DNA of 34,992 bases. Origin: Acetofilamentum sp. (GTDB lineage: Bacteria; Bacteroidota; Bacteroidia; Bacteroidales; DYOH01). Under the pieces are notes generated by a model that searched no databases, was not told the DNA's origin, and was given only the letters and a program-made list of their open reading frames with translations. Of the stretch, positions 1-34,992 are shown piece by piece (positions within the stretch are counted from its first letter, which is position 1; each line of letters opens with the position of its first letter). The position numbers were made by a program, and so were the translations under genes. The stretch is taken from contig DYOH01000035.1 in NCBI GenBank assembly GCA_020720625.1, positions 1 through 34,992 on the forward strand. The letters run 5' to 3'.

Positions 1-47
1 CGCTGGCAGGGGTATAATCATTTTTTCAATCTTTTTAGACTGAACTC
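1..47 (+). repeat. Right half of 131-bp inverted-repeat element (copy 1, cut by window start)
   Basis: These bases match the last 47 bases of the complete copy at 15624-15754. They include the inner arm CGCTGGCAGGGG and the outer arm TTTTTAGACT followed by GAACTC. The left 84 bases of the element lie outside the window. The base run immediately after the element is ATTAAT (48-53), and the same six bases stand just before the partial copy at the other end of the window. Confidence 0.85.
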
Positions 48-502
48 ATTAATGCATTATGCCGTTTTTAAGTCTGGTCTGCTAAGACCAAACTTACTTT
101 TATATAGTACAATTTACATGCTGTCTCTTTTGATAACCAAAATAAATACGTAACACAGTACTTTCAATTATTTTGGGCTATAACAAATGTAAATTTATGA
201 TATAGTTTGGACTATTTTATAAATGAAATGTATATAATTCTCCATGTTGGTCAATGCTCAAATATTTCAGAAATCGCATTACACTCTTCTCCATTCTTAT
301 CTTATAACTATTGAATTCCAGATATATAATCATTTATTTTTTCGTTTTGCAACAAATGCAATCATAACTCGATTTGAATTTTAATGGTTTTTTTCTGCGG
401 AAATTTTATTGCGTGGAGCAACAAAATCAAGTTTGCCGTAAAAATGGAGTATTGAGTTTTTCACATCGGGATATTAGTTGTTGATAATTAAATATCAGAT
501 TT
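48..502. other. Gene-free AT-rich stretch
   Basis: No convincing reading frame was found on either strand. The only structure seen is an interrupted inverted repeat at 69-96 (arms TAAGT-GGTCT and AGACC-ACTTA, four-base loop). It could end a transcript entering from the left, but no strong T-tract follows it. The promoter of the caspase-like gene begins at about 503. Confidence 0.5.
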
Positions 503-533
503 TTTGATTATATAGAATTGTTTTATAATTTTG
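503..533 (+). promoter_or_regulatory. Bacteroidota-type promoter of the caspase-like operon
   Basis: TTTG at 503-506 is separated by 19 bases from TAATTTTG at 526-533. This matches the Bacteroidota consensus TTTG-N19-TAnnTTTG exactly. A transcript would start near 540, just ahead of the ATG at 552. It therefore argues against the in-frame TTG at 531, which lies inside the -7 box. The call rests on consensus match only. Confidence 0.55.
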
Positions 534-551
534 TTTCAGGCTTTAGCCTTA

Positions 552-2795
552 ATGATGAAAAACCCACGAACCATGATTTTTGACTGGAAAAATACTTTTG
601 TGCTTTTGCTTGGAGCATCCGAATTTAAGGACGATTCCATACACGATATTCCGAATGTGAAGGCAAACATCAGAGAGCTGCGAAAAATTCTTCGAAATCC
701 GGATATAATTGGCATTCAAAATATTGTAGATGCCTTGGATTTAACCAAACAAAACACCTTGAAGCGGCTAAGTTCGGTACTCGACAATGCCAATAGAATT
801 GACAAAACCTTGATAGTTTATTACGCCGGTCATGGCATTATGTCGCCAGAGAATGGATATAAAGTTTATTTGGCCACCAAAGATATAGATAATAAAAATC
901 CCGATATTGATGGTATTGGGCTTGATTATTTGGCCGGAAAAATTAAAAATTGCTTTGCAGGCAGAAAAATTCTCATACTCGATGCCTGTCATAGCGGACA
1001 GATTGTTGGCTTAATGTCTAATGTCCATAATCTTTACAGCACAAATCTCGATAAAGTACTTAGTGCATCTAATAATCAAGACGTTCAGGGAGTATATGTT
1101 TTAGCATCTGCTGGCGAAAACGAGGTTTCTTTGTACCCGGTTGATAAGCCTAACGAGCCAACATTTTTTACCGGAAAATTTATCGATATTCTTCAAAATG
1201 GTTTAAACACTGCCCACGAATTTATTTCTATGGATGAAATTTTCAAGGAGTTGTATCATCATGCCCGTTTAAATAAGTTTCCAGAGCCTATTAAGCGGTC
1301 GCATGATTTGAGCGGCGACTTTAAAATAGCTTTAAATAAACAATATAGTAGTGAAAAAAAGGAACTTAGTCTTCTAATTCAGAATAGAGCAAGTCTACAG
1401 GCAATTAGTGAGTTTGCCGAAAAAATTAATAATCCTGAATTGAAAATGGCTGCTGCGGATTATATTTACCAGACCAAAGAGCTAAATGCATGGAAAAGAG
1501 CACATAAAAAGGATGTTGAGTCGGCCTACAGGCAGTTTCTCCGGGCATTTCCCGGTAGTCGTTTCGAAGCTGAAGCAAATAAGCAATTGCAAAAGATAAG
1601 CGACCAGGAAGATTGGTACTGGGTAAAGAAAGAGAATAAACCCGAAACATACAAGGAATATTTGCGTAAATATCCTGCAGGAATGTTTGCAACCACTGCC
1701 AGAAAAAAAATTTTGCATCTGAGGGATGAAGAAAGATGGCTACAAGCTTTTGCCACAAATACACGTAAATCTTTTATTGATTATCTAACCGATTTTCACA
1801 GTGGCGAACACTACGACGAAGCGATTCAAAAAATAGAAGACCTTAAACCCAAGTCTAATTTGCTGATATTTAAAAGTAAGCAGGAAAGCGTAGACATATT
1901 GCTTTTCAAGGCAGAGATGTCGGAAGCAAAAGGAAATAATAAAGATGCACGCGAATACTATGCTGCTGCACTAAAACTTGCACCCGCTAATCCGTTTTTA
2001 AAATCCAGATTGGTTGCACTTAGGGGTATTAAATCTGAAAAGGAGCAAAAAGCAAAGCCTAAAGTTAGAATTGTTTGGCCAAAAGTAACCCGATTTACTG
2101 TTTTATTACTGATTTTTTCATTAATCCTTATTTTTGCAATTAATTATAGGTCCGACGATACTTTTTCTTACACTCAGGAAATGTTGCAAAAAGCCAAAAC
2201 TGAAGCTAACGAAAAACGTTTTGATGCCGCATTGCTTACAATTACCGAATTGAGCAAAACAAACAACAGCGATAGCATTATGCGCTATAAATCTTTTTAC
2301 GAGGCAAAATTAGAAGCCTTAAATGAAAAATTGGCCATCTGGCTGCAAGATTTTGAGTGGTACACTCAGCACGATGAATTTGGTAAAGCATCTTCAATTA
2401 TTGATTCTCTAAGCGCGAATCATTTTCCTAACGATAAACTAATTATTTTGAACGAAAAGCTTGAAATACGGAAGAAGAATTTGATTCATACATATTTGCG
2501 AAAAGCAGATTTACTGGCAGAAACAGAAGAAAGCTATTTATCTGCACTAAATCACTATCAGCAGGCATTAGCCTATTCGCCTTCTAATGCTTTGCTAAAG
2601 AATAGAATAAAGCAGCTAAACGAAAAATTAGACGATGCTTTTAATAAGCATATTAAAAGAGCTAAGCTTTTCATGAAATCCAGGATTGGCAAACTTGATG
2701 CTCAAAGGGAATTGGACAAGGCATTACTATTGAAACCAAATGATGCTGAGTTAATAAACTTATTAGATGAATTAAGCGCAAATGAAAACTATTAA
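552..2795 (+). CDS. Membrane-anchored caspase-like (C14) protease with TPR-like repeats
   Basis: This 747-residue protein has an N-terminal caspase/metacaspase fold (about residues 15-250). The catalytic dyad is visible as His94 in YYAGHG and Cys146 in LILDACHSG. Three degenerate repeats of about 40 residues follow, each starting near a Trp (about 313, 353 and 395) and carrying a YL..YP-like core, then a TPR. A single membrane helix lies near 513-531, preceded by a strongly basic stretch, and the rest (about 535-747) is TPR-like. There is no signal peptide, so the positive-inside rule puts the caspase in the cytoplasm and the TPR tail in the periplasm (inference). ATG 552 is chosen over TTG 531 because the promoter overlaps the latter; ATG 573 is also possible. 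The gene overlaps the next by 14 bases, implying translational coupling. The substrate is unknown. Related caspase proteins are known in bacterial conflict and programmed-death systems. Confidence 0.85.
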   Translation: MMKNPRTMIFDWKNTFVLLLGASEFKDDSIHDIPNVKANIRELRKILRNPDIIGIQNIVDALDLTKQNTLKRLSSVLDNANRIDKTLIVYYAGHGIMSPENGYKVYLATKDIDNKNPDIDGIGLDYLAGKIKNCFAGRKILILDACHSGQIVGLMSNVHNLYSTNLDKVLSASNNQDVQGVYVLASAGENEVSLYPVDKPNEPTFFTGKFIDILQNGLNTAHEFISMDEIFKELYHHARLNKFPEPIKRSHDLSGDFKIALNKQYSSEKKELSLLIQNRASLQAISEFAEKINNPELKMAAADYIYQTKELNAWKRAHKKDVESAYRQFLRAFPGSRFEAEANKQLQKISDQEDWYWVKKENKPETYKEYLRKYPAGMFATTARKKILHLRDEERWLQAFATNTRKSFIDYLTDFHSGEHYDEAIQKIEDLKPKSNLLIFKSKQESVDILLFKAEMSEAKGNNKDAREYYAAALKLAPANPFLKSRLVALRGIKSEKEQKAKPKVRIVWPKVTRFTVLLLIFSLILIFAINYRSDDTFSYTQEMLQKAKTEANEKRFDAALLTITELSKTNNSDSIMRYKSFYEAKLEALNEKLAIWLQDFEWYTQHDEFGKASSIIDSLSANHFPNDKLIILNEKLEIRKKNLIHTYLRKADLLAETEESYLSALNHYQQALAYSPSNALLKNRIKQLNEKLDDAFNKHIKRAKLFMKSRIGKLDAQRELDKALLLKPNDAELINLLDELSANENY

Positions 2796-3816
2796 TTATA
2801 TTTTTCTTTCAGTTTTTGGGCTTTTTGTTAGCCAATTTAGTTTGTTGAATGCCCAACAACCGATTATAAATTATATTGAGCAAGGGGATGTGGAATTTCG
2901 GAGTGGTAATTATTTGCAAGCGATAGATAATTATCGCATTGCAATTATGGATTATCCTGAGAATACCAAGATTAAGCAGAAATTAAAAAATGCCGAAAAA
3001 TGTCATAGTGCTATTGACTCTATTGAATTACTTGTTCAAAGAGGTTTGCTTGATGCGGCAAGAATGAAAGTGGCAATGGTTTTAGGATTAAACTCCTTTG
3101 ATAAGAGAGTCCAGATTTATTACGAGAATATTATTCAGTTACTTAGAAATAAGCCATTTGGGATGGAATATGTAAGTGGTAAGCAACTTTCGAATGGACT
3201 GTTTGTAGGCGATTTTTTTATGATGGAAAATGAAGTTTCAGTGAAGCAATATGCTGATTTTTTAAATCAAGCAAATCCAAATAAGGAAAATTTATTAAAA
3301 TATATCGATTTGATAAATCAACCACAAATTTTGGTTCTTAATGATAAGTTTTTTGCAAAAGAAGGCCATGAAAATATGCCAGTTGTAAATGTAAGTTGGT
3401 ATGGTGCAAAAGCTTATGCCAATTTCTATGGCTACGATTTGCCCACTAGCTGGGAGTGGGAGAGAGTTGCTTTTGAACAGAGTTTGCTAAACGAAAATTT
3501 TTTGGAAAATGCTTGGTTTATGCATAACTCAGGCAATCGGATGCAAGCTGCGAATGCCATGGCTTGTTCCAATTGTTTGTTTGCTAATTTGTACGGAAAT
3601 GTTTGGGAATGGACCAATGATTGCTATCAGGCAAAGGGAGTATATATGGTAGGATGCTACTACCATACCATTGTTGGTGGTTGTTTTAGAACTAATCAGG
3701 CCAAAATAAATCAGTTTATAGACCATCAGCGAAGCGAAACAATGCTAGAAACCATTGGTTTTAGGTGTGTTACAAGAATCGACGAATTTATTGTTTCAAA
3801 AAGGCCATCTTTCTAA
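2782..3816 (+). CDS. Exported TPR plus SUMF1/FGE-sulfatase-fold protein
   Basis: The 344-residue product starts with a signal peptide (cleavage probably after Ala24 in LLNA-QQ), followed by one clear TPR (about 32-66). A formylglycine-generating-enzyme-like (SUMF1, C-type-lectin-related) domain spans about 120-335. Family marks are PVVNVSWYGAKAYA, the helix LPTSWEWERVA, GNVWEWTND at 272-280 and a closing IGFRC. The usual RGGSW is replaced by VGGCF near residue 297, and the C-x4-C catalytic pair of true sulfatase-activating enzymes is not seen there. A binding or structural role is therefore more likely than catalysis. It overlaps the caspase gene by 14 bases and would sit in the periplasm with the caspase's TPR tail, suggesting a functional pair. 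Its 3' end overlaps the convergent HupE-like gene by 21 bases. Confidence 0.85.
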   Translation: MKTINYIFLSVFGLFVSQFSLLNAQQPIINYIEQGDVEFRSGNYLQAIDNYRIAIMDYPENTKIKQKLKNAEKCHSAIDSIELLVQRGLLDAARMKVAMVLGLNSFDKRVQIYYENIIQLLRNKPFGMEYVSGKQLSNGLFVGDFFMMENEVSVKQYADFLNQANPNKENLLKYIDLINQPQILVLNDKFFAKEGHENMPVVNVSWYGAKAYANFYGYDLPTSWEWERVAFEQSLLNENFLENAWFMHNSGNRMQAANAMACSNCLFANLYGNVWEWTNDCYQAKGVYMVGCYYHTIVGGCFRTNQAKINQFIDHQRSETMLETIGFRCVTRIDEFIVSKRPSF

Positions 3817-4380
3817 ACTCAGTATTAGTGCAACTCCAAGCGAAGCTCCTGATAAAACCAGATTTAACTCTCTTTTGGGGCTTTTAATAAATTTATGCAG
3901 GATTGTGCTGATAATTAATACTGTTAATACAATGGCAATTTGCCCAAGTTCCAATCCAATATTGAAAGCAAAAAGGGGTTTTACTATGCTGGCCTCTCTG
4001 CCTAGCAGGCTTTGTAAATAATTTGAGAAACCCATGCCGTGTATTAATCCAAAAAATAAGGCCATGGCGTATTTTAATCGGTGCAGTTTTACCGAGAATG
4101 TATTACCTTTGTAATAAAAATTAGCAACGGCTGACAATATTATGGTAAGCGGAATTAAAAATTCTATCAAATCTGGTTTTATTGGAATAATTTTTAGGGT
4201 GGCCAAGGCAAGTGTTATGGAGTGTCCTAGTGTAAAGGCTGTTATCAAGATCAGCACATGTTTCCAATCGCTTAATAAATATACGGCACTTAGCGAAATT
4301 AAGAATAATATATGGTCGTAGCCGGCAAAGTCCGCAATGTGTTCAAAGCCTAAAGTTAGATATAATTCAAAAATACTCAT
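3796..4380 (-). CDS. HupE/UreJ-type integral membrane protein
   Basis: This is a 194-residue polytopic membrane protein with about six hydrophobic helices. It opens with the motif GFEHIADFAGYDHILF (His14, Asp22, His23), characteristic of the HupE/UreJ_2 family, and has a second histidine motif, TLGHSITL. HupE/UreJ proteins are linked to nickel or other metal traffic in hydrogenase and urease clusters. No hydrogenase or urease gene is present here, so the substrate is not assigned. The start is firm because the metal-binding motif begins at residue 11. The gene is antisense to both flanks: its 3' end overlaps the SUMF1-like gene by 21 bases, and its ATG shares two bases with the divergent ATG of the DUF6702 gene. 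No space remains for a conventional promoter outside coding DNA. Confidence 0.85.
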   Translation of the reverse strand: MSIFELYLTLGFEHIADFAGYDHILFLISLSAVYLLSDWKHVLILITAFTLGHSITLALATLKIIPIKPDLIEFLIPLTIILSAVANFYYKGNTFSVKLHRLKYAMALFFGLIHGMGFSNYLQSLLGREASIVKPLFAFNIGLELGQIAIVLTVLIISTILHKFIKSPKRELNLVLSGASLGVALILSLERWPF

Positions 4381-4867
4381 GACTCAGTTTTATATTTTTT
4401 ATTTGTTTTTGTTGATGAATTTGCATCCCGTTCATGTTTCGTTGGTAAACGTGGAGATGAGCAAAAATAAGCATTCTTTTGAGATTACCGCCAAGTTTTT
4501 TAAAGATGATTTTCAAACAATTATACTCCATAAAACTGGGTTCTCTATTGATATTCATTCTGCTATCCTGGTAGATGCCGAAAAGAAAGCTGTTTGCGAT
4601 TATATGAATGAACATTTAAAATTTAATTGGCAGGCAGCCGAATATTCGTTTATTTCTTGCACAAAAAAGCAAATCGACGAGCTTTCTGTATGGTATTTCA
4701 TAAAAATTCCTATAAAACAATCTAAAGGTAGTTTAGAAATAAGAAATTCATTACTTTTGGATTTATATAACGACCAAAGCAATTTGTTTATTTTTAGTTA
4801 TCCTGAAAACGAAATATCTCATATTTTCAATAATAAAAAAAGACAAACTGTTTTCGAAATTCCGTAA
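4379..4867 (+). CDS. DUF6702-family exported protein
   Basis: This 162-residue protein begins with a short hydrophobic export segment (MTQFYIFYLFLLMNL) followed by HPVHVSLVNVEM and FEITAKFFKDDFQ. These are the marks of the Bacteroidota family DUF6702, a periplasmic beta-rich protein of unknown function. In this phylum, as I recall it, the family often neighbours HupE/UreJ-like genes, which fits the arrangement. An upstream in-frame ATG at 4337 exists, but starting there would put a charged, unrelated sequence ahead of the export signal, so 4379 is preferred. Its start codon overlaps the divergent HupE start (CATG), so transcription must come from within or beyond hupE. Confidence 0.7.
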   Translation: MTQFYIFYLFLLMNLHPVHVSLVNVEMSKNKHSFEITAKFFKDDFQTIILHKTGFSIDIHSAILVDAEKKAVCDYMNEHLKFNWQAAEYSFISCTKKQIDELSVWYFIKIPIKQSKGSLEIRNSLLLDLYNDQSNLFIFSYPENEISHIFNNKKRQTVFEIP

Positions 4868-4917
4868 TTTTTTGGATGCAAGGGCATCAATGCAATACGA
4901 TTTTTTTGTATAATTTA

Positions 4918-4946
4918 TTGAATTAATGTTGTTTCCGGTATCTTGA
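4918..4946 (+). promoter_or_regulatory. Possible promoter for the T9SS cargo gene
   Basis: TTG at 4918-4920 and TATCTTGA at 4939-4946 are 18 bases apart. This is a partial match to TTTG-N19-TAnnTTTG. The ATG at 4972 follows 25 bases later, preceded by a purine-rich AAAGAGAG ribosome-binding stretch. Confidence 0.3.
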
Positions 4947-4971
4947 ATTTATTTTTTTAAAAAAAAGAGAG

Positions 4972-7575
4972 ATGAAAAAGAATGTTCTTTTGATAATATT
5001 TGTTTTATTGGCAATTCGACTTTCTGCTACACATAATAGAGGCGGACAGATAGTTTACCAGCAAGTATCAGATTTAACTTATAAAATAACTGTGATTACT
5101 TATACAAGCACAAAGCCTTATGTTGCCGATAGAGATTTTCTGGATGTATATTTTGGCGATGGTACTTTTGCGACAGTGCCTAGAGTGGAGCAAATTTTTT
5201 TTGATGAATATGAGTATAAGCAAAATACTTATATTGTTTACCATACCTATCCGGGAGCCGGAACATACGAAATTGTGATGGAAGACCCAAACAGGAATGC
5301 TGATGTGGTAAATATTCCAGGTTCGGTAAACGTAGTTTTTACAATCAAAACTACCTTACAGATAAATCCGGCGCTAGGCTATAATAATACGCCTATTTTG
5401 CTAAATTCACCAATGGATATTGCCGCCAAAGACCGCTTGTTTATTCATAATCCGGGTGCCTACGACTCCGATGGCGACAGTTTAGCTTATAAACTAGTTG
5501 TTTGTTTGGGCGAAAATGGCGAACCAATTTCAAATTATCAGTTTCCCGAATCTAGCAACAGACCTATTTTTGTGGATTCCATTACTGGCGATTTAATCTG
5601 GGATGCGCCAATAAAGCTCGGAAGTTACAATGTGGCTATTGAAATTAGTGAGTTCAGAAGCGGAGTAAAAATTGGTCGAATTATTCGGGATATGCAGATT
5701 ACTGTTTATGATAGCGATAATTATCCCCCCGAATTTTCTATCTTGGATACCATTTGCGTGGTTGCTGGCGACACAGCTCGTTTTCAGGTGGCTGCCATAG
5801 ATTCATCATACAATAAAATTACGCTTACTGCTTCAGGTGGTCCTTTTGAATTCGAAAGCGATTTTGCAATTTTCGAGTCTACTCCCTCTTTGGGATATGT
5901 AACGGGGCGATTTACCTGGCCTACATCTTGTTCTCATGCTCGATTAAGACCGTATCAGATTACCATAAAAGCCATCGACGACGACCCTAGTGTGCCATTG
6001 GTTAATTTTACCAGTGCATTTATTAAGGTAATAGCTCCACCTATTACTGGTTTGACCGCAGAAGCGTCCAATAGCACTATCGAACTAAGTTGGGACAAAG
6101 TAGACTGCTCTAAAGCATCCGGTTATAGAATATATCGAAGAGAAAATTCTTCAGGCTTTGCTCCAGAGTATTGCCAAACTGGCATTCCATCAGAATTTGG
6201 CTACCAAAAAATTTATCAAACCAAAGGTTTAGACGAAATTAGTTTTTTGGACAATAATAAGGGACTTGGCTTGTTTCAGGGGCACGAATATTGCTACCGT
6301 GTTGTGCTTTACTTCGAAGATGGTTCTGAAAGCAAAGTTTCGGACGAAATTTGTGCAAGTCCGGTGCGTGGCATTCCTATTTTTACAAAAATATCTGTTT
6401 TAGAAACGGATGTTAGTAACGGACAAATTGCCATTAATTGGTTAAAACCATCTGATTTTGATTCTATTGCAGCACCGGGTCCTTATAAATATTTGCTTTA
6501 CAGGTCAGAGGGCATTTGGGGCGAAAACCTGCTACTTATTGATTCTCTTGATGGTGCCGATAACACAAGTTATTTAGACAAGCAAATCAATACGTTCGAA
6601 AATGCATATTCCTATTCTGTTGAGTTTATAAATAATCAGCCTGGCAATCGTTTCTTAATAGGTAGTCCGCAAGTTGCATCTTCTAGTTTTTTAAAATTAG
6701 CACCGGCCGATAACAGTATTGTTTTTACGTTCGAAAAAAATGTTCCATGGATTGATACTGCATTTACTGTTTTTGCTTACAACAAAAGTTCTCTGGTTTT
6801 CGATTCATTATTTACTGCTGCCGAGGATACTTTTAAACTGAAAGGTTTAAGCAATGGTATCGAATATTGCTATCGCGTGCTAAATCATGCTTATTATTCT
6901 GCTGATTTTGTTTTGGATACGATTTCAAATTTTACTCAAATTAACTGTGCAAGCCCCATCGATACTATTCCTCCTTGTGCCCCTCCGCTGCAGGTTATCA
7001 GCGAGTGCGATAGTTTTTATAATCAATTAACCTGGTATATGCCAATACATATTTGTGGCGAAGAGGCTGTGCAGTATAATGTATTCTACAAATCGGATTA
7101 TAATGGAGATTGGCAATTATTGCAGGAGATTAACAACGAGAGCGATACATCGGCTGTTCATTACCCAATAGAGAAATTGGCTGCCTGCTATTATGTTCAG
7201 GCAGTAGATTCTTTTGGAAACAAAAGTCTCCCTACTAATGTGGTATGTGTAGATGTGTGCAATTCTGTTTATGAGCTACCAAATATTTTTACCCCTAATG
7301 GCGATGGTATTAATGATTTTTTTATTCCTGTAAAAAACGACTTTGTAGTTAAGGTGGATATGAAAATTTATAACCGCTATGGAGTTTTGGTTTTTGAAAC
7401 AGATAACCCTGATATTGATTGGGATGGAAAGGATGTTAATACCGGAAGGCCTGTTACGCCTGGTGTTTACTATTATATGTGCGATGTTTATGAACCAAGG
7501 CTTATAGGGATTATTCCACGACATATAAATGGCTTTGTGCATGTAGTAAAGCAGAAAGAGCAATTTAAGGAATAA
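4972..7575 (+). CDS. Large secreted protein with gliding-motility-type C-terminal (CHU_C) T9SS sorting domain
   Basis: The 867-residue protein has a Sec signal peptide (about 1-20, before THNRGG). The N-terminal beta-rich module is of the kind seen in Bacteroidota surface proteins. Several fibronectin-III-like segments start near residue 354 (PPITGLTAEAS, IELSW, YRIYRRE) and near 470, 600 and 680. It ends in a type-B/CHU_C sorting domain (about 767-862) with IFTPNGDGINDFF, IYNRYGVLVFE, DWDGKD and GVYYY. In this family the C-terminal domain routes proteins through the type IX secretion system to the surface or medium. The role is probably adhesive or structural; no catalytic motif was seen. 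The next gene starts at the base after its stop codon, so the two are co-transcribed. Confidence 0.9.
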   Translation: MKKNVLLIIFVLLAIRLSATHNRGGQIVYQQVSDLTYKITVITYTSTKPYVADRDFLDVYFGDGTFATVPRVEQIFFDEYEYKQNTYIVYHTYPGAGTYEIVMEDPNRNADVVNIPGSVNVVFTIKTTLQINPALGYNNTPILLNSPMDIAAKDRLFIHNPGAYDSDGDSLAYKLVVCLGENGEPISNYQFPESSNRPIFVDSITGDLIWDAPIKLGSYNVAIEISEFRSGVKIGRIIRDMQITVYDSDNYPPEFSILDTICVVAGDTARFQVAAIDSSYNKITLTASGGPFEFESDFAIFESTPSLGYVTGRFTWPTSCSHARLRPYQITIKAIDDDPSVPLVNFTSAFIKVIAPPITGLTAEASNSTIELSWDKVDCSKASGYRIYRRENSSGFAPEYCQTGIPSEFGYQKIYQTKGLDEISFLDNNKGLGLFQGHEYCYRVVLYFEDGSESKVSDEICASPVRGIPIFTKISVLETDVSNGQIAINWLKPSDFDSIAAPGPYKYLLYRSEGIWGENLLLIDSLDGADNTSYLDKQINTFENAYSYSVEFINNQPGNRFLIGSPQVASSSFLKLAPADNSIVFTFEKNVPWIDTAFTVFAYNKSSLVFDSLFTAAEDTFKLKGLSNGIEYCYRVLNHAYYSADFVLDTISNFTQINCASPIDTIPPCAPPLQVISECDSFYNQLTWYMPIHICGEEAVQYNVFYKSDYNGDWQLLQEINNESDTSAVHYPIEKLAACYYVQAVDSFGNKSLPTNVVCVDVCNSVYELPNIFTPNGDGINDFFIPVKNDFVVKVDMKIYNRYGVLVFETDNPDIDWDGKDVNTGRPVTPGVYYYMCDVYEPRLIGIIPRHINGFVHVVKQKEQFKE

Positions 7576-8754
7576 ATGCGCCATTGCTTATTTTTATTGG
7601 TTTTTATACTCATAAGTTTGATTGCCAGGCCGCAAGACGAACAGCATTTGGCTGCATTTTATGCATATAAATATACGGGAAATGCGGATTCTGCTTTTTT
7701 TTATGCTCAGAAAATTATACATGAAAATGTGCACGAAGATGCTACGCGCTTTTATATTTCTTTTTTAAGCACAACAAAGCCTTTAATGGCTCTGAATTTA
7801 ATGCATTATTATGCAGATTATTTTGATTTTAACATGGAACTGGCCAAATATTACGCTTCAAAGAATTTTTACGATTCGGCCATTTTTTTTCTAAGCCATT
7901 ACCTAAATACGTATCAGCGAAAAAGTCAATCGGCACTATATTCCGAACCCGAATTTGCAGAGTTACAAAAATCGGTACAATGGAAACATTTAATGTCGAA
8001 AGATTATGATACGCCTGCTTTGAAACTTGCTTTTGAAGTAAATTTTTTGATGAAAATTGGAAACAAGGCTAAAGCATTGCAATTGCTCGACGAATTTTTG
8101 CTAAAGTATAAGAATCATCAGATTTACGCACAAAGGGCCGAAATTTTGTTTTTATTAGAAGATTATCGTGCTGCTCTGGCCGATTACGAAAGGGCATATC
8201 GTCTTTTGGCTCTTTCGGAGTATAAAATGGGAATGGCGCTTGCCTTATTTTCATTAAAAAAATACGCAAAAGCATCAAAATATTTGGCAGATTTACTCAA
8301 AAAGGAAAAATACAATTTTAGGGCTATGGAAGTGATGGTTTTTAGTGCTTACCATTCAAAAGATTTTGATTTGGCAGAAAAGTATGCGCTACAATACTCA
8401 AAACTGATTGATAACGATAGTATTGAATTTAAATTGGCGCAAATTTATTATCAAAAATTTGATTTCTTCTCTTCCTTAATGCATGTAAATAAGGCTATTA
8501 GATTAAATTCCTTTCAAGAAGAGTATTACAAACTGAGAGGGCAAATTTATTATCAGAATAAAAACTATATAGTTGCCGAACAAGATTTTACGCTATACCT
8601 TGATTTTAATCCAAGAGATGCCGAAATATTGTTTTTGCGGGGAGAGAGCAGATATTTTCTAAACAAGCCTGAGCAGGCATGCAAAGATTGGAAGTCGGCG
8701 GCAAAATACAATTATTCGCCTGCGGTTAAAAATTTCGCCTTGTATTGCAAGTAG
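7576..8754 (+). CDS. Exported tetratricopeptide-repeat protein
   Basis: The 392-residue product has a signal peptide (MRHCLFLLVFILISLIARPQ) and then helical TPR repeats over most of its length. The best ones are near 20-60, 150-260 and 285-390, with typical Y/A/L spacing such as YRAALADYERAYRL and NYIVAEQDFTLYLDFNP. There is no membrane helix or enzyme domain, so it is a periplasmic protein-protein scaffold. It starts directly after the stop of the T9SS cargo gene and ends 26 bases before the serine-hydrolase ATG. It may assist assembly or secretion of the upstream cargo; that is inference from order only. Confidence 0.75.
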   Translation: MRHCLFLLVFILISLIARPQDEQHLAAFYAYKYTGNADSAFFYAQKIIHENVHEDATRFYISFLSTTKPLMALNLMHYYADYFDFNMELAKYYASKNFYDSAIFFLSHYLNTYQRKSQSALYSEPEFAELQKSVQWKHLMSKDYDTPALKLAFEVNFLMKIGNKAKALQLLDEFLLKYKNHQIYAQRAEILFLLEDYRAALADYERAYRLLALSEYKMGMALALFSLKKYAKASKYLADLLKKEKYNFRAMEVMVFSAYHSKDFDLAEKYALQYSKLIDNDSIEFKLAQIYYQKFDFFSSLMHVNKAIRLNSFQEEYYKLRGQIYYQNKNYIVAEQDFTLYLDFNPRDAEILFLRGESRYFLNKPEQACKDWKSAAKYNYSPAVKNFALYCK

Positions 8755-8780
8755 CTTATTTTATCATTTACAATATACAC

Positions 8781-10499
8781 ATGAAAACAAAATTGTTTGT
8801 AATTTTTTTATTATTTGGTTTTAGTCAAATGCAAGCTCAGGAATATTTAGAGCAAATGAAAATGGAATTAATTCCTGAAATCGAAAAGCTAATACAAAAA
8901 TCCAAAGTAAAAGGTTTGAGCATTGCCTTAGTTGATAATCAGGAAATAGTTTGGGCTCAAGGATTTGGTTTTTCTAATGAAGAAAAGGGGATTCCGGCAA
9001 CCGAACAAACTGTTTACAGAATAGCCTCTGTTTCGAAGCTTTTTGTGGCAACTGCCATTATGCAGCTTCACGAACAAGGAAAATTACACTTGGATTCTTC
9101 TTTAGTTAACTATATTCCTGAGTTTACTATACATTCTGATTATGGCAATACAAATAAAATCACCCTTAGAAATTTGCTTACTCATCACTCTGGCCTGCCA
9201 TCCGATATTCTTAACGGCATGTTTACTATTGATGTAAAAGAGCCGGAGAGTATTCTTGAACTTTTACGCGTGATGCATGTTCCATATCCGCCCGATTATA
9301 TTTTTGCTTACTCAAATATTGGTTTTTCTTTGTTAGGCATCGTAATTGAGCGAGTTGCCGGAATATCGCTCGAAGAATATATGCAAAAAAATATTTATGC
9401 ACCCTTGCAGATGACTCACTCCAGTTTTGAAATGCCACCCCATATTAAATCGTTTTATAGCGAAGCTTATTTGAATAAAGTGGCTTTTTCTGAACCGCCA
9501 ATTAGGGAAAAGGCCGCTGGTTTAATGGTTTCAAATGTACTGGATTTGGCCCAATTTGTAAAATTCATGCTAGCTTTTGAAGCTGATGTGGAAAATAAAC
9601 TCCTCACTCCGGAATCTTATTCTGAAATGGTGAAAAAGCAAAATTTGGATATCGATTTTGATTTGGATTTTTCAATAGGCCTGGCTTGGTGGCTTAACAA
9701 ACCAAGGCAATTAGATTATGCTGGCGATGTTATTAGTCATGGTGGAGATACAGAGGCTTTTCATTCTATGTTAAGCATTTTAAAGGATAAAAAATTAGGA
9801 GTTATTGTTTTAACAAATACCGATCGTGGAGCTGCCATTCGATCCGATTTGGCATATAAAATTCTGGCTTCGGCACTCAAGCATAAGGAAGGTTTAGAAA
9901 AAAATACCGAGAACCAAAAGAAAGCCAGCCGCTTAAAAAACATATCGTCTTTCAAAGTTTTTGCGGGAGATTACGCAAGTCCGGTGGGAATACTTTCTTT
10001 ACAATCGAAATCAAAATATCTGAAAACAAAAATTCAGGGAATTCCAATAAATTTGTATCCCATGTCGGACTCTAGTTTTTTAGCGAAAATAAATCTGTTG
10101 CTTGTAAAAATACCATTACAAGAAGAAAAGTTTGTATTTCGGGTATTTGGATCAGATAGTGTACTTGCCATGAATAACGAGATTTTAGGGCTAAAGGTTC
10201 AGGATGTCGAATTTGATACATTATGGAATCCATATCTTGGAAAGTATAAAAATAATCAGATTGGCAATAATAGATTTTATCCCGAGGATGTGGAGATTTA
10301 TCGTCAGGATAATTATCTTATTTTAAAGATGACAGTCTCTGGTCAAAAACTTAGACTTCTGCTCGAAACATTTTCTCCCGGACATGCCAGAATTAAAGGG
10401 CTTGGCCGCAATATGCAGGAGCACATATTTCTGAAAGAAAACAATGGACAAGTATTTTTAGAATATTCAGGTTATAGTCTCGAAAAAATCTTAGAATAG
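8781..10499 (+). CDS. Periplasmic serine hydrolase of the class C beta-lactamase/PBP fold
   Basis: This 572-residue enzyme has a signal peptide ending at AQ (residue 20). Its beta-lactamase-related domain (about 25-370) has the active-site triad of motifs: Ser83-x-x-Lys86 in ASVSKLF, Tyr177-Ser-Asn179 in AYSNIG, and His320-Gly-Gly in SHGGDTEAF. A beta-rich C-terminal domain (about 395-572) resembles the lipocalin-like tails of related esterases. Such proteins hydrolyse esters, D-amino-acid peptides or cell-wall substrates; true beta-lactam resistance is not implied. ATG 8781 is chosen because the signal peptide starts there. The in-frame TTG at 8745 overlaps the TPR gene and adds a non-signal prefix. 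Confidence 0.85.
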   Translation: MKTKLFVIFLLFGFSQMQAQEYLEQMKMELIPEIEKLIQKSKVKGLSIALVDNQEIVWAQGFGFSNEEKGIPATEQTVYRIASVSKLFVATAIMQLHEQGKLHLDSSLVNYIPEFTIHSDYGNTNKITLRNLLTHHSGLPSDILNGMFTIDVKEPESILELLRVMHVPYPPDYIFAYSNIGFSLLGIVIERVAGISLEEYMQKNIYAPLQMTHSSFEMPPHIKSFYSEAYLNKVAFSEPPIREKAAGLMVSNVLDLAQFVKFMLAFEADVENKLLTPESYSEMVKKQNLDIDFDLDFSIGLAWWLNKPRQLDYAGDVISHGGDTEAFHSMLSILKDKKLGVIVLTNTDRGAAIRSDLAYKILASALKHKEGLEKNTENQKKASRLKNISSFKVFAGDYASPVGILSLQSKSKYLKTKIQGIPINLYPMSDSSFLAKINLLLVKIPLQEEKFVFRVFGSDSVLAMNNEILGLKVQDVEFDTLWNPYLGKYKNNQIGNNRFYPEDVEIYRQDNYLILKMTVSGQKLRLLLETFSPGHARIKGLGRNMQEHIFLKENNGQVFLEYSGYSLEKILE

Positions 10500-10500
10500 A

Positions 10501-12474
10501 TTAAACCCTGATTCCAATCACCATTACATCATCAACCTGATGATAAGACTGGCGCCAATTGTCAATTGTTTCTTCTAATGCATCGCGCTGCTCGTCAATA
10601 TTTTTTGAATGTATTTGTAGCAGAAGCTCCTGAAAATTTTTCTTCAGGAATTTTCTGTTTTTGGGGCCGCCAAATTGATCCACATAACCATCAGAAAATA
10701 AGTAAACAATATCGTTTTCCTGAATTTTAAAAACATGGTTATTGAAAGTTTTTCCTGGATTATCGTAGTAGGAGCCAACCGCAAGCCGGTCGGCTTTAAT
10801 TTCTATTAATTCATTATTCCTGATAATATAAAGCGGATTATAGGCCCCAGCGAATTGTAATTCCATCGCACTAAAATCGAATCGGCAGAGCACCATGTCC
10901 ATTCCGTCTTTTATGGCGTATTTTCTGTTTGTATTATGTCTTACAGTGTCGGCAACTCTTTTGTTAAGGGTATTTAATATTTCGGCAGGGCATTCGTTTT
11001 TGATAATATTAACTGCATAATCAAGCTGGTTGTATCCTACAATACTCATAAAGGCTCCAGGAACACCGTGCCCCGTGCAGTCTACTGCCGCTGCAAATAC
11101 AAAATTATCTCTTTTTTCAAACCAATAGAAATCGCCCGAAACAATATCTTTGGGTCTATAAAATATAAATGACTCAGGCAGAATAGACCTAACATATTCA
11201 TTCGAAGGCAAAATAGACGTTTGTATTCTGCTTGCATAATGAATGCTATCCATAATGGCATTCTGTTGTTGTTCAATTTGTTCTTTTTTTGCGCTTATTT
11301 CTGCGGTCCTTAATCGTACTTTTTCTTCTAGTTCGCTGTAGTAATCTTCAAGTTGTTCAAGCATGAGATTAAAATGCTCAGATAATCTTGTAATTTCATT
11401 GTTTCCAATTATTTCGGCTCTATCGTTTAAATTTAGTTCCCGAATTCTGTTTACATTAGAAACGAGTTTTTTAATTGGGCTTGTAATAACTTTTGTTTTG
11501 TTGAAAATTAACCAAATAACTATGGCGATGGTAATTCCAAAAATTGAAAGGAATTTTATTATCTCTGTTTTATACATTTGCCGCTCTTCGTCTGTCGATT
11601 GCTTAATAAAGATTATTGCAGCAGGATAGAGGGTTGTATTTTCGCGGTTCATGAAAATATACTGATTTCTGCAAACTTGATTATTTTCCTCGGTTAAGAA
11701 ACTGGTATTATTTTGATTGGAAAAAGTGTTCATTAATTGCAGCTTTTGGGGTGAATTATCCGGAACAATTTTGCTGCTAAGCAGAGAGAATGGTTTGTCG
11801 GCTCCAATATATAAATCAATGTCGGTAATTCCTGAATTTCGTTTTATGGATAATAGTTGTTTTCTGGAGAAATCAAGTATGGAATCGGCCATCGAAGAAT
11901 AAAATCCGGTTTCTATAATGTATTTTTTGTCGGGAGTTGCGCAGTATGAGTATTTTTTGATTCTTCCGGTTGCCATCTCCATTGAAAATCTTTCGTTAAT
12001 AATTTTTTGAGAGTCGACAATACTAATCAAAAAGTTTTTAAAAGTAATACCAAAATCAAAAACATTTTTGGAAGAATCGGGTGCAAAAGTGGTATTTTCA
12101 ATAATTCCGGTTTTTGCATTAATTAGATAAATGTCAAAATTATATGGCTCTTGATTAAGTTTTTCTCGTAAGGGGTTTAAATCGCCAATAAGCAGTTGTT
12201 TCGGATTGGATTTATAAATTTCGAGCAAGAGTAATGTAATATCCGAAATTTTACTATTTACTTGATTTTCTAATATGTTGAGCGATAAATCCTGATATTC
12301 TAAAATTCCTTTTACCTGGTCGGCAATAAGCGTTTTTTTAGAGTTGTTGTACATTTTCAAGCCATTGTAGGTATGTATTAGGTTTAAAACGGCAATACTT
12401 ACTAATGCAATAACTACTGGAATTACAATATTGAAAATCAACTGTCTGAAAATGGTCGTTTTTTTAATAGCCAT
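10501..12474 (-). CDS. Membrane sensor SpoIIE/PP2C-type serine/threonine phosphatase (SiaA-like architecture)
   Basis: The 657-residue product has membrane helices near 11-33 and 302-322 flanking an extracytoplasmic sensor of about 270 residues. A HAMP domain follows (about 325-380), then a coiled-coil linker with SIHYASRIQTSILPS, then a PP2C-like SpoIIE domain (about 434-656). Metal-binding acidic motifs are visible: SGDFYW, AVDCTGHGVPGA, FSDGYVDQFGG and the closing VDDVMVIG. Such enzymes dephosphorylate Ser/Thr on STAS or SiaC-type partners. The order sensor-HAMP-PP2C is that of Pseudomonas SiaA, and siaB/siaC-like genes lie 5.6 kb away, so it is one candidate opposing phosphatase. It starts 9 bases after the NTT-like gene stop in the same operon. 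Confidence 0.9.
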   Translation of the reverse strand: MAIKKTTIFRQLIFNIVIPVVIALVSIAVLNLIHTYNGLKMYNNSKKTLIADQVKGILEYQDLSLNILENQVNSKISDITLLLLEIYKSNPKQLLIGDLNPLREKLNQEPYNFDIYLINAKTGIIENTTFAPDSSKNVFDFGITFKNFLISIVDSQKIINERFSMEMATGRIKKYSYCATPDKKYIIETGFYSSMADSILDFSRKQLLSIKRNSGITDIDLYIGADKPFSLLSSKIVPDNSPQKLQLMNTFSNQNNTSFLTEENNQVCRNQYIFMNRENTTLYPAAIIFIKQSTDEERQMYKTEIIKFLSIFGITIAIVIWLIFNKTKVITSPIKKLVSNVNRIRELNLNDRAEIIGNNEITRLSEHFNLMLEQLEDYYSELEEKVRLRTAEISAKKEQIEQQQNAIMDSIHYASRIQTSILPSNEYVRSILPESFIFYRPKDIVSGDFYWFEKRDNFVFAAAVDCTGHGVPGAFMSIVGYNQLDYAVNIIKNECPAEILNTLNKRVADTVRHNTNRKYAIKDGMDMVLCRFDFSAMELQFAGAYNPLYIIRNNELIEIKADRLAVGSYYDNPGKTFNNHVFKIQENDIVYLFSDGYVDQFGGPKNRKFLKKNFQELLLQIHSKNIDEQRDALEETIDNWRQSYHQVDDVMVIGIRV

Positions 12475-12483
12475 AATAAATAA

Positions 12484-15400
12484 TTAAAGATGTTCGGAGA
12501 ATGATATTAATTCGAAAAAGTTTCTGTCGCGAGAAACTAACTGATTAATAGCCAAATCATTAAAATGAATAAATTCAGTATTGGCATCATACTTCATTTT
12601 AAAAGTTTTTTTGTTCGACAATGTCAAATATGTACCCGATCCGGTTTTAGAAAGCTCGGCAATTTTCGAAAATTCATTGTAGAACGAAATTTTTCCTTTT
12701 AGCAGAAGTAAAAATATTTGTCTGTCGTAATGATTATAATTCATTTCGGTTTCTTCAGTAGTAACTTTATACTCTGCAAATTCAAACCATTTTATTAATT
12801 GCGCTTCATTAAAATTGAAATTTATGAATAATTTTTTTAAGAACAAAGTAAGATGAAATATATTTGACAGCGGAAATAGTTTTGATTCCTCTATAAGTTT
12901 TTCTGCCTCTGTTCTTTGTTGAAAGTTAAATCGTTCTAAGACGGATTTAAAGTATGCCGGATTTTTTTGATATAGAACAATAAGCGCTGTTTTTTTCAGA
13001 ATTTTATCCGGATTAAAAACATGGGCAAGTAGTTCGTTGGAGTAATCTGTAGTTTCGTCTTCGAGCATAGCCATGATTGTGCACAAAATAGTCCATCTGC
13101 TCAGTTGATTAGCGCCTCTGCTTAGTAACGAAATTAGTAAAGGATTATCCATAATGCTAATGGTGAAAAATTCCGAGAGGGTGGTAATTTTTTCTTCTAC
13201 CAGAATATCGTCGAGTAAGGGAAAAAGTATAGGCTTTATTTCTTCGTCTATAAATAAATCCATAAGTTCTATAGCAAAACCTATTTCTTCCGAATTTTGG
13301 GATTCAATATTACTTTTAATTTGATTAATTGAGCTTTTATCGTATCTAATAGATAGTAATGAAAACAATTCGTTAAAAGCTTTTTTTATTTCTTGCTTTA
13401 AAGCAAGTCTTAAATATTCCGGAAGGTTTGCGGCTTGTCTTTTTGCTTCTAAGTTCCAGGAGTAAAGTTGCGCTTTTTGTTCTACTGCCTGCTGAAATTC
13501 TCTGAATTTATTTTCCGGTATCTTTACGTCCAATGTAGTTAAGGTTTCAATAATTTTTATGGCAATATTTCGGTGATAGAAATTAAACTGCGAAAGTAAA
13601 AAGTTTATGCTCTCGGGTGCAGCAATTTTGCTTATTAAATTGGTAATTATTTCTAAACGGGCAGGTTTATCAATGTATTTCTGAAAAGTCATTGTTAATA
13701 GTGGAACTGCTTTATAGCCAATCTCTAATATTGAATTTTCAGCATATACAGAGTATAATGGGTTTTGTAAATCATCTATTAGAAGTCTAATAATTTCGTC
13801 GTGCGGATAAAAGGCAGATGAAATAATGGCTTCTTTTTTTATTTGTGGGTTAAGCTCTCTTAGGCATAATATTAAAACCGGAAGATATAGATTATTTGGT
13901 TTATATCTAAAATACTTACAAATAAGGCTTATTTCGCTTACATTTCCTTCTTTTAATTTGGCAAAAAATGCATCTAGGTTAATTATTCTTGGCAGCATGG
14001 CCTTTAGCTGATTAACTGTGTATAGTGTTTTTTCTGCCAGTTCTTTGTTTGTTAGGCTTGGATAAATTTTTTCTAAAGGTTCTATTGATTTTATAACTTT
14101 ATTCTCAAGTATTTCATCAAGAAATGCATTTAATTTTCTATCGGGCAAATTTGCCAGAGCTCCTGTGGTTTGATGTTCGTAGAGCAATGGATTACTTACT
14201 TTTAAAAACAATCTATCTACTTCGTTTTTTTTGTTGATATTAGTATTGGGTTGAGATATATCGTAATCTTGTGATTCGAAGCTACTTAGAGTTTCTTGCA
14301 GCGATACTTTATAATTTCTGTAAAGTCGCAAACCCGATAAAATCCATAGCAATAAGAAAATAATAAGTGTATAAACAAATCCTACAAGTTCAAAAATAAA
14401 ACCAAAGCCCATTAGTATTAGACCGGCACTTAATGCGGCTAATTCATTTACAGTTCCGTCTATTTTTGCCTGAATATCGTGTCTTATATTGGGTGATAGC
14501 GACTGATAAAGAGTTTTAAAGGCAGGGATTTCGATGGCATCTCTAACCGACATCGAAAACAAACGCGACATGGATAACAACAGAAAAACCAATACGAATG
14601 CATTTTCGGCTGAGTGGTAAACAAAAATAATAATTGAACTAAGAATTACTAAGAGCACTGGTAAAATAAGTAAAGCCACCCTTAATCCATAAGACTTTAG
14701 TAATTTGCTGAAAACAAATGTTTTAAGTAGAAAACCAAATATCATCATAGTACCTGTAAAAATGCCCAGGAAACTTTTCATATCTTGTTCTTCCGGATAT
14801 TGCTTTTGAGCTGCTGCAAGGAAAGTATAGGCAACAAAGAATAAAACAATCATGGAGAGAACAACATAGATTGTCATGCTGTTTATATATTTGTTTTTTA
14901 AAAAAACTTTTAATCCGGTACCCGATTTTTTTGCAGAGCTAGATTTTGAAGCACTTTCGGGAATCGTTTCTAACCTGACTAAAAAAAATTGAGAAATTGC
15001 TGCAAATAGAAGATTTATGGCGCCCACTAGAATTAAATCATAGGTACTAATATTTAGCTTTAATGCATTTATAATCGGTATGGCATAGCTAATGAGAATA
15101 GTTCCAAAAATCTGACCGGAGCCAATTAATCCAAATAACCTTTTGCCTTGCCTTAACGAAAAGAGACGACCTACAATTCCCCAAAAATTTACGATTGCTA
15201 CAATATTTAATGGACCAAGTAGAATAAAGACCAGAAAAATAATCTCTCTCGAAGTGCCAAATTTTTCGAAACCAAGCCATAAAGTAAGCGTAATTATCGA
15301 AAGAACTATAATAGATGCAACAGATAATGTTCTGAATCGAATTTTTTGTTGAAATTTACTGTAAATAAAAGTTAGTATTATACCTGCAACTCCCGATATA

Positions 15401-15579
15401 GAGTAGGCCTGAGCTATCATGGCTTCTTCAAACTCCTGCAAAAAAAGGGTATGGGCACTAATATCAAATGCACCGTAAAATAAACCCAAAAACAAAGATT
15501 GCGTAAGCAAAAGAACAACACTTCTTAGCTCCTTACGTTCAATATTAAAAGCATCTAATAATCTTTGATTTTGCACCAT
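12484..15579 (-). CDS. NTT-like major-facilitator transporter fused to HEAT repeats
   Basis: The 1031-residue protein starts with about 12 membrane helices (residues 20-430) resembling the ATP/ADP translocase (NTT/Npt) branch of the major facilitator superfamily. Examples are FWGIVGRLFSLRQGKRLFG and LIGSGQIFGTILIS. A soluble region of roughly 450 residues of HEAT-like helical repeats follows (about 460-900). The C-terminal segment (about 940-1031, IFLLLLKGKISF and later helices) could be a degenerate cyclic-nucleotide-binding-like fold. NTT proteins fused to HEAT and cNMP-type domains are known in free-living bacteria; their substrates are mostly unproven. The downstream SpoIIE phosphatase is probably co-transcribed, hinting at a sensory rather than parasitic nucleotide-uptake role. 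The fold call is fairly secure; the substrate is unknown. Confidence 0.7.
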   Translation of the reverse strand: MVQNQRLLDAFNIERKELRSVVLLLTQSLFLGLFYGAFDISAHTLFLQEFEEAMIAQAYSISGVAGIILTFIYSKFQQKIRFRTLSVASIIVLSIITLTLWLGFEKFGTSREIIFLVFILLGPLNIVAIVNFWGIVGRLFSLRQGKRLFGLIGSGQIFGTILISYAIPIINALKLNISTYDLILVGAINLLFAAISQFFLVRLETIPESASKSSSAKKSGTGLKVFLKNKYINSMTIYVVLSMIVLFFVAYTFLAAAQKQYPEEQDMKSFLGIFTGTMMIFGFLLKTFVFSKLLKSYGLRVALLILPVLLVILSSIIIFVYHSAENAFVLVFLLLSMSRLFSMSVRDAIEIPAFKTLYQSLSPNIRHDIQAKIDGTVNELAALSAGLILMGFGFIFELVGFVYTLIIFLLLWILSGLRLYRNYKVSLQETLSSFESQDYDISQPNTNINKKNEVDRLFLKVSNPLLYEHQTTGALANLPDRKLNAFLDEILENKVIKSIEPLEKIYPSLTNKELAEKTLYTVNQLKAMLPRIINLDAFFAKLKEGNVSEISLICKYFRYKPNNLYLPVLILCLRELNPQIKKEAIISSAFYPHDEIIRLLIDDLQNPLYSVYAENSILEIGYKAVPLLTMTFQKYIDKPARLEIITNLISKIAAPESINFLLSQFNFYHRNIAIKIIETLTTLDVKIPENKFREFQQAVEQKAQLYSWNLEAKRQAANLPEYLRLALKQEIKKAFNELFSLLSIRYDKSSINQIKSNIESQNSEEIGFAIELMDLFIDEEIKPILFPLLDDILVEEKITTLSEFFTISIMDNPLLISLLSRGANQLSRWTILCTIMAMLEDETTDYSNELLAHVFNPDKILKKTALIVLYQKNPAYFKSVLERFNFQQRTEAEKLIEESKLFPLSNIFHLTLFLKKLFINFNFNEAQLIKWFEFAEYKVTTEETEMNYNHYDRQIFLLLLKGKISFYNEFSKIAELSKTGSGTYLTLSNKKTFKMKYDANTEFIHFNDLAINQLVSRDRNFFELISFSEHL

Positions 15580-15623
15580 GAAGTAAAATTATTAAATAAT
15601 TTACACAAAACAATAATATTTTT

Positions 15624-15754
15624 GAGTCTAGTCTAAAAACCCTGCCAGCATTGATTTTTATAAAATGCTGTAACTGTACTAAACAGTTTATAAGTCAATT
15701 AAGAAAACGCTGGCAGGGGTATAATCATTTTTTCAATCTTTTTAGACTGAACTC
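15624..15754 (+). mobile_element. Complete 131-bp inverted-repeat (MITE-like) element, copy 2
   Basis: The ends are imperfect inverted repeats (GAGTCTAGTCTAAAAA against the complement of TTTTTAGACTGAACTC, two mismatches). Inner arms CCCTGCCAGC and GCTGGCAGGG bracket a core that contains its own small palindrome (AACTG-N7-CAGTT). A direct repeat ATTTTT flanks it exactly (15618-15623 and 15755-15760), consistent with a 6-bp target duplication, though the bases are low-complexity. It encodes nothing and no transposase is present in the window. It differs from copy 3 at three of 131 positions. It sits between the divergent NTT-like and queuosine-transporter genes. Confidence 0.85.
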
Positions 15755-15760
15755 ATTTTT

Positions 15761-15910
15761 GTAATGAAATAGATTTTAAGTAGCGGTGTATTTTTTTTGA
15801 TTAGCTATTGCAATTTCCTAATAAATGTAATATATTTATAAGCCGAAACCCACTCCAACTTGCATGTTTTCTAAGGCATGCTTTTTGATATAAAACACTA
15901 AATTCTTTTT
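15761..15910. other. Leader region upstream of the queuosine transporter gene
   Basis: With the adjacent element this makes 331 bases without a gene (15580-15910). A small inverted repeat GCATG-N10-CATGC (about 15863-15882) followed by TTTTT is visible. I could not fit the region to a preQ1 riboswitch consensus. No clear promoter was identified. Confidence 0.35.
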
Positions 15911-16729
15911 ATGTTTGGATTTGCTGATAATGTTTCCGAAAAAATTGGAAAAAGAAGAGAAGTTGTTTACCTTATTTTTGCCGGAATTTTCCTTGGCTCT
16001 CTTACAATGCTTAATATTTTGGGTATCTCCCGATTTATAGATTTATCTTTTAATTTCATGGGAATTCATGTGCCTTTTGTTTTTGCAATTGGGGTACTGG
16101 CCTATCCGATTACATTTTTAAGTACCGATTTCATTAGCGAATTATATGGCAAAACCAGAGCAAATACATTGGTTTGGATTGGTTTGTTGCTTAATTTTTG
16201 GGTTATTTTTATTATGTGGTTGGGAGGCGTATTACCACCTTTAGGGCACATAATACAAGGTACCGCAGAACTCGGATATACAAATTTGCCACCCTTACCA
16301 AAACTCGATGATTATGCAACATCTGATTGGGCATTTTTTCGTATGCGTCAACTTACTTTTGGAGCCGTTACTGCATCCATGGTGGCTTATCTTACTGCTC
16401 AGTTTGTTGATGTGCAGGTTTTTCATTTTTTTAAAAATTTAACCAAGGGTAAGCATTTATGGATAAGAAATAACTTTTCTACCATGACAAGTCAATTAGT
16501 AGACTCGGTAGCCGTTATTCTGATAACTCATTATTATGCTAAAGCATTACCAATAGACCCAACAGTTGACGTTTCGAGCCAATTATTTATTTTTATTGCA
16601 TCTACTTACGTATTTAAATTAGTGGCTGCTTTGTTGGATACTATTCCGTTTTATATTGGTGTAAAATATCTGAGTAAATACCTGCAAATTGATACCATTA
16701 GGGAATATAAGAAAGAAAAATACGATTAA
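15911..16729 (+). CDS. yhhQ: Queuosine precursor transporter (YhhQ/QPTR family)
   Basis: The 272-residue protein has about six membrane helices and the family signature FLSTDFISELYGKTRANTLV near residues 75-95. Members of this family (DUF165/YhhQ) import the queuosine precursors preQ0/preQ1 or the queuine base across the inner membrane for tRNA wobble-position modification. It is somewhat longer than the E. coli protein because of a soluble loop (about 110-145, PPLGHIIQGTAELGYTNLPP) that many Bacteroidota members have. The SDR gene follows after three bases, so they form an operon. No queuosine synthesis genes are nearby. Confidence 0.9.
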   Translation: MFGFADNVSEKIGKRREVVYLIFAGIFLGSLTMLNILGISRFIDLSFNFMGIHVPFVFAIGVLAYPITFLSTDFISELYGKTRANTLVWIGLLLNFWVIFIMWLGGVLPPLGHIIQGTAELGYTNLPPLPKLDDYATSDWAFFRMRQLTFGAVTASMVAYLTAQFVDVQVFHFFKNLTKGKHLWIRNNFSTMTSQLVDSVAVILITHYYAKALPIDPTVDVSSQLFIFIASTYVFKLVAALLDTIPFYIGVKYLSKYLQIDTIREYKKEKYD

Positions 16730-16732
16730 TCT

Positions 16733-17410
16733 ATGGCATTAGTTCTTATTATTGGTGCAGGAAAAGGGCTTGGTTTAGAATTGGTAAAAATACATTTAAA
16801 AAATAATGATACTGTTTGGTCTGTTTCTCAAAATGTTGATCAACTTGATGCCTTAAGTACGAACAATGAATCTCTTAAAATCATTAAATTAGATTTTGCC
16901 AAAACAGAAAATCATTCTTTAATTCTCGACAGCTTCGATATTGTTACTTTTCCACAAATAATATATTATAATGCGGCTACTTTGATTAACAAAGACTTTG
17001 GCAAATTGAGCAAAATCGAAATTTATAAAATGATACAGCTCAATTTTTTATCTTATGTTTTTTTTACGCAAATAATAATTAATAGGTATAAACAAGGTAT
17101 TCACTTCGTGGCAATTAGTTCAATGGGTGGATTTCAGGGTAGCGCAAAATTTGCAGGCCTTAGTTTTTATTCGGCATCAAAAGCTGCGCTTGGCAGTCTT
17201 TTTGAATCCTTATCGGTTGAATATTCAAAACATTCGTTTAATACCCTGGCCTTAGGTGCAGTTAATACAGAAATGCTCAGGCGTGCATTTCCGGGCTACA
17301 CTGCTCCGATAAATGCCGATAAGATGGCAGAGTTTATTTATTGGTTTGGCAAAAATGGTGCGCAGTTTTTTCAAGGAAAGACAATTCCGGTGGCATTAAG
17401 CACCCCTTGA
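16733..17410 (+). CDS. Short-chain dehydrogenase/reductase (SDR) family protein
   Basis: The 225-residue protein has a Rossmann fold with an N-terminal dinucleotide-binding motif (IGAGKGLG, residues 7-14), a YYNAA element after the third or fourth strand, a serine in AISSMGG and the catalytic Tyr146-x-x-x-Lys150 in FYSASKAAL. The substrate is unknown. The usual TGxxxGIG is a variant, and the protein is about 20 residues shorter than typical SDRs. It lies three bases after yhhQ and is convergent with the DUF1684 gene, leaving only four bases between the two stops. Confidence 0.88.
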   Translation: MALVLIIGAGKGLGLELVKIHLKNNDTVWSVSQNVDQLDALSTNNESLKIIKLDFAKTENHSLILDSFDIVTFPQIIYYNAATLINKDFGKLSKIEIYKMIQLNFLSYVFFTQIIINRYKQGIHFVAISSMGGFQGSAKFAGLSFYSASKAALGSLFESLSVEYSKHSFNTLALGAVNTEMLRRAFPGYTAPINADKMAEFIYWFGKNGAQFFQGKTIPVALSTP

Positions 17411-17414
17411 TGCA

Positions 17415-17945
17415 TTAAAGCCATTTAGGTGGTTTTTTTTCACCTGCATCCACGGCAATGTCAATAAAATTAGTTTGCGGAATTAACGGACAACTAAACT
17501 TCTCGTTGTAAGCGCAGTAAGGATTATAGGCATCGTTGAAATTCAGCCTTATATGCCCATCAATAAACATTTCTTGTTTTATTGCCAAAAACCTTCCTGC
17601 ACCATAAGTATCTCCTATATTGGTTTTGTCTTTAAAAGGAAGCCACAAAACTTTAGGGTTTAGTTTTAATGCAAATGCAATAATAGAAAATAAATTGCTA
17701 TTAATTTCAAACTCGATTTTTGCATAATTTAGATACAGTTCTTTCCCTCCAAAATTATTAGAAATTTCAATTTCATCCGAATTTTCCAATATTTGGTAGA
17801 TGGCCATAATTTCCCAAAAATCGTTATAATTATAATAATCAAGCCCTTTAAATCTTTTTTTTGCCCAAATTGGTAGTGGTGAGGCCAATTCAGTTCTAAA
17901 ATAAATATCTTTTTTCTTTCTTTTCTCAATAACCAAATCTTTCAT
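17415..17945 (-). CDS. DUF1684 family protein
   Basis: The 176-residue soluble protein carries the DUF1684 hallmarks in order: LWLPFKDKTNIGDTYGAGRF, LNFNDAYNPYCAYNEKFSC, PLIPQTNFIDI and a closing DAGEKKPPKW. The N-terminal third is shorter than in many relatives, which are often lipoproteins of more than 200 residues; no signal peptide is seen here, so it is probably cytoplasmic. The function of the family is not established. A TAATTTTG box on the minus strand (plus 17993-18000) could drive it. A TTG-only -33 element makes that uncertain. Confidence 0.85.
   Translation of the reverse strand: MKDLVIEKRKKKDIYFRTELASPLPIWAKKRFKGLDYYNYNDFWEIMAIYQILENSDEIEISNNFGGKELYLNYAKIEFEINSNLFSIIAFALKLNPKVLWLPFKDKTNIGDTYGAGRFLAIKQEMFIDGHIRLNFNDAYNPYCAYNEKFSCPLIPQTNFIDIAVDAGEKKPPKWL
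17418..17440 (+). terminator. Possible terminator after the SDR gene
   Basis: A short hairpin, AAGCCA-TTTAGG-TGGTTT (one G-T pair), runs into a track of eight T. It begins 7 bases after the SDR stop and overlaps the last codons of the convergent DUF1684 gene. The stem is short, so the call is weak. Confidence 0.3.
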
Positions 17946-18067
17946 AGTTTAAGGTTCAGTATAATTTGGTAACAAAATAGAAAACTTATTTCAAAATTAA
18001 CTATAAAACCTGAAAAGAATTTGTGCAATTGAAAAAAATGAAGTATTATAGCATAAAAATATTTTTA

Positions 18068-18607
18068 ATGAGCGAAGAAAAATTTAGTCTGTATAATTAT
18101 CATAAAACCTTTGATAAAGATATACTTATCTCATTTAAAGGTCCTTTCGATAAGCATATTCTATCAATCATTGGAAACTACATAGAAGTAATTCTGGGTA
18201 GGAATCCCAAAGCCGGAAAAAAAATATTTAAAATATTTATAGAACTGGCGCAAAATATAGCATACTATTCGGCAGAAGGAATAACTAATGTTAATTCTGA
18301 TGCAGGCATAGGAACTTTGGTAATAGGCGAATTTGACAATCATTATTCATTTGTGGCCGGAAATGTGGTTAAGGCGAGCGATATTGTTCATATCATCGAA
18401 AAAAGCGAAATCATTAACTCACTCGACAGAGAAGGTTTACGCCAGTATAAGAGAGAACAACGCAATATGCCTCAGGGTGAGAAAGGAAGTGCTCATATTG
18501 GGCTTATTCAGGTGGCACTTACAGCAGCAAGTCCGCTTGATATCGAAGTAACACCTATAAATGAAGAGTATTCATTTTTTACTATTTCTGTTAATGTAGA
18601 AAAATAA
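18068..18607 (+). CDS. SiaB-like (DUF6272) protein kinase
   Basis: This 179-residue protein has a GHKL-like ATPase fold. It shows an N-box-like segment IFIELAQNIAYYS (Glu59, Asn63) and a glycine motif GEKGSAHIGL near 139-148. It matches the SiaB family protein kinases (DUF6272). In Pseudomonas aeruginosa SiaB phosphorylates SiaC on a threonine, and the PP2C phosphatase SiaA reverses it. The gene directly behind it encodes a SiaC-like protein, supporting the assignment. ATG 18068 is chosen because the family begins just before FSLYNYHKTF. An in-frame ATG at 18038 and a GTG at 18023 are alternatives. It is transcribed with siaC1 and ends 11 bases before that ATG. Confidence 0.82.
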   Translation: MSEEKFSLYNYHKTFDKDILISFKGPFDKHILSIIGNYIEVILGRNPKAGKKIFKIFIELAQNIAYYSAEGITNVNSDAGIGTLVIGEFDNHYSFVAGNVVKASDIVHIIEKSEIINSLDREGLRQYKREQRNMPQGEKGSAHIGLIQVALTAASPLDIEVTPINEEYSFFTISVNVEK

Positions 18608-18618
18608 AAATATTGTTC

Positions 18619-19002
18619 ATGGAAAATTTAGAAATAAAGGGTTCTCGCGATGTTTATTTTATTCCATCGGTAGATTTTAACGTTGAGAACGGCATTTGTG
18701 TATTGGGCGGTGAATCTTATCTCGAAGAAACAGTTAAGTTTTATATGCCGCTTTACGAATGGCTAAAAAAATATACCAGTGAAGTAAAGAGACCTGTTGA
18801 ATTTAACTTTAAACTGACTTACTTTAATACAAGTTCTTCTCGCTGTATTCTGGATATATTAAATATTCTGAAAGATTTTGAAGAAAATGGTGGAGACGTT
18901 AAAGTAAACTGGTATTACGATTCGGAGGATACCGATATGGAAGAGGAAGTTGAAGATTATATGATCGAGTCGGAGTTAAAAATTAATTTAATTCCAACCT
19001 GA
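18619..19002 (+). CDS. SiaC-like (DUF1987) phosphoprotein, copy 1
   Basis: The 127-residue protein has the STAS/anti-sigma-antagonist-like SiaC fold (DUF1987). The conserved FKLTYFNTSSSR motif holds Thr71, the position that aligns by motif with the phosphorylated Thr68 of Pseudomonas SiaC. It has an acidic patch near 101-113 (DSEDTDMEEE). It is predicted to be phosphorylated by the upstream SiaB-like kinase and dephosphorylated by a SpoIIE-type phosphatase. Its output partner is unknown here because no diguanylate cyclase is present. ATG 18619 is preferred to the in-frame TTG at 18613. A strong terminator follows. Confidence 0.85.
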   Translation: MENLEIKGSRDVYFIPSVDFNVENGICVLGGESYLEETVKFYMPLYEWLKKYTSEVKRPVEFNFKLTYFNTSSSRCILDILNILKDFEENGGDVKVNWYYDSEDTDMEEEVEDYMIESELKINLIPT

Positions 19003-19027
19003 TTTATTGCATCAATCAGAATCCAGG

Positions 19028-19061
19028 AAGCAATTACTCTGTAGTTGCTTTTATTTTTATT
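19028..19061 (+). terminator. Intrinsic terminator after siaB-siaC1
   Basis: The 10-bp stem AAGCAATTAC / GTAGTTGCTT (one G-T pair) with a three-base loop TCT is followed by a T-rich tract (TTATTTTTATT). It lies 26 bases after the siaC1 stop, so siaC2 probably has its own promoter. Confidence 0.75.
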
Positions 19062-19176
19062 GGTAGAAAATGCATTTTTTCATTTTTTTTTATCTAAAAA
19101 AAATGAAAGGCGTGGTTTTTGATATATGTTTATTCATTAGGGATGTTTTTTTTTACAATATTTCAACATAAAAAAA

Positions 19177-19563
19177 ATGAAAGAATTAGTAATCAGCGGT
19201 AATAGAACTATTCCAACCATTAATTTTAATGCACAACATAATCAGTTCTTAATTGAGGGCAGGTCTTGCCCCGAAGATGTAGCTACATTTTATAAACCAG
19301 TTTTGGATTGGTTAGAAGAGTACCAGGTGAACCCAAACGAAGCAACTGTTTTTGAATTTAAGCTCATATATTTTAATACGGCAACGGCAAAATTATTGCT
19401 CACAATTATGCAAAAAATTGAGCAGATTTATAATACTGGAGCTGATGTTTCAATAAAATGGTATTTTCCCGACGACGACGAAGATCTCGAAGAAACTGGT
19501 CAGGATTATCAGGATATGATAGATGTTCCTTTTGAATTGATTGCTTATCCTTTTGAAGATTAG
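19177..19563 (+). CDS. SiaC-like (DUF1987) phosphoprotein, copy 2
   Basis: This 128-residue paralogue of the preceding SiaC-like protein shares the same layout: an N-terminal strand, FYKPVLDWLEEY, then FKLIYFNTATAK with Thr68 at the predicted phosphorylation site, then an acidic DDDEDLEE stretch. Sequence divergence between the copies is considerable, especially at the N-terminus and in the acidic tail, suggesting different partners. It is cut off from siaB-siaC1 by a terminator and a 174-base spacer. Its stop codon overlaps the stop of the convergent CheA-type kinase by four bases. Family membership is secure; its kinase and output are inferred. Confidence 0.85.
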   Translation: MKELVISGNRTIPTINFNAQHNQFLIEGRSCPEDVATFYKPVLDWLEEYQVNPNEATVFEFKLIYFNTATAKLLLTIMQKIEQIYNTGADVSIKWYFPDDDEDLEETGQDYQDMIDVPFELIAYPFED

Positions 19564-21593
19564 TACTCTTTAAGTAATTTTATTACATCAATTATAAAGG
19601 CTAGGCTGCCATCACCCAAAATGGTGGCCCCGCTAAATAAATTATTATTACCAAATACTTCACCTAAAGGTTTTATTACTGCTTGGTGCTCTCCAAATAT
19701 TTGATCTACCTCCAATGCATAATGTTTATCGGTATATTGTAGCACTATGATTCGGCTTTTTTTCGACGAAAGTTGTTTCAAACTTAGCACTTTTGCTAGA
19801 TTTATTAATGGAATTAATCTCCCGTTATATTCGTAATTGTTTTGAATTGCCGTAATTTTTTTCTCCTCGTTTATTATTTCGCAAGAATCTATAAAACTCA
19901 GCGGTATGATTAAATTTTGGTTCGATAGTTTTACATGCAATGAGTCTATAATAGAAAGCGTTAAGGGTAATTTTAGCGTTACGCTTGTACCTAAATCAAT
20001 TTCCGAATCTATTTCTATTTCGCCCCTCAAATCCGATATGTTTTGTTTCACAACGTCCATACCAACACCTCTGCCCGAGATTTCTGTAACTTTTTTGGCT
20101 GTTGTAAATCCAGGCAAAGTAATTAGATTGTATATCTCTTTTCTGCTTAGCTTTATACTTTTATCAATAAAGCCTTTTTCAATGGCTATCTGATGAATTA
20201 CATCCGGATTTATTCCTTTACCGTCGTCCTGAACCTGTATAAATACGTTAGTGCCTGAATAAAAGGCGATAAAACGCACAATACCTTTTGGTGATTTACC
20301 TTTTGCAATGCGTTCTTTTTCTGTCTCAATTCCATGATCTATGCTGTTTCTTATAATGTGCATTAATGGCCCTTCGAGATTGTTTATAATAGTTTTATCT
20401 AATTCTGTATCTGCACCTTCAACAACAAAGTCAATTTTTTTATCTAAGTCTCGTGCCAAATCGTGCACTAACCTATTAAGCCTAACCAAAATGGTGTTTA
20501 GCGGTACAAGCCTTATGTTCAGAACAATATCTCTAAAATTGCGTGATATTTTGTTTACATTTTCAACAAGCTCGTCCATTAACAAGTAGTTTTGCTCTGC
20601 ATGAAAAAGTTCTAATCGTGAGCCTATTATAACAAGTTCGCTAACCAGATTCATTAATTCGTCTAGTTGTGTTGCCGGAACACGCACTGAATCCTGGGTT
20701 GTGGATTTATGTAAGAGTTGATTAACCGTCTTTATCGATTCTTTTCTTTTCTCTTCTTCAACAATTAATTCAACAACTACATTTTTCTCTGCACTTAAGG
20801 CCTCTGCTTTTTCTTTTATCTCTTTTAAATGCTGTTTGGCTTCTTTCTCGTCTTTATATAGCAATTTATTTTTCAGTAGCGAAAGCAATTCCTTGTTTTT
20901 CTCAATTTGAGCAGGCTGAATCGGAAGTATAATAAATTCGTCTTCTAAGAAGAACATAAAAACATCTTCAATACTCTCCGCATTTTCAGTGGCAAGTAAG
21001 ATTTCCCAGTTGAGATAGAGATTAGTAGGTTCAAAATCTTCGAAATTAGGCAGATTCCTTTTTATTATCTCAATCTGGTAATTTCCAAGTTCCTGAATTT
21101 CTTCTAAAGTAGCTTCAAGGTTAACGCCTCGTTTAAATGTTGATGTATTGGGGGTAAGCAAAACATAGAAAAAATTTGACTGCTCCGATTCCTGCTTTTT
21201 TGAAATTTCACTCCGCTTTTCAATTTCTGCCATATCGGCATATTGAATAATTCTATCGAATTCTTTTTTTAGATTTTCGTCTAATTGATCGTCGGAGGTA
21301 AGTAAATAATTTATTAAATCAACTGAAATAAATGTATTTTGTAGAATATCAATATCCAGAAGTAATTTATTTGAACGAATTTCATCGTAAATATTTTCTA
21401 AGGCATGAGTTAATCGTCCTACATTATCAAATCCATACATTCCGGCAGTGCCCTTTAATGTGTGCATTGTGCGAAATACTTTTTCTATGATTTGTGGATT
21501 ATCCGATGATTTTTCTAGTTCCAAGAGGCTTGTTTCTAATTCATTCACAAGGTCTTTGGCATCTTCAATAAATTTCTTCTTAAATTCTTCCAT
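19560..21593 (-). CDS. cheA: CheA-type histidine kinase
   Basis: The 677-residue cytoplasmic kinase has the CheA domains in order: an Hpt/P1 domain with phospho-acceptor His44 (RTMHTLKGTAGMYGF); a P2-like domain (about 138-230, VLLTPNTSTFKRGVNL); a linker; a P3 dimerisation helix pair starting near DSVRVPATQLDELMNLV; a P4 ATPase with N-box HIIRNSIDHG (about 410-420), G1 QDDGKG and G2 GRGVGMDVV; and a CheW-like P5 domain from about 549. Such kinases normally take input through CheW from receptors, but none is in the window. The kinase starts 13 bases after the CheY stop in the same operon and is convergent with siaC2. The missing receptor and adjacent Sia genes suggest a role outside classical flagellar chemotaxis (inference). 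Confidence 0.92.
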   Translation of the reverse strand: MEEFKKKFIEDAKDLVNELETSLLELEKSSDNPQIIEKVFRTMHTLKGTAGMYGFDNVGRLTHALENIYDEIRSNKLLLDIDILQNTFISVDLINYLLTSDDQLDENLKKEFDRIIQYADMAEIEKRSEISKKQESEQSNFFYVLLTPNTSTFKRGVNLEATLEEIQELGNYQIEIIKRNLPNFEDFEPTNLYLNWEILLATENAESIEDVFMFFLEDEFIILPIQPAQIEKNKELLSLLKNKLLYKDEKEAKQHLKEIKEKAEALSAEKNVVVELIVEEEKRKESIKTVNQLLHKSTTQDSVRVPATQLDELMNLVSELVIIGSRLELFHAEQNYLLMDELVENVNKISRNFRDIVLNIRLVPLNTILVRLNRLVHDLARDLDKKIDFVVEGADTELDKTIINNLEGPLMHIIRNSIDHGIETEKERIAKGKSPKGIVRFIAFYSGTNVFIQVQDDGKGINPDVIHQIAIEKGFIDKSIKLSRKEIYNLITLPGFTTAKKVTEISGRGVGMDVVKQNISDLRGEIEIDSEIDLGTSVTLKLPLTLSIIDSLHVKLSNQNLIIPLSFIDSCEIINEEKKITAIQNNYEYNGRLIPLINLAKVLSLKQLSSKKSRIIVLQYTDKHYALEVDQIFGEHQAVIKPLGEVFGNNNLFSGATILGDGSLAFIIDVIKLLKEY

Positions 21594-21606
21594 GAATAGG
21601 GTATGC

Positions 21607-21975
21607 TTATTTAATACATTTTTCTATTACTGCTAAAAACTTTTCCATTTTAAATGGTTTCTGTATCCATCCCGTTACCGAAGCGTCTCTGGCTAATTCC
21701 TTTTTCTTCGAGTCTGTTTCTGTAGTTAGCATCAATATTGGCAAATACTTGTATTTGTCAATGGCTCTTACTTTGTGAGTAAGTTCTATTCCATCTATTC
21801 CGGGCATGTTTAAATCTGTAACCAACAAATCGATAGTTCTTCCGTCGAAAAGTTTTAATGCATCTTCTCCGTTGTTGGCTTTCAATACATTGTATCCATT
21901 GTTTTTCAAAGTAAATTCAACAACAAATAGCGTATTTTCAAAATCGTCCACTACAACTATTGTTTTTTTTTCCAT
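21607..21975 (-). CDS. Single-domain CheY-like response regulator
   Basis: The 122-residue receiver domain alone has the acidic pocket Asp10-Asp11 (VVVDDFENT), phospho-acceptor Asp54 (LLVTDLNMPGIDG), Thr84/Thr85 (MLTTETD) and Lys106 (WIQKPFK). There is no output domain, so it acts by protein-protein contact or as a phosphate sink. It is first in a two-gene operon with the CheA-type kinase, which is its probable phosphodonor. Confidence 0.93.
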   Translation of the reverse strand: MEKKTIVVVDDFENTLFVVEFTLKNNGYNVLKANNGEDALKLFDGRTIDLLVTDLNMPGIDGIELTHKVRAIDKYKYLPILMLTTETDSKKKELARDASVTGWIQKPFKMEKFLAVIEKCIK

Positions 21976-22005
21976 GTGCTATCGGCCTTTTCAGATTAGT
22001 TTATT

Positions 22006-22036
22006 CAAATTTAGTATAGTTTAAGGAATTAAAAAA
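22006..22036 (-). promoter_or_regulatory. Promoter of the cheY-cheA operon
   Basis: On the minus strand TAAATTTG (plus 22006-22013) is an exact match to the Bacteroidota -7 consensus TAnnTTTG. Nineteen bases upstream stands TTTT (plus 22033-22036), one base away from TTTG. The start point would fall near 22000, giving a leader of about 25 bases to the ATG at 21975. Confidence 0.45.
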
Positions 22037-22080
22037 TATTTTCTGTCATAATTTGAAAATAAATTTTTTATTGTGCAAAA

Positions 22081-22542
22081 TTACCTAATTCTGTCTAAAG
22101 AACGAATTAGGGCTTCATCTTTGAGTATTCCCCTTATAGCCAAGTATATCAGTACAGTATTTACCATCGGTATTACAATGCTTATTTGCCAGTTTACTAA
22201 AGCACTGATATTTGCATCGGCATAGTAATATACATAATATGCAATCAAAATATAGCTTCCGATCTCTAAAAGCAGGGCAAAAGAACTAAATCTTATTTGC
22301 AGTTTACGCTTTTTATAGAAAAAGATGCTTGTCAGAATTAAAACTATTTCTGTAATACTTAATATGAGTAATGGATAAGCATTTATAAGGGTTTTGGTTT
22401 CACTATTTTCTTGATAATGGATTCCAAAGTTGTCGAAAAAATAGTGCAAATCTGTTTCGAAATACGCAAACGGAGCAAAAATAAAGATTGCACTTAGTAT
22501 AGCCGATAATAGCAGATAAATTGTTTGAGTTCTTTGTATCAT
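22081..22542 (-). CDS. DUF4293 four-helix membrane protein
   Basis: The 153-residue integral membrane protein begins MIQRTQTIYLLLS, the characteristic opening of the Bacteroidota-specific family DUF4293. Four membrane helices are visible near 8-26, 52-72, 78-100 and 112-135, and the C-terminus (DEALIRSLDRIR) is basic and conserved-looking. The function is unknown; relatives are widespread, vertically inherited single-copy genes. It has the same orientation as the cheY-cheA operon but is separated by 105 bases that hold that operon's promoter. Upstream lies a 131-bp repeat. Confidence 0.85.
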   Translation of the reverse strand: MIQRTQTIYLLLSAILSAIFIFAPFAYFETDLHYFFDNFGIHYQENSETKTLINAYPLLILSITEIVLILTSIFFYKKRKLQIRFSSFALLLEIGSYILIAYYVYYYADANISALVNWQISIVIPMVNTVLIYLAIRGILKDEALIRSLDRIR

Positions 22543-22597
22543 TTTTTTAGTTTTTTACAAAAATAGGAATAATCGCCAAAGTTTTCAAATAATGCAT

Positions 22598-22728
22598 GAT
22601 TTCAGTCTAAAAAGATTGAAAAAATGATTATACCCCTGCCAGCGTTTTCTTAATTGACTTATAAACTGTTTAGTACAGTTACAGCATTTAATAAAAATCA
22701 ACGCTGGCAGGGTTTTTAGACTAGACTC
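22598..22728 (-). mobile_element. Complete 131-bp inverted-repeat (MITE-like) element, copy 3
   Basis: This is the same element as 15624-15754, inverted, with 128 of 131 positions identical by eye. The differences are one in the left inner arm, one in the A/T core and one in the outermost right end (GATTTC for GAGTTC in plus orientation). Unlike copy 2, no flanking direct repeat is visible (ATGCAT against TTCATT). It interrupts the end of the membrane-sensor remnant on its right. Confidence 0.85.
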
Positions 22729-23224
22729 TTCATTTTTTAAGCAGGCCAATTGATGTAAATAGCCCAAAAAAAAGAAAATTACGATACCATACAAAGATGA
22801 GAGAAATGCATTTTTAAAATTTTTGAATCCACCCACCGAAACATAAGATAATAGAAATTATTAAGCCAATTTTGGGTGAAATATCAATCATCAGAATTGT
22901 AGTCCCCAATTCTTTTTTAGCCAAAATAGACAGGGCTAATATAAGACTTGGTACTGTAAACGAAATAAGATAGCGCGATATAGCAGGTTTGCCACGGTAG
23001 TTGAAATACAATGAAACGCCAATGGCGAGTAGTCCGATAATAAAAAAATAGCTCGATGATTTTAAATGTAGCCTAAAATAGAGAAGTGCAAAAATAAGCA
23101 ACAATACAATAATTAGTACCATCAAAATTTGATTGAAAAGAATGATAGATTTTTGCTTATACAGCGGCATTTCCTTTTTAACACCAAGTAAGGACAAAAA
23201 ATTCCAAATTCTTTTTAGTAGCAT
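22729..23224 (-). pseudogene. Truncated, probably frameshifted N-terminal membrane sensor domain
   Basis: The minus-strand frame from ATG 23224 encodes 136 residues with about five hydrophobic helices and the phrases LYFNYRGKPAISRYLISF and ILAKKELGTTIL. This is the pattern of the polytopic N-terminal sensor found in Bacteroidota cyclases, kinases and phosphatases. It stops at 22814, yet the +1 frame continues directly with a plausible further helix (SSLYGIVIFFFLGYLHQLA) until the 131-bp element at 22728. The slip point lies in a homopolymer-rich stretch near 22815-22835. No coil or output domain follows beyond the element, so the effector half is missing. An intact 136-residue membrane protein is the alternative. 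Confidence 0.5.
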
Positions 23225-23258
23225 TTTGAAAAAACTAAAATTATTTATTGTAACTTTG
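23225..23258 (+). promoter_or_regulatory. Promoter of the TPR-SpoIIE phosphatase gene
   Basis: TAACTTTG at 23251-23258 matches the TAnnTTTG consensus exactly, and TTTG stands at 23225-23228. The spacing is 22 bases, slightly longer than the usual 19. The leader to ATG 23340 would be about 75 bases. Confidence 0.45.
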
Positions 23259-23339
23259 ACTTGAATAGAAGTAAGTATTAAATTCGTTTTGTCAAATTTT
23301 TTCGTTTAATTAATTGAAAATAAATAAAACCGCAACTCC

Positions 23340-25181
23340 ATGTTTAGAATTCGAATCGCCATAATTCTTTTACTTGCAATCTCGGTAACTTCGATAAGTA
23401 AAACTTCTGCCCAAAAGGACACTGCATCATTAATAAATTTGCTTGAAACAATAGGCGAGCCCGAAAAAGCGCAGGTATATTGTCAGTTAGCAGAAATTGT
23501 TATGCTTACAAATGTAAAAATTGCATTAGATTATGCTGATAAAGCTTATAAAATTGCCAAGCAGTATAATAATACAAAATGTCTGATTCATGCAACAGAT
23601 ATTTTAGCTAATTTACATTTATTAAACAACAACCTCAAAAAATCGGAAGACTATTACCTCGAAGAAATTAAGTTATTGGAAACGGAAAAAGATTCTTTTG
23701 GTCTTGCACTAAGTTATTACAACCTTGGGAAAGCCAATTACGTAAGCAATAAAATCAGGAAGGCTATAAAATATTTTGAGACGAGCCAACAAATTGCTTC
23801 AAAAAGAAATTTGCTTGATTTGATTTTAAAGAATAACGAAATATTATTTACCATTCATTATAACGAGGGAAAATATAAAGATGCATTTTTCTATTTCAAG
23901 GATTATGTAAAAATAAAAGACTCTACAATTCTTACTAAGCAAAAAAATGAATACGAAGTACTGATGCGAAATTTTTCTTATGCCATAGACACTGCACAAG
24001 AAAAGCTCCAGGCCAAAGATGAGGCCTTGATGCGCAAAGATTCTACTCTTTCAGTGCTTAGTTTGCAAAAAGATACTTTAGAAGAAGTATCTAAGGCTCA
24101 AGGCGAAGAGATTAAAACACTCAATTACGAAAAGGCTTATCAGCAACAGTTGATTGATAAACAACGAATGCAACGTAACTTTTTGGTTACCATATCTATT
24201 TTTGTTTTGTTTCTCCTTTTTGGTTTATACAGTCGTTTTCTATTTAAAAAGAAGGCCAATGCCCAATTGCTGATACAAAATAATATGATAACTCAGCAAA
24301 AGGAGGAAATTGAGGCGCAGAGAGATAACCTCGAAGAACTTAATCACGAACTCGAACAACAAAAAGAAGAAATTATAGCCCAAAGAGATGAATTACAAGA
24401 CCAAAAGCTTATAATTGAGCACAAGAACGATAATATTACCGCAAGCATTAGATATGCAAAAAGAATACAAACGGCAGCCCTTCCATCGGTAACAATGTTC
24501 GAGAATTTTTTCAAAGATTATTTTATACTATTCAAGCCAAGGGATATTGTTTCAGGAGATTTTTACTGGCTTAAGAAGGTCGAAAATCGAATTTTTGTTA
24601 CTGTAGCAGATTGCACAGGACATGGAGTGCCGGGTGCTTTTGTTAGTATGCTCGGAATTTCTATGCTCAACGAGGTTTGCAGCAGAAATCCGCATTGGAA
24701 TGCTGCACAGGTTTTAAATCAGTTAAGGATCTTGATAAAAACTTCTTTAAACCAAAACGATACTGATTCGGATTCTAAAGACGGCATGGATATGGCTTTA
24801 TGTGTAATTGAGCCTGAAACCAAAACAATACATTTTTCTGGGGCTAATAATCCTCTATTTTTAGTAAGAGACAATGAATTAATGATATATAAAGCCTCAC
24901 GAAACCCGGTGGCAGTATATATTAAGGAGCATGATTTCGAAAATTATACTTTTAAATACCAAGAAAATGATATGATTTACTTGTTCTCCGATGGTTTTCC
25001 TGACCAGTTTGGCGGATCTGATGCCCAAAAATACAAAATATCCCGGTTCAAAACCCTTATTTCTGAGATCAACCGGCAAAATTGTTCGCTTCAAATGCAA
25101 GCCATGGAAAAAGAACTATTGCGCTGGATGGGAAATACCGATCAGATAGACGATATTACTGTTCTTGGAATTAGGTTGTAA
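23340..25181 (+). CDS. Periplasmic-TPR SpoIIE/PP2C-type phosphatase
   Basis: The 613-residue protein has a signal peptide or first helix (about 6-24, ending TSAQK), a periplasmic TPR array (about 40-200) and a coiled coil. A membrane helix follows near 281-302, then a cytoplasmic coiled coil rich in QQKEEI and QRDEL repeats and the linker SIRYAKRIQTAALPS. The SpoIIE/PP2C domain is at about 394-612. The metal ligands lie in SGDFYW, VADCTGHGVPGA, FSDGFPDQFGG and IDDITVLG. It is expected to relay a protein- or peptide-binding signal outside to dephosphorylation of a cytoplasmic Ser/Thr phosphoprotein. The two SiaC-like proteins 4-5 kb away are candidate substrates. It is followed after 23 bases by a T9SS cargo gene. 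Confidence 0.9.
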   Translation: MFRIRIAIILLLAISVTSISKTSAQKDTASLINLLETIGEPEKAQVYCQLAEIVMLTNVKIALDYADKAYKIAKQYNNTKCLIHATDILANLHLLNNNLKKSEDYYLEEIKLLETEKDSFGLALSYYNLGKANYVSNKIRKAIKYFETSQQIASKRNLLDLILKNNEILFTIHYNEGKYKDAFFYFKDYVKIKDSTILTKQKNEYEVLMRNFSYAIDTAQEKLQAKDEALMRKDSTLSVLSLQKDTLEEVSKAQGEEIKTLNYEKAYQQQLIDKQRMQRNFLVTISIFVLFLLFGLYSRFLFKKKANAQLLIQNNMITQQKEEIEAQRDNLEELNHELEQQKEEIIAQRDELQDQKLIIEHKNDNITASIRYAKRIQTAALPSVTMFENFFKDYFILFKPRDIVSGDFYWLKKVENRIFVTVADCTGHGVPGAFVSMLGISMLNEVCSRNPHWNAAQVLNQLRILIKTSLNQNDTDSDSKDGMDMALCVIEPETKTIHFSGANNPLFLVRDNELMIYKASRNPVAVYIKEHDFENYTFKYQENDMIYLFSDGFPDQFGGSDAQKYKISRFKTLISEINRQNCSLQMQAMEKELLRWMGNTDQIDDITVLGIRL

Positions 25182-25204
25182 ATCTAAAAATAGAAAACCT
25201 ATTT

Positions 25205-26032
25205 ATGAAGTATTTTATTGGACTTATTCTCTCTGTTTCAATAGCATTTAATTCTTATGCTCAGATTACTCCGGAGCACGAATACGATGTACCCGGACTA
25301 CAGTTTACCATTGTAAATCTCGAAGTAGACGGCATGAAATATTGTACTTACGAGTTTAGCGATGAGTATAAAGATTTGTGGATGCTTTTGTATAATTTAG
25401 ATCATACAAAATTTTTAGAATTAAACTTCGATCTGTCCAAATATTTGGTAAATTACGATAATTGGACAGGAAACGTATATTATATCACCGAAAATGTGTT
25501 TGATCAAGATATTGAAATCGAAGTTTTGCTTGAAATTGACGTTGTTTTGGCTGATGAAAACATACATTATATATTGGTGTTTAACGAGAATGGTGAGTTG
25601 ATGTTCGAGCTCAGCAACGCTTATGTTCTTTGGGCCGAAGTATATGGCGATATGCCCAAAGGTATTTTTATAACCCCCGATGGTCCTAAAATGATTCTCG
25701 ATGTTTTTGATGGAAATCAGTGGTTATATAAGGTTTATGCTTTAGGTGGAAATGCTACATCAGCAAAAATGGCCGAATATCTTGAGCCTTTGCCTACTGC
25801 CTATCCTAACCCAGCTAAAGATTTTGTTCGTATACCTTTGCACGAAGAAACTTTTATTGTGTCGGTAAAGCTATTTAATCTCGAAGGTAAACTTATCGAA
25901 GAACAAATGATTAATCAACAAGCCCGCAATGTAGTTGTTAACACGCTTCATCTTTCGGCAGCTACATATCTATATGTACTTAATGCTAAAAACAAAGCAG
26001 GCATGAGTGGCAAGTTTGTTGTAAGAAAATAA
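25205..26032 (+). CDS. Secreted protein with type-A T9SS sorting domain
   Basis: The 275-residue protein has a signal peptide (MKYFIGLILSVSIAFNSYAQ). A beta-rich, unrecognised domain of about 160 residues follows; it has repeated acidic-aromatic segments such as YEFSDEYKDLW and LYNLDHTKF. A Por_Secre_tail (type-A) sorting domain runs from about 195, marked by AYPNPAKDFVRIP, VKLFNLEGKLIEE and GKFVVRK. It is routed by the type IX secretion system. Its position 23 bases behind the TPR-SpoIIE gene suggests co-transcription. Whether it is a ligand or reporter for that sensor is speculation. Confidence 0.88.
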   Translation: MKYFIGLILSVSIAFNSYAQITPEHEYDVPGLQFTIVNLEVDGMKYCTYEFSDEYKDLWMLLYNLDHTKFLELNFDLSKYLVNYDNWTGNVYYITENVFDQDIEIEVLLEIDVVLADENIHYILVFNENGELMFELSNAYVLWAEVYGDMPKGIFITPDGPKMILDVFDGNQWLYKVYALGGNATSAKMAEYLEPLPTAYPNPAKDFVRIPLHEETFIVSVKLFNLEGKLIEEQMINQQARNVVVNTLHLSAATYLYVLNAKNKAGMSGKFVVRK

Positions 26033-26134
26033 TTCTGATAGTTATCTTACAGCGTTTAATTAATTGAATTTGAATATCTTGTTTTTTTTGAGATGCTTTG
26101 TAAAAGCTAAAAAAGCTTAAAAATGAAATTAAGA

Positions 26135-26166
26135 TTTGAATATCTTAATTTAATTTCGTTCATTTG
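26135..26166 (+). promoter_or_regulatory. Probable promoter of the Cys-rich small-protein gene
   Basis: TTTG (26135-26138) and TTCATTTG (26159-26166, one base from TAnnTTTG) are 20 bases apart. The leader to ATG 26198 would be about 25 bases. Confidence 0.38.
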
Positions 26167-26197
26167 TTTTTATAAATCCAAATTTAAAAACTGAAAT

Positions 26198-26590
26198 ATG
26201 AAAACAAGTCTTAAAATTACACTCGGCCTTGTATTTGCCGGAATATTTGCAGCAGCAATAGTTATTGGTCAAAATTGTGGCGGATGCGATAATGCAAAAT
26301 CAGAATCAGTTGTAGCATATCAGGATGCAGAAGCGAATACCGAAATGTTTGCATCTAATGATTTTACAAATAAATGCGGCGAAGGTTGCGAAAAAACAAC
26401 CAAAAAAGAACCATGCGAAAAAGCAAAAGAAGAAACTAAAGCAGAAGTAAAATCTACATCGTCGGGATGTGGACCAGAAACAAAAGCTACTACAAAAACT
26501 GAAACTAAAACCGAAACTAAAACAGAGGCTAAAAAAGAAGTTAATAAGAAAAAAGCTGAACCAACAAAAGAAACTGGTTCATGTGGTTGA
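26198..26590 (+). CDS. Membrane-anchored or exported Cys-rich, Lys/Glu-rich small protein
   Basis: I do not recognise a family for this 130-residue protein. Residues 5-24 form a hydrophobic signal or anchor helix. Directly after it comes Cys27-Gly-Gly-Cys30, then further cysteines at 60, 64, 73, 91 and 129, seven in all. Pairs stand as CGGC and CGEGC, and there is a terminal GSCG. The remainder is a low-complexity Lys/Glu/Thr tail with tandem TETK repeats (about 100-110). The composition suggests an extracytoplasmic metal-binding or disulfide-rich polypeptide; that is inference. It has its own candidate promoter and a strong terminator, so it is a monocistronic unit. Confidence 0.65.
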   Translation: MKTSLKITLGLVFAGIFAAAIVIGQNCGGCDNAKSESVVAYQDAEANTEMFASNDFTNKCGEGCEKTTKKEPCEKAKEETKAEVKSTSSGCGPETKATTKTETKTETKTEAKKEVNKKKAEPTKETGSCG

Positions 26591-26615
26591 TTTAATTCAT
26601 ATTTGTTTCGTAGGT

Positions 26616-26650
26616 AAAACTTTTCGGCTTTTTGGTCGAAAAGTTTTTTT
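26616..26650 (+). terminator. Intrinsic terminator after the Cys-rich gene
   Basis: The perfect 11-bp stem AAAACTTTTCG / CGAAAAGTTTT has a ten-base loop and continues into seven T. It stands 25 bases after the stop codon. Confidence 0.8.
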
Positions 26651-26655
26651 GTTTA

Positions 26656-26686
26656 TTGGAAGTTTATATGATTATAGCTTACTTTG
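26656..26686 (+). promoter_or_regulatory. Probable asnB promoter
   Basis: TTG at 26656-26658 and TTACTTTG at 26679-26686 (one base from TAnnTTTG) are 20 bases apart. They lie between the upstream terminator and ATG 26716, leaving a leader of roughly 23 bases. Confidence 0.4.
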
Positions 26687-26715
26687 CAAATAAGCAAACT
26701 TAAATATTAACCTAT

Positions 26716-28374
26716 ATGTGTTCAATCTTATGTGTTTTCGATACGGAAACAGAAAGCCCCGAAATGCGCCGTCAGGCATTGGATATGAGCCGTCGAATGC
26801 GTCACCGCGGTCCCGATTGGTCCGGAATTTATGCCGATCATAGCGCAATTCTTGCGCACGAAAGGCTATCGATCGTGGATATCAATAATGGTGCACAGCC
26901 TTTATTTTCCACCGATAATAACATTGTGCTTGCTGTAAATGGCGAAATTTATAATCACCAGAAAATAAGAAATAAACTTGATTATCAATTTACTACTGAA
27001 TCCGATTGTGAAGTTATTATTCCACTATATCTCGAAAAAGGATTAGATTTTTTAAACGATTTGAACGGAATTTATGCATTTTCTCTTTTCGATAAGCGCG
27101 ATAAAAGCTACTTGATTGCTCGCGATCCTATTGGCGTTATTCCATTGTATATTGGTCATAATGAGCTTGGTAACTTTTTTGTGGCATCCGAAATGAAAGC
27201 ATTGGCGCCTTATTGCACGCACATCGAAGATTTTCCTCCGGGACATTATTTCTCAAGCAAAACTAAGTCTTTTACAAAATTTTATACAAAAGATTGGCAA
27301 GATTTTGAAAATGTCAAGAACAACGAATCAAATTCCGAAGATATTAGAAAAGCTCTCGAAGAAGCCGTGCACCGTCAATTAATGTCGGATGTGCCTTATG
27401 GCGTGCTGCTTTCTGGTGGTTTGGATTCATCTCTTATTTCGGCTATTGCCAAAAAATATGCTGCCCGAAGAATTGAATCTAATGACTTAAAAGATGCCTG
27501 GTGGCCTCAATTGCACAGTTTTGCTATCGGGCTCAAAGGCTCGCCCGATTTAAGCGCAGCCAAAAATGTGGCCAAACATATTGGCACCATACACCATGAA
27601 ATAAATTTTACTGTTCAGCAAGGAATTGATGCCATTCGCGATGTGATTTATCATATCGAAACCTACGATGTAACATCAATTAGAGCATCTACGCCAATGT
27701 ATCTAATGGCACGTGTTATTAAAAGCATGGGCATTAAAATGGTGTTGAGCGGCGAAGGTGCCGATGAGATTTTTGGGGGATATCTATATTTTCATAAAGC
27801 TCCAAACGCCATGGAGTTTCACGAAGAAACTGTACGAAAAATTCAGCAATTATATAAATACGATTGTTTGCGTTCTAATAAATCGATGGCCGCCTGGGGT
27901 ATTGAAAGCAGGGTACCTTTTCTTGATCTAAAATTTTTGGATATTGCCATGCGGCAAAATCCTGAAAGCAAAAGACCCTTGAACGGTAAAATGGAGAAAC
28001 ATCTGCTCCGCGAGGCTTTCGAAGGTTATTTGCCACACGAAATTCTTTGGCGGCAAAAGGAGCAATTTTCCGACGGAGTAGGATACTCTTGGATAGATTC
28101 CCTCAAAGAATATGCTAATCAGCATGTGAGCGAAAAGCAAATGGAAGCAGCGCAATATCGCTTTCCAATCAATACCCCCCTTACTAAAGAAGCTTATTGG
28201 TATCGCTCAATTTTTAGTGAATTTTTTCCGCAGGATGATGCAGCAAAATGTGTTCCTGGGCAAAAATCTATTGCTTGCTCTACCGAAACTGCCATTAAGT
28301 GGGACAAGGAATTTGCGCAAATGGCTGACCCATCGGGGCGGGCGGTAAAAGATGTGCACAAAAACAGTTATTAA
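26716..28374 (+). CDS. asnB: Asparagine synthase B (glutamine-hydrolysing)
   Basis: The 552-residue enzyme (E. coli AsnB has 554) makes asparagine from aspartate, glutamine and ATP in the cytoplasm. The N-terminal class II glutaminase starts MCSILCV with the nucleophile Cys2, and continues with RHRGPDWSG, ERLSIVD, NGEIYNH and SDCEVI. The synthetase domain carries the PP-loop SGGLDSSL at 233-240, and later LSGEGADEIFGGY and ESRVPFLD. All catalytic landmarks are intact. It stands alone between two strong terminators. Confidence 0.97.
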   Translation: MCSILCVFDTETESPEMRRQALDMSRRMRHRGPDWSGIYADHSAILAHERLSIVDINNGAQPLFSTDNNIVLAVNGEIYNHQKIRNKLDYQFTTESDCEVIIPLYLEKGLDFLNDLNGIYAFSLFDKRDKSYLIARDPIGVIPLYIGHNELGNFFVASEMKALAPYCTHIEDFPPGHYFSSKTKSFTKFYTKDWQDFENVKNNESNSEDIRKALEEAVHRQLMSDVPYGVLLSGGLDSSLISAIAKKYAARRIESNDLKDAWWPQLHSFAIGLKGSPDLSAAKNVAKHIGTIHHEINFTVQQGIDAIRDVIYHIETYDVTSIRASTPMYLMARVIKSMGIKMVLSGEGADEIFGGYLYFHKAPNAMEFHEETVRKIQQLYKYDCLRSNKSMAAWGIESRVPFLDLKFLDIAMRQNPESKRPLNGKMEKHLLREAFEGYLPHEILWRQKEQFSDGVGYSWIDSLKEYANQHVSEKQMEAAQYRFPINTPLTKEAYWYRSIFSEFFPQDDAAKCVPGQKSIACSTETAIKWDKEFAQMADPSGRAVKDVHKNSY

Positions 28375-28400
28375 GCATACAATTTTTTCTTTATGAATGT

Positions 28401-28446
28401 AAAAAAGCTCTGGGGAAGAATATTTTTTTGTTCCTGAGCTTTTTTG
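28401..28446 (+). terminator. Intrinsic terminator of asnB
   Basis: The outer stem AAAAAGCTC / GAGCTTTTT, with an inner GGAA / TTCC extension after a T-T mismatch, ends in a T-tract. It starts 26 bases after the asnB stop. Confidence 0.8.
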
Positions 28447-28725
28447 CATCATCTAATAAGCAGGAGTGATTGGTTTCAATTGCGCTTAATATTTAAAATT
28501 ATTATTTTTTTGAATAGCTACCAGAAAGCTACAAAATTTTTTATTCTATACACGGAGATTTTAATCGATTTATTTTGTAGGTTTGGAGTGGAAAACAATT
28601 GTAATATGAATATGAAATAATTTTTAAAATCGTGCCTGGATAGCGAATATTTATTGCGTTAAATGCATATTTCAATTCGGAATGTTTAATTATGGGTGAA
28701 AGGTGAAATAATTAATTTTTATAAG
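28447..28725. other. Gene-free AT-rich stretch upstream of the lipoprotein gene
   Basis: No reading frame is credible here. A small hairpin TAGCT-N6-AGCTA lies near 28515-28530, and an isolated TAGGTTTG box is at 28578-28585 without a good -33 partner. Together with the terminator this makes about 350 bases between genes. Confidence 0.4.
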
Positions 28726-29478
28726 ATGAAAAACATAAAGTTAGTATTTTTTATGGTGATTCTGGGTTTTGGTTCGTGCCAGACATTAAAAACGCTTGAT
28801 CAAAAAACCACAGACAACAAATTATTGTACAAAAAATCAATAGAATATGCAATGTCACCAACTACGGGCAAAATTTATACTAATTTGGTTTCAATTACTA
28901 GCGAAAACAAGGATCTTACTTGGAAAAAAATTAATGGCGAAGATTATATTTTGGTGGTAACCTGGAAACAGAATGTATCTTACTATAAGCAATACTTAGA
29001 TTCTGCTTATTATAATACCGGAAAATATGCAATTTGGGTAACTACAGCTCCGGAATTAATTGAAAGAATGAAAAAAGAAAATGTTGAAGATGTTGAATTA
29101 AGATTAAAACAATTGCTTGGATTACCTCCAAATGCAGTATATAGTTATTTTGTAGAATTTTGGGTTAAACCCGAAGATTTGTTTAGACCATGTCCGGACA
29201 AAGAAATTACAGATAAGCAATGTGATTTATGTTTTCCGGTGAATACAGATCCTTCCTATGTTTCTTGGGTAAACGAGAATCGAATTTCACGTTATTATCA
29301 ATGTGAATTATATGAAAATTATCCTTGGACACAATTGGGATATACTTATGATTGGAATGCTGATAACGAATTGCATGTGGGATTAAGCGAGTTTGTTATC
29401 GACAAGGATAAAAATATTATTGTTAAGGCGATATATACTACAAACGAATATTTAAAGCAAGGTGTTACGCAGAAATAA
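28726..29478 (+). CDS. Lipoprotein of unknown function
   Basis: The 250-residue product has a lipoprotein signal with acylation Cys18 (VILGFGSCQT), so it is anchored in the inner or outer membrane facing the periplasm. The mature part is soluble and rich in Tyr, Trp and Lys. It shows VVTWKQNVSYYKQY, AIWVTTAPEL, a four-Cys segment PCPDKEITDKQCDLCFP near 165-180, and a late Cys in YYQCELYENYPW. The cysteine cluster could bind a metal or form disulfides. I recognise no family. ATG 28726 is preferred to GTG 28696 because it places the lipobox at the normal distance. Confidence 0.7.
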   Translation: MKNIKLVFFMVILGFGSCQTLKTLDQKTTDNKLLYKKSIEYAMSPTTGKIYTNLVSITSENKDLTWKKINGEDYILVVTWKQNVSYYKQYLDSAYYNTGKYAIWVTTAPELIERMKKENVEDVELRLKQLLGLPPNAVYSYFVEFWVKPEDLFRPCPDKEITDKQCDLCFPVNTDPSYVSWVNENRISRYYQCELYENYPWTQLGYTYDWNADNELHVGLSEFVIDKDKNIIVKAIYTTNEYLKQGVTQK

Positions 29479-29560
29479 TGGCTTTAAAATTCAACTTTTT
29501 GAAATTTTATCATTTACAAGGCTTTTTTTGTAATCCAGGCAATGTTTAAGTTGCGTGCAA

Positions 29561-29992
29561 ATGAATTTGAGAGAGAGAAATATTGCGCTACTCGATAAAG
29601 TATATCAAAATATTTGGGTACTCGATAAGATCAATTTGAAATCTGCTTATAACGATTGTGTTTTGGATTTAGTAGACGAATTTTTGGACCTAAATGAACA
29701 ATTGAATTATCCGCAGGAAATTTTGCTTTGTTCAGAGTCTATCGACCCCATAAAAATTGGATGTTTGTTTGATATTTGTACTTGGTCTACCAACGATAAC
29801 GGTGGCAAACAAGCCAGGGAGATGCAAAAGTACTTATTTTCGGATGACATCCGAAACATAGAGATTTCATTATGTGTAGTTGGAATTTTTCCTTTGAACG
29901 ATTTTACAGCACTAAAGAAAAGAATTTTGGAGATTGAAATGGCTTATCCTAGCTTAAAATACGCCTGCGATTATTGGAAAAAGCGTATTTAG
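29561..29992 (+). CDS. Hypothetical soluble protein
   Basis: The 143-residue cytoplasmic protein has no signal peptide or membrane helix. The sequence looks mixed alpha/beta and acidic (LVDEFLDLNEQLNYP), with a CTWSTNDNGGKQAREM segment and a C-terminal MAYPSLKYACDYWKKR. I do not recognise it. ATG 29561 is chosen over GTG 29555. A terminator-like hairpin overlaps its stop codon, and 76 bases separate it from the lipoprotein stop, so it may be co-transcribed with that gene. Confidence 0.6.
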   Translation: MNLRERNIALLDKVYQNIWVLDKINLKSAYNDCVLDLVDEFLDLNEQLNYPQEILLCSESIDPIKIGCLFDICTWSTNDNGGKQAREMQKYLFSDDIRNIEISLCVVGIFPLNDFTALKKRILEIEMAYPSLKYACDYWKKRI

Positions 29993-30009
29993 CTAAAATT
30001 GCTTTTTTT
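29978..30009 (+). terminator. Probable terminator overlapping the end of the hypothetical gene
   Basis: AAAAAGC (in the last codons) pairs with GCTTTTT, and inside is the palindrome TTTAGCTAAA holding the TAG stop codon. Seven T follow GC. The double hairpin plus T-tract fits an intrinsic terminator. Confidence 0.5.
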
Positions 30010-30256
30010 TCTATTGAATTTTTTCTTTAATAAAATTATTTTGTTGCTAGATAAGGTATTGTATTTATTCCGGAAATCAAGGCTTGATAGTATAGTTGGT
30101 GAGAGAGAAAATATGTGGGTATTTGGCATATTTACTTAATTACTAAATGTATAGAATTTATAAAGCAGCCTAATGCACAAAAAAAACTTAACCCACATCA
30201 TATATTCACTTAACAAATAGATAATCTAAAAAGCCTTTCTTTGCAACAAAACTAAA
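30010..30256. other. Leader of the third SpoIIE gene
   Basis: This is an AT-rich region without a credible gene. It contains a purine-rich GGTGAGAGAGAAAAT followed by an eight-codon frame (ATG at 30114), which may be chance. A TTTCTTTG box near 30235 is one base off the -7 consensus but lacks a clear -33 element. Confidence 0.3.
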
Positions 30257-32257
30257 ATGCTCAAAAAATTCAAGGCGCAATTATATGCTATCACCCTTTC
30301 ATTTTCTGTGGTAAGTCTTTTTTTATTGTTTTTTGCATCGTTACATCATCAGAATAGACAAAAAATACTGAATAGAAATTTTCAGTTGAAAGAAGTTCAA
30401 AAATTGGTGATTCAAGATAATTATTATTTGGGCTCTTTTCTATTGAACGAATCAGCAACGCCGGAGTTTTATCTAAATCAAAACAGTTATTATTTCGTTC
30501 TGCATCAAAAGATTAATGGTCAATTAGGCGATTATCTCACGGAATTGGCTAACGAATCTGTAGATGAATATTGGGTAGATTCTTTTTCAGTTATTAGAGA
30601 TTCTATTCACTCCGGTTTTTTAAAGCTAATAGATTTGCAAATTCAACGTGGTTTTCAGGATTATGGTATGGAAGGTAAAATGCGTCAGGAAATTCATCAT
30701 ATTGAGCAAGAGGGAACTATTGATAAGGCTTTGGTGCTAATGCTGCGCCGACACGAAAAAGACTATATCATCAGACATCAGCAAAAATACATCGACAAAC
30801 ATCAGGAGCTTATGAATGAAGCACTGATAGAGTACGATAATATAAATCCGGTGGTTTATGTAAGCTTAATAAATTATGCCCTGTATTTTGAGCAATTGAT
30901 AGAACTTGACAAGCAAATTGGTCGTATGGGTACTCAAGGGCTTGTTCCACAGCTTAATGCGAATTTTAAGAAAGCTGAATTGCTCATTAATGGTGTGATT
31001 CATAATAATAATATGCAAATGGAACGTTTGCTGGTGGTATACCGATATTCCTATTGGTCGGTTGTAGTTGTATTTTTCGCTGTAATGATTTTTATAAGTG
31101 TTTACATTAGCAACCGAGCATCGAGGCAGCTTCACTTTTTGGGTAATGCCATCAATACTTTTGTTCGGAGTGGGTTTAAAAAGACAACAGAGGTTTCTTA
31201 TAAGGAAAATCATAATGAAATTCACACACTTACAAAAAATTTTACCATCCTACAAAGTGAAATTCTTGATTATATTCAATCTTTTGAGGAGAAAGTAGAT
31301 GAACAAACATTTGAGCTGCGATTACAGAAGAAGGAGATTGTTGAGCAAAATACCGAAATTTTGGCGCAACGCGATAAGATGCAAGAGCAGGTTGATTTAA
31401 TTTCTTATCAACACAAACAATTAGAAACTTACAATACAAGGTTAACCGACAGTATTTTCTACGCCAAACATATTCAACAAGCATTATTACCATCAAAAGA
31501 AATTTTGGACGAGGCTTTTTCGTCTAATTTTATCTATTTTGTGCCAAAGGACGTATTAAGCGGCGATTATTATTGGCTGAAACAGAGTAAAGTGGCATCT
31601 AAGGTTTGCATTGCTGTGGCAGATTGCACAGGGCATGGTGTTCCGGGTGCATTGCTTAGCATGTTGGGTATTAGTTTTATGAACGAAATTTTTAATTCCG
31701 GAGAGAATTGTTCTCCTGCGGTGATGCTGAACCAGCTCAGAAATAGGATTTTAGATGTAATGACAAACACTCAGACCAAAAAATCGCTCAATGATGGCAT
31801 GGATATTGGCTTGGCCGAAATAGATTATTCTCGCAATAAACTTATTTTTGCCGGTGCCAATAGGGATGTATACATTATTCGCGATAATGAATTAATTGTA
31901 ATGAAAGGGGATAATATGCCGGTGGGAAAATATGTGATAAGCAGGCCATTTGTCCAGCGTGAGTTTCAATTGCAAGACGGCGACAATATTTATTTGTTTA
32001 CAGATGGTTACAACGATCAGTTTGGTGGAACGAAAAATGAGAAATTTAAGCGAAAAAATTTTAAAAAATTGCTATTGGCCGTTCAGTCCTTATCTTTTGA
32101 AGAACAACTGGATATTATCAACAGAATGCATAAACAGTGGCGAAAAGACAGGTTTCAGATAGATGATATACTGATTATTGGATTTCAGTATAATGCCAAT
32201 CATTTACAGGAAATGAACAAGGAAAGGGCAAAATTGGCGGAAAAAGCTGTGAGTTGA
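30257..32257 (+). CDS. Membrane sensor SpoIIE/PP2C-type phosphatase with HAMP-like linker
   Basis: The 666-residue protein has a first helix near 9-28, an all-helical extracytoplasmic sensor of about 230 residues (rich in Gln/Glu/His, four-helix-bundle-like), and a second helix near 264-285. A HAMP-like segment, a coiled coil (about 340-400) with SIFYAKHIQQALLPS, and a SpoIIE/PP2C domain (about 422-645) follow. Metal-site motifs are intact: SGDYYW, VADCTGHGVPGA, FTDGYNDQFGG and IDDILIIG. Like the 10501 gene it has SiaA-type topology, but the sensor is unrelated in sequence. It is followed after 25 bases by ybjQ. It is one of three candidate phosphatases for the SiaC-like proteins. Confidence 0.9.
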   Translation: MLKKFKAQLYAITLSFSVVSLFLLFFASLHHQNRQKILNRNFQLKEVQKLVIQDNYYLGSFLLNESATPEFYLNQNSYYFVLHQKINGQLGDYLTELANESVDEYWVDSFSVIRDSIHSGFLKLIDLQIQRGFQDYGMEGKMRQEIHHIEQEGTIDKALVLMLRRHEKDYIIRHQQKYIDKHQELMNEALIEYDNINPVVYVSLINYALYFEQLIELDKQIGRMGTQGLVPQLNANFKKAELLINGVIHNNNMQMERLLVVYRYSYWSVVVVFFAVMIFISVYISNRASRQLHFLGNAINTFVRSGFKKTTEVSYKENHNEIHTLTKNFTILQSEILDYIQSFEEKVDEQTFELRLQKKEIVEQNTEILAQRDKMQEQVDLISYQHKQLETYNTRLTDSIFYAKHIQQALLPSKEILDEAFSSNFIYFVPKDVLSGDYYWLKQSKVASKVCIAVADCTGHGVPGALLSMLGISFMNEIFNSGENCSPAVMLNQLRNRILDVMTNTQTKKSLNDGMDIGLAEIDYSRNKLIFAGANRDVYIIRDNELIVMKGDNMPVGKYVISRPFVQREFQLQDGDNIYLFTDGYNDQFGGTKNEKFKRKNFKKLLLAVQSLSFEEQLDIINRMHKQWRKDRFQIDDILIIGFQYNANHLQEMNKERAKLAEKAVS

Positions 32258-32282
32258 TATTTTTTTTGTACTTTTATAAAAA

Positions 32283-32606
32283 ATGAATCAAATGATAGTA
32301 ACATCCACAGAATTTGTTCCGAAGAGAGAAATTACCGAAATTTTAGGAATAGCTCGCGGGAGTACCGTTAGAGCGCGAGATATTGGACGAGATATTTTTG
32401 CCGGATTAAAAACCATTATCGGAGGCGAGATTGAAGAATATACCAAGTTGCAAGCCGAAGCGCGGGAGCAGGCATTGCAAAGACTTATTGATGATGCCCG
32501 GAGCATGGGCGCCGATGCAGTGTTGAATTTGCGTTTTACAACAGCAATGATTATGCAGGGTACCGCCGAAATTCTGGCCTATGGAACTGCCGTTAAATTA
32601 AACTAA
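32283..32606 (+). CDS. ybjQ: YbjQ/UPF0145 family protein
   Basis: The 107-residue cytoplasmic protein has the family landmarks IVTSTEFVPKREITEILGI, VRARDIGRDI, a helix EAREQALQRLIDDARSMGAD and AVLNLRF. The family forms small oligomeric alpha/beta rings and has no settled function; heavy-metal binding has been proposed for relatives. ATG 32283 gives three extra residues over the family-typical start at 32292. It lies 25 bases behind the SpoIIE phosphatase gene and 15 bases before a 41-residue membrane peptide. Confidence 0.93.
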   Translation: MNQMIVTSTEFVPKREITEILGIARGSTVRARDIGRDIFAGLKTIIGGEIEEYTKLQAEAREQALQRLIDDARSMGADAVLNLRFTTAMIMQGTAEILAYGTAVKLN

Positions 32607-32621
32607 TTAAAGAATTTTTTT

Positions 32622-32747
32622 ATGTTTGGATTAGCTATACTCATTCAGGTTTTTGTTGGAGTTATTATGCTTGGTGTGCTTGTATATCTTATTATACGGA
32701 GAAATAAGATTAGAAAACAAGAGGATTTTGAAAAAAGGAGTAATTAA
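32622..32747 (+). CDS. 41-residue single-helix membrane peptide
   Basis: This small frame starts 15 bases after the ybjQ stop. It encodes one hydrophobic helix (residues 2-25, FGLAILIQVFVGVIMLGVL and on) followed by a charged tail (RRNKIRKQEDFEKRSN). The basic residues right after the helix place the C-terminus in the cytoplasm by the positive-inside rule. Codon use resembles the neighbours and the frame has a clean start and stop, so it is likely real. It may anchor or regulate YbjQ or the upstream phosphatase. I recognise no family. Confidence 0.6.
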   Translation: MFGLAILIQVFVGVIMLGVLVYLIIRRNKIRKQEDFEKRSN

Positions 32748-32817
32748 AAACGAGCATACTTAGGTATTTGTTCGCATTGTATTCTCCTTTATAATACTTC
32801 GTATCTAAGATATTTTT

Positions 32818-34785
32818 TTACTCTATATTTAGTTCGGATGCAAATTTCGACGAGATATAGCCTTCTTTTTCTTTCATTCGAATGTGCCACCAGTGCTTGT
32901 TTTTTGAGATAATATCGAAGGTATCGGCTGGGCTTATACTTCCTATAATTGTATGCGATGTAGATTCGCCGGCTCTTACATTCAGAGATTTGGCCGTGGT
33001 AACTCCTTTGTGTAAGATTTTCTTCTTCAATTCGTGTTTAGTTAATAGTTCTGCAGTTTGTGGAAAAATTCGTGTGCTAAATTCATATACCTGCATTTGC
33101 GGTTTTTTATAGTAAAAATAGATAAGTATGGCCAAAGAGCTTAACGTAATGATAATATATCTTTTAAATACGGCAGTGAGTTTTTCCATGGTTTGAAAAC
33201 TAGCCACCAGTAAACGAATTACATAATAAACGGGCAAAATAAGCACTGCAATCCAGAAAAATAAGCTATTTTCCAGCGGATAAAACTGGTGAAGAACAAT
33301 GGCCATTAAAATTCCGGACGAGAGCAAAACAAGCAGCATAAATAGAAAATATACGGTGAGTTTTTTTAATATGGATACTGCAAACATAATACCACCAAAA
33401 AACAGGGGGGTAATAATTAATAATCGCATTTTGATTTTGTTTTCCGGATGCTGTGCATTAAATTTTTTAATGGCTTTGTAGTATTTTATATAAGCCTCTG
33501 CTAAAGGTAATAGCCAGAGAAAAAGGGCTGCCATTACAATCGCTTTTGATAAAAAGCCCAAGGCTAAAAATGCCCACAATCCGGCTTTTGAAGCTTCTTT
33601 ATTAAATTGATTAAAATAGGCGTGATAATATGGTTTTTGTAGAAATTCCTCGCGACTTAAAATTTCTTCGTTGTAAGAACCTCTGGTGGCCATTAGTTCA
33701 ATAACTTGCGAAATAAAACTATTGCGTTTTGCAAGTTCTGCAAATGATAATCTTTGCTGTTTATCTGGCAACTGCGATAATGTAAATAAATCGTAATGCT
33801 CGCCCATACCTTTTAGCAAGCGTACCACCGCAAAAATAATTACCAGCCATAAAGGCGATGCTGCCCCAAAAGCCGATGTATTGATGCTTAAATAATCATG
33901 GAAGGGCAATCCAAATGCTTGTAATGCTAAAATGTCTTCTAATCGTCCGGATGATAAAATTGTGGCACTACTAAGTGCCGGAATGCTTAAAAATATACCT
34001 ACAATAGCCGTAACAAATACTTTTACCATGGAGCGAATGGATGCTTCCTTGATTTTTTTGGCATATTTATCTATTCCTGCTTCTACTAATTTATTGAGCA
34101 TGAAAATAATAACAGCAATAAACAGATATGTCATCCACCAGGTATTAAATCGTTTTAATTCCCATAAACGGAGTTTTAATACGGGTTGTAGAATTTTATC
34201 TCCGTAGAAACTTTCCGATGGAAGTCCAAATTCTTCCATCTCGTCGGAGAGAATAGCGGCTGCCTGATTGTATTGCATTTTATCCCACCACGAGATATTA
34301 CTTAATCCTGCGAGTTTTGATTCTAAATGTAACTTAAGCATTTGCAGGGCTTCTGCTAAACTATCGTTATGAGAAGTTTGCTGAATTTTAAGATATTCTG
34401 ATCCGGCAGTTATTCCTTGCCATTGAGCGTGACTCGATATTTCGCTCCCGCAGCGGGTTTGAATTAGTGCCGGATTTTTACTGATTAATATCATAAATCC
34501 CCTGTTTTCAAAGGCATCTGATAAACTAAAAGTATCCGAAATTTGCTCAAAATATTCGTCTGCCGAAACGCCTGGAGTCATCTTATTAATAGAATCTATG
34601 GCTAAAATAACAGGCAAAATACCATCTGTGAACCGAATGGTTTTGATGGTATCAATTTCAGTTTGGTTTAGGATGTTTAATGTATCGGAAATATGAACAG
34701 AAAATTGTGTTTTGGTGTAATCGTTTTGACAGGAGTTTAGCAAGATAATGATAAGTAGTGCGAAGAGATAATGTAGGTTTTTCAT
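32818..34785 (-). CDS. Multi-helix membrane lipoprotein with TPM-like and SH3 domains
   Basis: The 655-residue protein starts with a lipoprotein signal (acylation Cys19 in LLNSCQN). A TPM-like (DUF477) extracytoplasmic domain follows (about 25-160, with GILPVILAIDS and RGFMILIS). About eight membrane helices lie between residues 210 and 575, and a bacterial SH3 domain ends it (about 590-650, LNVRAGESTSHTIIGSI, WWHIRMKEKEGYIS). SH3 domains of this type bind peptidoglycan or peptides, and TPM domains are linked to envelope and photosystem repair. No catalytic motif was seen. ATG 34785 is chosen over TTG 34800 because it gives the standard lipoprotein signal. Convergent with the ybjQ operon. Confidence 0.75.
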   Translation of the reverse strand: MKNLHYLFALLIIILLNSCQNDYTKTQFSVHISDTLNILNQTEIDTIKTIRFTDGILPVILAIDSINKMTPGVSADEYFEQISDTFSLSDAFENRGFMILISKNPALIQTRCGSEISSHAQWQGITAGSEYLKIQQTSHNDSLAEALQMLKLHLESKLAGLSNISWWDKMQYNQAAAILSDEMEEFGLPSESFYGDKILQPVLKLRLWELKRFNTWWMTYLFIAVIIFMLNKLVEAGIDKYAKKIKEASIRSMVKVFVTAIVGIFLSIPALSSATILSSGRLEDILALQAFGLPFHDYLSINTSAFGAASPLWLVIIFAVVRLLKGMGEHYDLFTLSQLPDKQQRLSFAELAKRNSFISQVIELMATRGSYNEEILSREEFLQKPYYHAYFNQFNKEASKAGLWAFLALGFLSKAIVMAALFLWLLPLAEAYIKYYKAIKKFNAQHPENKIKMRLLIITPLFFGGIMFAVSILKKLTVYFLFMLLVLLSSGILMAIVLHQFYPLENSLFFWIAVLILPVYYVIRLLVASFQTMEKLTAVFKRYIIITLSSLAILIYFYYKKPQMQVYEFSTRIFPQTAELLTKHELKKKILHKGVTTAKSLNVRAGESTSHTIIGSISPADTFDIISKNKHWWHIRMKEKEGYISSKFASELNIE

Positions 34786-34846
34786 TGGTAATTTGTTCAA
34801 TTATTTGGTTTGGCAATATTAGTAAGATATATGCATTATTTTCCAA

Positions 34847-34877
34847 TAAAATTAGTTATTTTTCCAAAGCAGTCAAA
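34847..34877 (-). promoter_or_regulatory. Promoter of the TPM/SH3 lipoprotein gene
   Basis: On the minus strand TTTG (plus 34874-34877) and TAATTTTA (plus 34847-34854, one base from TAnnTTTG) are exactly 19 bases apart. The leader to ATG 34785 would be about 55 bases. Confidence 0.45.
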
Positions 34878-34943
34878 TGATATCAGGCCGCTAGGCTATA
34901 GCTTTGCTAAATTTGCAATAAAGATGTTTTATAAATAATTAAT

Positions 34944-34992
34944 GAGTCTAGTCTAAAAACCCTGCCAGCGTTGATTTTTGTAAAATGCTGTA
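34944..34992 (+). repeat. Left half of 131-bp inverted-repeat element (copy 4, cut by window end)
   Basis: The last 49 bases match the first 49 of the complete copies, with one substitution (TTTTTG for TTTTTA). ATTAAT stands directly before it (34938-34943). The piece that would complete the element is the 35-base core plus the 47 bases found at the very start of the window (49+35+47=131). Confidence 0.85.

Follow-up and report, generated by a model that had tools for sequence, protein, structure and literature searches.

A probable SiaABC-type partner switch encoded beside cheA and cheY in a Bacteroidales genome that lacks GGDEF domains

The window analysed here, the whole 34,992-nucleotide stretch of contig DYOH01000035.1 from Acetofilamentum sp., encodes a SiaB-like kinase and two SiaC-like proteins next to a cheA-cheY pair, and this locus is probably best explained as a SiaABC-type partner switch with an output other than a diguanylate cyclase. 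In Pseudomonas aeruginosa, SiaB phosphorylates SiaC, a SpoIIE phosphatase removes the phosphate upon a signal, and the unphosphorylated SiaC binds its target (PMC7647112, PMC8457831). By analogy with the steps described in those studies, a signal would be sensed by the SpoIIE phosphatase encoded at 10501-12474, leading to dephosphorylation of SiaC1 at Thr71; SiaB would re-phosphorylate SiaC1, and the target would be bound by unphosphorylated SiaC only. Our literature search turned up no report that a SiaC protein from any member of the Bacteroidota is phosphorylated or binds a partner.

Components of the switch and the adjoining chemosensory genes

The product of siaB (18068-18607, plus strand) is a serine/threonine protein kinase of the SiaB family whose N-box (E59, N63) is of the GHKL type. 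It scores 127.9 bits against the SiaB_fam_kinase profile NF038262 (cut-off 85), which places it in the SiaB family, and 115.6 bits against PF19788 (DUF6272; cut-off 26.6); its score for the Pseudomonas equivalog NF038264 is below the cut-off. The SiaB-family profile also matches P. aeruginosa SiaB (6kko_A) at 1.2e-13, with E59 and N63 of the N-box aligned. Downstream lie siaC1 (18619-19002) and siaC2 (19177-19563), both on the plus strand, whose products match PF09345 with 137.4 and 130.8 bits, respectively (cut-off 24.5). The SiaC-family profile matches the solved P. aeruginosa SiaC (6kko_C, 6k4f) at 6e-23, and the predicted phosphorylation sites, Thr71 of SiaC1 and Thr68 of SiaC2, both align with phospho-Thr68 of 6kko_C, such that each protein keeps the phosphorylatable threonine at the start of helix 2.

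On the opposite strand, cheA (19560-21593, minus) is convergent with siaC2, and the 3' ends of the two genes overlap by 4 bases. The CheA sequence is intact, comprising an Hpt domain with His44, a dimerisation domain, a HATPase domain with its motifs, and a CheW-like domain. The neighbouring cheY (21607-21975, minus) encodes a single-domain response regulator in which Asp54 is kept. The family profiles thus bear out the original prediction as to the coordinates and identities of the SiaB-like kinase, the two SiaC-like proteins and the convergent cheA-cheY pair, the retention of both threonines, and the lone CheY. The two SiaC paralogues that it described both belong to PF09345 and are not the only set, with 11 SiaC matches and 10 matches to the SiaB-family domain PF19788 across the genome.

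The candidate phosphatase is encoded by a siaA-like gene (10501-12474, minus), which lies 5.6 kb from siaB-siaC in a separate operon, so that kinase, phosphatase and two SiaC substrates are all encoded within about 9 kb. Its product has the HAMP (35.4 bits) and SpoIIE/PP2C (PF07228, 65.8 bits) architecture of SiaA and gives the highest SiaA score of any protein in the window (NF038263, 236 bits over residues 300-657, covering the HAMP and PP2C parts), a value under the equivalog cut-off of that profile. Directly upstream is a gene for a large membrane protein (12484-15579, minus) with a weak MFS-type domain (PF07690, 35.6 bits). The window encodes three SpoIIE proteins in all, the second of which (23340-25181, plus) has a TPR N-terminus and lies on the cheY side, divergent from cheY, and the third of which is located at 30257-32257 (plus). 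Among 96 SiaC copies surveyed, 59 have a SpoIIE gene within 3 kb.

SiaC1 and SiaC2 are only distantly alike: they are 33% identical and fall into different SiaC groups in the trees, which rules out siaC1 and siaC2 as recent tandem duplicates. SiaC1 groups with the SiaC proteins of spoIIE-siaB-siaC modules, although its exact place has low support in a second tree. Two-SiaC modules also occur in other families, with a different second SiaC. A terminator-like hairpin (19026-19052, plus; 12 pairs, T-rich tail, z -3.12) separates siaC1 from siaC2, so that the three genes are probably not transcribed as a single simple unit and siaC2 likely has a transcript of its own. A homologous hairpin is found in a sister species of the same genus, G001 (z -3.10); none is evident at the corresponding locus of G002, from another genus of the family. 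The Bacteroidota-type promoter pattern has 6 matches in the window against 3.7 expected, none of them before siaB, siaC2 or cheY, and sigma-70-like sites are fewer than the shuffled expectation.

Absence of a diguanylate cyclase

The original prediction held that the window encodes no GGDEF domain and that the output must consequently differ from SiaD. The first point is confirmed and can be extended from the window to the entire genome: no GGDEF domain was found in the whole 3.8-Mb assembly, which is 98.5% complete, nor in 40 relatives. Across the order, GGDEF matches occur in 17 of 393 genomes, and a GGDEF domain is absent from 143 of the 149 SiaB-positive genomes sampled (six have one). The missing cyclase is thus a trait of most of the order and is not special to this locus. 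The second point is upheld as well, there being no diguanylate cyclase in the genome for the switch to act on; together with its absence from nearly all of the SiaB-positive genomes, this argues that the output is not a diguanylate cyclase. SiaC itself is present in 29 of 60 relatives, in up to 21 copies per genome.

It is accordingly very improbable that SiaC1 and SiaC2 work as in Pseudomonas, by activating a diguanylate cyclase whose gene lies at another locus. The retained phospho-threonine in its Y-x-N-T context would be in keeping with such a role: of the 14 SiaC residues that contact SiaD (positions from PMC8457831), both proteins of the window retain Y65, N67 and T68, whereas Y31 and S69 are retained by SiaC1 only. 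The remaining contact residues are changed, however, including R103 to D and L107 to E or T, and the near-complete genome offers no GGDEF protein to be contacted. The locus resembles the SiaABCD system of P. aeruginosa (PMC7647112, PMC8457831) in its HAMP-SpoIIE phosphatase, its SiaB kinase and its SiaC phospho-threonine motif, and differs from it in lacking SiaD or any other GGDEF protein, in not keeping most SiaD-contact residues outside that motif, in possessing two dissimilar SiaC proteins and a separate phosphatase gene, and in adjoining cheA-cheY.

An exporter-linked operon in relatives

The pattern seen in related genomes is more interesting than the window itself. A widespread recurrent unit has the order cheR-(PAS protein)-cheR-cheB-GAF-spoIIE-siaB-siaC-ABC-lipoprotein-secreted protein, in which the SpoIIE protein has a GAF-PAS-PP2C architecture and the ABC exporter (about 1030 aa) combines TerB-like, ABC ATPase and ABC-2 membrane domains. 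The lipoprotein (about 305 aa) and the secreted protein (about 145 aa), both labelled as such from their N-terminal sequences, have no Pfam match. Among the approximately 26 operons with enough flanking sequence, 18 contain cheB; likewise, cheB accompanies 21 of 35 ABC-linked SiaC loci, compared with 2 of the 41 remaining loci, and these two are a single place counted twice. Four genomes of one family (f30) have a complete mcp-cheA-cheW-cheR-cheD-cheB cluster ahead of the unit, on the same strand. The exporter is present in 144 of 149 SiaB-positive genomes as opposed to 15 of 244 SiaB-negative ones, when genomes are counted as independent despite their shared ancestry, and at the best 30 exporter loci it is adjoined by SiaB in all 30 and by SiaC in 28. 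The spoIIE-siaB-siaC-ABC part of the unit occurs on another contig of the window's own genome, and the unit is also found elsewhere in the class. No published description of this operon was found in the part of the literature that was covered.

It is with this group that SiaC2 is associated. SiaC2 is 50-54% identical to the SiaC proteins of two ABC operons from other families, where siaC lies directly upstream of the exporter gene, and it is nested among the exporter-linked SiaC proteins with a UFBoot support of 97 in one tree and 83 in a second tree containing more sequences; overall, support for the placement is moderate, ranging from 66 to 97 by tree and node, with the inner nodes weaker. 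SiaC2 may be a captured protein of the kind whose gene at other loci immediately precedes the exporter gene, and its most likely role would be that of a second Thr68 substrate tying the locus to an exporter-type output. Since the window encodes no ABC exporter, and SiaC2 shares a clade with, rather than the position of, the exporter-linked proteins, it is from ancestry alone that such an output would be ascribed to it. Gene association makes the exporter the leading candidate for the output of SiaC2-type proteins. The original prediction had suggested the CheA/CheY branch or a secretion or gliding apparatus as the output; the recurrent candidate in relatives is the ABC exporter instead.

A broader model can tentatively be proposed, although we consider it less likely than not to hold in full. 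In Bacteroidales without diguanylate cyclases, phospho-regulated SiaC proteins may gate an ABC exporter under chemosensory-type control by CheR/CheB, and the window may hold a derived node of this network, in which SiaC2, an exporter-type SiaC, has moved beside CheA-CheY and another pair of kinase and SiaC and so connects the exporter switch with the chemosensory branch. SiaC is known as the activator of a diguanylate cyclase, and for proteins of this kind a modulating effect on adjacent proteins has been suggested (PMC8457831). Here SiaC reaches about 20 copies in genomes with no GGDEF protein, and over much of the order one type of SiaC is linked both to CheR/CheB and to a particular ABC exporter. 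The general role of SiaC therefore becomes directly testable, by asking whether the exporter is the partner of unphosphorylated SiaC, and the association with chemosensory methylation genes and the exporter suggests a new output for this family of switches.

Gene order and the chemosensory link

The order siaB-siaC1-siaC2 followed by the convergent cheA-cheY pair is found in all three genomes of the family examined, which represent two genera: that of the window, G001 and G002. The SiaB proteins of the two relatives share 94% and 73% identity with that of the window, and the CheY proteins 93% and 67.5%; in G002, the 73% identity of SiaB is accompanied by 79% for SiaC1, 64% for SiaC2 and 49% for CheA. 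On the siaB side, the siaA-like gene and the membrane-protein gene are also syntenic in all three genomes. On the other side, synteny in G002 breaks just past cheY, and the second SpoIIE gene, present at the same place in G001, is absent there in G002. Conservation of the block at the family level is real, resting on three genomes. The order was seen in no other family among the surveyed genomes of the order, and SiaB proteins of the same clade outside the family (54-64% identity, about 17 genomes) belong mostly to spoIIE-siaB-siaC(-siaC) modules without cheA. In two lineages, the window's family and family f56, no more than 5 kb separates SiaB from CheA; given the copy numbers and genome sizes, chance would place them this close in about 1.35. 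This proximity was consequently rejected as evidence of linkage: it is at chance level, and adjacency alone is therefore weak evidence. Gene order is thus maintained within the family, as the original prediction required, but not beyond it.

These observations give nearly even odds to the view that the SiaABC switch and the CheA-CheY pair are independent modules placed side by side by descent, with no functional contact and with their order kept through kinship. The restriction of the order to one family, the chance-level proximity, the preference of same-clade SiaB for SpoIIE rather than CheA as a neighbour, and the convergent arrangement without a common promoter are all consistent with this. 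Yet the stretch running from the SpoIIE gene through to cheY has been kept in G002 despite the divergence of CheA and the break in synteny beyond cheY, 89 of 99 CheA-positive genomes (counted as independent) are also SiaB-positive, and relatives of SiaC2 are encoded beside cheR and cheB.

The last of these points, together with the conserved juxtaposition in the family, is also what would be expected if SiaC1 or SiaC2 bound CheA or CheY, or if CheA/CheY fed the switch, with the switch thereby gating a chemosensory branch. The association of the SiaC2 clade with cheR/cheB, and in f30 with a whole che cluster, favours such a circuit, and there is a precedent in Shewanella oneidensis, where the Che1 locus is linked to the CrsR-CrsA switch (PMC9855816). 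This closest known system likewise encodes a chemosensory set with a partner switch, but there the regulator is CrsR, and the anti-sigma factor antagonist CrsA acts on RpoS, all within a single che locus, whereas the window combines convergent genes with proteins of the SiaC family and has no known sigma target. With adjacency across the order not above chance, the arrangement confined to one family, and no SiaC-Che fusion among the loci surveyed, we regard this circuit as unlikely, a direct SiaC-CheA contact being possible. The grouping of SiaC with chemosensory genes is repeated in the order, but the recurrent partners are cheR and cheB and not cheA and cheY.

The CheA of the window had also been called receptor-less. 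This is true of the locus, where neither an MCP gene nor cheW lies beside cheA, but not of the genome, in which MCPs and CheW are present at two other cheA loci on separate contigs. The CheA-CheY branch is itself intact and must draw its receptors and CheW from those loci. In ordinary Bacteroidales che clusters, with the order cheY-cheA-cheW-cheR-HK-cheD-cheB, CheA is 40-49% identical to that of the window and cheY likewise precedes cheA, whereas the window lacks neighbouring cheW, MCP, cheR and cheB genes, and siaC2 stands where cheW would be. An apparent tendency of che clusters to end with a SpoIIE phosphatase was traced to a 760-aa protein that had clustered with SpoIIE; according to Pfam it is a GAF-PAS protein with no SpoIIE domain, and the SpoIIE counts given here were obtained with a specific SpoIIE profile adopted after this misclustering.

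Chemosensory, partner-switch and exporter genes in one operon

Among the surveyed relatives, locus L184 (2137-13368) carries an operon of the order cheR-cheR-cheB-GAF-spoIIE-siaB-siaC-ABC exporter-lipoprotein-secreted protein, of which no published account was found in the literature searched. The cheR-cheB-spoIIE-siaB-siaC-ABC exporter operon is widespread, occurring also at L104, L185, L188 and most of L229-L246, and it probably outranks the window locus in importance. The version on contig C120 of the window's own genome (L072) is without cheB. A second paralogue of the exporter, found at L071:6576-10721, L190 and L193, is encoded convergently with siaB-siaC and not downstream on the same strand.

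Fused and tandem SiaB kinases

Because SiaB-SiaB-SiaC occurs as a single 518-aa chain (L077:5697-7250, contig C80 of genome G000), the sequence supports a predicted direct link between kinase and substrate. Open frames of similar size, with SiaB-family domains, are present in other families. Tandem SiaB-SiaB kinases of ~370 aa, each followed by a separate siaC, are encoded at L074:8491-9612 and L096:17864-18949. Arrays of siaB-siaC-siaB-siaC-siaC were also observed (L153-L156); in several genomes, the SiaC at each position belongs to a subgroup specific to that position.

Neighbors of the sia and che genes

Family f56 has a che cluster whose last gene encodes a GAF-PAS protein; siaC and a double siaB follow it in convergent orientation (L096:8208-18949), a che/sia juxtaposition that is independent of the window's. 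Within the window, the siaA-like phosphatase (10501-12474, minus strand) adjoins a 1031-aa membrane protein (12484-15579) that has a weak match to an MFS-type domain and extends into a long C-terminal region; this pair is conserved in all three family genomes.
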